64,000 nucleotides of DNA from Hyphomicrobiales bacterium (GTDB taxonomy: Bacteria; Pseudomonadota; Alphaproteobacteria; Rhizobiales; Rhizobiaceae). Below are positions 1 to 64,000 of the stretch, one piece after another (the first letter of the stretch is position 1; each line of letters begins with the position of its first letter). The stretch is taken from assembly GCA_900473795.1 (NCBI GenBank), contig UCMT01000005.1, positions 186,001 through 250,000 on the forward strand. Reading direction: 5' to 3'. The notes beneath the pieces were generated by a model. It did no database searches and was not told where the DNA came from. It was given only the letters and a program-made list of their open reading frames with translations. Position numbers and translations under genes: made by a program.

Positions 1-453
1 TCCTTCACATCGATCTCCAACGCGCTTGCGTTTGCACGAAAGCTCTTTCAAACCAGCCCATTTCGCGGGACGCGGCGCGTGATCGATGTATCCGGCGACG
101 GACCCAACAATGCCGGGGTCCCGGCTCCGGTCGGCAGGAATACGACCGTCGCTCAGGGCATCGTCATTGACGGTCTTCCCATTATGTTGAAGGCCGTGCC
201 GGATTCGGCATCGATTCCGGATCTCGATGTCTATTATCGGGAATGCGTCATCGGCGGAGATGGGGCATTTCTGTTGAAGGTCACGACTGTGTCCCAGTTC
301 GCCGAAACGATCCTGCGCAAGCTCGTCATCGAGATTTCAGGCGTGGAGGTCAGCGGCGCTCCGCAGCGCCAAACGGGGTTCATGCGAGTTCAATACCCGC
401 CCTATAATTGTTTTATCGGCGAAGAGATGCAGGAGCGTTCCATCGGGAAATAG
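1..453 (+). CDS. DUF1194 family protein, C-terminal part (5' truncated by window)
   Basis: The reading frame is open from the first base, so the gene begins outside the window; the GTG at position 79 is internal. The visible 150 codons contain GTRRVIDVSGDGPNN and a GIVIDGLPI segment, which match the C-terminal half of DUF1194 proteins, a von Willebrand A-like family of exported proteins in rhizobia. The V-I-D-V-S-G-D-G stretch resembles the core strand of a VWA fold. The protein ends at a TAG and is convergent with rnhA, with about 40 bp between. Molecular function is not known for the family, and the N-terminal signal peptide cannot be checked here. Confidence 0.75.
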   Translation, partial: SFTSISNALAFARKLFQTSPFRGTRRVIDVSGDGPNNAGVPAPVGRNTTVAQGIVIDGLPIMLKAVPDSASIPDLDVYYRECVIGGDGAFLLKVTTVSQFAETILRKLVIEISGVEVSGAPQRQTGFMRVQYPPYNCFIGEEMQERSIGK

Positions 454-493
454 CGCCGTCTCGCCCCTCGCGAGGGACGGTGAAATCCTACCC

Positions 494-937
494 TCACCGC
501 TTCTTCTTGAACGGCTCCATGCCCTTGCGGGCGAGTTCGTCGGCCCGTTCGTTTTCCGGATGGCCAGCGTGCCCCTTCACCCAATGCCAGGTGACCTTGT
601 GACGCTGGTTGGCGGCGTCGAGCGCCTGCCAGAGTTCGCCGTTCTTCACCGGCTTCTTTTCGCCCGTCTTCCAGCCGTTCCGCTTCCAGCCATGGATCCA
701 TTTGCTGATGCCGTCCATGACATATTTGCTGTCGGTGTAGAGATCGACCTCACAGGGCTGCTTCAGCGTGTTGAGCGCCGTGATCGCAGCCAGAAGCTCC
801 ATGCGGTTGTTGGTGGTTTCGGGCTCGCCGCCGCACAGATCCTTTTCCACGTCGCCGTAGCGCAGCACCGCGCCCCATCCGCCCGGTCCGGGGTTTCCGG
901 AGCAGGCGCCATCGGTGAAGATATCGACATGTTTCAT
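494..937 (-). CDS. rnhA: Ribonuclease HI
   Basis: Hydrolyses the RNA strand of RNA-DNA hybrids (R-loops, Okazaki primers) in the cytoplasm. At 147 residues it has the normal bacterial length. The catalytic carboxylates are in place: Asp in [12 protein letters not shown] near residue 8, Glu in [10 protein letters not shown] near 47, Asp in LYTDSKYV near 69 and Asp in the ENERADELA tail near 133. The [17 protein letters not shown] block is the classical C-terminal signature. The ATG overlaps the stop of thrB by 4 bp (ATGA), so translation is probably coupled in the ispH-thrB-rnhA order seen in rhizobia. Confidence 0.97.
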
Positions 938-1914
938 GCGGGCTGGGTCTCGTGGGTCAGGCCATATTCAGCGGCAGTTGCAACGGAGCGATGAAACTGC
1001 AGCTTCTTCAGATATTCGAGCGGATCCTTCTTGACCACCAGCGCCCCCGGCGGCGTCGTCAGCCAGTCGTAGAGACGCGTGAGGAAAAAGCGCAGCGCCG
1101 AGCCGCGTGCCAGAAGCGGCAGCGCCTCGACCTCGGCTGCGGTCAGCGGCCGCACGCTCTGATAGCCGGACAAGAGCGCCATGCCCTTGGTCATGTTGAA
1201 GGCGCCGTCCTTTTCGAAGCACCAGGCGTTCAGGCAGACGGAGACGTCATAGGCAAGGAAGTCGTTGCAGGCAAAATAGAAGTCGATCAGGCCGGACAGC
1301 TCGTTGCCGAGGAAGAAGACGTTGTCCGGGAAAAGATCGGCGTGGATGACGCCTTCCGGCAGGTCCTTCGGCCAATTGGCTTCGAGAAAATCCAGCTCGG
1401 CGGCGATCTCGGTTCTGAGGCCCGGCTGCACCTCGTCGGCACGGTCCCGGGAATTGTTCCAGAGCGGCCGCCAGCCGTCGACGGACAACGCGTTGCGACG
1501 GCGGATCTCGAAGCCTTCGCCCGCCACATGCATTGCCGCTAAGGCCTTGCCGACCTCGCGGCAATGATTGGCATCGGGCTTGCGCAGCCACATGCCTTCG
1601 AGGAACGAGATGACAGCGGCCGGCCGGCCGGAAAGCTCGCCGAGCAATTTGCCGTCGGCACGCGGCAGCGGCAGCGGGCAGGAAAGGCCCTTGTCGGCCA
1701 GATGATGCATCAGCCCGAGGAAGAACGGCAGGTCGTTCTGGTCCACCCGCTTTTCGTAAAGCGTCAGGATGTAGGAGCCCTTGGTGGTGTGCAGCAGGAA
1801 ATTGGTATTTTCCACGCCCTCGGCAATGCCCTTGTAGGACGTCAGCATGCCGACGTCATAGGCGGTCAGAAAACGGGCGAGATCGTCTTCCGTGATGTCG
1901 GTGTAAACTGCCAA
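934..1914 (-). CDS. thrB: Homoserine kinase (APH-fold type)
   Basis: Phosphorylates homoserine with ATP in threonine biosynthesis. The 326-residue protein belongs to the aminoglycoside-phosphotransferase-fold homoserine kinases used by Alphaproteobacteria and Pseudomonas, not to the GHMP type of E. coli. Visible landmarks are the N-terminal [16 protein letters not shown], a nucleotide-binding region around [20 protein letters not shown], the catalytic loop [13 protein letters not shown] near residue 190 and the metal-binding [15 protein letters not shown] near 211. It overlaps rnhA by 4 bp. A palindromic repeat lies between it and ispH. Confidence 0.95.
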
Positions 1915-1961
1915 GGTCTGTTCTCGCGGTTGTGAGTGTTGAAATTGTTTTGCCGGGGCAC

Positions 1962-2079
1962 GGATCCTCGGGTCAAGGCCTAAGGATGACGGAGAGAGGG
2001 AGCAATCGCAACGGTGACGGCTGGCTTGAGAATGGCAGGAAACCCAAGGTCGTCATCCTCGGGCCCGACCCGAGGATCC
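1962..2079. repeat. Pair of inverted REP-like palindromes between thrB and ispH
   Basis: Two related elements of about 28 bp lie in opposite orientation at 1962-1990 and 2052-2079, about 61 bp apart. The right copy is itself a near-perfect hairpin, ATCCTCGGG-CCCGA-CCCGAGGAT. The left copy matches the reverse complement of the right with a few substitutions, and the two arms could form a long cruciform or RNA stem. Short palindromes beginning GTCATCCTCGGG are familiar intergenic repeats in rhizobial genomes; the name REP-like is used only for their form. Confidence 0.7.
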
Positions 2080-2099
2080 ATGCCACCTGCCCTCATCGC

Positions 2100-3107
2100 C
2101 TAGTCTCCATTCACGAACGCCATGTCCTGCACGGTCAGCGGCACGTGGCGAAGCTCGCGGTTGACGAGGAAATTCTCGGTCTCCTCGACCGTATCGGCAA
2201 GCTCCACCGACGCATCGTAGCGCTCGCGAAAGGCCTCGATGATCTCGTTGACGATGACTTCCGGTGCCGACGCGCCGGCCGACAGGCCCACGGTGGAGAT
2301 ATCGCCGATGTCATCCCAGTCGATTTCCGACGCGCGCTGGACAAGCACGGATTTCTTTGCGCCGGCCCGAAGCGCAACCTCGACCAGCCGCTTGGAATTG
2401 GACGAATTCGGCGCACCGACGACGAGGAAGAGGTCGCAGCCGGGCGCCGCCTGCTTCACCGCCTCCTGGCGGTTTGTCGTGGCATAGCAGATCGAATCGG
2501 CGGCAGGTGCCGTCAGGTTGGGAAAGCGCTCATGCAGCCGCTTGATGACGCCGGCCGTATCGTCGACCGACAGTGTCGTCTGGGTGACGAAGCCGAGATT
2601 GTCCGGATCCGGCGGCACGTAATTGTCAGCGTCCTCGACGGTCTCGATCAGCGATACGGCACCTTCCGGCAATTGCCCCATGGTGCCGATGACTTCCGGA
2701 TGGCCGGCATGGCCGATCAGCACGACATGGCGGCCGAGGCGCTGGTGGCGCATCGCCTGCTTGTGGACCTTGGAGACCAGCGGGCACGTCGCATCGAGAT
2801 AGAACAAATTGCGGCTTTCTGCATCGGCGGGCACCGACTTCGGCACACCGTGAGCGGAGAAGACCACCGGCTGCTTGCGATGCTCCTCGGGGATCTCGTC
2901 GAGCTCCTCGACGAAGATCGCGCCCTTGGCCTCAAGCCCCTCGACGACATAGCGGTTGTGAACGATCTCGTGGCGGACATAGACCGGGGCGCCATATTCC
3001 TTCAGCGCCAGAACGACGATCTGGATCGCCCGGTCGACGCCGGCGCAAAAGCCGCGCGGGCCGCAGAGGCGGATGGTGATCGGTTTCCTTGCCGAGAAAG
3101 ATGCCAT
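2100..3107 (-). CDS. ispH: 4-hydroxy-3-methylbut-2-enyl diphosphate reductase
   Basis: Last enzyme of the MEP isoprenoid pathway; it reduces HMBPP to IPP and DMAPP with a [4Fe-4S] cluster. The 335 residues carry the cluster cysteines: [14 protein letters not shown] near residue 21, [11 protein letters not shown] near 106 and [12 protein letters not shown] near 207. The substrate-binding motifs [32 protein letters not shown] and GAPNSSNS are also present. It shares the window with dxs, the first enzyme of the same pathway, at 34458. The ATG at 3107 follows the DUF1304 gene by only a few bases, so it is probably in the same transcription unit. Confidence 0.97.
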
Positions 3108-3110
3108 GGA

Positions 3111-3476
3111 TCAGGGTGCCAGAACAGTGAACAGGAGTGCCAGGATCGCCGGGCCGCCCTGCACCAGAAGGATGCGCGGCTTGACCGACCATGCGCCATA
3201 TATAGCGGCAACGATCACGCACACAAGGAAGAACAGCTTCAGCTGAAAGGCAAATTCCGGCGGCGAGGCAATCAGCGACCAGAGAAGGCCGGCGGCGAGA
3301 AAGCCGTTGTAAAGCCCCTGATTGGCCGCCAGCACCTTCGTCGCCTGCGCCTGCTCCGCCGACATGCGGAACACCTTTCGCCCCTGCGGCGCGGTCCAGA
3401 GAAACATTTCAAGCACGAGAAAGCCGACATGCAGCAAGGCTGTTACGGCAATCAGTATATTGGCGATGATGGTCAT
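3111..3476 (-). CDS. DUF1304 family small membrane protein
   Basis: A protein of about 121 residues with four predicted transmembrane segments: residues 2-24, a second around the ANQGLYNGFLAAGLLW region, a third in LKLFFLVCVIVAAIYGAW and a C-terminal PAILALLFTVLAP. The central NQGLYNGFLA and the charged LEMFLWT stretch are typical of DUF1304. The frame could start at 3500, but the ATG at 3476 has a strong GGGGGA box 5 bp upstream and gives the normal family N-terminus, so it is preferred. It lies between the SURF1 gene and ispH on the same strand. Biochemical function is unknown. Confidence 0.85.
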   Translation of the reverse strand: MTIIANILIAVTALLHVGFLVLEMFLWTAPQGRKVFRMSAEQAQATKVLAANQGLYNGFLAAGLLWSLIASPPEFAFQLKLFFLVCVIVAAIYGAWSVKPRILLVQGGPAILALLFTVLAP

Positions 3477-3522
3477 AAAATCCCCCGGCAGTCGTTCCAT
3501 GTCCTACAGGCAACGCGCCCGA

Positions 3523-4269
3523 TTATCTCTTTCGCCGCAGGATGAACACGCCGCTGACAGCGACCAGCGCCGCGGCCAGGCCATACCATGTCACGGCATA
3601 TTGCAGATGGTTGTTCGGCAGGTCGAATTGCGTGACGCCGCCGATCGGCATGCCGCCCGGATTGGGCGTCGCGGCCGCATCAACGAAGAACGGGACGACC
3701 TTCGCCGCATCGAGCCCGACGCTCGACGCCATGACGTCGAGGTCCTTCCAGTAGAAGATGTTCTTGGCGACATCATTGTCCGGCACGGCCCAGGAGGGCT
3801 TCGCGGTGAGCTTGGCGCGGGCAAGGCCGGTGACGGTCTGTTCGCCGGTCAGCTGCCCCTGCTTGCGCATCTCGGGCTCCTTGCGCTCGAAGGAGACAAA
3901 GCCGCGATTGACGAGAAGGACGCGGCCATCGGCAAGCCGCAATGGGGTGTAGACGTAGTAACCGGTCCGGCCTTCATAGGTGGCGAAGAAGTGCCGTTCC
4001 TTGTTGTTGATGTAGGTGCCGCTGACGCGCACCGTGCGATAGTCGATGTCCTCGCCGGCCCTGGCCATTGCCTCGATCGCCGCCAGATCGACCGGCGGTG
4101 CCGTGCGGCGTTCCGCGATTGCCGCCAGCAGGCCCTCTTTCCAATGGAGCCGCTGAACCTGCCATGTGCCGAGTGACAAGAGAACGGCGAGCGCGGTCAG
4201 GACGAGGACAATACCCGCGGCGCGGCCGAGCAGCCCGCCGCCTTTCGCTTCGTTCGCAGTCTCAGCCAC
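3523..4269 (-). CDS. SURF1 family cytochrome oxidase assembly protein
   Basis: Inner-membrane assembly factor that helps insert heme a into subunit I of aa3-type oxidases. An N-terminal membrane segment (GRAAGIVLVLTALAVLLSLG) leads into the SURF1 signature GTWQVQRLHWKE. A periplasmic domain follows, with the VLLVNRGFV strand, and a second membrane segment lies near the C-terminus (TWYGLAAALVAVSGVFIL) before an RRKR tail. The GTG at 4269 has an AGGGCGAG box and yields the usual VAETANEAK start; an ATG at 4293 lacks a visible ribosome site. The gene overlaps the DUF983 gene by 8 bp, in the oxidase operon. Confidence 0.92.
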   Translation of the reverse strand: MAETANEAKGGGLLGRAAGIVLVLTALAVLLSLGTWQVQRLHWKEGLLAAIAERRTAPPVDLAAIEAMARAGEDIDYRTVRVSGTYINNKERHFFATYEGRTGYYVYTPLRLADGRVLLVNRGFVSFERKEPEMRKQGQLTGEQTVTGLARAKLTAKPSWAVPDNDVAKNIFYWKDLDVMASSVGLDAAKVVPFFVDAAATPNPGGMPIGGVTQFDLPNNHLQYAVTWYGLAAALVAVSGVFILRRKR

Positions 4270-4645
4270 GATCGATCTCGCCCTGCCGCGCATTGTTACC
4301 GAATTGAAGATTGATCAGGGTGCCCTTGAGCATGCGCATAAGCACGAGGCTGAAGATCGTGGCAAGCGGGATCCAGAGCAGGAAATGCACCCAGATCGGA
4401 GGGCTGAAGTTGACCTCCATCCACAGGGCCGCGCCAACGACGATGAAGCCGACGATCAGGATGACGAACACCACGGGACCGTCGCCGGAATCGGCGAACT
4501 TGTAATCGAGACCGCAGCTGGCGCAGGCCGGCTTCACCTTCAGGAACCCGTCGAACAGCTTCCCCTGGCCGCAGCGCGGGCAAAGCCCCTTGATCCCGGC
4601 CTTGACCGGATCGACCGGCGGGAAATGTGCGCTGTCTTCGTTCAT
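4262..4645 (-). CDS. DUF983 family membrane protein
   Basis: 127 residues. The N-terminal half carries two CxxC pairs, GLCPRCGQGKLF and PACASCGLDY, resembling a zinc ribbon. Two hydrophobic segments follow (VFVILIVGFIVVGAALWM and WVHFLLWIPLATIFSLVLM). This is the standard DUF983 layout. In Alphaproteobacteria the family sits between ctaE and SURF1 genes, as here, which suggests a part in oxidase biogenesis; the actual activity is not established. The start at 4645 is the family-typical MNED with the gene spacing expected in the operon. Confidence 0.9.
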   Translation of the reverse strand: MNEDSAHFPPVDPVKAGIKGLCPRCGQGKLFDGFLKVKPACASCGLDYKFADSGDGPVVFVILIVGFIVVGAALWMEVNFSPPIWVHFLLWIPLATIFSLVLMRMLKGTLINLQFGNNARQGEIDRG

Positions 4646-4763
4646 CTGGTTTTACGTCCTGTTTGCCTTAGGCTTTCCATAACGCATTCGTTGCGCAAGC
4701 GATATATCGGCCACCGCGACCTTTGGGCTCATTCGATCGCACACGGCGGCATTACTGCAATAG

Positions 4764-4793
4764 AAAAGGCGGGCGCCGTGGCACCCGCCTTTC
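4764..4793 (-). terminator. Hairpin terminator downstream of ctaE
   Basis: A 9-bp perfect stem (AAAGGCGGG / CCCGCCTTT) with a 10-nt loop lies 25 bp after the ctaE stop on the minus strand. Read on that strand the stem ends in CCCGCCTTTTC, a short T-rich tail. It probably gives partial termination between the oxidase subunits and the DUF983-SURF1-ispH genes. Confidence 0.6.
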
Positions 4794-4817
4794 TCAGATA
4801 CTCGAATCCAGACCCGA

Positions 4818-5696
4818 TCAGCCGTGGGCGAGCGGTGCGCCCCAGCCGCCCCAGACGTAGATCGAGAAGAACAGGAAGAGCCAGACCACGTCGACGAAGT
4901 GCCAGTACCAGGCGGCGGCCTCGAAGCCGAAATGGTGCTTCGGGGTGAAATCGCCCTTGACCGCGCGCAGCAGGCAGACGAGCAGGAAGATCGTGCCCAC
5001 CAGAACGTGGAAGCCATGGAAGCCGGTCGCCATGAAGAAGGTCGCGCCGTAGATCGAATCCTTGAAGGCGAACGGCGCGTGGGCATATTCGTAAGCCTGG
5101 ACGCTCGAGAACAGGATGCCGAGCAACACGGTCAGCGTCAGGCCGCTGACGAGGCCCTTGCGGTCGTTGTGCAGCAGCGCATGGTGCGCCCAGGTCACGC
5201 AGGTGCCGGACAGCAGCAGGATCACGGTGTTGTAGAGCGGCAGGTGCCAGGGATCGAGAACCTCGATGCCCTTGGGCGGCCAGACACCGCCGGTATAGGC
5301 AGCACGCGTGGCCTGGATGGCTTCGCCGGAAAAGAGACTTGCGTCGAAGAAGGCCCAGAACCAGGCGACGAAGAACATCACTTCCGAAGCGATGAACATG
5401 ATCATGCCGTAGCGCAGGTGCAGCGATACGACGCGGGTGTGGTGGCCCTCATGCGCTTCCTTGATCGTGTCCGACCACCAGCCGAACATCGTGTAGAGCA
5501 CGACGACGAGGCCGATGAAGAAGACCCACGGATTGGCAAGTTCGAGACCGAACATCTTGAACGAACCGCCGGCCAGGTAGCGCATGTAGGCAACGCCGCC
5601 GAAGGCCATGATGAAGGCGCCGATCGATGCCAGAAGCGGCCAGGGGCTCGGGTCGATGATGTGGTAGTCGTGGTTTTTCTGATGCGCACCGGCCAT
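4818..5696 (-). CDS. ctaE: Cytochrome c oxidase subunit III
   Basis: Core membrane subunit of the aa3-type cytochrome c oxidase. The 292-residue product starts [20 protein letters not shown] and has seven hydrophobic segments. Family landmarks are [20 protein letters not shown] near residue 100, [13 protein letters not shown] and the C-terminal [19 protein letters not shown]. The frame extends upstream to 5762, but the ATG at 5696 has a GGGGAT box and the conserved N-terminus. It follows ctaG and belongs to the cta cluster. Confidence 0.96.
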
Positions 5697-5758
5697 ATGA
5701 ATAATCCCCGATAAGTCTTTCTCGTATCGCCTCCGGCTAAGCCGAAGACGGTGATCTG

Positions 5759-6367
5759 TCAAAGTTTGTTGTCAGTCTCGCCCGGCTTCACCGTCAGGCC
5801 GGCAATCGGCTTCGACGGTTCGCGGGCGTAGAAGGTGTAGGAAAGGGTCAACGTGTTGATGCCCTTGGTCTCGACCGTATTGACGATTTCCGGATCGACG
5901 AAGAACACCACCGCCATCACCATTTTTTCGCCGGGTTGCAATGTCGTCTCGGTGAAGCAGAAGCATTGCACCTTGTTGAAATAGGCACCGGCTGCCATCG
6001 GCGTGACGTTGAACACCGCCTGGCCCGTCGTCGGCTTCTTCGACAGGTTCGTCGCCTCGAACTCGACCTGCACCGTCTCGCCGATCTTCAACTCGATGTC
6101 GCGCTGAACCGGCTTGAAGTCCCAGGGCAGGCCCGGCGCCGTGTTGGCGTCAAACGTCACCTTGATCGTCTTGTCGAGGATGACGTCGGAAGCCTGCTCG
6201 ACGCGCTTCGTCGTGCCGTTGTAGCCGGTAACCTTGCAGAACATGTCGTAGAGCGGAACGGCGGCATAGGCCATGCCGACCATGCCGAGCACGAAGGCGA
6301 CGCAGGACGCGACGATGACGCCGTTTGCCCGGTCCTTCTTCTGGTCTGCATTGTTCGCCGTTGACAT
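5759..6367 (-). CDS. ctaG: Cytochrome c oxidase assembly protein CtaG/Cox11
   Basis: Copper chaperone that delivers copper to the CuB site of subunit I. It has 202 residues with one N-terminal membrane anchor ([28 protein letters not shown]) and a periplasmic immunoglobulin-like domain. The copper-binding cysteines appear in [12 protein letters not shown] near residue 137, the Cox11 hallmark. The downstream [10 protein letters not shown] is also typical. It is followed by ctaE and preceded by the 46-codon coxF-like gene. Confidence 0.96.
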
Positions 6368-6379
6368 GCTCTTTTGATC

Positions 6380-6520
6380 CTACTGGACCATGCCGTTGCT
6401 GAACTTGATCAGCGTCACGACATAGAAGACGGCAACGAGGCCGAAGAGCACGACGCCGAGCGCGATGTTGCGGCCGCGGCGCGATTTCTTTTGGGCGTCC
6501 GTAAGCGACACGAGTTCCAT
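6380..6520 (-). CDS. CoxF-like small membrane protein of the oxidase operon
   Basis: A 46-codon gene below usual size cut-offs, starting [18 protein letters not shown] and ending FSNGMVQ. A basic N-terminal stretch leads into one hydrophobic segment (IALGVVLFGLVAVFYVVTLI), so a single-pass inner-membrane protein is expected. Its ATG overlaps the TGA of ctaB by one base and its stop lies 12 bp before ctaG. Rhizobial oxidase operons carry a small coxF-type gene at this place. The role in oxidase biogenesis is inferred from position only. Confidence 0.8.
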   Translation of the reverse strand: MELVSLTDAQKKSRRGRNIALGVVLFGLVAVFYVVTLIKFSNGMVQ

Positions 6521-7476
6521 CAGGCAACCTTTCCGACAGTGAGCCACAGCGTGGCAATCAGATGATCGACCATCAACGCGGAGAAGATCGCGAAGAGATA
6601 GAGGATCGAGAAGGCAAAGAGTTTTTTGGCCGGGATCATCTTCTCGTCACCTTCCGGCATGCGGTGAACGCCGATCGAGTACCAGATGAAGCCGAGACCA
6701 AGACAGAGCGCAATCGCGCCGTAGACGGTGCTGGCGAAACCAAGCGCGGTCGGCACGACGCCGATCATGGCGGTCAGCACGCCATAGATGACGATCTGGT
6801 TCTTGGTCGTCGCCTCGCCGCAGACATTCGGCATCATCGGCACGCCGACTGCGCCATAGTCGCGCATCTTGAACAGAGCGAGCGCCCAGAAATGGGCGGG
6901 CGTCCACAGAAAGGTGATCAGGAAAAGCACGATGCTTTCGATCGAAATTCCATTCGTCACGCAGGCCCAGCCGATCATCGGCGGGAAGGCGCCGGCGGCA
7001 CCTCCGATAACGATGTTCTGCGGCGTCGAGCGCTTCAGCCACATCGTGTAGATGACGACATAGAAGAAGATCGTGAAGGCGAGCAGCCCGGCCGACAGCC
7101 AGTTGACGACGATGCCGAGAATGCAGACGGAGAAGGCGGAGAGCGTCAGGCCGAAGGCGAGCGCCTCGTGCGGAAGGATCTTGCCCGCCGGGATCGGCCG
7201 CTTGGCCGTGCGGGTCATCACCGCATCGATATCGGCGTCGTACCACATGTTGAGGGCACCGGAGGCTCCGGCGCCCACGGCGATACAGAGGATCGCGATG
7301 AAGCCGATGAAGGGATGGATGTGGCCCGGCGCCAGCACCATGCCGGCAAGCGCGGTGAATACCACCAGCGACATGACGCGTGGCTTCAGGAGCTCAAAGA
7401 AATCGCGCGCACTGGCTTCGGAAAGGCGGGCGCCGCCTTCCGTGCCGATTGCTTCGTGATTGTCGATGACCCTCAT
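6520..7476 (-). CDS. ctaB: Protoheme IX farnesyltransferase (heme O synthase)
   Basis: UbiA-family membrane prenyltransferase that adds a farnesyl group to heme b, giving heme O, the precursor of heme a for the oxidase. The 318-residue product has many hydrophobic segments. The prenyl-diphosphate site is in [20 protein letters not shown] near residue 75, and the second Asp-rich loop is [19 protein letters not shown]. The frame runs up to 7668, but the ATG at 7476 is preceded by AAGGACGGGAC and gives [11 protein letters not shown], the expected start. It lies between ctaD and the coxF-like gene. Confidence 0.95.
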
Positions 7477-7580
7477 GTCCCGTCCTTGAATTCGTCCGGC
7501 GCGTATCCCGCGCCGTTTGCCGGTTTTCCCGGCGTGGAGCGAAGCCGCCGTTGCCGGCGGCTTCGGATTGAAAGCGGCGC

Positions 7581-10180
<2,600 letters not shown>

Positions 10181-10612
10181 AATATGTCTCCCTGGGCGCT
10201 TGATCAGGATCAAACCGAAACGCAGAATCCCTGCGATACTGCAGCGCTTCAAACCACAGTTTGATCAGCGCCGCAACATCTGTCCATTCAAGCCCATGCG
10301 GCATTTTTGCGCAAACCGTGCTTTTCTCACAGGCTCTTGAGCGATGCGGTCTTCCGTAGGCGCGCGGCGAAGAAGACCGCACCGGCACCATCCGGCATGT
10401 CATGTCGATGCCGGAGGCTATACCATACTTAGGACTGCCAACACTACGGCGACACCCTCTCTCTGGCGACTTTACGGCTTGCTTTGCCGCCTGCGCCTCC
10501 TGCGGGAGCCCCATTTCCGCCACATCGGGCTGGAATGTACCGCCGCGGGGCTTTTCATTTGCGTGTACGCACTTCAAGAATAGCCGGACTGATTCTTAAG
10601 TTTGAGGTTTAC
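10181..10612. other. Divergent intergenic region ctaC/ialB-like gene
   Basis: This 432-bp stretch between divergent genes holds the FNR-type box near ctaC and presumably promoters for both sides. No convincing open reading frame or RNA element was seen in it. Confidence 0.6.
10200..10213. promoter_or_regulatory. FNR/FixK-type operator upstream of ctaC
   Basis: The 14-mer TTGATCAGGATCAA is a perfect match to the TTGAT-N4-ATCAA consensus bound by FNR/FixK/FnrN proteins. It lies 20-33 bp upstream of the ctaC GTG start, so it probably sits at or downstream of the promoter and would more likely mediate repression than activation. The regulator itself is not in the window. Confidence 0.7.
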
Positions 10613-11152
10613 ATGGGCCTGTCCCTCCTTTCCCGGCTGCCGATCGCGGCGTTCGGACTTGCCGCCACTCTTCTTTCTTATACGGCAGCGGCCCAGCAGC
10701 CCGGAGCGCAACAGCCAGGCACGCCGGGCACGGTAAAGTCGAACCACGGCGCCTGGTCGATCGTCTGCGACCAGCCGGCGGGAGCAAGTGCCGAGCAATG
10801 CGCCCTGATGCAGAACGTCATTGCCGAAGATCGTCCGGAAGTCGGGTTGTCGGTGGTGGTCCTGAAGACGGCCGATCGCAAGGCAAAGATCCTGCGCGTG
10901 CTTGCACCGCTCGGCGTTCTGCTTCCCAACGGCCTCGGCCTCAATGTCGATGGCAAGGATATCGGCCGCGCCTATTTCGTCCGCTGCTTCTCCGACGGCT
11001 GCTACGCCGAGGTGGTTCTGGAAGAGGAACTGTTGAAGACCTTCCGCAGCGGCGCGACTGCCACGTTCATCGTCTTCCAGTCGCCGGAAGAAGGCATCGG
11101 CATCCCGGTCGACCTCAAGGGCTTCGGCGAGGGATATGACGCGCTGCCCTGA
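10613..11152 (+). CDS. Invasion-associated locus B (IalB) family protein
   Basis: A 179-residue exported protein. The N-terminus MGLSLLSRLPIAAFGLAATL is a signal peptide with cleavage likely after SYTAAAQQ. A short Gln/Pro-rich linker follows, then the IalB domain with HGAWSIVCDQP near residue 43, and the cysteine-containing YFVRCFSDGCYAEVVL near 122. Members are periplasmic or surface proteins named after Bartonella IalB; their biochemical role is not settled. The ATG at 10613 with a GAGG box is chosen over longer frames because it starts the signal peptide. Confidence 0.9.
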   Translation: MGLSLLSRLPIAAFGLAATLLSYTAAAQQPGAQQPGTPGTVKSNHGAWSIVCDQPAGASAEQCALMQNVIAEDRPEVGLSVVVLKTADRKAKILRVLAPLGVLLPNGLGLNVDGKDIGRAYFVRCFSDGCYAEVVLEEELLKTFRSGATATFIVFQSPEEGIGIPVDLKGFGEGYDALP

Positions 11153-11186
11153 ACGTCTTCCCGTCAGCCGGGGAGACGTGCCGAAC

Positions 11187-11211
11187 GGGCCGCCGGGGCA
11201 AATGGCGGCCC
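11187..11211. terminator. GC-rich hairpin between ialB-like gene and pirin gene
   Basis: A perfect 8-bp stem GGGCCGCC / GGCGGCCC with a 9-nt loop lies between two convergent genes. It has no poly-T tail on either strand, so the terminator call rests on position and stem only. Confidence 0.4.
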
Positions 11212-11220
11212 TTCGATGTC

Positions 11221-11985
11221 TCAACCGCTTATGGTGCCTTCACGCGAGAATCTCGCGCTCCGATCGACGAGGAAGACAACAAGGTCCGCTTCCAGGGGTG
11301 CTGTCACGCCGAGCGCGGTCTCATCCGCGCCGATCATAAGCGCCGTATGCGTCCCGATCTCCTGTTTACCCACCGACACCGTGCCGCTGAAGACATAGAG
11401 CCAGCGATCGAATCCAGGCATTGACGGCAGGTCGATGCCTCCACCCGCCGACAGGTGCGTATCGTAGAGATAGACGGCCTGGCGAACGTAGCTCGGCGCT
11501 GCCGATCCCATCGGACCAGCCAGAAGCCGCCACTGACCGTTTCGATCCGCCCCGTCCAGGTCGATGAACTGAACGCCGGGTTCCAGGTTCGCGACCGATG
11601 GTCGGACGAAGATCTGCAGCATTTCAATCTGATCGTTGCCGACGACTTCCTCCTCGTGGGAGAAGCCACTGCCCGCATTCATGACCATCAGCCGAGCGGA
11701 CGATATGACTTCGCTTCTCCCGGAGGAATCGGTGTGTTGCATGCGGCCCGAGCGCAGATAACTAATGATCTCGTCGTTGCGATGCTCGTGCATCCCGACG
11801 ACGAGGCCGGGTTGCAGCCGGGCGTGGTCGATAATTCCAAGCCCGCCGAAGCCTGCGTCATCTGGTTGCCCCAGAGTAATCCCGGGGCGGATTCGGCGGA
11901 GTTGGAACGGGCCATGCGCCCTAACCAGATGCGTTTCGGGCGGTACGACGCCAGTTCCCTTGATGGGGGTTGCTTCCAAGGTCAT
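11221..11985 (-). CDS. Pirin family protein
   Basis: A 254-residue bicupin of the pirin/YhhW group. The N-terminal cupin shows the metal-binding set MHEHRNDEIISYL near residues 64-68 and a later Gly/His-containing SGFSHEEE. YhhW-type pirins can act as quercetin 2,3-dioxygenases, and others as redox-sensing cofactors; the substrate here is unknown. It is about 40 bp downstream of the isochorismatase-fold gene on the same strand, with a divergent LysR regulator beyond, so the three form a probable regulatory unit. Confidence 0.9.
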   Translation of the reverse strand: MTLEATPIKGTGVVPPETHLVRAHGPFQLRRIRPGITLGQPDDAGFGGLGIIDHARLQPGLVVGMHEHRNDEIISYLRSGRMQHTDSSGRSEVISSARLMVMNAGSGFSHEEEVVGNDQIEMLQIFVRPSVANLEPGVQFIDLDGADRNGQWRLLAGPMGSAAPSYVRQAVYLYDTHLSAGGGIDLPSMPGFDRWLYVFSGTVSVGKQEIGTHTALMIGADETALGVTAPLEADLVVFLVDRSARFSREGTISG

Positions 11986-12023
11986 GTTCTTTACTCCCCT
12001 GCCTCGTGCGGGCTGGATACCGG

Positions 12024-12617
12024 TTACGATTGGATCGGCGGAAGCACGTCGGTGAACAGCAGCTGGATGAGCTTCTGCCCGTTCGGCGTGCCCCAGTTCT
12101 GGGCGAGTTCCGCGATCATGGTGTTGGTCGCCGTCAGAACGACGCCAGAGTCCTGCATGCGGCGGCGCGACATGTCTTCAGAGAGTTCGTACGGTGATCC
12201 GGAAGCGTCCATGACCGCCTGCACGTTGTAGCCCTCGGCAACTGCGTCGATCGCCGGGAAGACCAGGCAGACGTCGGTCGTGACGCCCGCCATGATCAGG
12301 TTCTTGCGCCCGGTCGCTTCGACGGCGGCCTTGAAGTTGGCGTCGGTCCAGGCGTTGACGATACCTTCTCGCTTGACGCGCTTGTCGAAAGCGTCGGGAA
12401 GGATTTCCTGCAGTTCCGGCAACAGAGGTCCCTGCAGACGGTCTTCCTGGCTGGAGGTCAGCACGGTCGGGATACCGAGGATGCTCGCAGCTTTCGCCAG
12501 CGCCAGCGACATGCGCTTGGCCTGCTCGACATCGATGTTCTTGATCAGTTGCATCGTACCGACCTGATGATCGATCAGCAGAAGCGCGGAATTCTCAGGC
12601 GTGAATGTCACGGACAT
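12024..12617 (-). CDS. Isochorismatase-fold cysteine hydrolase (YcaC-like)
   Basis: 197 residues. The catalytic triad of the isochorismatase-like hydrolases can be read: Asp in ALLLIDHQVGTM near residue 16, Lys in FDKRVKREGIVNAW, and Cys in GVTTDVCLVFPAIDA near 117. The overall length and the SEDMSRRRM tail suggest YcaC-type octameric hydrolases of unknown substrate. The start has an AAGGAGATCA box. It is transcribed away from the LysR gene and towards the pirin gene. Confidence 0.9.
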   Translation of the reverse strand: MSVTFTPENSALLLIDHQVGTMQLIKNIDVEQAKRMSLALAKAASILGIPTVLTSSQEDRLQGPLLPELQEILPDAFDKRVKREGIVNAWTDANFKAAVEATGRKNLIMAGVTTDVCLVFPAIDAVAEGYNVQAVMDASGSPYELSEDMSRRRMQDSGVVLTATNTMIAELAQNWGTPNGQKLIQLLFTDVLPPIQS

Positions 12618-12665
12618 GATGTGATCTCCTTGGCTTAAAGAGCGTTATCGCTCGCTGGTGAATTT

Positions 12666-13634
12666 ATGAATGAAACGATCAGCGCGGGAGACTTGAAAAA
12701 TGCCCACATCATGTTTCATAAATGGAACATGATGACGTTCGGAGATTTCGACGGCCTCGCGCTGTTCATTCGCATCGTTCAAGCTGGCGGGTTTGGCGCG
12801 GCCGAACGGGCAACAGGGATTTCGAAGGCGACGTTGTCGCGCCGCCTCACGGCGCTGGAAGAGGCTTTAAACGTCCGACTGGTGCGGCGGACGAAGAAGG
12901 GCGTCGTCCTGACCGCGCAGGGCCAGCAGCTTTATGACCGAAGCCGGGATGCCTTCATGCTGGCGGAAGAAGCAGTCGCCGAAGTTCAGGACGAACGGGT
13001 GGCGCTGTCGGGTACGGTTCGTCTTTCTCTGCCGCCCGATATGGCCACGGCAGTCCTTGCCCCGGCCTTGATCCGGTTCAAGGCCAGATATCCCGATGTC
13101 ATGATCGAAATGACGCTTGCGGACCGGAGGGTCTCGCTGATCGAGGAAGGCTACGATCTCGTTGTCCGGATGGGGCCGGTCGCGGACTCCGGACTTATGT
13201 TCAAAAAGATCGCGACGTTGCCGCGAATGCTGGTCGCCAGCCCGGAATATCTGACGACACATGCTGATCTGAAGGACCCGCAGGACTTGAAGGATGTTCC
13301 TGCGCTGGCGATCCGGCGCGACCTGGTCGAGTGGGATCTACGGAACCATGCCGGCACGACGACGACGGTGCATCCCAGGATCGGCTTTGCGGCAAACCGC
13401 CAGACCATACTGATCGATGCCGCGATTGCAGGCCTTGGCGTTGCCAACCTGCCCACCTTCATGATCGAGCAGGCACTGAAATCCGGCGCGCTCGTCCGCG
13501 TCCTGCCGGACTGGGAACCCTCACCCGTCGAGATGACTGCGCTCTGGCAGAAGGACAGGATCACCGGGCGTTTGATAAAAGCGATCGTCACCGAGTTCGC
13601 GGAAGCATTCAAGGATGGGCAATCACCGCCTTGA
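12666..13634 (+). CDS. LysR family transcriptional regulator
   Basis: Winged-helix activator/repressor with the N-terminal HTH (FGAAERATGISKATLSRRLTALEEAL) and a periplasmic-binding-type effector domain. It is divergent to the isochorismatase/pirin genes and probably controls them. The start is uncertain. The ATG at 12666 gives a 21-residue extension unusual for LysR proteins, whereas ATGs at 12729 or 12732 give the family-typical MTFGDFDGLALFIRIV start. A 28-bp palindrome at 12707-12734 covers those codons, which also argues for the later start. The effector is unknown. Confidence 0.9.
   Translation: MNETISAGDLKNAHIMFHKWNMMTFGDFDGLALFIRIVQAGGFGAAERATGISKATLSRRLTALEEALNVRLVRRTKKGVVLTAQGQQLYDRSRDAFMLAEEAVAEVQDERVALSGTVRLSLPPDMATAVLAPALIRFKARYPDVMIEMTLADRRVSLIEEGYDLVVRMGPVADSGLMFKKIATLPRMLVASPEYLTTHADLKDPQDLKDVPALAIRRDLVEWDLRNHAGTTTTVHPRIGFAANRQTILIDAAIAGLGVANLPTFMIEQALKSGALVRVLPDWEPSPVEMTALWQKDRITGRLIKAIVTEFAEAFKDGQSPP
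12707..12734. promoter_or_regulatory. Palindromic operator at the LysR gene start
   Basis: Two 13-bp arms (CATCATGTTTCAT and ATGGAACATGATG) are inverted with one mismatch around a 2-bp centre. The middle contains a T-N11-A LysR-type motif (TTCATAAATGGAA region). Position next to the divergent promoter suggests autoregulation. Confidence 0.55.
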
Positions 13635-13736
13635 CCGGACAAGCGGTAATGGGCAGTGCAGCCGACATCTCTGCTTGCCCCTCCCCGAACCTGTCCCTAC
13701 ATAGACACCATATCCTCAGCATCTGGAGCCTCGTCC

Positions 13737-15152
13737 ATGAACACCGATCTCATCAAACTGTTCGACAGCGACGAGGCGGCCGTGCGCGACGTGCTGGCCA
13801 AGACGCTCTCCGGCGCCGATGACGGCGAGCTGTACATCGAGCACAGCCAGTCGGAAACCTTGTCCTTCGACAATGGCCGCCTGAAGGGCGGCAGCTTCAA
13901 CACGGACCAGGGATTTGGTCTGCGCGCCGTTGCCGGCGAAGCGGTCGGCTATGCGCATGCGGGCGATCTCTCGCTATCTGCCTTGAAGCGGGCCGCCGAT
14001 GCGGTCGGCGCGGTGACGCGCGGCTATTCCGGCAGCTATGCGGCAGCGCCGCAGCGCACCAACAAGAAGCTCTACGGCGACGAGAACCCGATCGGCGAAC
14101 CGAGTTTCGAGGCCAAGGTGTCGCTGCTTGCCGAGATCGACGCCTATCTGCGGACCAAGGATCCGAAGGTACGGCAGGTCACTGCCTCGATTGCGGCCAG
14201 CTGGCAGGTGGTCGACATCCTGCGCGCCGATGGCGAGCGCATGCACGACATCCGGCCGATGACGCGGCTCAACATTTCCGTGGTCGTCGGCGAGGGCGAC
14301 CGGCAGGAATCCGGGACTTATGGTGTCGGCGGCCGCCGCGGCTTCGGCGATTTCGTTGCCACCGACAACTGGCAGCGTGGGGCCGACGAGGCTTTGCGGC
14401 AGGCACTGGTCAATCTGACCGCCATCGATGCGCCGGCCGGTACCATGGATGTGGTGCTTTCCTCTGGCTGGCCGGGCGTGATGCTGCATGAAGCCGTCGG
14501 CCACGGGCTCGAGGGCGATTTCAATCGCAAGAAGACCTCGGCCTTTGCCGGGCTGATGGGCCAAACGGTCGCCGCCAAGGGCGTCACCGTGGTTGACGAC
14601 GGCACGATCGAGGCGCGCCGCGGATCGCTGACCATCGACGACGAGGGCACCCCGTCCGGTTACAACGTGCTGATCGACGACGGCAAGCTCGTCGGTTACA
14701 TGCAGGACCGCCAGAACGCCCGGCTGATGGGCATGAAGCCGACCGGCAACGGACGGCGCGAATCCTACGCGCATGTGCCGATGCCGCGCATGACCAACAC
14801 CTATATGCTTTCCGGCGACAAGACGCCCGAAGAAATCATCGCCTCGGTGAAGAAGGGGATCTATGCCGTCTCCTTCGGCGGCGGCCAGGTCGATATCACG
14901 TCGGGCAAATTCGTCTTCGGCTGCACCGAGGCCTATCTGATCGACAACGGCAAGATCGGCGCGCCGGTGAAGGGCGCCATGCTGATCGGCAACGGCCCGG
15001 ACGCGATGCAGCGCATCACCATGATCGGCAACGACATGAAGCTCGACACCGGCATGGGCAATTGCGGCAAGGGCGGCCAGTGGGTGCCCGTCGGCGTCGG
15101 CCAGCCGCATCTCAGAATGAACGAGATGACCGTCGGCGGGACGCAGGCCTGA
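13737..15152 (+). CDS. tldD: Metalloprotease TldD
   Basis: 471-residue member of the TldD/PmbA (U62) family, which with TldE/PmbA degrades or matures modified peptides such as microcins and the CcdA antitoxin. The zinc-binding helix HEAVGHGLEGDFNRK lies near residue 253, with the HExxxH arrangement of active TldD. C-terminal signature segments YMQDRQNARLMG and TNTYMLSGDKTPEEII are present. The ATG at 13737 (MNTDLIKLFDSD) is preferred over 13656, which would add 27 poorly conserved residues. No tldE/pmbA lies nearby; in Proteobacteria it is commonly unlinked. Confidence 0.95.
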   Translation: MNTDLIKLFDSDEAAVRDVLAKTLSGADDGELYIEHSQSETLSFDNGRLKGGSFNTDQGFGLRAVAGEAVGYAHAGDLSLSALKRAADAVGAVTRGYSGSYAAAPQRTNKKLYGDENPIGEPSFEAKVSLLAEIDAYLRTKDPKVRQVTASIAASWQVVDILRADGERMHDIRPMTRLNISVVVGEGDRQESGTYGVGGRRGFGDFVATDNWQRGADEALRQALVNLTAIDAPAGTMDVVLSSGWPGVMLHEAVGHGLEGDFNRKKTSAFAGLMGQTVAAKGVTVVDDGTIEARRGSLTIDDEGTPSGYNVLIDDGKLVGYMQDRQNARLMGMKPTGNGRRESYAHVPMPRMTNTYMLSGDKTPEEIIASVKKGIYAVSFGGGQVDITSGKFVFGCTEAYLIDNGKIGAPVKGAMLIGNGPDAMQRITMIGNDMKLDTGMGNCGKGGQWVPVGVGQPHLRMNEMTVGGTQA

Positions 15153-15256
15153 ACACATCCGTCGTGACGGTATTGAACGGCCGATTCAACAGGTGTTAAC
15201 GCCGCCGCCATTAAAGTCGGGCCCTCGAAACCTCAGCCCGAAGGGTGGCAACAGCC

Positions 15257-16297
15257 GTGAAAGCCATGCTGCGAAAGGCCGCCAAGCGCGCCGCCATCAC
15301 CGGCGGCCTCCACGTCGCGCGGATCGTCAGTTCGACCGGCCTGCTGCGGCGGGCGCGCGGGCGCGGTGCGATCTTCACGCTCCATCACGTCCGGCCGAAA
15401 GCGCCGCGTGCCTTCGATCCCAATGCGCATCTGGAGATTACGCCGGAGTTTCTCGATACGGCGATCACCCGGCTGAAGTGCGACGGTTATCGGTTCATTG
15501 CGCTGGACGCCCTGCCCGCTCACCTTGCCTCGAGTGATCCACAGCCCGTCGCTGCCTTCACGCTCGACGACGGCTACCGCAACAATCTCGAATACGCGGC
15601 CCCGGTCTTTTCCCATCATCGCGTGCCCTTCACCGTCTTCGTCGCCGGCGGGTTCGTCGATCGGACCGCAATCCTCTGGTGGGAGGTGCTTGCCGACCTG
15701 CTGGAGCGGCGGACGAACCTCAGGTTCCAATTCGACAAGGACATAGAGACGCTACCAGCCGCGACGCTGCTGCAAAAGCAGGCGGCCTTCGATCGCATCG
15801 CCGCCTTCATCCATGCGATCGACGAAACGGCGGCCGTGGACCGGCTGAAGGCCATGGCCAGTGTTCAGGGCGTCGATGCGCTGAAGCTGACGGCCGATCT
15901 CACGCTGGACGAAGCCGGCCTGCGGCACCTCATTGAAAATCCTCTGGCCAGCCTTGGCGCCCACACGATCACGCATCGGGCGCTGGCGCGTCTGACAGAC
16001 GATGCCGCACGAACCGAGATGGACCGGTCGGCCATGCGCGTCGAGCGGATCACCGGCCGCAGGCCGGCCTCGTTTGCCTATCCCTATGGCTATTCCGGCA
16101 CCGTTTCGCCGCGCGATCACGCGATCGCAAGCGACCTCGGCTTCACGACAGCCGTCACCACGCAGCCGGGCACGCTGGACGATGGGCTGGAAAGGGCCGC
16201 CCTTCCCCGCATCTCGCTGAACGGCCATTTCCAGAAGGCGGGCTATGTCAGCGCGCTCGCATCGGGCATTCCCTTCAGGCTGATGGCTGGCAGCTAG
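15257..16297 (+). CDS. Polysaccharide deacetylase family protein
   Basis: About 346 residues with a NodB-type deacetylase domain. The metal-binding Asp pair is in AAFTLDDGYRNN near residue 98, the HxxxH-like motif is in GAHTITHRAL near 235, and a further strand is SFAYPYGYSG near 273. Such enzymes remove N-acetyl groups from cell-wall or exopolysaccharides, and the precise substrate cannot be told. The GTG at 15257 has AAGGGTGG 9 bp upstream; GTG 15245 and ATG 15266 are alternatives. No clear signal peptide is seen. Confidence 0.85.
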   Translation: MKAMLRKAAKRAAITGGLHVARIVSSTGLLRRARGRGAIFTLHHVRPKAPRAFDPNAHLEITPEFLDTAITRLKCDGYRFIALDALPAHLASSDPQPVAAFTLDDGYRNNLEYAAPVFSHHRVPFTVFVAGGFVDRTAILWWEVLADLLERRTNLRFQFDKDIETLPAATLLQKQAAFDRIAAFIHAIDETAAVDRLKAMASVQGVDALKLTADLTLDEAGLRHLIENPLASLGAHTITHRALARLTDDAARTEMDRSAMRVERITGRRPASFAYPYGYSGTVSPRDHAIASDLGFTTAVTTQPGTLDDGLERAALPRISLNGHFQKAGYVSALASGIPFRLMAGS

Positions 16298-16315
16298 CCG
16301 CGAAACCGGCACCGG

Positions 16316-16936
16316 TCAGGGATACATCCTGACCTTGCTCCAGTTGCCATCCGGCGTCTCGCGGCTGAACTCGATGCGGTCGTGCAGGCGGAAGGCGCCG
16401 TCCTTCCAGAATTCGATCGACGTCGGCTTGATCCGGAAGCCGGACCAATAGTCCGGGCGCGGGATTTCACCAATGACATAGCGCGCGGTATATTCAGCCA
16501 CGGCCTTTTCCAGCGCGAAGCGGCTTTCGAGCGGCCGCGATTGCTTCGACGCCCAGGCGCCGATACGGCTGCCGCGGGCGCGGCTCTTGAAATACTCGTC
16601 CGCCTCTTCGTTGCTGACGATCTCGACGGGGCCGCGCACCCGCACCTGACGGCGCAGCGTCTTCCAGTGGAAGCACATCGCGGCCTTCATGCTGCCGAGG
16701 ATTTCCTGGCCCTTGCGGCTCTCGAAGTTGGTGTAGAACACGAAGCCGCGCTGATCGAAATCCTTCAGCAGGACCATGCGCACGTCCGGCAGCCCGTCCG
16801 CATCGACCGTTGCCAGCGCCACGGCAGTGGGATCGTTGATCTCCGACGCCTCGGCCTCTTTCAGCCATGTGCCGAATAGGGAAAAGGGTTCATTCTCTTC
16901 CGTGAAGTCACCAGTTGTTAACCCAGTCTCGCTCAT
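16316..16936 (-). CDS. pdxH: Pyridoxamine 5'-phosphate oxidase
   Basis: FMN enzyme that oxidises PNP or PMP to pyridoxal 5'-phosphate. 206 residues with [24 protein letters not shown] (FMN/PLP binding), the SRKGQEIL segment, and the C-terminal signature around [14 protein letters not shown]. The last residues, with RIEFSRE and WSKVRMYP, close the active site. A TTG 12 bp further upstream is possible, but ATG 16936 has a GGA box and gives the common [11 protein letters not shown] start. Divergent from the following lipoprotein gene. Confidence 0.95.
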
Positions 16937-17064
16937 ATTGTCGTCCAATGCCGTGATGTGGGCGCGGACAGAGCCCGAAGGTCCCGCCCGCCAAGAAAAA
17001 TGTCAGAGCCTGCCGATGTGTCCTTGGACCTCGAAGCTGCTCTTTCGAGTCTGACAGGTATGCC

Positions 17065-17517
17065 GTGCAAGACATAGCAAAGTGGATCAAGGACACAAAG
17101 GTTTTCTCCCGGTGGACGGGATTGGCCGCTCTGTGCCTCGCCGCCGGCGCCTTGTCGGGATGCATGGGTGCCGGCCTTGGCCTTGCCGGCTCCTCCGATG
17201 TCGACAGGACCGTTGCCACCGGTTCCGTGCCTCAGCCGAGCAATGAGGAGGATAACGTCGACGCCATTACCGTGCGCAATGCCGTCTCCTCCGCCGATGT
17301 GACGAAGATGACCGGAAACCCGATCCCTTGGGCGAATTCAAGCTCCGGCAGCGCCGGCGTCATCAGCAATATCGCCGAGGAAGAGGTGAACGGCACCGTC
17401 TGCCGCAGCTTTACCACGACCCGTCACTCCTACCAGGGCATCGCCAATTTCAACGGCCAGACCTGCATGCTTGGAACCGGCGAATGGTATCTCACCAGTT
17501 TCGGCCCGCGCAGCTAG
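17065..17517 (+). CDS. RT0821/Lpp0805 family surface lipoprotein
   Basis: 150 residues, with a hydrophobic signal and lipobox LAAGALSGC at residues 25-33, so lipidation at Cys33 is likely. The C-terminal domain contains EVNGTVCRSFTTTRHSYQG and NGQTCMLGTGEWYL, typical of the RT0821/Lpp0805 (17-kDa antigen-like) domain. The GTG at 17065 follows an AGG box 6 bp upstream. It probably anchors in the outer membrane. Function beyond surface location is not known. Confidence 0.85.
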   Translation: MQDIAKWIKDTKVFSRWTGLAALCLAAGALSGCMGAGLGLAGSSDVDRTVATGSVPQPSNEEDNVDAITVRNAVSSADVTKMTGNPIPWANSSSGSAGVISNIAEEEVNGTVCRSFTTTRHSYQGIANFNGQTCMLGTGEWYLTSFGPRS

Positions 17518-17776
17518 TCCGTCGCACTTTACAACGACGCGCTAAGCCAAAACGCCGATTTTCCGCTACCTGCCATTAACCACGCTTCGACAAAGCCGCT
17601 CAACCAGGCATGCGTATCGTCATTCCGAACGGCCGGCTAACCGATATTTAAGCAGCGGCTTCTCATCATCGAAACCATCAGGAGCGCGCCCGGTGCGGCG
17701 CGGTTCCTCGTTGTTTCAACAGGCTGAAAACGAACCGCTGGATGCGGTGCCTCGGCCCTCAAGAGCGGTGACATGC

Positions 17777-18892
17777 ATGCGTGATCCCTATTCAGTGCTC
17801 GGCGTCAGACGCAATGCCGGACCGGACGAGATCAAGGCCGCCTGGCGGGCGGTGGCGAAGGCCGTGCATCCCGATCAGAACAAGGACGATCCGCTGGCCA
17901 CCCAGCGCTTTGCCGAAGCCGGCCGCGCCTACGAGGTGCTGAAGGATCCCAAACTGCGCAACCGCTACGACTATGCGCGCCGCGAGGCGGAACTGCGCCG
18001 CATGGAAGAGATGAAGCGCAAGAGCCGCGGCGCCACCGAGGACGAAACCGTCGATCCGGAAACGGCCGAGGACATGATTTCGCGCATCTTCGGTGCTGAC
18101 AATCGCGTCAAGCCGCAGGAGACCGCCAAGCCGCAGGAGACGCGGCCCCAGGACCGGAAGCCGGCCGCGGCCGCGCAGCAAGCCAAGGTCGAGCCGAAGC
18201 CGGAAGCGAAAGCGGAACCAAGGGCCGAGGCGGCATCGGAACCCGACGCCAAGCCGGAAGTGAAAGAAGAAACGACGGAAAAACCGGCAGGGTTCGGCAG
18301 CTTTCCCCGCGCCGCGGCGCCTGCCGCCGAACTGGTCTCGGCCATCGTCCGGCGCATTCGCGGCGTGGCGAACAAGACCGCCGACAAGGTGCCGGAAATC
18401 TTTTGCGACGTCACCGTCTCGGTCGAGGATATTTTTCGCCGCGAGAAGGCGACGGCAACACTGCCCGACGGCCAGACCCTGAAGGTCACCCTGCCGACCG
18501 GCACCACCGATGGCAGCGTCATTCGCCTCAAGGAACAGGGCTACCGCCTGAACGGCATGCTGCGCGGCGACGTCGTCGTGACCGTCCGTATTGCCCAGGA
18601 CGCCGTCTTCCGCTCCGATGGCATCGACCTGCGCACGACGCTGCCGGTAAACATCCAGGACGCCGTGCTCGGCTGCGAGACCACGGTGGAAACGCTGACG
18701 GGCCCGGTCAAGGTGACCGTTCCGGCCTGGTCCGGCTCCGACCATGTCATCCGCCTCGACGGCCATGGACTGCCGTCTGCCGATGGAAAACGCGGCGATT
18801 TGCTGGTCGAGCTGCGGCTTATGCTGTGGGAAAAGCCGGACGAAAAAGTTACCGATCTCATGCGCAGCCTGCGCAACGGACTGTATTTGTAA
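17777..18892 (+). CDS. DnaJ C-terminal domain protein (CbpA-like, no zinc finger)
   Basis: 371 residues. A J domain occupies residues 1-70 with the HPD motif intact (KAVHPDQNKDD). A linker of about 90 residues rich in Lys, Pro, Glu and Ala follows, then the two beta-sandwich domains of DnaJ_C (VTVSVEDIFRREKATATLPDG; GDVVVTVRIAQDAVFRSDGIDLR). The cysteine-rich zinc domain is absent, so it is a type-II/CbpA-like Hsp40 that should stimulate DnaK ATPase. The ATG at 17777 gives the standard MRDPYSVLGV start. It lies alone, upstream of fabI. Confidence 0.9.
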   Translation: MRDPYSVLGVRRNAGPDEIKAAWRAVAKAVHPDQNKDDPLATQRFAEAGRAYEVLKDPKLRNRYDYARREAELRRMEEMKRKSRGATEDETVDPETAEDMISRIFGADNRVKPQETAKPQETRPQDRKPAAAAQQAKVEPKPEAKAEPRAEAASEPDAKPEVKEETTEKPAGFGSFPRAAAPAAELVSAIVRRIRGVANKTADKVPEIFCDVTVSVEDIFRREKATATLPDGQTLKVTLPTGTTDGSVIRLKEQGYRLNGMLRGDVVVTVRIAQDAVFRSDGIDLRTTLPVNIQDAVLGCETTVETLTGPVKVTVPAWSGSDHVIRLDGHGLPSADGKRGDLLVELRLMLWEKPDEKVTDLMRSLRNGLYL

Positions 18893-19119
18893 CGTTTTTA
18901 CGACAATCCCGGTGGACGCTGACCCATTATTACCGGGACTAACAGTTCCTGATCCGCACCACGCTTGAACCACAATGGCGGCTATGCCATAGCCAATGCT
19001 CGAAAATTCAGGACCGGCGCGATCACGAAGCGGCGCGCGGTTCCGGCAGGTTTAACGATGCGGAATTTCCAACCAGCAACGGCTGGCGGAAACAGAGGCA
19101 ATATTGGGGACATAACATC

Positions 19120-19938
19120 ATGTCGCAAGCATCCGGTCTGATGAAGGGTAAACGCGGCCTTATCATGGGTGTCGCAAACAACCGGTCGATCGCATGGGGC
19201 ATCGCAAGGGCAATCCACGCGCAGGGCGGCGAGATCGCGTTCACCTATCAGGGCGAAGCGCTGAAGAAGCGCGTGGAGCCGCTTGTCGCCGAAGTCGGCG
19301 GCATCCTGGCGGGCCATTGCGACGTGAGCGACGAAGCCACCATCGACGCCGTCTTCGACGAACTCGAAAAGACCTGGGGCAAGATCGACTTTCTCGTTCA
19401 CGCGATCGGCTTTTCCGACAAGGACGAACTGACGGGCCGCTACGTCGACACGTCGGCTGAAAACTTCGCCAAGACGATGCAGATCTCCGTCTATTCGTTC
19501 ACCTCGGTCGCCCGCCGTGCCGAAAAGCTGATGACGGATGGCGGCTCGATGCTGACGCTGACCTACTACGGCGCCGAGAAGGTCATGCCGAACTACAACG
19601 TCATGGGCGTTGCCAAGGCAGCCCTCGAAGCCAGCGTCAAGTACCTGGCCGTCGACCTCGGCCCGAAGAATATTCGCGTCAACGCGATTTCCGCCGGCCC
19701 GATCAAGACGCTGGCCGCTTCGGGCATTGGCGATTTCCGCTACATCCTCAAGTGGAACGAGTACAACGCACCGCTGCGCCGTACCGTCACCATCGAGGAA
19801 GTGGGCGATGTCGGTCTCTACATGCTTTCCGATCTCTCCCGTTCGGTGACCGGCGAAGTGCATCATGCCGACAGCGGCTATCACGTCGTCGGCATGAAGG
19901 CCGTCGATGCGCCTGACATCTCCGTCATCAAGGACTGA
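19120..19938 (+). CDS. fabI: Enoyl-[acyl-carrier-protein] reductase (NADH)
   Basis: Final reduction in each cycle of type-II fatty-acid synthesis and the target of triclosan. The 272-residue SDR protein shows the cofactor motif GKRGLIMGVANNRSIAWGIA. The FabI-type active site is YYGAEKVMPNYNVMGVAKAAL near residues 148-168 (Tyr-x6-Met-x3-Lys). The substrate loop ISAGPIKTLAASGIGDF follows. The ATG at 19120 is preceded by GGGGA. A 9-bp GC-rich inverted repeat lies just downstream. Confidence 0.96.
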   Translation: MSQASGLMKGKRGLIMGVANNRSIAWGIARAIHAQGGEIAFTYQGEALKKRVEPLVAEVGGILAGHCDVSDEATIDAVFDELEKTWGKIDFLVHAIGFSDKDELTGRYVDTSAENFAKTMQISVYSFTSVARRAEKLMTDGGSMLTLTYYGAEKVMPNYNVMGVAKAALEASVKYLAVDLGPKNIRVNAISAGPIKTLAASGIGDFRYILKWNEYNAPLRRTVTIEEVGDVGLYMLSDLSRSVTGEVHHADSGYHVVGMKAVDAPDISVIKD

Positions 19939-19955
19939 CGGGACACGAAAGAATT

Positions 19956-19985
19956 CCGGGGCTCTGCACGAACATCGAGCCCCGG
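19956..19985 (+). terminator. Inverted repeat after fabI
   Basis: A perfect 9-bp stem CCGGGGCTC / GAGCCCCGG with a 12-nt loop starts 18 bp after the fabI stop. There is no U-tract, so termination is plausible but not proven. Confidence 0.4.
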
Positions 19986-20029
19986 CTACCCAGAATAAGG
20001 GTTGCATACCCCTGCCCCGGAGCTGATCC

Positions 20030-20614
20030 GTGCTCATTTACATGATCCGTCACGGACAAACCGACTGGAATGCGCAAATCCGCCTCCAGGGCCAGAAGGA
20101 CATTCCCCTCAACGACACCGGCAGGCGGCAGGCGAACGGCAATGGCCGTGCGCTTCTGGCACTTCTGGGCAAGGACGCGGAAAATTTCGATTTCGTCGCA
20201 AGCCCGCTCCATCGGACGCGCGAGACCATGGAACTGGCGCGGGAAGCCATGGGCCTCCCCCGTTCCGGCTACCGCACCGATGAGAGGCTGAAAGAAGTCT
20301 CCTTCGGCGACTGGGAAGGCTATACGCTGGCAGAGCTGGAACTGGAAATGCCCGAGCGCGTCGCCGAGCGCGAACTGTCAAAATGGGATTTCATTCCACC
20401 GGGACCGGATGCCGAGAGCTACGAGATCCTCTCCTGGCGCATCGGCGCCTGGCTTTCCAGTGTTTCGGCCCCGACGATCTGCGTCAGCCATGGCGGCGTC
20501 ATCCGCACGCTGTTCAAGCTGTGTGGTGCCATGGATGCCGAGGAAGCCGCCCTTGGCGCCATTCCCCAGGACAGAATTTTGAAGATCGAGAACGGTGCGA
20601 TCGGCTGGCTGTGA
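20030..20614 (+). CDS. Histidine phosphatase (phosphoglycerate mutase-like)
   Basis: 194 residues starting MLIYMIRHGQTDWNAQ, with the catalytic RHG motif (His8). The second arginine is in ASPLHRTRETMELA and the acid Glu in LKEVSFGDWEGYT. The second catalytic His is in TICVSHGGVIRTLF near residue 156. These fit the cofactor-dependent PGM branch of histidine phosphatases. Many such small proteins are broad phosphatases rather than glycolytic mutases, so the substrate is left open. The GTG start has GGAG 8 bp upstream. Confidence 0.9.
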   Translation: MLIYMIRHGQTDWNAQIRLQGQKDIPLNDTGRRQANGNGRALLALLGKDAENFDFVASPLHRTRETMELAREAMGLPRSGYRTDERLKEVSFGDWEGYTLAELELEMPERVAERELSKWDFIPPGPDAESYEILSWRIGAWLSSVSAPTICVSHGGVIRTLFKLCGAMDAEEAALGAIPQDRILKIENGAIGWL

Positions 20615-20668
20615 GGAAGCCTCAGCTATTGCGGCGAAGGCGTCGGATCACGGCGGAAGCAACAGAAA

Positions 20669-20929
20669 CTACTGAACAATTTCCAGATCGTTAATGACGC
20701 GCTTGCCATCCACTTCGGTGTAGAACACCAGAACCTTGACGCCTTCCTTCAGACCATCGAAATTGAATTCCTCGGGCGCCTGGTAGCTCTTGCCGTCATC
20801 CAGGGAAAGGCTCAGCTTGTCGGTATCGACGCTCGTGATCACGGCTTCGACATCCGCACTTTCGGCAAACGCGGCGAGCGGCGAAAGGAAACTGGCTGCG
20901 GCCATCAATGTAGCAACGATGAAACGCAT
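20669..20929 (-). CDS. DUF1344 family exported protein
   Basis: 86 residues. MRFIVATLMAAASFLSPLAAFA is a signal peptide, leaving a mature domain of about 64 residues: AVITSVDTDKLSLSLDDGKSY and VKVLVFYTEVDGKRVINDLEI. This is the DUF1344 pattern, a small beta-rich periplasmic protein of Rhizobiales. The frame extends to 21079, but only the ATG at 20929 starts a signal peptide. Convergent with the histidine phosphatase gene. Confidence 0.85.
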   Translation of the reverse strand: MRFIVATLMAAASFLSPLAAFAESADVEAVITSVDTDKLSLSLDDGKSYQAPEEFNFDGLKEGVKVLVFYTEVDGKRVINDLEIVQ

Positions 20930-21169
20930 CGGTCTTGCCCTCTTCAGTGATTCATTCAATGTCGTGTTCCCCTTGTCTGATCCCTGATTGTGGCAAAAAT
21001 CGCCCGCTGCCGTGACTTTGAAAAGTTTACCCGGTCTGGAGCAACCAGGCCTGATCAACGTACGCCATTCATCCGCCAATTGGAGATTTGATAGCAGGAT
21101 CAGCCCCTAAAGCCAATCTTAAGACTCCATGGCTACCGTATGCCCCGGGGAATATGGGGTTCTTGAACG

Positions 21170-23887
21170 TTGACCAAAAGCGCTACAATCCGTCACCGCG
21201 CCTGGACGCTTGCGAGGCTGGCGAGGCCGTCGCTTTTTCCCGCCGTCATCGCTGCTGCCGTCGTCTTCACGGGCGGCTATTTCTTCAAGGAGCAGAACCG
21301 TAGGAATTTCCACAGCGAACTGAAGAGCAACGTTCAGAACGAGCTCAACCTGGTTTCCACCCGGCTGCAGAGCGAGATCAACAACAACATCACCGCGCTT
21401 CGCGGCCTTGCCAACAATTTCTCCGTCGCCCCCGACATGCCGCAGCCGGTTTTCAACCAGTTGGCCACCAAGCTGCTCCTGCAGAATCCCCAGATGGTCC
21501 GTGTCAGCGCCGCCCCCGACGCCGTTATCCGCATGACGTTTCCGCTCAAGGGAAACGAGCGGATGATCGGCACCGACTTCAAGAAATTCCGTTCCTCCAG
21601 GATCGCAGTCGATCGCGCCCAGTCGAGGGCGAAGCCGATCATTGCCGGCCCGGTCCGGCTGCCGAGCGGCCGCACCGGCTTCAACCTCTTCTCTCCCGTC
21701 TTCACCAAGGGCGAGCGCGGCACGGTGGCCTTCTGGGGCTTCATGGAAGCCGTCGTGGATGAGAAGGAGATCTATGGCAACGCGCAGCTTCTCGATAGCG
21801 GCAAGCCGAACGACGAAACCGATCACGGGCACCATCATGTCGAGATCCAGCTCGCACTCCGCGACGTCTCGGTGAAGAACAATATTCAGGATGCCTTTTT
21901 CGGCGATACCGATATCTTCGAAAAGGCGCCGGTCATTCGCCAGCTCGACCTTCCCGGTGGCACCTGGGAACTGGCGGCGATCCCGTCCGGTGGCTGGGCG
22001 CAGGAGCCGGGCAACAGCACCTGGCTGGACGCTGCCATTCTCGTCGCCGCCACGATCATCATCATCCCGATCTTGCTGACCGGCGGCCTCGTCAACGAAC
22101 GCCAGCGCAACATTGCCACGCTGCGATCGCGCGAACGGGAACTTCTGACCGTGTCACACCGCCTCAATCTGGCGCTCGAATCCTCCAATATCGGTATCTG
22201 GGAGATCGATCTCGACACGCAGCAGCGTTCCTGGGACAAGCGGATGTATCATCTGCACGGCATGTCGCCCGGCGATGGCGGACCAAGCTTCGCCGATTGG
22301 CGGCAGACGGTTCATCGTGACGACATCAGCGCAGCCTCACTGACCCTGTTCAAGGCGCTGGACGAGGATCTCGAATACCGTTCGCAGTATCGCGTCGTGA
22401 TGCCCGATGGCGGCGTTCGCCATGTGCGCAATGTCGGCTCCACCCATACCGGCGCCGACGGCAAGGCCAAGATTACCGGCATCAGCTGGGACGTCACGGA
22501 CGACGTCTTGATGACGGAACAGCTGCGCTCGGCCAAGGCCTTGGCGGAAGCCAAGAACGGCGAGCTCGCGGAGGCCAAGGACCGCATCGAGCACAACGCG
22601 CTGCATGATCCGCTCACCGGCCTCGGCAATCGCCGCATGCTCGACAAGGCGCTGGAGACACTGTCGGGCGCGCGCAAGGACGGCCTGCGGAACATCGCCA
22701 TCCTGCATATCGATCTTGATCGTTTCAAGCAGATCAACGACACGCTCGGCCATGCGGCGGGCGACGCGATGCTGGTGCATGCCTCGGAAATCCTGCGCTC
22801 CAACGTTCGCACTGGCGACATGGTCGCCCGCATCGGCGGCGACGAGTTCGTCGTGCTGGTCACCAACCCGCCGAACAAGAGCTCCCTCACCCATCTTTCG
22901 GAGCGCATCATTGCGGAAATGCGCCAGCCGGTCGATTACAACGGCTTCCCCTGCCGCTTCGGCGTCTCGATCGGCATTGCGGTGGCCGGCGACCTGGCGA
23001 TCGACGAGCGCCAGCTTCTGGTCAACGCCGATATCGCACTCTACCGGGCCAAGGAAAATGGCCGCAACCGCTGCGAATTCTTCACCGAAGCGCTGCAGGC
23101 GGAAATCATCACCACCAAGCGCATCGCCGACGAAATCCTCGAAGGCATCGAAAAGAACCAGTTCATCACCTGGTACCAGCCGCAATTCGAGGCCGGCACG
23201 CTGAGGCTTTCCGGTGTCGAAGCGCTGATCCGCTGGAACCATCCGCGTGACGGCGTGCTTACCCCCGACAAATTCCTCGAGATCGCCGAAGAGCTCAATG
23301 TGGTCGCCACGCTCGACAGGATCGTCCTTGACCGGGCCCTGATCGACGCCATGCGCTGGGCAGCAGCGGGCATCAGCGTCCCGAAGATCTCCGTCAACGT
23401 CTCGGCCAAGCGGTTGAGCGACGACACGCTCTTGAATTCGCTGCAGGGTCTTTCCTTCACGCCGGGCCAGCTCTCCTTTGAACTGGTGGAATCGATCTTC
23501 CTCGACGAGAGCGACGACATCGTTACGGCCAACATCGAGGGCATCAAGAAGCTCGGCATCGACATCGAGATCGACGATTTCGGCACCGGCCACACCTCGA
23601 TCGTCAGCCTTTTGAAGATCAAGCCGAAGCGGCTGAAGATCGACCGGCAGCTCGTTGCCCCGATCCTGACGGCACGCAAAGAGCAGGCGCTGATCCGGTC
23701 GATCATCGAGATCGGTCGCTCGCTGGGCATCGAGACGGTGGCGGAAGGCGTCGAAACCATGGCGCATGCGGAGATGCTGGGCCTGCTCGGCTGCGATCTC
23801 TTGCAGGGCTATGCCTTCTCCAAGCCGCTGACTTTCGACAAATTCGTCGCCTTTGCCACCAATGAGGCCCTGCAACTGGCCTCCTGA
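21170..23887 (+). CDS. Membrane GGDEF-EAL protein with CHASE-like sensor and PAS domain
   Basis: 905 residues. Order: a membrane segment near 22-40 (PSLFPAVIAAAVVFTGGYFF), a periplasmic CHASE-like domain to about 285, a second membrane segment (DAAILVAATIIIIPILLTGG), a PAS domain at about 330-450, GGDEF at about 480-640, and EAL at about 650-900. The cyclase signature is intact (ARIGGDEFVVLV) and so is the phosphodiesterase motif (SGVEALIRWNHP; later IDIEIDDFGTGH). It may therefore make and break c-di-GMP, or one domain may dominate. The TTG at 21170 is the earliest sensible start and no better one is seen. It stands alone. Confidence 0.9.
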   Translation: MTKSATIRHRAWTLARLARPSLFPAVIAAAVVFTGGYFFKEQNRRNFHSELKSNVQNELNLVSTRLQSEINNNITALRGLANNFSVAPDMPQPVFNQLATKLLLQNPQMVRVSAAPDAVIRMTFPLKGNERMIGTDFKKFRSSRIAVDRAQSRAKPIIAGPVRLPSGRTGFNLFSPVFTKGERGTVAFWGFMEAVVDEKEIYGNAQLLDSGKPNDETDHGHHHVEIQLALRDVSVKNNIQDAFFGDTDIFEKAPVIRQLDLPGGTWELAAIPSGGWAQEPGNSTWLDAAILVAATIIIIPILLTGGLVNERQRNIATLRSRERELLTVSHRLNLALESSNIGIWEIDLDTQQRSWDKRMYHLHGMSPGDGGPSFADWRQTVHRDDISAASLTLFKALDEDLEYRSQYRVVMPDGGVRHVRNVGSTHTGADGKAKITGISWDVTDDVLMTEQLRSAKALAEAKNGELAEAKDRIEHNALHDPLTGLGNRRMLDKALETLSGARKDGLRNIAILHIDLDRFKQINDTLGHAAGDAMLVHASEILRSNVRTGDMVARIGGDEFVVLVTNPPNKSSLTHLSERIIAEMRQPVDYNGFPCRFGVSIGIAVAGDLAIDERQLLVNADIALYRAKENGRNRCEFFTEALQAEIITTKRIADEILEGIEKNQFITWYQPQFEAGTLRLSGVEALIRWNHPRDGVLTPDKFLEIAEELNVVATLDRIVLDRALIDAMRWAAAGISVPKISVNVSAKRLSDDTLLNSLQGLSFTPGQLSFELVESIFLDESDDIVTANIEGIKKLGIDIEIDDFGTGHTSIVSLLKIKPKRLKIDRQLVAPILTARKEQALIRSIIEIGRSLGIETVAEGVETMAHAEMLGLLGCDLLQGYAFSKPLTFDKFVAFATNEALQLAS

Positions 23888-24046
23888 CCACCGATTGGAT
23901 GGCAAGACGCACTGTTCACCACGCCAATTGCCATATTCTGCCAGAAAGGTTTTCCCTTTCGAGCATTTTCCCACTAATAGTCACGGCCGAATGAAATGTC
24001 GCCGCGGGCGTTCAAAACGCCGGCAGCTCACACATCGGTTCTGCAC

Positions 24047-25144
24047 ATGTCGCACAATACTTTTGGTCACCTTTTCCGCGTCACCACCTGGGGCGAGAGC
24101 CATGGGCCGGCGCTCGGCTGCGTCGTCGACGGCTGCCCTCCCGGCATCCGCTTCACGCTCTCCGAACTGCAGGCCTGGCTCGACAAGCGCAAGCCCGGCC
24201 AGTCGCGCTTCGTCACCCAGCGCCGCGAGGATGATCTCGTCAAGGTGCTCTCCGGCGTGATGCTGGATGCCGACGGCGAGACGATGATCACCACCGGCAC
24301 GCCGGTTTCGATGATGATCGAGAATACCGACCAGCGCTCCAAGGATTATTCCGAGATCGCCAAGACCTATCGGCCGGGACACGCCGACTACACCTACGAC
24401 CTCAAATACGGCATCCGCGACTATCGCGGCGGCGGCCGCTCGTCGGCCCGCGAGACGGCGGCACGGGTCGCCGCCGGCGGGCTCGCCCGCAAGGTGGTGC
24501 CGGGGCTTCTGGTGCGCGGCGCATTGGTGCAGATCGGCAAGCACAAGATCAACCGCGACAACTGGGACTGGAACGAAGTCGGCAACAACCCCTTCTTCGC
24601 ACCCGACCCGGCCATCGTGCCCGTCTGGGAGGAATATCTCGACGGTATCCGCAAGGCCGGCTCTTCGGTGGGCGCCGTCGTCGAAGTGATCGCCGAGGGC
24701 GTCCCGGCCGGCATTGGCGCGCCGATCTATGCCAAGCTCGACCAGGACATCGCCTCCAACCTGATGTCGATCAACGCCGTCAAGGGCGTCGAGATCGGCA
24801 ACGGTTTCGGTGCCGCCGAAATCACCGGCGAGGAAAATGCGGACGAGATGCGCATGGGCAATGACGGCAATCCGATTTTCCTGTCGAACCATGCGGGCGG
24901 CATCCTCGGCGGCATTTCGACCGGCCAGCCGGTCGTCGCCCGCTTCGCCATCAAGCCGACCTCGTCCATTCTCACCCAGCGCCAGTCGATCGATGCGGAC
25001 GGCAACAATGTCGATGTCCGCACCAAGGGCCGCCACGACCCCTGCGTCGGCATCCGCGCCGTTCCGATCGGCGAGGCCATGCTTGCCTGCACGATCGCCG
25101 ATCACTACCTGCGCGACCGCGGCCAGACCGGACGCCTCAAGTAA
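24047..25144 (+). CDS. aroC: Chorismate synthase
   Basis: FMN-dependent enzyme that converts EPSP to chorismate, the last step of the shikimate pathway. The 365 residues include the signatures [19 protein letters not shown] near residue 14, [20 protein letters not shown] near 126 and the C-terminal [17 protein letters not shown] near 324. The start at 24047 ([12 protein letters not shown]) matches the family; the frame extends 51 bp further upstream without a recognisable ribosome site. ribB follows 19 bp downstream, an arrangement common in rhizobia. Confidence 0.97.
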
Positions 25145-25163
25145 CCATCCAAGGAAGAATGCC

Positions 25164-26264
25164 ATGCCCTTTGACCAGAAGCGTGTTGCCGATGCCATCC
25201 GGGCCTTCGAGGCCGGCGAGATCGTCGTCGTCATCGACGATGACGGCCGCGAGAACGAAGGCGATCTGATCGTTGCCGCCGTTCACTGCACGCCGGAAAA
25301 GATGGCCTTCATCGTCCGCCACACCTCCGGCATCGTCTGCGCGCCGATGCCGAGGGAGGAGGCCAGGCGCCTCAATCTCAACGCCATGGTAGCGGAAAAC
25401 GATTCGGCCCATACCACTGCCTTTACCGTCTCCATCGACTTCAAGCATGGCACGACGACCGGCATATCGGCCGACGACCGGACGCTGACGGTACGCAACC
25501 TCGCCAACCCGAATGTCGGCGCGGCCGATTTCACGCGTCCCGGCCATATTTTCCCGCTCGTTGCCCGTGAAGGCGGCGTGCTCATGCGATCCGGCCATAC
25601 GGAAGCAGCCGTCGACCTCTGCAGGCTCGCCAGCCTGCCGCCCATCGGCGTCATCTGCGAACTGGTCAACGACGACGGCACGGTGACGCGCGGCCCGCAG
25701 GTCACTGAATTCGCGGAAAAACATGGCCTGAAGCTGGTTTCCGTCGCCGACCTCATCGCCTATCGCCAGCGAAAGGAAACCCTGATCCAGCTCGAGGCGA
25801 GCTTCGACGTCGACACGCCCTACGGCAAGGCCAAGGCCCATGCCTATTCGCTCCCGTGGGACCCGATGCAGCATCTCGCGGTGGTCTTCGGCGACATCCG
25901 CGACGGCGTCGACATTCCGGTGCGGCTGCATCTGGAGAACGTGGCAGCGGATGTTTTCGGCAGGGATTGCCAGCTCGACGCGATCATGAAACGCATGGCC
26001 GAACAGGGCCGCGGCGTCATCGTCTACCTGCGCGAAGGCTCCGTCGGCGTCGGCGTTTCGCACACCGCCCGCAAGGGCAATCATGACCGCGAAGGGCACG
26101 AAGAAGCGCAGGCGCGCGAAAACGAATGGCTGGAAATCGGGCTGGGCGCACAGATCCTGAAAGATCTCGGCATCACCTCGATCAAGCTGATCTCCTCGCG
26201 CGAACGCCACTATGTCGGCCTCGAGGGTTTTGGAATCGAGATCGCGGCGACGGAGATTTTGTAA
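25164..26264 (+). CDS. ribB: DHBP synthase with degenerate RibA-like C-terminal domain
   Basis: Residues 1-205 form 3,4-dihydroxy-2-butanone-4-phosphate synthase (riboflavin pathway). Acidic motif DDDGRENEGDLIVAA is near 26-40, SGIVCAPMP follows, and the RPGHIFPLVAREGGVLMRSGHTEA active-site region is near 129-152. Residues 206-366 resemble GTP cyclohydrolase II. The zinc-binding Cys set of RibA is missing, though: where SxCxTGDxxGSxRCDC is expected there is LENVAADVFGRDCQ. So GTP cyclohydrolase activity is unlikely. The ATG at 25164 has AAGGA 8 bp upstream. A strong terminator follows. Confidence 0.92.
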   Translation: MPFDQKRVADAIRAFEAGEIVVVIDDDGRENEGDLIVAAVHCTPEKMAFIVRHTSGIVCAPMPREEARRLNLNAMVAENDSAHTTAFTVSIDFKHGTTTGISADDRTLTVRNLANPNVGAADFTRPGHIFPLVAREGGVLMRSGHTEAAVDLCRLASLPPIGVICELVNDDGTVTRGPQVTEFAEKHGLKLVSVADLIAYRQRKETLIQLEASFDVDTPYGKAKAHAYSLPWDPMQHLAVVFGDIRDGVDIPVRLHLENVAADVFGRDCQLDAIMKRMAEQGRGVIVYLREGSVGVGVSHTARKGNHDREGHEEAQARENEWLEIGLGAQILKDLGITSIKLISSRERHYVGLEGFGIEIAATEIL

Positions 26265-26280
26265 GCGCGCGGCAACAAGG

Positions 26281-26310
26281 GGCACCGGCTGTTCGTGCCG
26301 GTGTCTTTTT
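26281..26310 (+). terminator. Intrinsic terminator after ribB
   Basis: A 9-bp stem GGCACCGGC / GCCGGTGTC (one G-U pair), a 7-nt loop and a TTTTT tail, starting 16 bp after the ribB stop. Confidence 0.9.
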
Positions 26311-26521
26311 ACCGTGACGGCGCGCTTCTGTGCGGCCCTTTAACGAGAGGCGTCGGAGCTCGCACTTCGACCAATCCCGGTCAGGCGCGAGCTCACCTGC
26401 ACCGCTTGCTCCATCGGCCAGCGGAAAGTATCTATCTGAATCTGGTATTTTCCAGAATGGCCTAAACCGGCCTGCAATAATTGACCGCCTCTTGCGAGAT
26501 CGGCGTGCCGAGCAACCAAAC

Positions 26522-26788
26522 TCATGATTCGACAAGGATTACGATGGACTCCGGCACCACGCCATCATAAGCCATCGCTTCAGCAGCTGCCGTGCTCTGC
26601 AGCGCTTTCTCGACGACGTCCATGTCCGGCACGTCCATAAGAAGGGCAACCCGTGTCGGGTCCTGCGCGTCAACGAATGTTCGAATGTTGGTCACGCCAA
26701 GCGGACCAAATATCTCTTTGCGCTTTGGCGATCTGAGCCAATGTTCGGCGCCCTTTGTGATGTTGTGGTAGGCAACAATTGTCGGCAT
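26522..26788 (-). CDS. Small conserved hypothetical protein
   Basis: 88 residues starting MPTIVAYHNITKGAEHWL and containing FGPLGVTNIRTFVDAQDPTRVALLMDVPDMDVVEKALQ in two parts. The alternating strand/helix pattern suggests a small ferredoxin-like alpha/beta domain. The ATG at 26788 has an excellent AGGGAGGAT box; a longer frame to 26887 is less likely. It reads on the minus strand and is not clearly part of an operon. The family function is not recognised. Confidence 0.65.
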   Translation of the reverse strand: MPTIVAYHNITKGAEHWLRSPKRKEIFGPLGVTNIRTFVDAQDPTRVALLMDVPDMDVVEKALQSTAAAEAMAYDGVVPESIVILVES

Positions 26789-27051
26789 TGTATCCTCCCT
26801 CTTGCGAAGTGAACGTCCGACATCAACCAGGAGTGCCAAAATCCGTCCACGTCGGTTCACGGAACGCCCTATAACCTGGACTGTCAAGCAGCGTCAGGGG
26901 GCGCAACGGTTTAGAAACAACGATGGCCCAGACGGGTCGCTCCCCTTGACGCACAGCCGCGTCCGGCGGCCGGTTGGCGCGAGCGAACAGTTGGTCAACG
27001 ACTGGAAGGCTCACCTGCAGATCATGGAAGCTGGCGGCTGGCGGGGATTAA

Positions 27052-27126
27052 TCATCTGGGCGGGATCGTTGCCGCATTGAAGGCCCGCTCGACCTCTTCG
27101 AACGTTTCCAGGTCCGCCACGCTCAT
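27052..27126 (-). CDS. Tiny ORF coupled to VOC gene (possible remnant)
   Basis: 24 codons starting MSVADLETFEEVERAFNA. Its ATG overlaps the TGA of the VOC gene at 27123 (ATGA), the usual arrangement of a coupled downstream gene. It ends quickly at a TGA and has no recognisable domain. It may be the remains of a truncated gene or chance. Confidence 0.3.
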   Translation of the reverse strand: MSVADLETFEEVERAFNAATIPPR

Positions 27127-27572
27127 ACGGACGTGCCGTCGTTCCAACGCCGCTGCATCTCTTCAGGCGTGACCTGCTCGATGGTCTGCGACAGCATCCA
27201 GCGATGGCCGTAGGGATCGAGCACCTGCGCCACGCGCTCGCCGAAGCTTTGGTCCGTCGCCGGGCGCAACAGCGTTGCCCCGGCCGCGAGGGCTTGCACC
27301 AACGCCGCATCGGCCGAGCCGGTGTCGACGTGAAAGGTCACCGGCGAGCCGCCGATGGTATCAGGAGACAGGGCGCCGAAGTCCGGGTATTCATCCGCGA
27401 GCATCATCAGCGTTTCTCCGAAACGCAGTTCAGCATGCCCTATCCGTCCGTCCGAAGGATCGGTCATACGGAAGATTTCCGTTGCGCCGAAGGCTTGCTT
27501 GTAAAAGTCGATGGCCCGCGCTGCATCCTTTACGATGAAATAAGCACTCACTTTTCTGGCGAAACTCGGCAT
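27123..27572 (-). CDS. VOC family protein (PhnB/glyoxalase-like)
   Basis: 149 residues from MPSFARKVSAYFIVKDAARAI. It has the two beta-alpha-beta-beta-beta modules of the vicinal oxygen chelate fold, with IGHAELRFGETLMMLADE and a C-terminal VLDPYGHRWMLSQTIE. PhnB-like proteins often lack a known enzymatic role or act in antibiotic/aldehyde handling. ATG 27572 is preceded by GGAGAAG. Divergent from a TetR gene, which probably regulates it through the palindrome between them. Confidence 0.88.
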   Translation of the reverse strand: MPSFARKVSAYFIVKDAARAIDFYKQAFGATEIFRMTDPSDGRIGHAELRFGETLMMLADEYPDFGALSPDTIGGSPVTFHVDTGSADAALVQALAAGATLLRPATDQSFGERVAQVLDPYGHRWMLSQTIEQVTPEEMQRRWNDGTSV

Positions 27573-27605
27573 GGCGCTTCTCCTTGACCGGGACATATAT
27601 TAACG

Positions 27606-27618
27606 TTACGTATCGTAA
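27606..27618. promoter_or_regulatory. Palindrome between divergent VOC and TetR genes
   Basis: TTACG-TAT-CGTAA, a perfect 5-bp inverted repeat with further symmetry on both sides, lies 5 bp upstream of the TetR ATG and about 34 bp upstream of the VOC start. This is the typical place and form of a TetR autoregulatory operator. Confidence 0.55.
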
Positions 27619-27622
27619 AGAT

Positions 27623-28225
27623 ATGAGTCAAGATGCCAACACAGAATCGAAGAATCGTGGGCGGCCGCCAAGTGCGACAGCGCGCAAGCGTGCCCTGGAG
27701 GCGGCGCACGAGATTCTGATGGCCGAAGGCTTCGGCCGTCTGACGATCGAGGCGGTTGCCGCGCGGTCCGGCGTCGGCAAGCCCACGATCTATCGCAACT
27801 GGGCCAATGCGCAGGAGCTGGCAATGGCCGCCCTGCTGGTCAATCCGCTGCCCCAGGCGGAGGCGCAAGGGGCCACGGCGCTGGCCGCCCTTGGCGCACA
27901 GATGCGCGGGATGGTGACTGCCTTCGCCAGCACGCGCGGCCGGCAGATCACCATGGCGCTGGCGGCCGCTGACCCTGAAAGCGAATTCACCAAGGCATTC
28001 CGCAACCAGGTGATCCTTTCGAGCAGGAATGCCGGCCGCATCATCCTGGAGCAGGCGCTGGCCCGCGGAGAAATCATCCCGCCCCTTGATCTCGAGGCCC
28101 TTCTCGACATGATCTACGGACCTGTCTTCTTCCGGCTACTGGTCGGGCATCGCCCGGTCTCGCCGGAGTTCGGCGATGCGATCGTCAAGACCGCATTGCG
28201 GGCCGTCGCCCCGCGGCAGGCGTGA
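27623..28225 (+). CDS. TetR family transcriptional regulator
   Basis: About 200 residues. The N-terminal HTH is standard: ARKRALEAAHEILMAEGFGRLTIEA followed by GVGKPTIYRNWANAQEL. The helical C-terminal domain (YGPVFFRLLVGHRP) binds the unknown ligand. ATG 27623 (MSQDANTESKN) is preferred over 27584, because the operator palindrome would otherwise fall inside the gene. It is divergent from the VOC gene at 27123. Confidence 0.9.
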   Translation: MSQDANTESKNRGRPPSATARKRALEAAHEILMAEGFGRLTIEAVAARSGVGKPTIYRNWANAQELAMAALLVNPLPQAEAQGATALAALGAQMRGMVTAFASTRGRQITMALAAADPESEFTKAFRNQVILSSRNAGRIILEQALARGEIIPPLDLEALLDMIYGPVFFRLLVGHRPVSPEFGDAIVKTALRAVAPRQA

Positions 28226-28305
28226 CAGCGGATCTCCGGGAACGCCAAATGGCTTTCATGTGAACTCGCTCATTATGGCGCGCAGCCTCAACTGTTCTGC
28301 CGCCT

Positions 28306-28707
28306 CTAGCGGCCATCCGTGAACTGCACGAGATCCCAGAGATTTCCGTAGAGGTCCTCGAACACGGCGACAATGCCGTAGGGGGCGTGCTTCGGCTCGC
28401 GCGTAAATCGGATGCCGGCTTCGAGCATGGCCGCGTAGTCCCTGCTGAAATCGTCCGTCCGCAAGAACAAGAACACCCGACCGCCGGCCTGGTTGCCGAT
28501 GAACGTTTCCTGATGGGCCGAGGATGCGCGTGCCAGAAGCAACGAGGTGCTGCCCTCGCCCGCGGGCCTGACGACAACCCAGCGCTTGTCCTGCTCCGGC
28601 TGATAGGTGTCCTCGACCAGCGTGAACCCCAATTTGTTGACGTAGAAGTCGATCGCCTCGTCATAGTCGCGAACGACAATCGCAATAAGTGCAATAGCTT
28701 GGTTCAT
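28306..28707 (-). CDS. VOC family protein
   Basis: 133 residues starting MNQAIALIAIVVRDYDEAI. It shows the glyoxalase/bleomycin-resistance fold with DFYVNKLGFTLVEDTYQ near 19-35, ETFIGNQAGGRVFLFLRTDD, and the C-terminal VFEDLYGNLWDLVQF. Its ATG overlaps the TGA of the YcaQ-like gene (ATGA), so translation is coupled with that gene. Substrate unknown. Confidence 0.88.
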   Translation of the reverse strand: MNQAIALIAIVVRDYDEAIDFYVNKLGFTLVEDTYQPEQDKRWVVVRPAGEGSTSLLLARASSAHQETFIGNQAGGRVFLFLRTDDFSRDYAAMLEAGIRFTREPKHAPYGIVAVFEDLYGNLWDLVQFTDGR

Positions 28708-29903
28708 GGGCGGGCCTCTCCGTCCCAACCATCGAGATAGACAACGCGCTCCACGCCTGCGAACTTCGCCAGCCGTGTCAGTTCGGCCTCCAGCCGCTCC
28801 ATCCGGCCCGAGGACGTCCGCACGCCCCTCTCCCACCAGACACGCTTGACGTCGAGCGTGCCTGCCTTGCGGTCGGCCTTCATGTCGATGCGGCCGACGA
28901 GGCGATCGCCTTCGAGCAGCGGGAAGACATAGTAGCCGTATTCACGCTTGGGCTCGGGAACGAAGACTTCGATGCGATAGTAGAAGCCGAAGAGGCGTTC
29001 TGTTCGATTGCGGTCGCGGATCACCGGATCGAAGGGGCTGAGCACCCGCAGGCGTGCCGGCGGTTCCGGCGGAGCGCGCAGCGCCTCGAGCCCATCGGCA
29101 AAGGCGAAGGAAGCGCGCGGCTTGCCGTCGACCGTTTCGATCGCAACCTCCTCCAGCTCGTCGCGATGGCTTTCCACCCATTGCCTGGCTTCCTGCGGCG
29201 TCGCCAGATCGAAAAAGGCGGCGATCTCGCCGGACGTGGCAAAGCCCAGCCGCTTCAGCGCCTGGCGGCAGGCCCAGTCGACGAAGGTGTCGTGATCGAC
29301 TTCGGCCTCGTAATGCTCCTTCGGGATCACCCGCTCGGTCAGGTCATAGATCTTCTGGAAATTGTCGCGCGCTGCTATCGAGAGTTTGCCGGTATGCCAG
29401 AGGAATTCGAGCGCCGTCTTCGAAGGATGCCAGTTCCACCAGCCGCCCGACTTGTGATCCTCGGCCTTCACCTCCCGCGCCATGACCGGGCCGTTCGCCC
29501 TGATCCGCTCATAGATTTCCTCGAAGGCCTGATCGAACCCCTCTCCCTGCCATTTGCGCCAGTTCTCGCGCATCTTGGCCTCGCGCCGCTCGAAGCGATG
29601 CTTCCAATAGGGGAAAAAGGCCGAGGGAATGATCGAGGCGTCATGCGTCCAGTGCTCGAACAGCGCCCGATCCTTCTCGATCAATGCCGCCAGGTGTTCC
29701 GGCCGGTAGGTCTGGTTGCGCGAGAACAGTATCTGGTGATGGGCGCGCTCGACGGTCGAGATGCTATCGATCTGGACGAAGCCGATATTGTGGATGAGGT
29801 CGAGCAGGCCGTCCTTGCCGAGTGCCCGGTGCGGCGCTACCCCCAGGCCCTGCTTGTTCATGAAAATGCGCCGCGCATCGCGGTTTGAAACGGGAATCGC
29901 CAT
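28704..29903 (-). CDS. YcaQ/AlkZ-type winged-helix DNA glycosylase
   Basis: 399 residues of the HTH_42 (DUF1006) superfamily, whose characterised members (E. coli YcaQ, Streptomyces AlkZ) unhook DNA interstrand cross-links. The catalytic Q-phi-D motif of the YcaQ branch is visible in NIGFVQIDSISTVERAHHQ near residue 43. Three winged-helix units are expected, ending around ERVVYLDGWDG. It heads a two-gene operon with a VOC protein and lies divergent to bioM. Activity is inferred from family and motif. Confidence 0.88.
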   Translation of the reverse strand: MAIPVSNRDARRIFMNKQGLGVAPHRALGKDGLLDLIHNIGFVQIDSISTVERAHHQILFSRNQTYRPEHLAALIEKDRALFEHWTHDASIIPSAFFPYWKHRFERREAKMRENWRKWQGEGFDQAFEEIYERIRANGPVMAREVKAEDHKSGGWWNWHPSKTALEFLWHTGKLSIAARDNFQKIYDLTERVIPKEHYEAEVDHDTFVDWACRQALKRLGFATSGEIAAFFDLATPQEARQWVESHRDELEEVAIETVDGKPRASFAFADGLEALRAPPEPPARLRVLSPFDPVIRDRNRTERLFGFYYRIEVFVPEPKREYGYYVFPLLEGDRLVGRIDMKADRKAGTLDVKRVWWERGVRTSSGRMERLEAELTRLAKFAGVERVVYLDGWDGEARP

Positions 29904-30017
29904 GCAGACAATCTAGGCGAATGTTCACACTTTGTTCAAGTCCTGATCGAACGCCTCTTTTCAACGGGCAAGAATTCGTCCTATAGAGCCTGCCTATCGA
30001 CAAGCGGGGGACGCGGA

Positions 30018-30698
30018 TTGGACATACGCTTTTCCGGCGCATCCGTCAGCTTTGGCGCGCGCACGGTTCTCCAGCCTCTGACCCTGATGCTCACCGAGCG
30101 GCGCATCGGCATTATCGGCCTCAACGGATCCGGCAAGACCACCTTCGCGCGCCTGATCAACGGCCTGGTGAAGCCGACGACCGGCACCGTTTCCGTCAAC
30201 GGGCTCGACACGGTGCGCGATGAGGGCGCGGTCCTCGCAGCGGCCGGCTTTATCTTCCAGAACCCGCAGCACCAGATCATCATGCCGATCGTGCACGAGG
30301 ACATCGCCTTCGGCCTGAAGAATCGCGGCTTGAAGACCGACGAGATCGAACGCCGTTCGGCCGCCGTGCTCGCCCGGTTCGGCATTGCGCATCTGGCCAA
30401 GCGGCGGGTACACGAACTCTCGGGCGGCGAGACGCAGCTCGTCGCCATCTCCAGCGTCGTCGTCACCGGCCCGGGCATCCTCATCCTCGACGAACCGACC
30501 AACCAGCTGGATCTGAAAAATCGCCGGCTGATCGAAAACACCATTGCCGGCCTCGACGAGCACGCCATCGTCATCAGCCATGACCTGCCGCTGATCGAGC
30601 GTTTCGAGCGCGTGCTTTGGTTCCACGACGGCAAGCTCGTTGGCGACGGCCCGGCGCCGGAGACCATCCGTGCCTATCGCGAGGCGGCGGAATGCTGA
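30018..30698 (+). CDS. bioM: Biotin ECF transporter ATPase BioM
   Basis: 226-residue ABC ATPase of the energy-coupling module for biotin uptake. Walker A IIGLNGSGKTTFARL is near 33-46, the Q-loop FIFQNPQHQIIMPIVHEDI is near 79, the signature VHELSGGETQLVAI is near 132, Walker B ILILDEPTNQLDLK is near 155, and the switch His is in VISHDLPLIE. The TTG at 30018 has a GGGGGA box. It overlaps bioN by 7 bp and bioY follows, the bioMNY set of rhizobia. Confidence 0.92.
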   Translation: MDIRFSGASVSFGARTVLQPLTLMLTERRIGIIGLNGSGKTTFARLINGLVKPTTGTVSVNGLDTVRDEGAVLAAAGFIFQNPQHQIIMPIVHEDIAFGLKNRGLKTDEIERRSAAVLARFGIAHLAKRRVHELSGGETQLVAISSVVVTGPGILILDEPTNQLDLKNRRLIENTIAGLDEHAIVISHDLPLIERFERVLWFHDGKLVGDGPAPETIRAYREAAEC

Positions 30699-31315
30699 AC
30701 GGGCTGAATGTCGAGGGCAGCACGCCGCTGCACCGGATGTCGGTGCGCACGAAACTCGCCATCCTGCTCGTTCTCGGCGTCGCACTCTATTTCGTTTCGT
30801 CCCTTTTCGTGCTTGTCCCGGCTTTCGTGCTCGCCGTCGGCATCTATTTCACCACCGGCCTGCCGGTCCGCGATGGCCTCTCGCGCCTGAAACCGATCCT
30901 TTTCACCATCGTGATCCTGCTCATCGCGACGGCTTACCTCGCCTCGATCCGCGAGGCGACTGAGGCTTTCTTCCGGCTGATGGCGCTTGTGCTGTTTGCG
31001 GGCGCCGTAACCGCGACGACCGCAACCGGCGACTTCATCGACGAGATCACCCGGCTGCTGCAGCCGCTCGACCGGCTTGGCCTGGTGCGCGCCGCGGATG
31101 TTGGCCTCGCCTTCGGCCTGGTGCTGCGCTTCGTGCCCGATATCTTCAACCACTACCAGGCGATCCGCGAGGCGCATCGCGCCCGCGGCCTGAAGGTTCG
31201 GCCGTTGACGATCCTTGCGCCGCTAATCATCCTGACGCTCAAGGATGCCGATACGATCGCGATGGCGATCGACGCGCGCGGCTTTCGCCGGCCCCGGACC
31301 GACCGGAACAAATGA
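30692..31315 (+). CDS. bioN: Biotin ECF transporter T component BioN
   Basis: 207 residues, CbiQ-like transmembrane coupling protein with hydrophobic segments at about 22-55, 66-84 and 92-112. The T-component signature is the Ala-Arg-Gly motif pair: HRARGLKVR near residue 165 and DARGFRRPRT near 197, which contact the ATPase. The ATG at 30692 overlaps the bioM end. It connects BioM with the substrate-binding BioY. Confidence 0.92.
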   Translation: MLNGLNVEGSTPLHRMSVRTKLAILLVLGVALYFVSSLFVLVPAFVLAVGIYFTTGLPVRDGLSRLKPILFTIVILLIATAYLASIREATEAFFRLMALVLFAGAVTATTATGDFIDEITRLLQPLDRLGLVRAADVGLAFGLVLRFVPDIFNHYQAIREAHRARGLKVRPLTILAPLIILTLKDADTIAMAIDARGFRRPRTDRNK

Positions 31316-31400
31316 TTTGCGCGGCTTTTGTTGCGCTGCCGGCTTCCCTTGCGAGAAAAGCCGCTTTAAATCCAAGGTTCTAATGAACAAAGGACCCGTC

Positions 31401-31964
31401 ATGAACACCAGAGACCTTGTGCTTGTTGCCCTTTTCACTGCGATCATCGTGGTTCTCGGGTTGATCCCGCCCATCACGCTCGGCTTCATTCCCGTGCCGA
31501 TTACGGCCCAGTCGATGGGCGTGATGCTGGCTGGCTGCATCATCGGGGCCAAGCGCGGCGCGCTCGCCTATGTCCTCTTCGTGCTGCTCGTGGCCGCCGG
31601 CCTGCCCGTCCTTTCCGGCGGCAGGGGTGGCCTTGCCATCATCCAGGGGCCGACCGGCGGCTTCATCCTCGGCTGGATTGTCGCCACCTACGTCACCGGC
31701 CTGATCGCCGAACGGCTGGTGACGGAAGGGCAGAACGAGATCAGACAGTTCGCAGCCTTCTTCATCGCCTCCGTCGTCGGCGGTATCGTGGTGCTCTACG
31801 CCATCGGCATGCCGTGGGTGAGCATGACGACCGGCACGCCGCTGGCCGACGTTGCGACAGGCTCTCTTGCCTTCATTCCCGGCGACCTCCTGAAGGCCGG
31901 CATCGCGGCGCTTGCCGCCCGTGCGGTCCTCCTTGGCTATCCGCTGCTGCCGCACCGCGCCTGA
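31401..31964 (+). CDS. bioY: Biotin transporter substrate-binding component BioY
   Basis: 187-residue S component with six membrane helices. It starts MNTRDLVLVALFTAIIVVLG and has the BioY motifs PVPITAQSMGVMLAGCIIGAKRG near 25-45, GGRGGLAIIQGPTGGFILGW near 72-91, and FIPGDLLKAGIAA near the end. ATG 31401 has AAGGA 7 bp upstream; ATG 31383 is an alternative. No adjacent bio synthesis gene or BioR was found; a BioR-like palindrome upstream of bioM is not convincing. Confidence 0.95.
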   Translation: MNTRDLVLVALFTAIIVVLGLIPPITLGFIPVPITAQSMGVMLAGCIIGAKRGALAYVLFVLLVAAGLPVLSGGRGGLAIIQGPTGGFILGWIVATYVTGLIAERLVTEGQNEIRQFAAFFIASVVGGIVVLYAIGMPWVSMTTGTPLADVATGSLAFIPGDLLKAGIAALAARAVLLGYPLLPHRA

Positions 31965-32087
31965 CCTGCCTGCGGCAATCCCTCAAGCGGGGCAGCGAGG
32001 CATTTGCTGAGCCCCCGCTGTTGAAAACGCGGCAATCGCCCTACCTATGCCATGGACCTTGCCCCTACGAAGCCATAGGTTTGCGCC

Positions 32088-33014
32088 ATGACCACGATCC
32101 TGTTCGAAAACCCGATCTTTCTGGAGCACAAGGTTCCGGAAGGTCACCCGGAACGGCCCGACCGGCTGAAGGCGCTCAATCTGGCGCTGGAGCACGAGCG
32201 GTTTTCGTCGCTATCGCGGCTTGAGGCACCGCAGGGCAATGAGGATCTGGTGCTGCTTGCCCATCCGGAAGAGCATCTGCGCACGGTGATGTCCGCCATG
32301 CCCGAGGAAGGCATTATTGCCGTCGAGGCCGACACCTATGCGAGCCCTGCGAGCCTGCAGGCGGCACTGACCGGTATTGGCGGCGCGGTCGCAGCAGTCG
32401 ATGCGGTGTTTTCCGGCAAGGCTGACAACGCCTTTGTCGCCGCCCGCCCGCCCGGCCACCATGCCGAGAAAAACCAGGCGATGGGCTTTTGCTTCTTCAA
32501 CACCATCGCCATCGCCGCCCGCCATGCGCAGCGACGGTATGGTGCCGAGCGGGTCGCCATCGTCGACTGGGACGTGCATCACGGCAACGGCACGCAGGAC
32601 ATCTTCTGGGATGATCCGTCGGTGCTGTTCTGTTCGACGCATCAGATGCCACTTTATCCCGGTACCGGCGCCAAGACCGAGACGGGTGCCGGCAACATCG
32701 TCAACGCGCCGCTGTCGCCCGACACCGGCAGCGACCATTTCCGCGAGGCCTTCAAGTCGCGCGTGCTTCCTGCACTCGAAGAATTCCGACCGGATTTCAT
32801 CCTGATCTCCGCCGGCTTCGACGCCCATCACCGCGATCCGCTGGCGCAGATCAATCTCGTCGCCGACGATTTCGACTGGGCGACCGGGCGGCTGCTCGAC
32901 GCCGCCGGCAAGACCGCCAACAATCGCATCGTCAGTCTGCTCGAAGGCGGCTACGATCTCCAGGGCCTGGCCGAATCGGCCGGCACCCACATCTATCGCC
33001 TGATGAGAGGATGA
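32088..33014 (+). CDS. Histone-deacetylase-like amidohydrolase
   Basis: 308 residues of the arginase/deacetylase fold (HDAC/acetylpolyamine amidohydrolase). Visible are [12 protein letters not shown] near 21, the catalytic His pair in [19 protein letters not shown] near 124, and the zinc ligands in [17 protein letters not shown] near 160 and [13 protein letters not shown] near 240. Bacterial members deacetylate polyamines or small acetylated substrates. Its stop overlaps xseB by 4 bp. The same pair is common in rhizobia ahead of dxs. Confidence 0.92.
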
Positions 33015-33277
33015 CCATGACCACCGCCCCGCAAACCGCCGCGATCGACGTTTCGTCCCTCTCCTTCGAAAAAGCCGTCGAGGAGCTGGAAGCGATCGTC
33101 TCCGCGCTCGAACGCGGCGACGTCGCCCTCGACAGGTCGATCGAGATCTACGAGCGCGGCGAGGCGCTGAAGAAACATTGCGAGGCGCTGCTCAGCGCCG
33201 CCGAAAACCGCATCGAGAAGATCAGGCTCGACCGCGCCGGCAAGCCGCAGGGGGTTGAGCCGCTCGACGGGGAGTGA
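33011..33277 (+). CDS. xseB: Exodeoxyribonuclease VII small subunit
   Basis: 88 residues with the XseB helix pair: [25 protein letters not shown] near 16-40 and [23 protein letters not shown] near 42-66. It forms the small helical subunit of the single-strand-specific exonuclease VII. An acidic/basic C-terminal tail follows. A second ATG at 33017 is possible. Coupled to the preceding gene by ATGA. Confidence 0.95.
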
Positions 33278-33390
33278 AGTGGCGGCTGTTTGTCTTCTCC
33301 GCAGCGAAAAACTGTTCCTTCTGGTAATCTATTCAAATGCCATGGCAAGGGCTACCTTGGGCGAAAGTTCGAGCCACAGGATGAGTTGTC

Positions 33391-34314
33391 ATGAGCTTCT
33401 TTCCCGGACCAGACCCCCTTGCCGGTGATGCGCCGGCGTGTGATGCGATCGAACATCTGATCATTCCGCGCACCAGCGACATCGGCAATCATGAGGTGCG
33501 CCGTGCCCTGCCGACGGCGAAGCGCCGGCTGGTCGGGCCGTTCATCTTCTTCGACCGCATGGGCCCGGCGCTGCTCAGGGCCGGCGAGGCGCTCGACGTG
33601 CGACCGCATCCGCATATCGGGCTATCCACCGTCACCTATCTCTTCGACGGCGAGATCAAGCATCGCGACAGCCTCGGCACAGAAATGGTCATCGCGCCCG
33701 GCGATCTCAACCTGATGACGGCCGGGCGCGGCATCGTGCATTCGGAACGTTCACCGGAAAACCTGCGCGGCAAGCCGCAATCGATCTCCGGGCTGCAGAC
33801 ATGGCTGGCGCTGCCCGATCAATACGAGGAAATCGATCCGATCTTCACCCACACCGAAAAGCGTGACCTGCCGACCTTCAACGATGATGGCATGGAAGGC
33901 CGCGTGGTCATCGGCACGTTCGAAGGCATGCGGTCGCCCGTCTCGGTGTTTTCCGACACGATCTATGTCGATCTGAAGATCGAGCCGGGCAAGAGCGCAC
34001 CGTTCGGGGCAGACTGGGAGGAGCGCGCGCTCTATATCCTCGAAGGCGAGGCGATCATTGCCGGCGATCATTTCTCAGACAACCAGCTTCTGGTTTTCCG
34101 GGCCGGCGACCGGATCACCGTCACCGCCGGCCCCATGGGCTGTCATGTCATGCTGTTCGGCGGCGCAGCACTGGGCTCGGCCCGGCATATCTGGTGGAAC
34201 TTCGTCTCCTCGTCGAAGGAGCGGATCGAACAGGCCAAGGAGGAGTGGCGCACCGGTCGCTTCGACATCGTGCCCGGGGACAGCCAGGAGTTTATCCCTT
34301 TGCCGGAACGGTAA
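33391..34314 (+). CDS. Pirin family protein (second copy type)
   Basis: 307 residues of the pirin bicupin family and not closely similar to the pirin at 11221. The metal ligands are in RPHPHIGLSTVTYLFDGEI near residues 72-76, with a Glu/His pair in GRGIVHSERSP near 117. The second cupin has RALYILEGEAIIAGDHF. The 5' box AGGATGAG supports the ATG at 33391. It lies between xseB and dxs on the same strand; the substrate is unknown. Confidence 0.92.
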   Translation: MSFFPGPDPLAGDAPACDAIEHLIIPRTSDIGNHEVRRALPTAKRRLVGPFIFFDRMGPALLRAGEALDVRPHPHIGLSTVTYLFDGEIKHRDSLGTEMVIAPGDLNLMTAGRGIVHSERSPENLRGKPQSISGLQTWLALPDQYEEIDPIFTHTEKRDLPTFNDDGMEGRVVIGTFEGMRSPVSVFSDTIYVDLKIEPGKSAPFGADWEERALYILEGEAIIAGDHFSDNQLLVFRAGDRITVTAGPMGCHVMLFGGAALGSARHIWWNFVSSSKERIEQAKEEWRTGRFDIVPGDSQEFIPLPER

Positions 34315-34416
34315 TATTCGTTAAACTCCTTGTTTGCGCCGCAAGAAAACCCGCTTTTGCAATCCATATCGATTCCGTCTAAAGACGCGGGTTCCTGCGG
34401 ACACCCTATTTGATAT

Positions 34417-34438
34417 CGCGGCTCCTTAAAGAGCCGCG
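34417..34438 (+). promoter_or_regulatory. Perfect hairpin in the dxs leader
   Basis: An 8-bp stem CGCGGCTC / GAGCCGCG with loop CTTAAA ends 20 bp upstream of the dxs GTG. It lacks a T tail, so it looks more like a 5'-leader stem-loop than a terminator. Function is not known. Confidence 0.45.
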
Positions 34439-34457
34439 GGAACGAAGGCCTTTCAGC

Positions 34458-36392
34458 GTGACACAACTGCCAGTCAACCCCATGCCGGCAACTCCCCTTC
34501 TCGATCAGGTGACCTATCCCGACGATCTGAAGAAGATCGACGACAAGGACTTAGTCCAACTGGCAACCGAACTGCGCGCCGAAATGGTTGACGCGGTGTC
34601 GCGCACCGGCGGACATCTGGGCGCGGGCCTCGGCGTGGTCGAACTGACGATCGCCATCCACAAGGTCTTCGACACGCCGCATGACCGGCTGATCTTCGAT
34701 GTCGGCCACCAGTGTTATCCGCACAAGATCCTGACTGGCCGCCGCGACCGCATCCGCACGCTGCGCCAGGAAAACGGCCTTTCCGGCTTCACCCGCCGGG
34801 CGGAGAGCGAATACGACCCCTTCGGCGCCGCCCATTCCTCGACCTCGATCTCCGCCGGCCTCGGCATGGCGGTCGCAGCCGATCTCTCCGGCGAGCCGCG
34901 CAACGTCATCGCGGTCATCGGCGACGGCGCCATGTCGGCCGGCATGGCCTATGAGGCGCTGAACAATGCCGGCGCGCTCGATGCGCGGCTGATCGTCATC
35001 CTCAACGACAACGACATGTCGATTGCGCCGCCGACCGGCGCGATGAGCGCCTATCTGGCGCGCCTCGCCTCCGGCCGCACCTATATGGGCTTCCGCGAAC
35101 TCGGCAAGAAACTGACAGCCTATCTCGGCAAGTCGGTGGACCGGGCGATCACCCGCGCGGTCGAGCATGCGCGCGGTTATGTGACCGGCGGCACGCTGTT
35201 CGAGGAGATGGGATTCTATCACATCGGTCCGATCGACGGCCATTCCTTCGACCATCTTCTGCCGGTGCTGCGCAATGTGCGCGACAATTCCAAGGGGCCG
35301 GTGCTGATCCATGTGGTGACGCAGAAGGGCAAAGGCTATCCGCCGGCGGAGGCCGCCGCCGACAAGTATCACGGCGTCAACACCTTCGACGTCATCACCG
35401 GCGCGCAGGCCAAGGCCAAGCCGAATGCCCCTGCCTATACCTCGGTCTTTGCCGAGGCGCTGACGCAGGAAGCAGGCTATGACGACAAGATCGTCGCCAT
35501 TACCGCCGCCATGCCCTCCGGCACGGGTCTCGACAAATTCGCGCTGGCCCATCCCTCCCGCTGCTTCGATGTCGGCATTGCCGAACAGCATGCGGTGACC
35601 TTTGCGGCCGGTCTTGCCTCCGAAGGCTACAAGCCGTTTGCTGCGCTCTATTCGACCTTTCTGCAGCGGGGCTACGATCAGGTCGTTCACGATGTGGCGA
35701 TCCAGGGCTTGCCGGTTCGCTTCCCGATCGACCGTGCCGGTTTCGTCGGCGCCGACGGGCCGACGCATGCAGGCTCGTTCGACACGACCTATCTCGCCAC
35801 CCTGCCCGGCTTCGTCGTCATGGCGGCGGCCGACGAGGCGGAGCTGAAGCACATGGTGCGCACCGCAGCCGCCTATGATCAGGGGCCGATCTCGTTCCGG
35901 TATCCGCGCGGCGAAGGCATCGGTGTCGAGATGCCCGAGCGCGGCCAGATTCTCGAAATCGGCAAGGGCCGGGTGATGAAACAGGGCTCGAAGGTCGCGC
36001 TGCTTTCCTTCGGCACGCGCCTTGCCGATTGTCTGCTCGCCGCCGAAGACCTCGACGCGGCAGGTCTCTCCACGACAGTTGTCGATGCCCGCTTCGCCAA
36101 GCCGCTCGACCATGACCTGATCCGCCAGCTGGCGCGCCATCACGAAGTGCTGATCACCATCGAGGAAGGCGCCGTCGGCGGCTTCGGCAGCCACGTGCTT
36201 CAATTCCTCGCGCATGAGGGCCTGCTCGACAACGGCCTGAAAATCCGGCCGATGGTTCTGCCGGATATCTGGATGGAACAGGCCAAGCCCGAGGCCATGT
36301 ATGCCAAGGCCGGCCTCGACCGGGCCGGCATCGTCTCGACGGTGTTCCGGGCGCTCGGCCAGAAGGAAATCGGCGTCGGTGCGGCGGGCTAA
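34458..36392 (+). CDS. dxs: 1-deoxy-D-xylulose-5-phosphate synthase
   Basis: First and controlling enzyme of the MEP pathway; condenses pyruvate and glyceraldehyde 3-phosphate with thiamine diphosphate. About 644 residues. [16 protein letters not shown] near 50 and [17 protein letters not shown] near 77 are Dxs signatures, and the ThDP motif is [20 protein letters not shown] near 155. The transketolase central domain has [15 protein letters not shown] and [21 protein letters not shown] 34458 has an AAGG box; ATG 34482 is an alternative start. tlyA follows after 120 bp, a common rhizobial order. Confidence 0.96.
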
Positions 36393-36512
36393 AGGCGACC
36401 CTCGGCCCCGAGACCGCCCGCCTGCAGCAGGCTCTGCCCGCCATGTGTCTTTATTTGCGATCGACGCATCCATAAGCCTTGCCATACCGGCCTCGACGCG
36501 CCATGACGGGCC

Positions 36513-37319
36513 ATGTCAAACGAACCGAAAACTACCGTCCGCCTCGACCAGCTGCTCTTGAACCTGGGGCTTGTCGCCAGCCGTTCGCGCGCCCGCGATG
36601 CGATCCAGCGCGGCACCGTCACCGTCAACGGCCGCACGGTCACCAAACCAAGCTCCACGTTCCCCGACGACGTGACGATCGCCATTGATGATCCGGTCCA
36701 GCCCTATGTTTCGCGCGCGGCGCTGAAGCTGAAAGCGGGTCTTGAGCATTTCAAGCTGTCGCCGGAGGGGCTGGACTGTCTCGACATCGGCGCCTCGACC
36801 GGCGGCTTTACCGAAATCCTGCTGCACAACGGCGCGGCGCATGTGATTTCGATCGACGTCGGCCACGGTCAATTCCATCCGCGGCTGGAGGCCGATCCGC
36901 GCGTCACCAACATAGAGGGGCTGAATGCCCGGGTGCTGGACGAGGATCATCTCGACGGCCATGCCATTTCCTTCGTCGTCTCCGACGTTTCCTTCATCTC
37001 GCTGAAGCTTGCCCTGCCGCCGGCGCTCGATCTCGCCGAACCCGGTGCCCATTGCATCCTTCTGGTCAAGCCGCAATTCGAGGCGGGCCGCGAAGCCGTC
37101 AGCAAGGCAGGTCTGCTCAAGGATCCGGACAGCGCCCCCGCCGTCGCGGCCGAGCTGGAGCGCTGGTTGGTGGAAGAGATGGGCTGGGAAAGCCTCGGCC
37201 TTACCCCCTCGCCGATCTCCGGCGGCGACGGCAACGAGGAATATCTTCTGGCCGGTCGCAAGCCCGTGGATGGTGACGCTTCCTTGGACGAAGACGCCCC
37301 CTTGGACAAAGACGTATGA
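36513..37319 (+). CDS. tlyA: TlyA family rRNA methyltransferase / haemolysin-like
   Basis: 268 residues: an S4 RNA-binding domain (VRLDQLLLNLGLVASRSRARD) at 9-70 and an FtsJ-type SAM domain from about 80. The SAM motif is LDIGASTGGFTEILL near 92. TlyA of mycobacteria 2'-O-methylates 16S and 23S rRNA; rhizobial members are assumed to act likewise. A Lys-Pro-Gln-Phe-Glu motif (VKPQFEAGRE) lies near 188. The C-terminal DEDAPLDKDV is acidic. Overlaps the next methyltransferase gene by 4 bp, so the two RNA-modification genes are coupled. Confidence 0.93.
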   Translation: MSNEPKTTVRLDQLLLNLGLVASRSRARDAIQRGTVTVNGRTVTKPSSTFPDDVTIAIDDPVQPYVSRAALKLKAGLEHFKLSPEGLDCLDIGASTGGFTEILLHNGAAHVISIDVGHGQFHPRLEADPRVTNIEGLNARVLDEDHLDGHAISFVVSDVSFISLKLALPPALDLAEPGAHCILLVKPQFEAGREAVSKAGLLKDPDSAPAVAAELERWLVEEMGWESLGLTPSPISGGDGNEEYLLAGRKPVDGDASLDEDAPLDKDV

Positions 37320-38566
37320 GCACCGAGACGCTGACCATCGAGAAACTCGGCATGTCCGGCGACGGCGTGACCCGCGGCCCGTTCGGCCCGGTCTACGTGT
37401 CCTTCACGCTGCCCGGCGAAACGGTGGCGCTGGCGATCAACAAGGACAGGGGCACGGTGATGTCCATGTCCGACCTGTCGCCGGATCGCGTCGAGCCGAA
37501 GTGCCGGCATTTCGGACCGGACGGCGAAAACGGCGCCTGCGGCGGCTGCAGCCTGCAGCATGCCAGCGACAGCCTTTACCAGGGCTTCAAGCGGCAGTTG
37601 GTCGTCGATGCACTGAAATCGAAGGCGCTGCAGGCAGAGGTCGCACCGCTGGTGCTTGCCCATCCCGGTGAACGCCGGCGCACGGTGTTCACCGCACGGC
37701 GGACCGAGAAGGAACTGCTGCTCGGCTACAACCAGGCAGAAAGCCACCACATCGTCTCGATTTCCGAATGTCCCATCGCAAGCCCCGGCATCGTGTCGCG
37801 GCTTGCAACCGTCCGGACGATCGCCAACGCCATGGCTGTCAACGCCGAGCCGTTCCGCATCACGGTGCTGGAAACCCTCTCCGGCCTCGACCTTGCTTTC
37901 GACGGCATCAAGAAAATGGACGACCGGCAGCGGCGCATGGCGGTCGAAACGGTTCTCGGCCAAAAGGGTGTGGCCCGTCTCAGCCTCAACGGCGAAATTC
38001 TGGTCGAGCCGGTCAAGCCCGTCATCGATTTCGGCGGCGTTTCGGTCTCGCCGCCGCCCGGAAGCTTTACCCAGGCGACAAAGCCGGCCGAGGACGTGAT
38101 GGCGGAGCTGGTGATCGCGCATCTCGGCAAGGCCAAACGTGTCGCCGACCTTTTTGCAGGTTCCGGAACCTTCTCGCTGCGTATTGCCAGAAAAGCCCGC
38201 GTTCATGCGGTCGAAGGCGAAGACAAGCCGCTGAAGGCGCTCGATTTCGCCGCCCGCAACACCCAAGGGCTGAAGCCGGTGACAGTGGAGAAACGCGACC
38301 TCTACCGCCGGCCGATGATGGCCTCGGAACTAAAGGTCTACGACGCCATCGTCTTCGATCCGCCGCGAGCCGGCGCCGAAGTCCAGGCGAAGGAAATCGC
38401 CCGCTGCGGCGCAAAGAAGATCGTTGCCGTCTCCTGCAATCCGGTGACGTTGGTGCGCGACCTGCGCATCCTCGTCGATGCCGGTTACCGGATCACGTCG
38501 GTGACGCCGATCGATCAGTTTCTGTGGTCGTCGCATGTGGAAGTGGTGGCGACGCTGGAGAAATGA
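37316..38566 (+). CDS. TrmA/RumA-type RNA 5-methyluridine methyltransferase
   Basis: 416 residues with a TRAM-like N-terminus and an [4Fe-4S] cluster site, CRHFGPDGENGACGGC near 63-78 plus the Cys of ISECPIAS near 149. The SAM domain has VADLFAGSGTFSLRIA near 275, IVFDPPRAGAEVQ near 345, and the catalytic cysteine in VAVSCNPVTLVRDL near 371. This is RlmD/RumA type, methylating U1939 of 23S rRNA in E. coli, although alphaproteobacterial members may modify other positions. Coupled to tlyA. Confidence 0.92.
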   Translation: MSTETLTIEKLGMSGDGVTRGPFGPVYVSFTLPGETVALAINKDRGTVMSMSDLSPDRVEPKCRHFGPDGENGACGGCSLQHASDSLYQGFKRQLVVDALKSKALQAEVAPLVLAHPGERRRTVFTARRTEKELLLGYNQAESHHIVSISECPIASPGIVSRLATVRTIANAMAVNAEPFRITVLETLSGLDLAFDGIKKMDDRQRRMAVETVLGQKGVARLSLNGEILVEPVKPVIDFGGVSVSPPPGSFTQATKPAEDVMAELVIAHLGKAKRVADLFAGSGTFSLRIARKARVHAVEGEDKPLKALDFAARNTQGLKPVTVEKRDLYRRPMMASELKVYDAIVFDPPRAGAEVQAKEIARCGAKKIVAVSCNPVTLVRDLRILVDAGYRITSVTPIDQFLWSSHVEVVATLEK

Positions 38567-38651
38567 TGGGCGCTGTTCCGCCGTCGGTCGCAAAAATCAA
38601 ATTGTGCGACCGACCTGTACGAAAGCTCTTTCCGATCTTTCAGCGCCCGAT

Positions 38652-39284
38652 TTAGTTCCGGCCTCCAAGCGCGAGGCGGCAAGCCAAACCGGTAAATACG
38701 GTGGCAAGAAGGTACTGCGGCAACCTCTTGAAGCGCCCGATTTTTCCAACCTTCGCGCGGATGTGACCGCCCAGCAGGATCACGAAGCCATTCACCAGAA
38801 GGCCAACACCGTTCAACACGGTTGCGAGGATAAATGCCTGCAGGATCATTGATCCCGCTCCCGGATTCATGAATTGCGGGAACAGTGCAAGTACGAACAG
38901 CGCCATCTTAGGATTGAGCAGGTTTGTCGCCAGACCTTCACCAAAAATTCTCTTCGTGGAGAGCCGTGCCAAACCTGCTGACGGAGAAAAGCCGGAGCCT
39001 TCCGATCGGATCGTCTTCCACGCCAGGTAAAGAAGATAGGCGCAACCTGCCCAGCGGATGATGTCATAGGCAACAGGCACGGCGAGGAAGAGTCGAGAAA
39101 GCCCCAGCGCCGCCGCCAGAGCATGGCAGTAGGTCCCGAGCGCGATGCCCGCATAGGTCAAAAAACCGGCGGCCCGCCCTTGGCATATGCTCCGGGACGC
39201 AATGAGGAGCATATCTGGCCCAGGCGTCGCAGTGAGCGCCACGGATGCGGCGGCAAAAATGATAATCGTGGAGAAATCCGGCAT
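38652..39284 (-). CDS. LysE/RhtB family amino-acid exporter
   Basis: 210 residues, six hydrophobic segments. The family motif is in ALTATPGPDMLLIASRS near residues 17-33, and a second is FGEGLATNLLNPKMALFVLALFPQF in two parts near 113-137. Exports small amino acids or similar metabolites through the inner membrane; substrate unknown. The ATG has a GGAAAACGAT leader. The mcp terminator lies upstream, so it is transcribed alone. Confidence 0.93.
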   Translation of the reverse strand: MPDFSTIIIFAAASVALTATPGPDMLLIASRSICQGRAAGFLTYAGIALGTYCHALAAALGLSRLFLAVPVAYDIIRWAGCAYLLYLAWKTIRSEGSGFSPSAGLARLSTKRIFGEGLATNLLNPKMALFVLALFPQFMNPGAGSMILQAFILATVLNGVGLLVNGFVILLGGHIRAKVGKIGRFKRLPQYLLATVFTGLACRLALGGRN

Positions 39285-39378
39285 ATCGTTTTCCTTCGAG
39301 TTGGCCGGAACTCTCGATTACCAAGATTCCTCCTTTTATCAAGACCGATGAGGAAAAAGCCGCGATTTGCGAGATCGC

Positions 39379-39410
39379 AAAAAGGCCCGGCTTCAATAAA
39401 AGCCGGGCCT
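39379..39410 (-). terminator. Intrinsic terminator of the chemoreceptor gene
   Basis: An 11-bp stem AGGCCCGGCTT / AAGCCGGGCCT with a 6-nt loop lies about 30 bp after the mcp stop on the minus strand. Read on that strand it ends in GGGCCTTTTTGCG, giving a T tail. Confidence 0.88.
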
Positions 39411-39439
39411 CTTCTTCATTGCCTGCTCTGCAGCGCGTG

Positions 39440-41545
39440 TCAGGCCGCGCGGCGACCATAAGCGGGCTGTCTCGCAACAGGCGCTGCGCGGCCGTCGCCG
39501 AGGTTGAACTGGGAAAGCAGTTCGTTCAGCGCTGCCGCTTCCGACGCCAGGCCATGGCTGGCGGCGGTCTGTTCCTCGACCATGGCGGCGTTCTGCTGGG
39601 TGCCCTGGTCCATGGTGTTGACGGCCGTGTTGATCTCCTGCAGGCCGGTCGACTGTTCGCGGGTGGCGGTCACGATGGCGCCGATATGGGTGTTGATCTC
39701 CTGGACTTCGGCGACGATCTTCTGCAGCGACTGGCCGGTTTCGCCGACCAGCGTCACGCCGGCGCGAACCTGCTGGCCCGACGTTGTAATCAGCGCCTTG
39801 ATCTCCTTTGCCGCATTGGCCGAGCGTTGGGCGAGTTCGCGCACTTCCTGCGCTACGACGGCAAAACCCTTGCCCGCGTCGCCGGCACGGGCCGCCTCGA
39901 CACCGGCGTTCAGGGCCAGAAGGTTGGTCTGGAAGGCGATGTCGTCGATGACGCCGATGATGTTGCTGATCTCGCCGGAGGATTTCTCGATGCCCTGCAT
40001 GGCGTTGACGGCATTGCGGACCACCTCGCCAGACTTTTCAGCCCCGGCTCGGGTGCGGGCGACCAGCTGGCCGACTTCCTCGGCGCGGCGGGCCGAATCC
40101 CTGACCGTCGTGGTGATCTCTTCAAGCGCTGCGGCGGTCTCCTCGACCGAGGCGGCCTGCTGTTCCGTACGGCGGGCGAGATCGTCCGCGGCATGGCGGA
40201 TTTCGCTGGCGCCGGCATCAATCGCCCGGGCGTTGGTTCCGACGGTCTGCAACGCGTTGTGCAGCTTGGCGACGGAATTGTTGAAATCGGCGCGCAGGCG
40301 GTCGAGGTGCGAGACGAAGGGGATGGAGATGCGGTAGCCGAGGTCACCATCGGCCAGGCGGCCGAGACCGGTCGCCAGCGCTTCGACGGCCTGCTGGATA
40401 TCGGCGGTTTCCTTGGCCTTCATGGCTTCGCGCTCGCGGCGCTCCTGTTCCGACAGCGAACGGCCGGCGTCGGCTTCACCTTCGAGACGCACGCGCTCGA
40501 TGGCATTGGTGCGGAAGACGGCGACGGCGGCGGCCATGGAACCGATCTGGTCGCGACGCTCCTGGCCGGGAATTTCAGCCTTCAGGTCGCCGCTAGCAAG
40601 CCGTTCCATCGCACGCGTCATATCGGTGACCGGGCGGATGACGAGGCGGCTGAGCAAGGTCGCAAGGAAGGCGATCATCACGCCGACGGCGAGAAGCGTG
40701 GCAATGGTTGCCGCGATGCGGAACTGGCCGATGGCAGAATAGGCAACATCGGCATCGACCGCGAAGCCGACATACCATTCGACCGAAGGCAGGCCAGCGA
40801 CCGGCACGAAGCTGACGAGCATCGGCTTGCCGCCAAGCTCGGTTTGCATGATCGACGAGCCGATCGACGGCGTGGCCGCCGGGAAGGCATCGGCGAGCGT
40901 CTTGGTGACGAGCTTTGCGTCCGGATGAACGAGGATCTGGCCCGACTTGTTGACGAGGAAGGCAAAACCTGCGCCGCCGCCGACATCGACGGACTTGATC
41001 ATGTCGACGAGGGTCTTGAGCGAAAAATCGCTGCCTGCGATGCCAAACAGTTTGCCATCGCGCTTGACGGGAACGGCCGCGCTGATGATCAGGTCGCCGC
41101 TCGACGCGTCGATATAGGGATCGGTGAGAACGCTGGTATCGGCCTTGACGGCCTGCTGATACCACGGGCGCTTGCGCGGGTCATAGTCCGCCGGCAGCGG
41201 CAGATCCGGCCAGCTGGTGAATTTCCCGGTCTCGTCGCCGACATAGGTGCTGAGGAATTCCTTCTCCAGGACGCCGTTCTTGAGCGCACCAACGAGGCCC
41301 GTGTGATCGGCGGCGCTGCCGGCCGCGTTTGCAGCCATTGCCGTCAAGGTGACGCGGCCGTTCAGCCAATTGGCAACGCTCTGGGCGGCCTGCTTGCCGG
41401 AGGAGGCGATGTTCTCTTCGACCGCGCGCGTCGTCACGGCATGCTGGAGGCTGTCGATATAGACGGAAAAGCCGGCAAAGGCGGCGATGACGACAAGGGA
41501 CGCGGCGATGAGGATGCGCGTCATCAGGTTCGATCTTTTGGACAA
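39440..41545 (-). CDS. Methyl-accepting chemotaxis protein with dCache sensor
   Basis: About 701 residues. Membrane segment 1 ([19 protein letters not shown]) is followed by a periplasmic dCache domain (signatures [23 protein letters not shown]), membrane segment 2 ([20 protein letters not shown]) and HAMP. A long signalling domain follows, with the tip [19 protein letters not shown] and [19 protein letters not shown]. The C-terminus QPAYGRRAA lacks a CheR-binding pentapeptide. dCache receptors often sense amino acids or organic acids. The TTG at 41545 has AAGGAAG in front; an ATG at 41524 is possible. A terminator follows. Confidence 0.94.
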
Positions 41546-41787
41546 GGCAGGCTTCCTTATTGCGGTGCAGCTTTTGCGCAAACCGGATCGTCAACCGGCG
41601 CGATGGCGCACGGGGCAGAGCCCTGAGTTCGCGAGAATGAAGACATGCCCGGAGGCGAAAACGGCGCGCGTCATGCGGCCTGGCGGGGCCTGAGATGCCC
41701 CGTGATGGCCGGACCATAGCCCGGCGTACTTAAGGCAGCGTTAAAATTTCATGGGCTGAAACGCGAGGATTTTATGGGACTTCCCGC

Positions 41788-42870
41788 CTATTCGGCGGCC
41801 TGTCGCAAAGCCGAAAGCAGGGCCGGTTTCTTCAGCCCCCAGGCGGTCGCGAGATGCATCGACGATGAAATGCCGGCATCGAGCATGAAGGGACCCGGTG
41901 TATCCGCCCTCACCCGCGAGGCAGGTCTCGGCTTTAACGGCGTTCCATGTCCCATGCCCTCGATCAGGTAGAACTCGACGGCCACCTTGCCGGATGCATT
42001 CCTCCAGACGCGGCGGATGTGACCGTCGACCACACTCTGCGTGAAGGCATCGCGCGCGAGCCCATGCACGTTAAGCCACTGCTGAAGCAGCGCCTCGGCA
42101 TTGGAGAGCGAGACCGTGTGGTCCCTCGTCCCGTGCCAGATGGAAACCGTGGGGAAATCCCGCTTCACCGACGATGCGGCACGCACGAGATCGCCCCATT
42201 CCTGGGATGTCCGCTGCGGCGCGTTCTTCATCGCGGCAAGCGCGCGCTGCACGTCGCGGGCAGCGCCATAGGGCAGACCGGCCATGATGCCGCCGGCACG
42301 AAACACGTCTGGATAAGCGCCCAGCATGGCCGCGGTCATTGCACCGCCAGCCGAAAGGCCGGTGATGAACACCCGCTTGCGGTCGATACCGTGCGTTGCC
42401 GCCATTTTGGCGACCATCTGGCGGATCGACATCACCTCGCCGCGGTCGCGCGCCACATTGCTCGGGCGGAACCAGTTGAAACAGAGATTGGCGTTGTTGG
42501 AGCGTTTCTGCTCGGCATAGACGACGGCAAAGCCGCGTTCCCGCGCCAGCGTCGACCAGCCACTGCCCTGATCATAGGCTTCCGCCGTCTGATGGCAGCC
42601 ATGCAGGACGACGACGAGCGGCGATTTCTTCATCAGTCCCTGGGGTACATAACGCAGCATGCGCAGGTGGCCGGGATTGCTGCCGAATGCCTTGACCTCT
42701 TCCAGCCTGCCGACCGCTTTCGGCGTTGCGGTTGCCGGCACCGATGCCGGGGCAGAGGTGGCAGAAACGACAGCCTTGCGGGTGATCTTGACGGCCTTGG
42801 CGAGGGTCCTTTCCCACCGCCGGTGCTGTCTCAGCATATCGGAGAGGGAAAGCTTGAAACGAGACCGCAT
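41788..42870 (-). CDS. PHB depolymerase family esterase (ThuA-like LpqC/type 1)
   Basis: 360 residues with an alpha/beta-hydrolase of the PHB-depolymerase family esterase group. The oxyanion region is VVLHGCHQTAEAYD near 104, the nucleophile is Ser in FITGLSAGGAMTAAM near 187, the acid is in WHGTRDHTVS near 255, and His is in IEGMGHGTPLK near 310. A basic, Ala-rich N-terminus precedes it and no clear signal peptide is seen, so intracellular or surface substrates are both possible. ATG 42870 has an AAGGA box. Substrate not determined. Confidence 0.85.
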   Translation of the reverse strand: MRSRFKLSLSDMLRQHRRWERTLAKAVKITRKAVVSATSAPASVPATATPKAVGRLEEVKAFGSNPGHLRMLRYVPQGLMKKSPLVVVLHGCHQTAEAYDQGSGWSTLARERGFAVVYAEQKRSNNANLCFNWFRPSNVARDRGEVMSIRQMVAKMAATHGIDRKRVFITGLSAGGAMTAAMLGAYPDVFRAGGIMAGLPYGAARDVQRALAAMKNAPQRTSQEWGDLVRAASSVKRDFPTVSIWHGTRDHTVSLSNAEALLQQWLNVHGLARDAFTQSVVDGHIRRVWRNASGKVAVEFYLIEGMGHGTPLKPRPASRVRADTPGPFMLDAGISSSMHLATAWGLKKPALLSALRQAAE

Positions 42871-43006
42871 GGACGAATCCTTGACTTTGCCGGCATGCCC
42901 CCAATGCCGAAATTCCTCCACGCAACAGACTGCAATATGGGTCTCATCCCGCCATCCGGCAAGGCATGATACCTACAAAGTCCTAGGATCGACCGCCGCC
43001 CGACAG

Positions 43007-43759
43007 TCAGCGGCGCATGAAAGCCTCAAAGGCAGCGCGCGCTTCCGCACTCTTCAGTTGTGCGGAGAAGTGCTTGGCCTCCTCCTCGATGCGCGCGAGC
43101 ACGTCGGACCGGTCGCCACGGATCAACTGGCGGGCAATGCGCAGGGCTTCCGGCGGCTTCCTGGCGAGGTTCGCGGCGAGCGCCAGCACTTCGTCCTCGA
43201 TCGCATCGGCGCCGGCGATCCTCCAGATCAGGCCGGCCTCCTGCGCTTCCTCGGCCGTGAAGGGCTCGCTCGCGGCGAGCAGCGCAAAGGCGCGCTGGTG
43301 GCCGGCGATGCGCGGTACGATCAGGCTGGAGGCGGCTTCCGGCACCAGCGCCAGATCGACGAACGGCGTCTTGAAGACCGAGCGCGCCGAGGCGATCGTC
43401 AGGTCGCAGTGGAGGTGGATCGTCGCGCCGATGCCGATCGCCAGGCCGTCGACACCGGAAACGACGGGCTTGGCAGCCCCGGCGAGCGCGCGCAGGAAGT
43501 CGAGCACCTCCTGCCCCATGGTTCCGCCCATGGCAAAGGCCATGAAATCGGCCATGTCGTTGCCGGCCGAAAAACAGCCTTCTGTTCCGAGAAAAGCGGT
43601 GACGCGAACGGCGTCATCGCTGCCGGCGACGGTAAGCGCATTGGCCATCTTGGCGTACATCGCCCTGGTAATGGCATTCTTCTTGGCCGGTCGGTTGAAC
43701 CGTATGACCTGAACGCCCGGATAGTTTTGCGGCCGCTCGATCAGAACGTCGTCGGTCAT
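43007..43759 (-). CDS. Enoyl-CoA hydratase/isomerase family protein
   Basis: 250 residues of the crotonase fold: VIRFNRPAKKNAITRAMYAKM near 20, CFSAGNDMADFM near 62 (oxyanion), GVDGLAIGIGATIHLHCDLTIAS near 102, and LALVPEAASSLIVPR near 137 with a catalytic Glu. At the position of the first hydratase Glu there is no Glu (GATIHLHC), so an isomerase or other crotonase activity is possible. The ATG at 43759 follows GAAGGAG. It is 40 bp downstream of the acyl-CoA dehydrogenase on the same strand, so both act on the same CoA esters. Confidence 0.9.
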   Translation of the reverse strand: MTDDVLIERPQNYPGVQVIRFNRPAKKNAITRAMYAKMANALTVAGSDDAVRVTAFLGTEGCFSAGNDMADFMAFAMGGTMGQEVLDFLRALAGAAKPVVSGVDGLAIGIGATIHLHCDLTIASARSVFKTPFVDLALVPEAASSLIVPRIAGHQRAFALLAASEPFTAEEAQEAGLIWRIAGADAIEDEVLALAANLARKPPEALRIARQLIRGDRSDVLARIEEEAKHFSAQLKSAEARAAFEAFMRR

Positions 43760-43798
43760 GGCAGTCTCCTTCAGGGCCAAGGGTTCGGGCCCAGTTGT

Positions 43799-45580
43799 TT
43801 AGACAAGTGCGATGCGGGCGGCGGCAAGGCTTGCCGCGCCGCCGATGATGCTGTTCTTGAGCGCCGCCGTTTCGGACAACAGGTTCTCGGCGGCAAAACG
43901 GCAGAGCGCAATGCGGGCATCGCGGCCACCATCACCCACCTCCGCCAGCCCACCCTTGGCGAGGTAGACACCGGTCAGCGTCAGGCCGAAGAGACGCTGG
44001 TAGGCGGTCGCGCCGGCAAGTGCCTCGGCCGATTTGCCCTCCGCCAGACGGGCGAGCAGCCACTCTGTCGCCGCTTCAAGATCGGCGATCGCATCCTCGA
44101 GGCGGCTGCCCGTTTCGCCGAAATCGGCGAGGTTGGATGCGCCCACTTCTTCGGCAATGGCCCTCAACTCAGCCATGAACCCGCGGACATGGCCGCCATC
44201 CGACAGGGGCAGCTTGCGGGTGACGAGATCGATCGCCTGAATGCCGTTGGTGCCCTCGTAAATCGGCGCGATGCGGGCGTCACGGAGATAGCGCGCAGCA
44301 CCCGTCTCCTCGATGAAGCCCATGCCGCCATGGATCTGGATGCCCATCGAGGCGACATCGACACCGACATCCGTACCGAAGGACTTGGCGATCGGCGTCA
44401 GAAGGCTGGAGCGTTCCAGCCAGTATCGTGCCGTCTCGCCTTGCGAGACATGCGCCCGGTCAACGGCGCGGGCGCAGGCAAAGGCAATGCCGCGGGCACC
44501 TTGGGTCAAGGCCTTCATGGTCAGCAGCGTGCGGGCGATGTCCGGATGCTCGATGATCGGGCTCATGCCGGCGCCCGTCCAGCCCGGCGCCTTGCCCTGG
44601 GTGCGTTCGCGGGCATAGCTGAGCGCGTGCTGGGTTGCCGCATCCGCCATCGCCACCCCTTGCGTGCCGACGGCGAGGCGCGCGTTGTTCATCATCGTGA
44701 ACATGCAGTTGAGGCCCTTGTTCTCTTCGCCGACCAGATAGCCGACGGCGCCCTTCTCCTCGCCAAACTTGCCGTCGCCATAAACCATCGTGCAGGTCGG
44801 CGAGGCATGGATGCCGAGCTTGTGTTCGAGCGAATGGCAGAACAGATCGTTGCGTGCGCCGAGCGAGCCATCCTCGTTGACGAGGAATTTCGGCACGAGG
44901 AACAGGGAGATGCCGCGGGTGCCTTCCGGCGCTCCGGTAAGACGAGCAAGCACCAGATGAACGATGTTGTCGGTCATCTCGTGTTCGCCCCAGGTGATGA
45001 AGATCTTCTGGCCGAAAATGCGGTAGGTGCCGTCGTCGCGGCGTTCGGCGCGGGTTTTCAAGACGCCCAGGTCGGAGCCGGCATGCGGCTCGGTCAGGTT
45101 CATCGTGCCGGTCCATTCACCGGAAATCATCTTGGCAAGGAACACCGATTTCAGCGCATCGGAGCCGTGCTTTTCCAGCGCATCGACGGCGCCCATGGTC
45201 AGCATCGGCGCGAGCGCGAAGGCCATGGAGCCGGCATTCCAGAATTCCATCGCCGCGATATGCAGCATATGCGGCAGGCCCTGGCCGCCGAATTCCTCCG
45301 GTGCGGTCAGGCTGTTCCAGCCGCCCGCGGCCCAATTGCGGTAGAGATCGCTCCAGCCGTCCGGCGTTCTGACCTTGCCGTCGATCAGCTTGGAGCCCTG
45401 CTTGTCGCCGATATCGGCAAGCGGCGCCACTTCTTCATTGGCGAAGCGGCCGGCTTCCCCAAGGATGGCGTCGACGAGATCCTCGTCCAGATCGCCGAAA
45501 ACGCCTTCGGCCAGGTCCTCGGCGAGGCCAGCCACGTGCTTGAGCGTGAACAGAACTTCGTCCACCGGTGCCTTGTACAT
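43799..45580 (-). CDS. Acyl-CoA dehydrogenase, large (DmdC/FadE-like) type
   Basis: 593 residues, larger than classical acyl-CoA dehydrogenases because of an N-terminal extension and a C-terminal helical domain. FAD/substrate motifs are GTMNLTEPHAGSDLG and FGQKIFITWGEHEMTDN. The catalytic base is Glu in RIAPIYEGTNGIQAIDL near 434. Members oxidise longer or modified acyl-CoAs, including 3-methylthiopropionyl-CoA; the substrate is not settled here. ATG 45580 follows GGGAGGAG. A LiuR-like palindrome is 85 bp upstream and the enoyl-CoA hydratase gene follows. Confidence 0.92.
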   Translation of the reverse strand: MYKAPVDEVLFTLKHVAGLAEDLAEGVFGDLDEDLVDAILGEAGRFANEEVAPLADIGDKQGSKLIDGKVRTPDGWSDLYRNWAAGGWNSLTAPEEFGGQGLPHMLHIAAMEFWNAGSMAFALAPMLTMGAVDALEKHGSDALKSVFLAKMISGEWTGTMNLTEPHAGSDLGVLKTRAERRDDGTYRIFGQKIFITWGEHEMTDNIVHLVLARLTGAPEGTRGISLFLVPKFLVNEDGSLGARNDLFCHSLEHKLGIHASPTCTMVYGDGKFGEEKGAVGYLVGEENKGLNCMFTMMNNARLAVGTQGVAMADAATQHALSYARERTQGKAPGWTGAGMSPIIEHPDIARTLLTMKALTQGARGIAFACARAVDRAHVSQGETARYWLERSSLLTPIAKSFGTDVGVDVASMGIQIHGGMGFIEETGAARYLRDARIAPIYEGTNGIQAIDLVTRKLPLSDGGHVRGFMAELRAIAEEVGASNLADFGETGSRLEDAIADLEAATEWLLARLAEGKSAEALAGATAYQRLFGLTLTGVYLAKGGLAEVGDGGRDARIALCRFAAENLLSETAALKNSIIGGAASLAAARIALV

Positions 45581-45665
45581 ATCGTCTCCTCCCGCAGTCA
45601 CATGACAACATTGCCGCCCAGCAGTCCAGCAAGGGCATGTTCGTCGGATCGAGAAATTATTGATT

Positions 45666-45681
45666 TTTACGTAAACGTCAA
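45666..45681. promoter_or_regulatory. LiuR-like palindrome upstream of the acyl-CoA dehydrogenase
   Basis: TTTACGTAAACGTCAA is an inverted repeat (TTTACGT / ACGTCAA) with 6 of 7 positions complementary around a 2-bp centre. It contains the 10-bp perfect palindrome TTTACGTAAA. From memory it resembles LiuR operators of branched-chain amino-acid/fatty-acid genes. The regulator is not in the window. Confidence 0.45.
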
Positions 45682-45786
45682 TATTCGATCGTACAGCGCT
45701 ATGCATGCCCATGATGGATGCCTGTAACAAAACTGTCATGAAACCTGACTAAAGCGAAGTCTGGCCTCCTGCCGGGATCACGCCGC

Positions 45787-46779
45787 ATGAATCTCATCTC
45801 CTCGGAAATCCCAGGCCTCGTCTGGGCCTATCGTTTTCTGCCGGGCGAAAGCCGCTGCCTGCGAATCGCCACCGATTCCTCCGTTGACGCGCTGATGGAA
45901 GGCGACGGATGGGTCTGGCTGCATCTGGCGCTCAGCGACGCCCGTACCCCCGCCCTGATCGAACGCATCACCAGCCTGCCGCAGAGCGCGCTTTCGACGC
46001 TGACCAGCCATGACACGCAGGCCGCCGTCACCGTCGCCGACGACATGGTCTATGGCACGCTGGTCGATTTCGAGCGCACCTTCGACGCCGAGACGAAGAC
46101 CATCGGCTGGCTGCATTTCGCCGTCACCGACAAGATCATCATCACCACGCGCCTGCATCCGCTGCGCAGCATCGACCGGGTCAAGGTCGCCGTCGAGAAG
46201 AACGCCCGCTGCGCCCGTCCGATCGATCTGTTCGAAATGATGGTGGTCGAGTTCCAGCGCACCCTGATCAGCCTCGTGCTGGAGTTGACCGAAGGCCTCA
46301 ACGAAATCGAGGATGACGTCTATGGCGAGGCGGGCCACAACCACCAGCCTCGCCTTGCCCCGCTGCGGCGAACGGCCGTGCGCCTGCACCGGCATCTGCG
46401 CACGCTGCTGGCCTTGCTGCGGCGCGCCGGAACCTCGGAGGAGGATGAAGTGCCGCCGGGCTTCATCGACGTGGCGGAGCGCCTTTCAGACCGATTGGAA
46501 TCGGTCGACCGCGACGTCTTTGCCCTGCAGGAGCGCGCCCGCCTGCTGCATGAGGAAATCGACAGCAAGCTGTCCTCGGAAACCAACCGCCATCTCTATA
46601 TCCTGTCGCTGATGACGGCTTTTCTCCTGCCGCCGACGCTGGTCACCGGCTTCTTCGGCATGAACACCAGCAGCCTGCCCTTTGCCGACGGCGTGCACGG
46701 CACATTGCTCGCCGGGTTGCTCATCCTGCTTTCGATGGGTTTTGCCTGGACGATTCTCAAGCGGATCGGAATACTTTGA
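45787..46779 (+). CDS. CorA/ZntB-like divalent metal transporter
   Basis: 330 residues: a large cytosolic N-terminal domain rich in charged helices, a long stalk helix (LFEMMVVEFQRTLISLVLELTEG), and two C-terminal membrane segments. The first ends in the GMN signature TGFFGMNTSSLPF near 296-300. The length and sequence of the N-terminal domain (WVWLHLALSD) suggest the ZntB branch, which moves zinc. Transport direction and ion are inferred. It is divergent to the acyl-CoA dehydrogenase. Confidence 0.9.
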   Translation: MNLISSEIPGLVWAYRFLPGESRCLRIATDSSVDALMEGDGWVWLHLALSDARTPALIERITSLPQSALSTLTSHDTQAAVTVADDMVYGTLVDFERTFDAETKTIGWLHFAVTDKIIITTRLHPLRSIDRVKVAVEKNARCARPIDLFEMMVVEFQRTLISLVLELTEGLNEIEDDVYGEAGHNHQPRLAPLRRTAVRLHRHLRTLLALLRRAGTSEEDEVPPGFIDVAERLSDRLESVDRDVFALQERARLLHEEIDSKLSSETNRHLYILSLMTAFLLPPTLVTGFFGMNTSSLPFADGVHGTLLAGLLILLSMGFAWTILKRIGIL

Positions 46780-46786
46780 AAGGCAC

Positions 46787-46813
46787 AAAAAAGCCGGAGA
46801 CAGCGTCTCCGGC
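46787..46813 (-). terminator. Intrinsic terminator of the BA14K gene
   Basis: A 9-bp perfect stem (GCCGGAGAC / GTCTCCGGC) with a 3-nt loop is followed on the minus strand by TTTTTT. It lies 25 bp beyond the BA14K stop and directly after the convergent CorA-like gene. Confidence 0.9.
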
Positions 46814-46838
46814 CAGTTGGTGCTTCAAGAAGCGAACA

Positions 46839-47306
46839 TCAATACGGCGAAACGCACTGCCGGCGCGGACCGCCGTAAGGCTGGTACGTGTTGTCGTAGG
46901 CGCGGTAGCTGCGATAGCGGTTTGCGCACCATTCGACATGGCCGCCGGCATAGCGCACAGGCGGCTGTGCGATGGCACCACCGATGATAGCGCCGGTAGC
47001 GAAAGCCGCGAGCGGGAACCAGTATCCGTTATATTCGCGATAGCCCTGGCGGTAGTAACGATAGCCACGATGGCCGCGGTAATAGGAGTAATTGTCCCGG
47101 CGATAATCCCGGCGATATCCATCGCGATCCCGCCAGCGTTCGTCGTAACCGCGGCGGCGATAATACTGGACGGCCTCGACGTCGCTTGCTTGCTCCACCT
47201 TTACCGGTGTGGGAATCTGGGGGAAAGCCAGTGATGGCGTGAAAGACGTGACCAGCATCATGGCCGAGAGGCCCAGAGACGCCATTTTTAAACTGAAAAC
47301 ACCCAT
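46839..47306 (-). CDS. BA14K family exported protein
   Basis: 155 residues from MGVFSLKMASLGLSAMMLV, a signal peptide ending near SLAFPQ. The middle is rich in Arg, Tyr and Asp with many RYYR/DYRRD repeats, then a hydrophobic FPLAAFATGAIIGGAIA segment, then the BA14K domain with HVEWCANRYRSYRAYDNTY and the final CVSPY. BA14K proteins of Brucella are lectin-like surface immunogens. ATG 47306 has GGAG before it; ATG 47318 lacks a good site. Confidence 0.92.
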   Translation of the reverse strand: MGVFSLKMASLGLSAMMLVTSFTPSLAFPQIPTPVKVEQASDVEAVQYYRRRGYDERWRDRDGYRRDYRRDNYSYYRGHRGYRYYRQGYREYNGYWFPLAAFATGAIIGGAIAQPPVRYAGGHVEWCANRYRSYRAYDNTYQPYGGPRRQCVSPY

Positions 47307-47540
47307 GGGTTTCTCCATTCGATATTCTTCTCGACAAGATTGTCTTGCTCAAGGAACGGTCCGCGGCGGCTTTTGTTCCACGAGCCACCATAGATGACCA
47401 TGTCCGCCGAACGCGCGACGTACGTGTCGCAGTTCCGCCCAAGCCTCCCGGAAGCGCAACCGACGGCCGCCGAAGCAGAAATCTCCCGCAAAGCTCAAGG
47501 CTTTAACCCTTGGTTAACCCTGTTTCAGCACCCTCTTGTG

Positions 47541-48518
47541 ATGGAAAAGCACCGGTCTGCCAGCTTGGGCATGTTTTTCCGCCTCGCCGCTATCCTCGGC
47601 GTTGCGTTGTTTTCGGATGGCGTCGAAGCACGCGACATCATGCCGTGGAAATCAAAGGACAACGCGCTGGTCGTCGATGCCTACGAGATGAACATCGTCG
47701 ACTGGGACGAGATGCTGAAAGACAAGCGCATCGCCGGCTTCATCTCCAAAGCGTCGGACGGGCTGCCGGAAAGTTTCGCCTGCACGGGAGATCATGGCGG
47801 CGATACCGTTGCCCACTGCAAGACGATGTGGCGGAAATATGCGGTCAGCCGCGAGCTCTACCAGACGCGGCGGCTCATTGCCCGCGCAAACGGCCTGCTC
47901 TGGGGCGCCTACCACCTCGCCCGCCCCGGCAATCCGGTTGATCAAGCCAACCATTTCCTCGACTATGCCGAACCCCGCGACGACGAACTGATGGTGCTCG
48001 ACCTCGAAGGCATCGACGCGGAGAAATACATGTCCCTGGAGGATGCGGCGATTTTCGTCGGTCACATCAAGACCCGCACCGGCCGCTACCCGATGCTCTA
48101 CACCAATCACGTGACGGCCAAATACATCGCCACCAACCGGGATCGCTTCCCCATCCTGTCTCGCCTGCCGCTCTGGTATGCGCGCTACAAGCCGGGCATT
48201 CGCAACGTCTTTCCGATGGGAAACTGGGACAGCTACGCGCTCTGGCAATTCTCCTCGGCGACGAATTGCGGCAAACGCCGCTGCCCCTACCGCGTCGCCG
48301 GAACCCTGCCCGACATCGACGTCAATGTAACCGCGATGAACGCCAAGGCGCTCAAGGCCGTATGGGCGAAAGGCGATCTCCTGCCGGCAAAGCCGCTCGA
48401 CAAGCCACTGCTGATCGCCGCCGGCAAGGCAAGCGTCTCCGCCGGCGCGGGCATCGGCGTCGACCTCACAGTAACAGGATCAATCGGCAGGGTTTCCAGC
48501 GCGCTGGCATTGCGGTAA
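47541..48518 (+). CDS. Glycoside hydrolase family 25 (lysozyme-like), exported
   Basis: About 325 residues. A signal peptide (SLGMFFRLAAILGVALFSDGVEA) is followed by the GH25 barrel. Catalytic-type acids are in ALVVDAYEMNIVDWDEM near the N-terminus and LMVLDLEGIDAEKYMS near residue 155. A late WDSYALWQFSSATNCG is typical of GH25. It should cleave peptidoglycan in the periplasm or outside. ATG 47541 is chosen because it opens the signal peptide; longer frames to 47394 exist. The beta-helix/RTX protein gene follows 131 bp downstream. Confidence 0.85.
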   Translation: MEKHRSASLGMFFRLAAILGVALFSDGVEARDIMPWKSKDNALVVDAYEMNIVDWDEMLKDKRIAGFISKASDGLPESFACTGDHGGDTVAHCKTMWRKYAVSRELYQTRRLIARANGLLWGAYHLARPGNPVDQANHFLDYAEPRDDELMVLDLEGIDAEKYMSLEDAAIFVGHIKTRTGRYPMLYTNHVTAKYIATNRDRFPILSRLPLWYARYKPGIRNVFPMGNWDSYALWQFSSATNCGKRRCPYRVAGTLPDIDVNVTAMNAKALKAVWAKGDLLPAKPLDKPLLIAAGKASVSAGAGIGVDLTVTGSIGRVSSALALR

Positions 48519-48649
48519 AACAGCGCCGCCTGCTGAGCGCTGGCAATGTGTATCGCCGCGAAAATACTGTTTCAGACACAATCCTTATTCACCGCTTTGA
48601 CCGTATCTCGGTGCAAGACAAAGGCAGACCTCCTGCACATGATGAGCAG

Positions 48650-50326
48650 ATGACGACGAAGATTGTGATCAGCAGCGACAGCGCGACGCCGGTTTCGGTG
48701 CTTGAGGCTGACAGCGAATTTATCGTCGACGAGGGCGTGGCCCTGTCGACGCCTGCAACCGCCATCGTTGCGACCGGTACGGCCACCAACCGCAATTTTT
48801 ATATCAACGGTACTGTGTCCTCGGTTTCGGATGACACCTTCCGGTTCGGCACGACCACCGTCGCCGACAGCCAGAGCCAGTTCGTCGTCAGCAGCACCGG
48901 CACGGTTTCCGGCGGCGACTACGGCCTTACGATCGATAGCGGCGGCCTGGAACTGAGCAATGCCGGCACCATCGAGGCGCGGCTGACGGCAATCACGGCA
49001 GCGGGCGAGGCGACGCAGCTCGTCAATACCGGCCTCATCACCTCATCGGCAGGCATTGGAATAGCCGTTTCCGGCAGCGACGCCGTCGTCATCAATCACG
49101 GCGCCACGCATGCCGAAGCCGTGGGCGTAAATCTTTCCGGCGCAAGCGCCCTCTTTACCAACAACGGCGAGCTGCGCTCCGACTCCTCCTATGGCCTCGT
49201 TTCGAGCGGCCAGGCGGCGGTGCTCACCAACCACGGCACGGTCGTCGCCAAGGGCACTGCCATCATCTCCTCCGGTGCTGCCGCCATCATCACCAACGAC
49301 GGCGAGACGAGGTCGACGGCCGGCTATGCGATCGCCGCCAAGGGCGACAACGCGACGATCACCAACAGCGGCACGGTCAATGCCAGCAAGGCCGCGATCG
49401 TTCTGACCGGCGACAACGGCATCGTCACCAATGACGGGCTGATCAAAACCTCGGCCTATGCCTATGCCATCGCCGTTTCGGCGGACGAGGCGACCATCAC
49501 CAACAACAAGACCATCACGGCCGGCGGCGGCGTGAAGCTGACGGGAACGGACGGCACGCTCACCAATCACGGCAAGATCACGGGCACGGGTTCATCGGCT
49601 GCAGCGGTCGATTTTTCCGGTGCATCCAAATCCAGCCTGGACAACACCGGCCTGATATCGGCGAAGTCGCTGGCCTTTCTCGGCGGCGATGGCGTTCAGT
49701 CGGTGTTCAACAGCGGTACCATCACCGGTGCGATCAAGCTCGGCGGCGGCAACGACTATTTCGACGGCACCGGCGGCAAAGTGAACGGCACCGTCTATGG
49801 TGGCAGCGGCAATGATGTTTACCTGATCAGCGACGCCGCGATCAAACTGTCCGAATCCGCCGGCGGCGGCAGGGATCTCGTCAAGACGACGGTGTCTTTC
49901 ACGCTCGGCAGCTATTTCGAGAAACTGACGCTGAACGGCACGGGCAACATCAAGGCCACCGGCAATTCACTGGCCAACCTGCTGCACGGCAACAGCGGCA
50001 ACAACAGCATCGACGGCATGGCCGGCAAGGATATGATCTGGGGCCACGCCGGCACCGACATCCTGACCGGGGGCACCGGCGCCGACCAGTTCATTTTCAA
50101 TACCGGCGACGGCAAGGACACGGTGACCGATTTTGCCGCCACCGGCACAATCCACGACGTGCTCGATCTGACCGAGCTGGCGAGCATCACCAGCTACGCG
50201 GATCTTGCAAGAAACCATATGCAACAGGTCGGCGACGATGTGCGGATCGACGGGCTGAACGGCGACAGCATCTTGCTGAAGGACGTGAAGCTGTCGGCAC
50301 TGGATGCGAGCGATTTTCTGTTCTAG
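48650..50326 (+). CDS. Secreted beta-helix / RTX-like calcium-binding repeat protein
   Basis: 558 residues with two parts. Residues about 120-340 form a run of nine near-regular units of 21-26 residues, each opening with N-x-G or N-N (NTGLIT, NHGATH, NNGELR, NHGTVV, NDGETR, NSGTVN, NDGLIK, NNKTIT, NHGKIT) and rich in Ala, Gly, Ser and Thr, as in right-handed beta-helices. The C-terminal part has RTX-like GGGNDYFDGTGG and YGGSGNDVYLI, later NSGNNSIDGMAGKDMIWGHA, and ends DLTELASI...DASDFLF like type-I-secreted proteins. No N-terminal signal peptide. It is probably secreted by a type I system; the partner genes are not in the window. Confidence 0.8.
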   Translation: MTTKIVISSDSATPVSVLEADSEFIVDEGVALSTPATAIVATGTATNRNFYINGTVSSVSDDTFRFGTTTVADSQSQFVVSSTGTVSGGDYGLTIDSGGLELSNAGTIEARLTAITAAGEATQLVNTGLITSSAGIGIAVSGSDAVVINHGATHAEAVGVNLSGASALFTNNGELRSDSSYGLVSSGQAAVLTNHGTVVAKGTAIISSGAAAIITNDGETRSTAGYAIAAKGDNATITNSGTVNASKAAIVLTGDNGIVTNDGLIKTSAYAYAIAVSADEATITNNKTITAGGGVKLTGTDGTLTNHGKITGTGSSAAAVDFSGASKSSLDNTGLISAKSLAFLGGDGVQSVFNSGTITGAIKLGGGNDYFDGTGGKVNGTVYGGSGNDVYLISDAAIKLSESAGGGRDLVKTTVSFTLGSYFEKLTLNGTGNIKATGNSLANLLHGNSGNNSIDGMAGKDMIWGHAGTDILTGGTGADQFIFNTGDGKDTVTDFAATGTIHDVLDLTELASITSYADLARNHMQQVGDDVRIDGLNGDSILLKDVKLSALDASDFLF

Positions 50327-50427
50327 CCGCTTGCCGGCAGCGCAGCGTTTCAGTTTCCTGTCTGCCCTCAGCACCTCTTGTCGAGGAGCCGGGCGGCGGC
50401 CCATTTCCACCGCCCGGACATGTGACG

Positions 50428-50733
50428 CTACACGACACCCGAAGCGCCGCGCTGATTTGAACGGCCATGGGGAAGCGGCGCTGCCATGACCGCCGGCAGA
50501 CCGGCCTCCAGGCAGGCGGCAATGAAGGCCTCGCGCGCCACCGCCGCCGGGGTCATCCGGTTCAGGGCCCGCCGGCAGGAGGAGACGGCACGCTCATAGC
50601 GCGCCCCTCGCTTCAGCGGCCATTCGTGCTCGAGGAAATCAAGGGCTTCGTAGACGCTGCCGAAGGTGCGTTCCAGACCGGAGCGCAGGGTAACTTTCAG
50701 GGGATGGGTCCACGGAACATCGCGAATAGTCAT
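50428..50733 (-). CDS. DUF982 family protein
   Basis: 101 residues from MTIRDVPWTHPLKVTLRSGL, with the DUF982 core RTFGSVYEALDFLEHEWPLKRGARYERAV and a helix CRRALNRMTPAAVAREAFIAACLEAG. These small proteins occur in many copies in rhizobial genomes; function unknown. The ATG at 50733 has an excellent AAAGGAGGAAAC box, while the frame open to 50850 is less likely. Confidence 0.88.
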   Translation of the reverse strand: MTIRDVPWTHPLKVTLRSGLERTFGSVYEALDFLEHEWPLKRGARYERAVSSCRRALNRMTPAAVAREAFIAACLEAGLPAVMAAPLPHGRSNQRGASGVV

Positions 50734-51226
50734 CTCTTGTTTCCTCCTTTTTCTGACCACCTCTTCGCGGGTATCGGAGGATAATATTGGCCGCGAAATC
50801 GATCGTTCAAGAGGCGCTTCGGCCATACGCGTCAAGTGCCGACCAGACAATCAAAGGCCCCCTCCAATACCGGAAGGGGCCAAAGGCATACGTTCTAAAA
50901 TCGGCGCAAGATACTCATCTCTTGCGTATTTGATTGTACTAAATTAGCCGCATCCAACAAGTAACGTTTTCCGACAAAGGGTCTTCCGTGCGTTACCGCG
51001 GTGTCGGGAGGAGAGAGGGGCAACATTGCTCACCAGACAATCGACGTGTCGATTGGGTTGTCTGAAAGTGCCGGAAATTATCGAATATTATCAATGATGC
51101 AAAGCGAATGGCCAGTGTGTGAGCCTTCAACCGCAAGGCGATCCGGCTTGCTATTGACGATGATTTGAGAGAGAATCCCGGCGTATCCCTCCGGAGCGCG
51201 GGCAAGCTGGCAGATTGGAGAAAATC
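50734..51226. other. Long intergenic region with two hairpins
   Basis: This 493-bp stretch lies between the divergent DUF982 gene and the small lipoprotein. It holds a GC-rich hairpin at 50856-50881 (GGCCCC / GGGGCC with further pairing) and a stronger interrupted hairpin at 51034-51064 (CAGAC-AA-TCGAC / GTCGA...TTGTCTG). The remaining sequence is comparatively AT-rich, with no convincing gene. It may hold promoters or a small RNA. Confidence 0.5.
51034..51064. other. Interrupted hairpin, possible small-RNA or regulatory stem
   Basis: CAGAC at 51034-51038 pairs with GTCTG at 51060-51064. Inside, TCGAC at 51041-51045 pairs with GTCGA at 51048-51052 around a GT loop, and AA can pair with either of two TT pairs. 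It is too symmetrical to be chance-like, and no role is assigned. Confidence 0.4.
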
Positions 51227-51391
51227 ATGCGTGCTAAATCTCTGATAGCGGTCGCCGCGGTCGCACTACTGGCCCTTTCGGGATGCGCAAGCACCGGCGC
51301 CGGCAATACGACCTACAGCCAATGGCAGGGCGCCTATCCTCAGCCCGATTTCGGCGCTTCCAACCCCGGCGGCGTCCGCATGTCCTACTAG
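51227..51391 (+). CDS. Small exported lipoprotein
   Basis: 54 codons, too short for many gene finders. MRAKSLIAVAAVALLALSGC is a signal sequence with a lipobox LSGC, so Cys20 is likely lipidated. The mature part (ASTGAGNTTYSQWQGAYPQP, then a Gly-rich stretch ending VRMSY) is small and polar. A GGAG box lies 6 bp before the ATG. A GC-rich hairpin follows at 51419-51452. Function unknown. Confidence 0.7.
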   Translation: MRAKSLIAVAAVALLALSGCASTGAGNTTYSQWQGAYPQPDFGASNPGGVRMSY

Positions 51392-51418
51392 CGCCAGTCC
51401 GGCTGCCTTCGGATAAAT

Positions 51419-51452
51419 GCCGCCCCTCACCTGCTGGCAAGCGAAGGGCGGC
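51419..51452. terminator. Hairpin between lipoprotein and reductase genes
   Basis: A perfect 7-bp stem GCCGCCC / GGGCGGC with a 20-nt loop lies between convergent genes. There is no T tail, so confidence is moderate. Confidence 0.4.
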
Positions 51453-51489
51453 AATCGTCAAACACGTTGCGCGAAGAAGCGAAAGCGCT

Positions 51490-52578
51490 TCAGGCCTCGA
51501 TCTGCACGTCCCCAAGCGGACGAGAACAGCAGGCGAGGATGTAGCCCTCTTCGATCTCGTCGTCGAGGATGCCGCCATTGTGCTGCATATCCACCTCGCC
51601 TGAGACCTTCATGACGCGGCAGGTACCACAGAGGCCGCCTTCGCAGGCAGCGCCGATGCGCACGCCGGCAGCGCGGGCGGTCTGCAGGATGGTCTGTCCG
51701 GGCGCGCACCTGGCTTCCTTGCCGGCCATGGTGAAGGTGATGGTCGAGACCGCATCACCATCGACCTCGGCACTGATCGCGAGCACCGCCGGAGCCGGCG
51801 GTGCCGCCGGCTGGAAGCTTTCCTCGTGATAGCGGTTCATGTCGAAGCCGACGCTTTCCAGCATGGACTTGACGCCGCGCATGAACGGCTCCGGCCCGCA
51901 ACAGAACACGGTCCGCTCACGGAAATCCGGTGCCAGCAGAGCCAGTTTCGAGGTCTCGATACGGCCGCGCAGGCCGTGCCAGCCGTGGCGCGGCGCGTGG
52001 GTTTCGACGATGAAGCCGAGATTGAGGTTCGGCATGTTGCGGGAGATGTTCTCGAGTTCGTCGCGGAACAGCAGGTCGTCCGGCTGGCGGGCGCAGGAGA
52101 GAAAGCTGACATCCGTCTGCGGCGCGCAATCGGCCATCCAGCGGGTCATCGACATCATCGGCGTGATGCCGGAGCCGGCGGAGATGAACAGGTATTTTTC
52201 GCCCGGATGGCGGACGAAGGAGAAATCGCCGAGCGGGCCGAAGGCCTTCAGCTTCATGCCCGGCTTCAGGTTCTCGAACATCCAGCGTGTGCCAATGCTC
52301 GATGCCTGCGCCTTGACGGTCACGGCCACCGAGAAGGGCCGCGACGGCGTCGAGGACAGCGTATAGGTGCGCATCACCGGATCGTCCGGCGTTACCGGCA
52401 GTTCGAGCGTGACGAACTGACCCGGCAGGTAGCGGAACCAGCTGTCCTTGTCGGCCTTGAAGCCGAAGGTCATCACATCCGGGGCTTCGGTCGTGACGGA
52501 GATGCATTCCAGAAGATGCTGCCGGTCGTTGAACGGCTGCAATTCGTCGAAGTGCCGGAAGGATGAGGCGATCGTCAT
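51490..52578 (-). CDS. Rieske-oxygenase partner reductase (GbcB-like, FAD/NAD/2Fe-2S)
   Basis: 362 residues supplying electrons to the Rieske oxygenase upstream. FAD domain: RTYTLSSTPSRPF near 81. NAD domain: SAGSGITPMMSMTRWM near 143 and TVFCCGPEPFM near 230. The C-terminal plant-type ferredoxin domain has the cluster cysteines in AACEGGLCGTCRVMK near 315-325 and a last one in LACCSRP. This FAD-NAD-2Fe2S order is that of GbcB/stachydrine- and carnitine-type demethylase reductases. ATG 52578 lies 1 bp beyond the oxygenase stop. Both are under the cobalamin riboswitch upstream. Confidence 0.9.
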   Translation of the reverse strand: MTIASSFRHFDELQPFNDRQHLLECISVTTEAPDVMTFGFKADKDSWFRYLPGQFVTLELPVTPDDPVMRTYTLSSTPSRPFSVAVTVKAQASSIGTRWMFENLKPGMKLKAFGPLGDFSFVRHPGEKYLFISAGSGITPMMSMTRWMADCAPQTDVSFLSCARQPDDLLFRDELENISRNMPNLNLGFIVETHAPRHGWHGLRGRIETSKLALLAPDFRERTVFCCGPEPFMRGVKSMLESVGFDMNRYHEESFQPAAPPAPAVLAISAEVDGDAVSTITFTMAGKEARCAPGQTILQTARAAGVRIGAACEGGLCGTCRVMKVSGEVDMQHNGGILDDEIEEGYILACCSRPLGDVQIEA

Positions 52579-52579
52579 G

Positions 52580-53824
52580 TCAGGCAACCCGGACCAGAGG
52601 GGTGGAAGCTCCATGCAGGCGATCCTGCATGAAATTGACGTACCATTCGACGAACTGCATCACGCCGCCTTCGTGCTCCGGGGAGTAGGGGCCGGGCTGA
52701 TAGGCGGGCGAGCGGATGCCGAAGGCATTTTCCTCGACGATCTGGCGATCCTGGTCGTTGGTCTCGGTCCAGACATGCGTCAATTCCTCGAGGTTATAGT
52801 CGACACCTTCGACGGCATCCTTGTGCACCAGCCACTTGGTGGTGACCTGGGTCAGTTCGGGCCCGAGTGGCAGAACGCGGAAGGTGATGGCGTGATCGGC
52901 CAGGACGTGGTTCCAGGTGCTCGGATAGTGGAACAGCAGCAGCGTGCCGATATGGCTCTGGCTGACATCGTCGGAGAGCTGGCGCTTGACGGCGGGCTTG
53001 CCGGACATGGTGTAGCTCTCGGCATCTTGGATCAGCGGCATGCGGGCAACGCGGAACTGGCCGGTCGGCGACATCCTGAATTCGCTGGGCAGGCCCTCTG
53101 CTTCGCATTTCGCCCAATGGGCAGCGATGATCGGATCGTCCTTGGCGCCCTGCACGCCGGTTGCGGTCGGCGCTTCCGGATAGGTGCGGCAGAGCTCGGG
53201 ATGGTTGGCGGCGCAGTGGTAGCACTCGCGGTTGTTTTCCCAGACGAGTTTCCAGTTGCCCTTCTCGATGATCGTGCTCTCGTAGGCGACCTTGGTGTCC
53301 TGCAGATTGTGCGGCGTGACATAGGACGACACCATGTCGCGCGTCGGCTGGAAATCCATCGGCTCGTCGGCGAGGCAGATGAAGATATAACCGCCGATGG
53401 TTTCGCAATGGATGGCTTTGAGGCTGTGCTGCGCCTTGTCGAAATCCTCGCCCATCTGGCGGGCGAAGAGCAGCTTGCCGTCGAGCTCGTAGGTCCACTG
53501 GTGATAGGGACAGACAAGCTTGGCCGAAGACCCTTTCTGGCCGGCGCAGACGCGCGAGCCGCGGTGGCGGCAGGAATTGTGCAGCGCCCGGACGGTGCCC
53601 TGGCGATCACGGACGATGACGACCGGATAATCGCCGACCTGGACGGTGAAATAGTTGCCCGCCTTCGGAATTTCGCAGTCATGGCCGATGAACAGCCAGT
53701 CCTTGTACCAGATCTGCTCCATGTCGAGCTTGTAGAGATCGGGATCGGTGTAGAAGGCCTGCTCCAGGCTATGCCCGTCACGGCGGGTCTTGAGTTTGCG
53801 GAGGACTTCGCTGCGGAGATCCAT
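52580..53824 (-). CDS. Rieske oxygenase, alpha subunit (GbcA-like N-demethylase family)
   Basis: 414 residues. The N-terminal Rieske domain has C-x-H and C-x2-H cluster ligands in SCRHRGSRVC near 84 and LVCPYHQWTYELDGK near 104. The catalytic domain has the mononuclear iron motif NNRECYHCAANHPEL near 207, with two His and a Glu/Asp elsewhere. It resembles GbcA, glycine betaine monooxygenase, and related stachydrine or carnitine demethylases, which release formaldehyde from N-methyl groups; the substrate cannot be told from motifs. ATG 53824 follows AAGGAAAC; the frame extends further but without support. First gene after the cobalamin riboswitch. Confidence 0.9.
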   Translation of the reverse strand: MDLRSEVLRKLKTRRDGHSLEQAFYTDPDLYKLDMEQIWYKDWLFIGHDCEIPKAGNYFTVQVGDYPVVIVRDRQGTVRALHNSCRHRGSRVCAGQKGSSAKLVCPYHQWTYELDGKLLFARQMGEDFDKAQHSLKAIHCETIGGYIFICLADEPMDFQPTRDMVSSYVTPHNLQDTKVAYESTIIEKGNWKLVWENNRECYHCAANHPELCRTYPEAPTATGVQGAKDDPIIAAHWAKCEAEGLPSEFRMSPTGQFRVARMPLIQDAESYTMSGKPAVKRQLSDDVSQSHIGTLLLFHYPSTWNHVLADHAITFRVLPLGPELTQVTTKWLVHKDAVEGVDYNLEELTHVWTETNDQDRQIVEENAFGIRSPAYQPGPYSPEHEGGVMQFVEWYVNFMQDRLHGASTPLVRVA

Positions 53825-53955
53825 GTTCGTTTCCTTGTGCTCGCCACTTTTCGGTTGAGCGGACAGGAAAGGAACCACCACCGCGCCGGGAGTGCGCGTG
53901 GATATACTGGTTCGCCTTCCGGCTGCCCGCCGCAACCAAGACATCAATTTCGCTT

Positions 53956-54124
53956 CAAGGCTGGTTTCCGGGCTCAGGAGCTGTCCTTTCGGACCATCGC
54001 GGCGCCTTCCCGGATCTCTCCAGTGGCCTTTTGCCGAGGTTTCGCTCCACCACCGTTGCGGGGGCAGCGCCGGATTTCGACCGGCTTCCCAATTCTCCGC
54101 CCTCCCTATAAAGGCGGCACCTTG
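53956..54124 (-). promoter_or_regulatory. Cobalamin riboswitch upstream of the Rieske oxygenase operon
   Basis: Read on the minus strand, the conserved cobalamin-element blocks appear in order: GAAGCCGGTCGAAATCCGG, then GCTGCCCCCGCAACGGT (54052-54069), GCCACTGG, GGGAAGG, and the B12 box AGCCCGGAAACCAGCC (53959-53974). Closing helix P1 pairs CAAGG (54120-54124) with CCTTG (53956-53960). The element ends 131 bp before the oxygenase ATG. A 6-nt complement to the Shine-Dalgarno core (AAGGAA) occurs at 53869-53874, so sequestration of the ribosome site is possible. These are the hallmarks of Rfam Cobalamin riboswitches. Confidence 0.92.
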
Positions 54125-54493
54125 AGTGTCTTCATCTAATCAAGCGACGCGGTCGGACAGCCGCCGATTAGCGACATCCGGTTCCAGAAAGACGACACCG
54201 CACAGTTAGGTTTCCAGATGACCTGGAGCGGCTATTTTATCAGCAGAAACAATGGTCTTTCCTGTTTTTTCGGCAGATGGCGCCTTTTCCGCCACACGCT
54301 GCCAAATTTTGTGCAAAGACTGTCTCTTTGCGACATCATGCGGCGCGATGGCCCGATCGACGCGCAAGCTTCGCACCATGGCGCGCGGATAAGGCTTGGA
54401 AAGACTGCATTAACCGTCGCAATGTAGCTTCTCCTCATAGGCGTTTCCGACCCGGCGCATCCTGGTACGCCGGCGCAATCCTGGTGCAGGCCG
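54125..54493. other. Intergenic stretch without a recognised gene
   Basis: The 369 bp between the riboswitch and the next gene on the plus strand show no coding signal or RNA element that could be recognised. It should contain the promoters of the riboswitch operon (minus strand) and of the 54494 gene. Confidence 0.5.
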
Positions 54494-55093
54494 ATGTCAA
54501 ACTTGAGATATTTCGACGCTGCCGCCGTCAACAAGCCGGCTCCATCGCCGAAGGCTGCGGTTCATACCGAGTTCCTGCGCACCGGACGTATCAACCGGCA
54601 GCAATGGAGCGCCGAGGAAAAACGCTATCTGACGCATCAGGAAGTGGCGGCCCGCACCGGCCGTAAACTTGAGGCCGCCGGAGCAAAGACGCATGAACGG
54701 ATCAATGGCTTCCACGCCTCCATCCGCTTCCCGAAACTGATTTTCCACCGTACGCTTTCGGGTCGGCCGCATCTCGGCTATTGCCACGTGACCACGGCGC
54801 GGACGAAGCTCGCCAAATTCGACGATGTCCGATGGTCGTTCTATATCGCCAACTTCGTCTCCGACATCGGCGACGACGAGCATTTCTTCGAGAAGATCAG
54901 GCTGGGCTATTCGCGGATGTATTTTGCCGTTGCGACCGCACCGGATACGGAAGAAGGCAAGCTGACGCTCAACCGCGCGGTCCGTGAAAACGGCCTCTTG
55001 TTTCGCACCGTCGATCCGAAAGAGGCCTGGAAGAATGTGCTGTTGCTCGGTGCCCGCAACGAACAGCTCCGCAAGATCATCACCAGCCTCTGA
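54494..55093 (+). CDS. Conserved rhizobial protein of unknown function
   Basis: 199 residues from MSNLRYFDAAAVNKPAPSP. A basic N-terminal part (RINRQQWSAEEKRYLTHQEV) precedes an alpha/beta domain with RPHLGYCHVTTARTKLAKF and WSFYIANFVSDIGDDEHFF, and a final NVLLLGARNEQLRKIITSL. No signal peptide or membrane segment is seen. The sequence resembles an uncharacterised family (possibly DUF6656) known mainly from Rhizobiaceae. It stands alone, convergent with the following minus-strand gene. Confidence 0.7.
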   Translation: MSNLRYFDAAAVNKPAPSPKAAVHTEFLRTGRINRQQWSAEEKRYLTHQEVAARTGRKLEAAGAKTHERINGFHASIRFPKLIFHRTLSGRPHLGYCHVTTARTKLAKFDDVRWSFYIANFVSDIGDDEHFFEKIRLGYSRMYFAVATAPDTEEGKLTLNRAVRENGLLFRTVDPKEAWKNVLLLGARNEQLRKIITSL

Positions 55094-55111
55094 TCGGCGC
55101 GCGGCAGCCGC

Positions 55112-56173
55112 CTACCGCTTGTAGATCAGCCAATCCCGCCCCGCCGGCTGCTCGTCCTCGGCGCCGTGAACGACGGTATAGTCGCCACCCTTGGCCTGCG
55201 CCTTGGCCAGCGCCTTTTCGGCCGTCCCGACAAGATCGAACGCATTGCCGGCGCTGTGCGACATCGATACGCCGACCGAGAGCGTGACGCTGCCGAGGCT
55301 GCGGCCGGTTTTCGGATGTTTGAAATGGACACCGCGCAGCGCCGATCGCAAGAGCGCCATCAGGCGTACGACCTCCCGCTCCTCGCCCGCATTGATCAGG
55401 AAGCCGAAGCGGACGCCGTCGAACCGCGCGGCGAGTTCGCTCGGTGGAAAGGCCTGTTGAACGATGCCGCCGATATGACGGGCGAGATGATCGGCGATCG
55501 CGGCGGCCTGTTCACCGGAGAGCCGCTGGCTGGTGTCCGACTCGGCGATCGCAACGCCGCAGGCAAGCGGCAGATCGGGATCGGCATAGACCCTGGCCAG
55601 CGCCTTGTTGAACGCGCGGCGGTTGGCGAGGCCCGTCACGGCATCAGAGAATTTCGTCGCCTCGAAATCGGCAAGCTCCTTCTGAACGCCGGCAATGACC
55701 TTGGACTGCTCGGTGACGCTTTGCTCCAACTCGGCATTGTGCGAGACCTGCCGCTCGGTTGCCCGCTTCAAGGCCTGGATCGAGTTCTTCAACGCCGCCT
55801 GGCTTGCCTCATCCGAAACGACGAGCGCCTTCGACGCCTCGCCGATCAACCGGCCATAATCGTCCAGCGAGTTCTTTTCGCGCGAGAGCAAATTCATGAA
55901 GTTGCTCATCTCATCGCGCACGATCGTCGTCGAACGCGCCAGAACGCTCGCTTCATGGTGATGCGGCAGATATTTGCGGCCAAGTTCGTCGAGCGCGGCC
56001 TGCGACTTGTACTTGCCGAGCGCGATGAAATCCCGCACCAGCTCGGGATTGGCGCCGGCATAGGCCTCGTAGACCAGTTCGTAGTTTCTCGGGACAGCGT
56101 CGATGCCCATCTGCTGCATGGCGGTGGCGATGCGCAGGGCAAGGTCGTTCGGCATGGATTTCTTATTGGCCAT
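55112..56173 (-). CDS. Degenerate GGDEF domain protein
   Basis: 353 residues. A helical N-terminal part (to about 165) is followed by a diguanylate-cyclase fold starting at DAVTGLANRRAFNKALARV. At the signature position, where [G/A]GDEF is expected, the sequence is AARFDGVRFGFLI, so the catalytic GGDEF loop is lost, and no RxxD inhibitory site precedes it. A cyclase activity is therefore unlikely; binding or signalling through other means is possible. The ATG at 56173 (MANKKSMPNDLALRI) has GGAG 5 bp upstream. Convergent with the 54494 gene. Confidence 0.85.
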   Translation of the reverse strand: MANKKSMPNDLALRIATAMQQMGIDAVPRNYELVYEAYAGANPELVRDFIALGKYKSQAALDELGRKYLPHHHEASVLARSTTIVRDEMSNFMNLLSREKNSLDDYGRLIGEASKALVVSDEASQAALKNSIQALKRATERQVSHNAELEQSVTEQSKVIAGVQKELADFEATKFSDAVTGLANRRAFNKALARVYADPDLPLACGVAIAESDTSQRLSGEQAAAIADHLARHIGGIVQQAFPPSELAARFDGVRFGFLINAGEEREVVRLMALLRSALRGVHFKHPKTGRSLGSVTLSVGVSMSHSAGNAFDLVGTAEKALAKAQAKGGDYTVVHGAEDEQPAGRDWLIYKR

Positions 56174-56392
56174 TTGCGCTCCGGCAGGGTGTAGAAAACG
56201 ACGGTTAACATGTCCAACTTTCGGCTCCGCTAATGGAAGCTGTCGCATTTTAAGAAATCTTGAGCCGGGGCTGTAGCGATCGGGCACAGTCAGATCAGCC
56301 CGCCGAATGCGCTTGGCAATGTCCTGCCCAGCCCTGTAATAGAGACCGCAAGGCCCTGCCCTTCGGACGGCCCCTGATCTTTTGGAAGCTGG

Positions 56393-57379
56393 ATGACCCT
56401 CATCATCGACACAAGGACCGAACCGGAACGTGCATTGGCGACGGCCTGCGAAACGCTGGCCCAGGGCCTGCCGGTCGCGATCCCGACGGAGACGGTCTAT
56501 GGCCTGGCGGCCGACGCGACGAACCCGGATGCCATCAGCCGCATCTACGAAATGAAGGGCCGCCCGCGCTTCAACCCGCTGATCTGCCATGTCGCCGACT
56601 TCGACATGGCCCGACGTTATGTCGACTTCGATCCGATCTCGCTCAAGCTGGCGCAAGCCTTCTGGCCGGGACCGTTGACGCTGGTCCTGCCGACGAGGCC
56701 GCAGAGCGGCATTCATCCGCTTGCCTCCGCCGGTCTCGACACGCTCGGCATCCGCATGCCGGAAGGTTTTTCACGCTCCGTGATCGAACGCTATGGCAAG
56801 CCGCTGGCGGCCCCGAGCGCCAACACCTCCGGCAAGATCAGCCCCACCAGCGCCGAACATGTCGCCGCCGATCTCGGCGGCAAGCTGGCGCTGATCCTTG
56901 ATGCCGGGCCGGCCGAAATCGGCCTGGAATCGACGATCATCAAGGTCGACGGCGACGAAATCCGACTGTTGCGTCCGGGCGGGCTTGACGTCGCCGACAT
57001 CGAGAAACTGACCGGCAAGACCGTGCTGCGCCCGGAAACCGCAGGTGCCGCGATCGAGGCGCCGGGCATGCTCGCCTCTCATTATGCACCGGCGGCGGCG
57101 GTGCGGCTGAACGCGGCGGATGTAAAGCCGGGCGAGGTACTGATCCGGTTCGGCGGCAAGACTTTAGCGGGCGAGGAAAATGCCGCTTTGGTTCTCGATC
57201 TCAGTCCCTCCGGCGATTTGCGCGAGGCAGCCGCCAACCTGTTCGCCTATATGAAGAAAGCGGACGCTTCGGGCGCTGCGACGATCGCCTTCGGCGCCAT
57301 TCCGAATGCGGGGCTGGGCGAAGCGATCATCGACCGGATCGAACGCGCAGCAGCCCCGAGAGGCGGCGCCGAAGCATGA
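56393..57379 (+). CDS. L-threonylcarbamoyladenylate synthase (Sua5/TsaC type)
   Basis: 328 residues. It makes threonylcarbamoyl-AMP for the universal t6A tRNA modification. The N-terminal YrdC domain has LPVAIPTETVYGLAADATNP near 27, KGRPRFNPLICHV near 55 and SANTSGKISPTSAEHVA near 143. The C-terminal Sua5 domain (from about 205) shows LASHYAPAAAVRLN. The length therefore makes it Sua5-type rather than short TsaC. The start follows GGAAGCTGG. Confidence 0.94.
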   Translation: MTLIIDTRTEPERALATACETLAQGLPVAIPTETVYGLAADATNPDAISRIYEMKGRPRFNPLICHVADFDMARRYVDFDPISLKLAQAFWPGPLTLVLPTRPQSGIHPLASAGLDTLGIRMPEGFSRSVIERYGKPLAAPSANTSGKISPTSAEHVAADLGGKLALILDAGPAEIGLESTIIKVDGDEIRLLRPGGLDVADIEKLTGKTVLRPETAGAAIEAPGMLASHYAPAAAVRLNAADVKPGEVLIRFGGKTLAGEENAALVLDLSPSGDLREAAANLFAYMKKADASGAATIAFGAIPNAGLGEAIIDRIERAAAPRGGAEA

Positions 57380-57393
57380 ATCTTCGCCCGAAA

Positions 57394-57660
57394 TACCCCC
57401 CTCTGCCCTGCCGGGCATCTCCCCCTGAAGGGGGGAGATTGCGACAAGCTCCCTCTTCTCCCCGGCGGGGAGAAGTGCCGAGCGTATGCGAGGCGATGAG
57501 GGGGGATTCTCGGCGATTTCGACGCCAGCCGCCCCCCTCATCCGGCGCTTCGCGCCACCTTCTCCCCGCCGGGGAGAAGAGGCAGCACGCCGCAAATCCA
57601 TATGCGATAGCCCCCCCCTTGATGGGGAGATGTCACGGAGTGACCGAGGAGGGTGACGCA
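57394..57660. repeat. Nested inverted palindromic mosaic element
   Basis: An outer pair and an inner pair of repeats are arranged A-B-B'-A'. The inner copies at about 57452-57508 and 57528-57582 share CTTCTCCCCGGCGGGGAGAAG (as reverse complement in the second) followed by a variable hairpin and GATGAGGGGGG. The outer copies at about 57394-57440 and 57610-57658 share GGGGAGATG, a variable hairpin and GAGG(G). Such mosaic palindromes resemble the rhizobial RIME type. They fill the region between the Sua5 and oxidase genes and do not code. Confidence 0.75.
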
Positions 57661-57683
57661 GCTACCAGCAAGGTATCGACCTT

Positions 57684-59114
57684 ATGACGCACACCATCCC
57701 CTCCCCCGACCTCATCGCCCGCTTTGCCGCCATCGTCGGCGACCGCAACGCGCTGACCGATCAAACCGACATCGCCCCCTATCTCGTCGAATCCCGCGGC
57801 CTCTACAAGGGCGACACACCGCTTGTGCTGAAGCCCGGCAGCGTCGGCGAAGTATCGCAAATCCTCAAGCTCGCCAGCGAAACCGGTGCCGCGATCGTGC
57901 CGCAGGGAGGCAATACCGGCCATGTGGCGGGTCAGATCCCGCGCACTGGTGCTGCCGATATCGTTCTGTCACTGGAACGGCTGAACCGCATCCGCGACAT
58001 CGACCCGGTCGGCAATGTGATCGTCGCCGACGCGGGCTGCATCCTTGCCGATATCCAGACCGCGGCGGAGGCGCACAACCGCCTGTTTCCGCTGTCGCTC
58101 GGCTCGGAAGGTTCCTGCCGGATCGGCGGCAATCTCTCGACCAATGCCGGCGGCACCGACGTGCTTGCCTATGGCAACATGCGGCAACTGTGCCTCGGCC
58201 TCGAAGTCGTTCTTCCGACCGGCGAAATCTGGGACGGGCTGCGGCGGCTGAAGAAGGACAATACCGGCTACGATCTGCGCGACCTGTTCATCGGCGCCGA
58301 GGGCACGCTGGGCGTCATCACCGGCGCCGTCTTGAAACTCTTTCCGCGACCGCTCGGCCATCAGGTGGCCTTTGCCGGCCTGAAAAGCGTTGCCGATGCG
58401 CTTGCCCTCTTCGACAAGGCATCGAGCCTCTGCGGCCCCGCCCTGACCGGCTTCGAACTGATGCCGCGGCTCGGCGTCGAGTTCACCGCGAAGCACATTC
58501 CGGGCGTTCGCGACCCGCTGGACACGGCGCATGCCTGGTATGCGCTGATCGACATTTCCACTTCCGATTCGGCGGAAACCGCCGAGCGTATGATGAGCGA
58601 ACTGCTGGAGACGGAGATTTCAGGCGGACTTGTCGAAAATGCCGTGGTGGCTGCCAACGAGGCCCAGCGAAAGAGCCTCTGGCACATGCGCGAAAGCATG
58701 TCGCAGGCGCAGAAGCCGGAGGGCGGCTCGATCAAGCATGACGTCTCGGTACCGGTATCGAGCATTCCGGCCTTCATGGCGGAGGCGGATGCCGCGGTAA
58801 TGGCGGCCATTCCCGGCGCCCGCATCTGCGCCTTCGGCCACATGGGCGACGGCAATATCCATTACAACATCTCCCAGCCGATCGGCGCCGACAAGGACAC
58901 CTTCCTTTCCCGCTGGCGCGAGATGAACGCGATCGTCCATGGTATCGTCATGAAATACAACGGCTCGATCTCGGCCGAGCACGGCATCGGCCAGCTGAAG
59001 CGCGACGAACTGGCCGAGGTGCGCTCGCCGATCGAAATCGAACTGATGCAGCGCATCAAGCACGCCTTCGACCCCGCCGGGATCATGAACCCGGACAAGG
59101 TGCTGAAGGCCTGA
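57684..59114 (+). CDS. FAD-linked oxidase / D-2-hydroxyacid dehydrogenase (GlcD-like)
   Basis: 476 residues. The N-terminal PCMH FAD-binding domain shows IVPQGGNTGHVAGQIPRTG near 72 and SLGSEGSCRIGGNLSTNAGG near 140. The C-terminal FAD-oxidase domain has metal-ligand and substrate residues in CAFGHMGDGNIHYN near 383 and ISAEHGIGQLKRDELAEV near 430. This is the D-2-hydroxyglutarate/D-lactate dehydrogenase group. Substrate is not fixed by these motifs. The ATG at 57684 follows AAGG; the palindromic element lies just upstream. Confidence 0.92.
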   Translation: MTHTIPSPDLIARFAAIVGDRNALTDQTDIAPYLVESRGLYKGDTPLVLKPGSVGEVSQILKLASETGAAIVPQGGNTGHVAGQIPRTGAADIVLSLERLNRIRDIDPVGNVIVADAGCILADIQTAAEAHNRLFPLSLGSEGSCRIGGNLSTNAGGTDVLAYGNMRQLCLGLEVVLPTGEIWDGLRRLKKDNTGYDLRDLFIGAEGTLGVITGAVLKLFPRPLGHQVAFAGLKSVADALALFDKASSLCGPALTGFELMPRLGVEFTAKHIPGVRDPLDTAHAWYALIDISTSDSAETAERMMSELLETEISGGLVENAVVAANEAQRKSLWHMRESMSQAQKPEGGSIKHDVSVPVSSIPAFMAEADAAVMAAIPGARICAFGHMGDGNIHYNISQPIGADKDTFLSRWREMNAIVHGIVMKYNGSISAEHGIGQLKRDELAEVRSPIEIELMQRIKHAFDPAGIMNPDKVLKA

Positions 59115-59120
59115 CGATGA

Positions 59121-61427
59121 TCAGGCTCCGCCGGTGCGCAACTGCGTGAGGCTGAGGAGAGTATCGGCGCTGATGCCGGTGCTCGTGCTGCCCGACAGGA
59201 TCACTTCCGCCGGTGAAACATCGGTATTGTTCTCGACGTCATAAAGCGCGGTGAAGCGCAGGAGCAGCTTTTCCAGTTTTTCCGGATCGTGCAGGTCTTC
59301 GATATCGAGGACCCGGTTGATGTAGTCGTACTGCACGTCCACATCGGCGCTCGACATTTCTTCCGGAATGCTGAAGGTCGTCTGGATGACCTGCAGCAGA
59401 GCGCTGTCGGCCAAGAGATCGTAAGCCGTACTGACGCCGGAGGCCATGCGGCGGAAGTAGAGCGCAAGGCGCACGCCGGCATTCTCCTCGCCCTCCTGCT
59501 CTTCCAGTGTCTGGTTGAGGTAGAGATCCTCTGTCTCGAGCAGGCCACGCTTGGTCTGTATCCCCTCCGTCGGTTTTGCCAGGTTGCCTTCGCTGTCGAA
59601 ATTGTAGGAGGTGACAATTTGCTTGAAGATTGTCGTGTCCGGCTCGGTATTGATGAAGCTCTTGGAATCGTCGATGTCGGATTCGAACATCTGCCGGACA
59701 TAGTCCGTGGTGTACTCCTCCGGATCGAGACTGGCGGCGACGAGAATGAAATCGACCAGGCGCCGGTTCGAAAGCAGATCGTCCAGAGATTCGATCTTTT
59801 CGATCTCGGCGCTGTAGTATTTCGATTCCTCCGTTGCCTTGGTCTTGTCTTCCTCCGTGCCGAAGCGGCTCTTCTCGACGACATAGGACTTGGCGGTGTT
59901 AAGGATTTCGGATTCCGACTGCGCCAGCATCGGCACGCCGAGCGTCCCGTCCGTGTCGATATTGAACGCCTTGGCCAGTTCGACGTAACGTTCGTCCTTC
60001 AACGTATAGACATAGCTTTTCGGATCGGTGAGGTCGCTGGTCAGCACCTTCTTCAGCTTGCGCGTCGTATCGCCCTCATTCTCAAGCCCGACCGCTGTCA
60101 GCGCCAGCTTCATGATCTTGGTGTCGGCAAGCAGGTCGTCGACATCCGTCACGACACCGATCAGGGTTTTGTAGGAGGCAATCAGGCTCTCGTCGGCGGC
60201 ATCGTCGACGTCGTTATAGTGTGTCATCCAGTAAGCGGACGTTGTCGTCATCTGCGCCGTCGTCTGCGCCGTGTCTCCCGATGCGAGCGTCCCGTCCGTC
60301 TGGAAGTTGAACGCTGCGGCGAGCTCCTTGTAAGCGGCGTTGTACTCGCCACCCTGCGTATTGGCATAGCTCGTCGAATCGCTGAGATCGCTGGTCAGTA
60401 TGTTCTCCATCGTCGACGTCAAAAGGCTCGACGGCAGGCCGTAGGCGACGCGGATATAGGCGAACAACCGGCTGTTGCTCAGAATATCGTCGACCGAGGT
60501 GATGCTCCCGATCGTCGATTCATAATATTCCTTGCTGAGCTGGGCAGCGGCGGACGAAAGCCGCGGCTGCGCGAAGGCATAGGCTTCGTTGACCGACGCC
60601 TTCTGGGTGTCGGTCATTGGCAGGTCGCCTGTCGCCAGCGTTCCGTCGTCCTGAAAATTGAAAGCGGCGGCAAGCGGCGTATAGTCCGGGGCGTTGCTGA
60701 TCGCCGACTGGTACTGCGCGATCAGCTTGCTTGCGGCACTGGTGCTGTCGGCCAGATCCGCGGCGGACGCGCTGGCTTTGACGGCGTCGATCTTGTCCTG
60801 GTATCCCTGCTTGTAGGCCGCCGCTTCCGTATTCACGTAGCTGGTCGAGTCGCTGACGTCGCTCGTCACCACCCCTTTGAAATGCGCATAGGACATATAG
60901 TCCGGGTCGAAGCCGAGCGCGGTCAGGACGTAATTCTTAAGCTTCTCGTTCTGCCAGAGCTGATCAACGGTCGTGACCGTGTCGATGGCTGCGTTAAAAT
61001 AGTTCGTGTCGTCCGTGACTGCGTCATCAAGGTTGGTGATGCTCTGGCTGTAGAGGCCGATAAGAGCATCCTCCTGTGCATCACTTTGGACCACCTCCGT
61101 GGATTGCGAAAAGCTGAAGGCCAACGCAAAATTGCGGTAGCGTTCGTCCGTCAGCATGTTGGCGTAACTGCTGTCGTCGGTGAGATCGCTTTCCAGGACC
61201 TTGCGCATGAAGGCAGTCGCATAGGTCATGTCTTCGAGACCGTGCGCCTTCATGGCATAGGAATAGAGCCGGTAGTCGTCGAGGAACTCGTCCACCGACG
61301 TGACCTTGCCGATATTCTCCTTGTAGTACTCGGTTTCGCGGGCAACCAGCGTCTGCTCGGCAGTGCGACGAAGGCTCGTCTTCATATCGCGGGTGATGAG
61401 GTTGTAGTCGATATAGGTGGAAACCAT
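59121..61427 (-). CDS. Large DUF1217 multi-repeat protein (flagellum-associated family)
   Basis: 768 residues built of six DUF1217-type repeats of about 110-160 residues, opening near residues 32, 144, 302, 419, 538 and 665. Each has an alpha-helical core with a G/E-x-V-T-S-V-D-D-L-L-like motif (GKVTSVDEFL, DTVTTVDQLW, GSITSVDDIL, GVVTDVDDLL, EKIESLDDLL). A later S-D-L/V-x-D-x-x-S-Y segment occurs in the first five (SDLTDDSSY, SDVSDSTSY, SDLSDSTSY). Family members occur in rhizobial flagellar clusters, but no flagellar gene is near. ATG 61427 (MVSTYIDYNLITRD) is the family start. Confidence 0.85.
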   Translation of the reverse strand: MVSTYIDYNLITRDMKTSLRRTAEQTLVARETEYYKENIGKVTSVDEFLDDYRLYSYAMKAHGLEDMTYATAFMRKVLESDLTDDSSYANMLTDERYRNFALAFSFSQSTEVVQSDAQEDALIGLYSQSITNLDDAVTDDTNYFNAAIDTVTTVDQLWQNEKLKNYVLTALGFDPDYMSYAHFKGVVTSDVSDSTSYVNTEAAAYKQGYQDKIDAVKASASAADLADSTSAASKLIAQYQSAISNAPDYTPLAAAFNFQDDGTLATGDLPMTDTQKASVNEAYAFAQPRLSSAAAQLSKEYYESTIGSITSVDDILSNSRLFAYIRVAYGLPSSLLTSTMENILTSDLSDSTSYANTQGGEYNAAYKELAAAFNFQTDGTLASGDTAQTTAQMTTTSAYWMTHYNDVDDAADESLIASYKTLIGVVTDVDDLLADTKIMKLALTAVGLENEGDTTRKLKKVLTSDLTDPKSYVYTLKDERYVELAKAFNIDTDGTLGVPMLAQSESEILNTAKSYVVEKSRFGTEEDKTKATEESKYYSAEIEKIESLDDLLSNRRLVDFILVAASLDPEEYTTDYVRQMFESDIDDSKSFINTEPDTTIFKQIVTSYNFDSEGNLAKPTEGIQTKRGLLETEDLYLNQTLEEQEGEENAGVRLALYFRRMASGVSTAYDLLADSALLQVIQTTFSIPEEMSSADVDVQYDYINRVLDIEDLHDPEKLEKLLLRFTALYDVENNTDVSPAEVILSGSTSTGISADTLLSLTQLRTGGA

Positions 61428-61775
61428 TGCCGTTCTGCCGATCGCCTGAATTGCCTGACGGAATGCTGTCCGGACGGACGCAATGCCGCGAGGTGCGGCC
61501 ATAATCTGCGGCACCATCGCCTTTCAGCCTTGCGCGTGGCTTTTCCACGGGGCCTGCCCGCTCTGCCGGCGGATCGGCAAAATGCCGCCGATTTTCTTCA
61601 GATTTGGGAAACCCTACCGCGTTGGTCTTTGCTAACCATCAGGAAATGCAAAGTTTTTTAACTGCAATTTTTAAGCGGTCTCAAACGGCCGCCGCCTATG
61701 CTCCAGCCATAGAGGACGAAAAGTCCCGACGAGAAGACCGGAAACCGGCTCTCAAGGAAAACAAGGGCGATTGAA
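61428..61775. other. Intergenic region between divergent genes
   Basis: These 348 bp separate the DUF1217 gene from a divergent small gene. An AT-rich stretch at about 61640-61680 is a likely promoter site. No coding signal or structured RNA was recognised. Confidence 0.5.
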
Positions 61776-62342
61776 ATGCTGAAGACACTTTCCCAACCGG
61801 CTTGGGTTGAAACCACGCTGCGACTGGATCCGAAACGCTTCCCTCAGCAGGCAAGCTACAGCTTGCATGGACAGTCAAGCAATGTCACCATCAGTCTGGA
61901 TGAGCGCGGAGCGGTGTTGCGCAAGGTCCTGCCCTCAAGCGGACTGCCTCTCTCAATCGCGCTGCCGGCACGCGCCTTCAAGGGCGTTGCGGCCCGCGCG
62001 ATAGACCATGGAGACGGAGAAGTAACCGTGACGCTGGAACTTCATCATGACGACCCGGATCTCTGCATCCCGCTTCTCGTCGCCCATGACCTCTCCGACA
62101 TCGCCGCCGATTGGCGTGCATGGTCGGAAGCCTACCGCACCCCGATGCTGATGGTGGAGGCCGATGGCGTTGCCCGGCCGCTGGAAGAGCATCTCGGCGA
62201 AGTTCGCACCCGAGAGATCAAGCCGCGCCGCCGCCATTCGCTTTTCAACGATCGCCGCCCGCGCTTCCTGATGCGCCGCTCGAGCCGCAGCCTCGGGGTC
62301 AACATGAAGATCGACGGCCGGGAAATTATCGCCCGCAACTGA
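61776..62342 (+). CDS. Conserved rhizobial protein (possibly DUF6101)
   Basis: 188 residues. A beta-rich N-terminal part (LDPKRFPQQASYSLHGQ; VTISLDERGAVLRKVLPSSG) continues with RAFKGVAARAIDHGDGEVTVTLELHH. A more acidic segment around DDPDLCIPLLVAHDLSDIAAD follows, and the tail is strongly basic (IKPRRRHSLFNDRRPRFLMRRSSR). No signal peptide. A PilZ-like or unknown fold is possible. A terminator with T tail follows at 62382. Family recognised only by resemblance. Confidence 0.65.
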   Translation: MLKTLSQPAWVETTLRLDPKRFPQQASYSLHGQSSNVTISLDERGAVLRKVLPSSGLPLSIALPARAFKGVAARAIDHGDGEVTVTLELHHDDPDLCIPLLVAHDLSDIAADWRAWSEAYRTPMLMVEADGVARPLEEHLGEVRTREIKPRRRHSLFNDRRPRFLMRRSSRSLGVNMKIDGREIIARN

Positions 62343-62381
62343 TTTTCGACACAATATCCGCGCGTTCCTCCAGTGCGAAAG

Positions 62382-62409
62382 ACCGGCTGTCCCTGCGGCC
62401 GGTTTTTTG
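62382..62409 (+). terminator. Intrinsic terminator after the 61776 gene
   Basis: A 6-bp stem ACCGGC / GCCGGT, extended through mismatches, is followed by TTTTTTG and further T-rich sequence, 40 bp after the stop. Confidence 0.8.
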
Positions 62410-62511
62410 TTTTTGTTTTCAGCCTGTTAGAGGTGATTCGAAAAACACGGCCGATGCCTTCTTGATGCCATACGCAGCCTGCACATTGCCGGCACCAGAA
62501 GGAGACGTCCC

Positions 62512-62604
62512 ATGCGCAAATTCATCCTTGCGGCGATCGCCGCCTTTTCCGCCCGCCTGGCCAAGAAGAAGAACAGCCGCGACACGGAACTAAGCTGGGC
62601 CTGA
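62512..62604 (+). CDS. 30-codon small basic protein with strong ribosome site
   Basis: The peptide starts MRKFILAAIAAFSARLAKKK and ends NSRDTELSWA, with hydrophobic residues in the first half and four lysines near the middle. An AAGGAGACG box lies 5 bp upstream of the ATG. It is bounded by a terminator at 62382-62409 upstream and a perfect terminator at 62631-62658 downstream, so it has its own transcript. A membrane-binding small peptide or a small RNA with a coding part are both possible. Confidence 0.6.
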   Translation: MRKFILAAIAAFSARLAKKKNSRDTELSWA

Positions 62605-62630
62605 AATTTCGTTTGCTGCGGTGGACCCTT

Positions 62631-62658
62631 GCCCTCCGGTGATCCGGAGGGCTTTTTT
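62631..62658 (+). terminator. Strong intrinsic terminator
   Basis: GCCCTCCGG / CCGGAGGGC, a perfect 9-bp stem with a TGAT loop, followed by TTTTTT. It overlaps the ubiA stop codon and belongs to the plus-strand unit carrying the 30-codon ORF. Confidence 0.93.
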
Positions 62659-63616
62659 ATAGCAGTCGCACCAGCAGCGCCGCCAACAATCCGCCAAAGA
62701 CGATCAACCCGACGACGCCGTTGAACTTGAACAGGGCAAGGCATTGTGACGCGTCATGAATGTCGAGCACCAGGATCTGGCAGAACAGCATGACGGCGGC
62801 GACCAGAAGGCCGACATAGGCCAGGAAGCCGGCGCCGGCGATGGCGAACGAGACACACAGCAGCAGGACCGTCAGGCCGTAGAGGGCGAATAGCCAGGGG
62901 CGCGGATGCTCGCCGAAGCGCCGCGCCGTTGAACGCACACCGATCAGTTCGTCGTCTTCCTTGTCCTGATAGGCATAGATGGTGTCGTAACCGACCGTCC
63001 AGGCGATCGCGCCCAGATAGAGGACGATCGCGGCCATTCCTACGCCGCCGAATTCCGCCGACCAGCCCATCAGCGCGCCCCAGGAAAAGGCAAGGCCGAG
63101 GAAAAATTGCGGCCAGTCGGTAAAGCGCTTCGCAAAGGGATAGACCGCGACGAAGACGAGCGAGAAGACGCCGAGAAAGATCGAAAAGCCGTTGAACTGC
63201 AGCAGCACGAGAAGACCGGCAAGCGTCTGCAGGACCATGAAGACCTTCGCCTGCAGCCGCGTGACGCGGCCCGACGGCAATGGCCGCGACCGGGTGCGCG
63301 CCACTTCCATGTCGATGTCGTGGTCGACAATGTCATTATAGGTGCAGCCTGCTCCGCGCATCGCGACGGCCCCGATGAAGAACAGCAACAGGTGAAAGGC
63401 GAAACGGCCGAAGGAGAAGGTTCCGGCCGAAGCCGCCGCGTTTGCCGCCAATCCCGCCGACCAGAAACACGGCCACATCAGCAATTGCCAGCCGATCGGC
63501 CGGTCCCAGCGGGCAAGCTGCGCATAGGGCCAAAGCGGCCGCGGCAGGACGCGGTAGACCCAATTGTTGGACGGGGCGTCATAGACACGCCCGGAATCGG
63601 CTGGACTGGTGCTCAT
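62657..63616 (-). CDS. ubiA: 4-hydroxybenzoate octaprenyltransferase
   Basis: 319-residue membrane prenyltransferase of ubiquinone biosynthesis; it attaches the polyprenyl chain to 4-hydroxybenzoate. Aspartate-rich motif 1 is in CTYNDIVDHDIDMEVARTRS near 90-109, with SRPLPSGRVTRLQA following, and motif 2 is in AWTVGYDTIYAYQDKEDDELIG in two parts near 207. Nine hydrophobic segments are expected. MSTSPADSGRVYDAP is a plausible start. Its stop overlaps the opposite-strand terminator, and it is upstream (minus strand) of no recognised partner. Confidence 0.95.
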   Translation of the reverse strand: MSTSPADSGRVYDAPSNNWVYRVLPRPLWPYAQLARWDRPIGWQLLMWPCFWSAGLAANAAASAGTFSFGRFAFHLLLFFIGAVAMRGAGCTYNDIVDHDIDMEVARTRSRPLPSGRVTRLQAKVFMVLQTLAGLLVLLQFNGFSIFLGVFSLVFVAVYPFAKRFTDWPQFFLGLAFSWGALMGWSAEFGGVGMAAIVLYLGAIAWTVGYDTIYAYQDKEDDELIGVRSTARRFGEHPRPWLFALYGLTVLLLCVSFAIAGAGFLAYVGLLVAAVMLFCQILVLDIHDASQCLALFKFNGVVGLIVFGGLLAALLVRLL

Positions 63617-63682
63617 GCCATGTGTTTGCCGCGCAAGGCGTCTGCGGTCAAGCGATCAGGAGCCGTCGTCGAGGGATGGCGT

Positions 63683-64000
63683 TCACTCCAGCGTGAAATC
63701 GAAGCGATAGGTTGCTGAAAGACCGACGAGGAACTGGTTGCGGCTGCCGCCTTCCTTGACGATGCTCGAATCCGCTGCAGGACCCATCAGCCGCTTGTAT
63801 TCGGCAAAGGCGCTGGTCTCGAGCTTCTCGGTCGCCTGCCAGGTGATGGCCGCGCCGGCGCCGACCGAATTCAGGCCGCCGGACGGGGTATATTTCGAGT
63901 AGCCGGACTTTGCGGCTTCCGACGAGCTCACCCCGTAAAAGGCATCGAAATAGTCGCTTGTCGCCGCCGACAGGCGGGGGCCGGCGGAGACACGCACATT
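63683..64000 (-). CDS. MipA/OmpV family outer-membrane protein, C-terminal part
   Basis: The gene enters from beyond the right edge of the window, so only the last 105 codons are visible. The sequence has alternating hydrophobic strands (VRVSAGPRLSAATSDYF; GLNSVGAGAAITWQATEKL; FLVGLSATYRFDFTLE) with an amphipathic beta-barrel pattern and the MipA/OmpV signature around YTPSGGLNSVG. It is probably an outer-membrane beta-barrel or a MltA-interacting scaffold. The frame is open through the window end; its start is not seen. Confidence 0.8.
   Translation of the reverse strand, partial: NVRVSAGPRLSAATSDYFDAFYGVSSSEAAKSGYSKYTPSGGLNSVGAGAAITWQATEKLETSAFAEYKRLMGPAADSSIVKEGGSRNQFLVGLSATYRFDFTLE

Follow-up and report, generated by a model that had tools for sequence, protein, structure and literature searches.

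We found that a cobalamin riboswitch leads a two-gene operon for a Rieske oxygenase and its reductase (gbcA and gbcB) in a soil bacterium of the order Hyphomicrobiales, and that among related genomes the intact riboswitch accompanies gbcA only where mtgC is also encoded. The same genome carries an mtgBCDE set. Across genomes, the riboswitch and mtgC occur together and were apparently lost together, and in some other families riboswitch-led gbcAB lies beside mtgCD or other B12-related genes. Since the RNA is intact only where the B12-requiring system is encoded, the oxygen-dependent enzyme is most likely a backup for B12 shortage. We think it probable that GbcAB is a B12-independent, O2-dependent stand-in for MtgBCD under repression by B12, in the way that MetE stands in for MetH. 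We also lean clearly towards a B12-sensing RNA that would choose between cobalamin-dependent methyl transfer to tetrahydrofolate and methionine and O2-dependent release of formaldehyde from glycine betaine.

The analysed stretch of 64,000 nucleotides (the window) contains the following features of the operon and its leader:

53942-54139, minus strand: cobalamin riboswitch aptamer, RF00174 (112.7 bits, E 1.9e-27, model positions 1-189 of 189)
54068-54053, minus strand: invariant core GCTGCCCCCGCAACGG (read from the letters, positions counted by hand)
53974-53959, minus strand: B12 box AGCCCGGAAACCAGCC (read from the letters, positions counted by hand)
53937-53921, minus strand: P13-like hairpin GGTTGC-GGCGG-GCAGCC behind the B12 box, putative expression platform
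53831-53836, minus strand: Shine-Dalgarno-like AAGGAA before the oxygenase ATG (role presumed)
52580-53824, minus strand: gbcA-like Rieske oxygenase, 414 aa, ATG at 53824 (PF00355 and PF00848 over cut-off)
51490-52578, minus strand: gbcB-like reductase, 362 aa, ATG at 52578 (PF00970, PF00175 and PF00111 over cut-off)

When the whole 64-kb window was scanned with cmscan at gathering thresholds (31.5 bits for RF00174), the element at 53942-54139 on the minus strand was the sole Rfam match, and its full length and E value of 1.9e-27 rule out a chance match. It ranks second among the six RF00174 matches of its genome. The first-pass annotation had read a cobalamin element at 53956-54124 of the minus strand, which falls within the match, and the core and B12 box that it had claimed are both present, GCTGCCCCCGCAACGG at 54068-54053 and AGCCCGGAAACCAGCC at 53974-53959. 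The Infernal search with RF00174 that it had proposed thus gave a strong match (112.7 bits), and the comparison of orthologous upstream regions revealed the element at most of these loci, so that neither a missing match nor a general absence from orthologues was encountered. Across 20 aligned leaders, the core columns are unvaried; the B12 box is conserved as well, except in one of the 20 rows (L079), which reads AGTCC instead of AGCCC.

The hairpin behind the B12 box resembles the P13/L13 kissing-loop element known from corrinoid riboswitches (PMC10653944). All six of its pairs form in each of the 20 aligned leaders, which were picked from 67 loci and the window, 68 leaders in all with an intact element. 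Three of the pairs vary on both sides. In a control with the partner strand shifted by 1 to 3 columns, no pair with two-sided changes occurred in these 20 leaders. Furthermore, the strand that forms the loop can base-pair with the invariant core in 20/20 leaders, with duplex energies of -17.9 to -30.1 kcal/mol. As in the RF00174 class, a downstream P13/L13-type element able to pair with an aptamer loop is therefore present, and the hairpin may kiss the aptamer in the window leader. Unconstrained folding of the leader was no better than that of shuffled sequences (z -1.30; 11 of 100 shuffles fold equally well), and an unusually stable leader was dropped as evidence. Neither an intrinsic terminator nor a sigma-70 promoter was detected on the operon strand within 53700-54400; two terminator-like sites in this region sit on the opposite strand. 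Because the fold is not unusual and no terminator or promoter was found on the operon strand, we infer from the riboswitch class that B12 would repress the operon. A first activating corrinoid riboswitch has been reported (PMC10653944).

That the element leads a Rieske oxygenase/reductase operon was borne out, with the oxygenase ATG at 53824 and the reductase gene following at once. As judged from the predicted proteins, the adjoining genes look housekeeping, and gbcAB was therefore taken as a two-gene unit. An alternative reductase start (ATG at 52614) would give a protein of 374 aa. The Pfam domains of the two proteins are limited to Rieske, Ring_hydroxyl_A, FAD, NAD and Fer2, in line with an enzyme that is itself B12-free. 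The names GbcA-like and GbcB-like hold loosely: NF058607 (GbcA) and NF058606 (GbcB) are the best NCBIfam matches of oxygenase and reductase, but the scores of 536 and 372 bits lie under the curated cut-offs of 670 and 500, respectively. In ten homologues that were scanned, NF058607 was likewise the sole NCBIfam match at E <= 1e-60, always under the cut-off.

In a tree of 76 rows, the oxygenase falls into a clade of alphaproteobacterial proteins that is distinct from gammaproteobacterial GbcA and also from a homologue on S. meliloti pSymA, which we take to be the stachydrine demethylase Stc2. Membership of the plain GbcA equivalog was rejected on account of the score below 670 bits and the separation from gammaproteobacterial GbcA; membership of Stc2 was rejected because the window oxygenase and the pSymA protein are in separate clades. 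The oxygenase shows 98% identity to a Rhizobium herbae HU44 protein (L028), which makes a close kinship of the two organisms probable, 57% to the pSymA homologue, which is about as close as to other alphaproteobacterial relatives, and 46-49% to nine GbcA proteins over the cut-off. The nearest solved chains are 3n0q, 3vca and 4qup, the last of which was deposited as a demethylase. The oxygenase likely works like GbcAB, and glycine betaine is its predicted substrate by gene context.

The genome contains six RF00174 elements, including the gbcAB leader. The other five lead the following genes:

nrdH-nrdI (PF00462, PF07972)
a periplasmic-binding-protein/FecCD-like transporter on contig C46 (PF01497), which reads as a btuFCD-type system
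bluB (TIGR02476 over cut-off)
cbtB-cbtA (PF09489, PF09490)
cobU-cobW-cobN (PF02283, PF02492, TIGR02257)

For the C46 transporter, the periplasmic-binding family was matched and no B12-specific model of Pfam or NCBIfam was over its cut-off. The genome encodes metH (1744 bits) and has no match to the metE model TIGR01371. A B12-dependent partner is available, as the domains of mtgB, C, D and E are all encoded. Contig C34 carries pterin-binding (mtgD), MTHFR-like, B12-binding (mtgC), MttB (mtgB) and homocysteine methyltransferase (mtgE) genes, followed after mtgE by genes that read as choline/betaine transport genes and then by riboswitch-led cob genes. The mtgBCDE set has been described in 2025 for cobalamin-dependent betaine demethylation and methionine synthesis in Ruegeria, where MtgC and MtgD serve both in betaine demethylation and in a split methionine synthase, and the MtgBCDE genes and a cobalamin operon are co-located in S. 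meliloti (PMC12478193). By homology, the set of the window strain would act on glycine betaine. In total, four MttB-family genes were found in the genome. The genome also has a second Rieske paralogue, which lacks a riboswitch, adjoins two DMGDH-like genes and may likewise be a betaine demethylase. The window gbcAB is not near the mtg genes.

If GbcAB stands in for MtgBCD, the riboswitch is expected only where MtgBCD is encoded. We compared 108 rows, namely the best 80 gbcA loci of named genomes, 27 loci (at least 62% identity, the window's own locus aside) from an order-level sample of 397 genomes, and the window. Of these, 106 were scorable; L078, which had no genome for the mtgC search, and L088, whose upstream region is cut by a contig end, were left out. 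Thresholds were E <= 1e-40 for mtgC and E <= 1e-180 for mtgB. The riboswitch was called from patterns and a covariance model built from 14 leaders, with Rfam confirmation for a subset, and Rfam absence was checked at 10 riboswitch-less loci. In this main gbcA clade, 87 rows have an intact riboswitch and mtgC and none has an intact riboswitch without mtgC; the riboswitch is absent or damaged in four rows with mtgC and in 15 without. Every intact riboswitch was thus accompanied by mtgC, with four damaged elements that can still be detected scored as not intact. With kinship ignored, Fisher's p for the 87/0/4/15 table is 6e-15.

By our own count, the rows without mtgC fall into about seven groups on the gbcA tree, and the program minima on this tree are six changes of mtgC and nine of the riboswitch. 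Six independent pairs gave a mean of 5.3 in the same direction and none in the opposite (median sign-test p 0.06), and with the neighbouring clades eight pairs gave 6.0 and none (p 0.03). The tree is that of gbcA and not of the species. Once kinship is counted, about six to eight independent comparisons are left, and the kin-corrected support for the link between riboswitch and mtgC is modest. In the order sample, mtgB was present in 24/24 genomes with a riboswitch-led gbcA of the main and neighbouring clades and in 0/6 main-clade genomes without mtgC.

Outside the main clade, the next clade comprises four rows with riboswitch and mtgC and four with neither, and a third has one row with both, seven with mtgC only and one without either; the three rows with the pSymA protein carry mtgC but lack a riboswitch. 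Across the full set of 155 scorable rows, the counts are 92 intact with mtgC, 0 intact without it, 26 absent or damaged with mtgC and 37 absent or damaged without. Presence of mtgC therefore appears necessary for the riboswitch yet insufficient, and many of the mtgC-only rows are homologues whose likely substrate is a different one. In a phylum-wide sample, the element occurred on 0/27 genes that score above the GbcA cut-off and is therefore not a general feature of gbcA. Among 20 further loci, it occurred in 4/11 from other families of the class, all four confirmed by Rfam, and in 0/9 from the rest of the phylum.

Two mtgC-less lineages retain a recognisable but damaged riboswitch. In L038, L039, L041 and L051, the aptamer is altered in core and B12 box and scores 91-94 model bits, compared with at least 125 for intact elements in the same scan and at least 99 in a further scan; the L038 element reaches 57.9 Rfam bits, above the gathering score. 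In L097 and L103, both ends are kept around an internal deletion (28-33 model bits, under Rfam gathering). The pattern scan alone scored these six loci as negative or partial, and they were classed as damaged from the letters, Rfam and the covariance model. If L038, L039, L041 and L051 are counted as present instead, the table becomes 87/4/4/11 (p 6e-9). All 15 mtgC-less genomes retain two to five RF00174 matches each, among the matches listed. Among the matches listed, each of the four L038-type genomes has three to RF00174, of which even the best is weak (E 1e-17 to 1e-19) and one may correspond to the damaged element.

Four rows of the main clade encode mtgC yet lack a riboswitch (L072, L083, L092 and G170), and Rfam found none at these loci. 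Of the four, only G170 has a candidate reason, its OYE-type neighbour. An OYE-type neighbour was also observed at riboswitch-less homologues of other clades (G308, G332, G370, G259, G213 and G196) and at the riboswitch-less second copies in G230 and G343. We presume these OYE-adjacent homologues to be of the stachydrine type.

Gene neighbourhoods in other genomes place the operon among betaine, one-carbon and B12-related genes. In G230 and G343, each of which has a second homologue without a riboswitch, the riboswitch-led gbcAB lies between formate-THF ligase and mtgC-DUF1638-like-...-mtgD-...-RACo; a gene between mtgC and mtgD had no Pfam or NCBIfam match. In G041, riboswitch-led gbcAB adjoins a DMGDH-like gene and an MttB gene. 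The order in G171 is [RS]nrdA-nrdB-[RS]gbcA-gbcB (RS, riboswitch), and nrdAB in G180 and metH in G240 likewise stand ahead of riboswitch-led gbcAB. In G057, metH is near the operon, with binding-protein/FecCD transporter genes after it. The gbcA-gbcB-fdhA cluster of G136 (fdhA, TIGR02819 over cut-off) and a TonB receptor gene, which has a riboswitch of its own, are divergently oriented. The best model for this receptor is the B12 receptor, under cut-off, and a GbdR-like regulator is encoded close to gbcAB. Homologues in mtgC-less genomes are found with DMGDH-like and choline/betaine-transporter-like genes (L064, G058, G366 and G237) or with DMGDH-like genes only (G108 and G105, with a partial match in G246). 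The operon stands by itself in the window genome and in S. meliloti Ak57, where the flanking genes are the same.

The first-pass annotation had offered three meanings for the element, of which replacement of a B12-dependent demethylation is well supported, given mtgBCD in the genome and the intact riboswitch only with mtgC. The same logic could apply to another quaternary amine, e.g., stachydrine, carnitine or a related betaine, with an MttB-family protein as the B12-dependent route. The four MttB-family genes and the higher identity to the pSymA homologue (57%) than to the nine over-cut-off GbcA proteins (only 46-49%) are compatible with this, but we regard it as unlikely: the pSymA protein and the window genome's own paralogue (G000:C41) belong to another clade without a riboswitch, and the OYE-type neighbour is frequent at riboswitch-less homologues with mtgC. 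The riboswitch-led loci of G230, G343 and G041, in contrast, lie beside mtgC-mtgD or a DMGDH-like gene, and mtgC-less relatives lie beside DMGDH-like and choline/betaine-transporter genes. It is improbable that the riboswitch follows MtgC-MtgD-MtgE in their role as a split methionine synthase instead of betaine demethylation, as the predicted chemistry of GbcAB cannot yield methionine and the window genome already has metH, even though MtgC and MtgD have a dual role in Ruegeria (PMC12478193) and gbcAB lies beside metH in G240 and G057. Since the betaine module mtgB is present and absent in step with mtgC across the order sample, the two roles are inseparable here.

A balance between methyl donor and corrin synthesis had been the second suggested meaning: low B12 would switch on gbcAB for one-carbon units derived from formaldehyde and for glycine, a corrin precursor in alphaproteobacteria, and MtgBCD would not be replaced. 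Feeding of betaine is reported to raise the B12 yield in industrial producers (PMC8123684), and the other five riboswitches lead genes for B12 synthesis, cobalt or substrate uptake and RNR accessory functions. We nevertheless consider this very unlikely, as such a balance gives no reason why the riboswitch should be lost or decay without mtgC while other RF00174 elements persist; the link between riboswitch and mtgC does not follow from it alone. The third meaning, modification of a corrinoid or of its lower-ligand precursor, is favoured by membership of the B12 regulon only and found no support in the neighbours, which are betaine, one-carbon, B12-uptake and B12-isoenzyme genes. No corrin-synthesis gene adjoins gbcAB at the loci whose neighbours were read, the closest solved relatives include the deposited demethylase 4qup, and the gene persists in genomes that lack mtgC and have a lost or damaged riboswitch. 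We judge this function highly improbable and rejected it.

For the replacement of MtgBCD by GbcAB, we infer how control would run, which substrate would be used and what the physiology would be. Plentiful adenosylcobalamin, or a related corrinoid, would bind the leader RNA, whose downstream hairpin would then kiss the aptamer, and gbcAB would be repressed. With B12 present, glycine betaine would be demethylated by the cobalamin-dependent MtgB-MtgC-MtgD system, which would hand the methyl group to tetrahydrofolate and, via MtgE, to homocysteine. When B12 is short, gbcAB would be derepressed, and the Rieske oxygenase and its reductase would strip off the methyl group as formaldehyde at the expense of O2 and NAD(P)H. 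Betaine would thereby still be usable under B12 shortage, and scarce B12 would be spared for MetH, which we propose because metH is encoded and the metE model found no match in the genome.

If this is true, a further riboswitch-governed pair of B12-dependent and B12-independent systems would exist beside MetH/MetE and NrdJ/NrdAB in several alphaproteobacterial families. We know of no earlier B12-switched isoenzyme pair in a catabolic pathway, and the rule would extend to the breakdown of a major osmolyte. In rhizobia, the supply of B12 or cobalt would decide between retention of the methyl groups of betaine on folate and their loss as formaldehyde, and a function would be assigned to the uncharacterised dioxygenase gene SMc00982, listed with a B12 element since 2007. 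A comparative study from 2003 is said to have perhaps listed a B12-element-led oxygenase/ferredoxin pair in alphaproteobacteria, possibly under the names ardX/frdX; if so, the novelty of the riboswitch observation would be lowered, and that of the mtgC link would not. For these gene names, the titles and abstract starts of the literature found held nothing on B12 elements. In the searched literature, which covers few subscription journals, no work joining a B12 riboswitch to betaine demethylation was found. The proposal also bears on betaine use in S. meliloti, for which a demethylation route distinct from Bhmt has been argued from older mutant data (PMC12478193). The cobalamin riboswitch before SMc00982 in S. 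meliloti has already been listed, with an intergenic region of 637 bp (954440-955076) between divergent genes (PMC2245857, PMC2573895), and the gene was called 'likely encoding a dioxygenase' (PMC2848018). The gbcA orthologue of S. meliloti Ak57 has the same intergenic length, and its riboswitch scores 100.3 bits. Because the intergenic lengths are equal, SMc00982 is very probably this orthologue.

Compared with known systems, the window pair shares with the GbcAB glycine betaine monooxygenase the combination of a Rieske oxygenase with a flavin/Fer2 reductase, but it scores under both cut-offs, forms a separate clade and is riboswitch-led, unlike the over-cut-off GbcA genes (0/27). The protein that we take to be Stc2, to which we also assign the chains 3vca and 4qup, belongs to the same Rieske subfamily (about 57% identity) but to another clade, and no riboswitch accompanies it in the rows tested. 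MtgBCD(E), encoded in the same genome, would start from the same proposed conversion of glycine betaine to dimethylglycine and differs in its cobalamin-dependent methyl transfer to tetrahydrofolate; the main text of PMC12478193 does not discuss a B12-switched stand-in and has 'riboswitch' once, in a cited title on glycine. The closest parallel in regulation is offered by the B12-switched isoenzymes (metE/metH; nrdAB or nrdEF/nrdJ), among which metE behind a cobalamin riboswitch has been described (PMC2211319, PMC9600662). PMC3766115 has a category 'isoenzymes of B12-dependent enzymes', and its main text does not contain 'betaine', 'Rieske' or 'dioxygenase'. As in these pairs, an RF00174 element stands before a B12-free enzyme, here gbcAB, and the genome also encodes a B12-dependent system that probably carries out the same reaction. 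The gbcAB case differs from them in that its predicted control would act on a catabolic N-demethylation, not on methionine or deoxynucleotide synthesis, and in that its B12-dependent partner is a three-part methyltransferase.

The genome with locus L120 (G171) carries at least 11 RF00174 matches, and nrdAB and gbcAB lie there in tandem, each preceded by a separate riboswitch. At the loci L230, L134/L186 and L128, cobalamin riboswitches stand back to back in divergent pairs, and gbcA follows one of the two elements in every case. Rhizobium tropici PTD1 has a second such riboswitch close to gbcA, on the opposite strand (L049, 3895-4080, minus strand); it scored 132 bits on the covariance model built from 14 gbcA leaders. 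At six gbcA loci of mtgC-less genomes (L038, L039, L041, L051, L097 and L103), the riboswitches are in decay with the aptamer still partly readable, and these elements may offer a natural series for studying riboswitch loss.

Three further loci were noted in the genome of the window (G000):

C44, near 26 kb (L016, 6617-7346): RF00174 riboswitch leading nrdH and nrdI
C24 (L022, 8639-15012): Rieske paralogue and two DMGDH-like genes
C41, 18000-52000 (L021, L026): paralogue of the window's oxygenase, reductase-like gene and MttB-family gene

Among the predicted genes on C44, the riboswitch leads only nrdH and nrdI; nrdE and nrdF are absent after them, and opposite-strand transporter-like genes come next. 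The C24 paralogue, which adjoins the DMGDH-like genes, shares 33% identity with the window's oxygenase and has no riboswitch nearby in the genome's RF00174 match list. It may be a second demethylase that acts on betaine or dimethylglycine. Transposase-like genes lie near the C41 paralogue, which has the reductase-like gene alongside and shares its contig with the MttB-family gene. Together, paralogue and MttB gene may supply an oxidative and a B12-dependent demethylase for a different betaine, as a second such pair in this genome; the paralogue falls in the same group as the S. meliloti pSymA protein, which we take to be the stachydrine demethylase Stc2.
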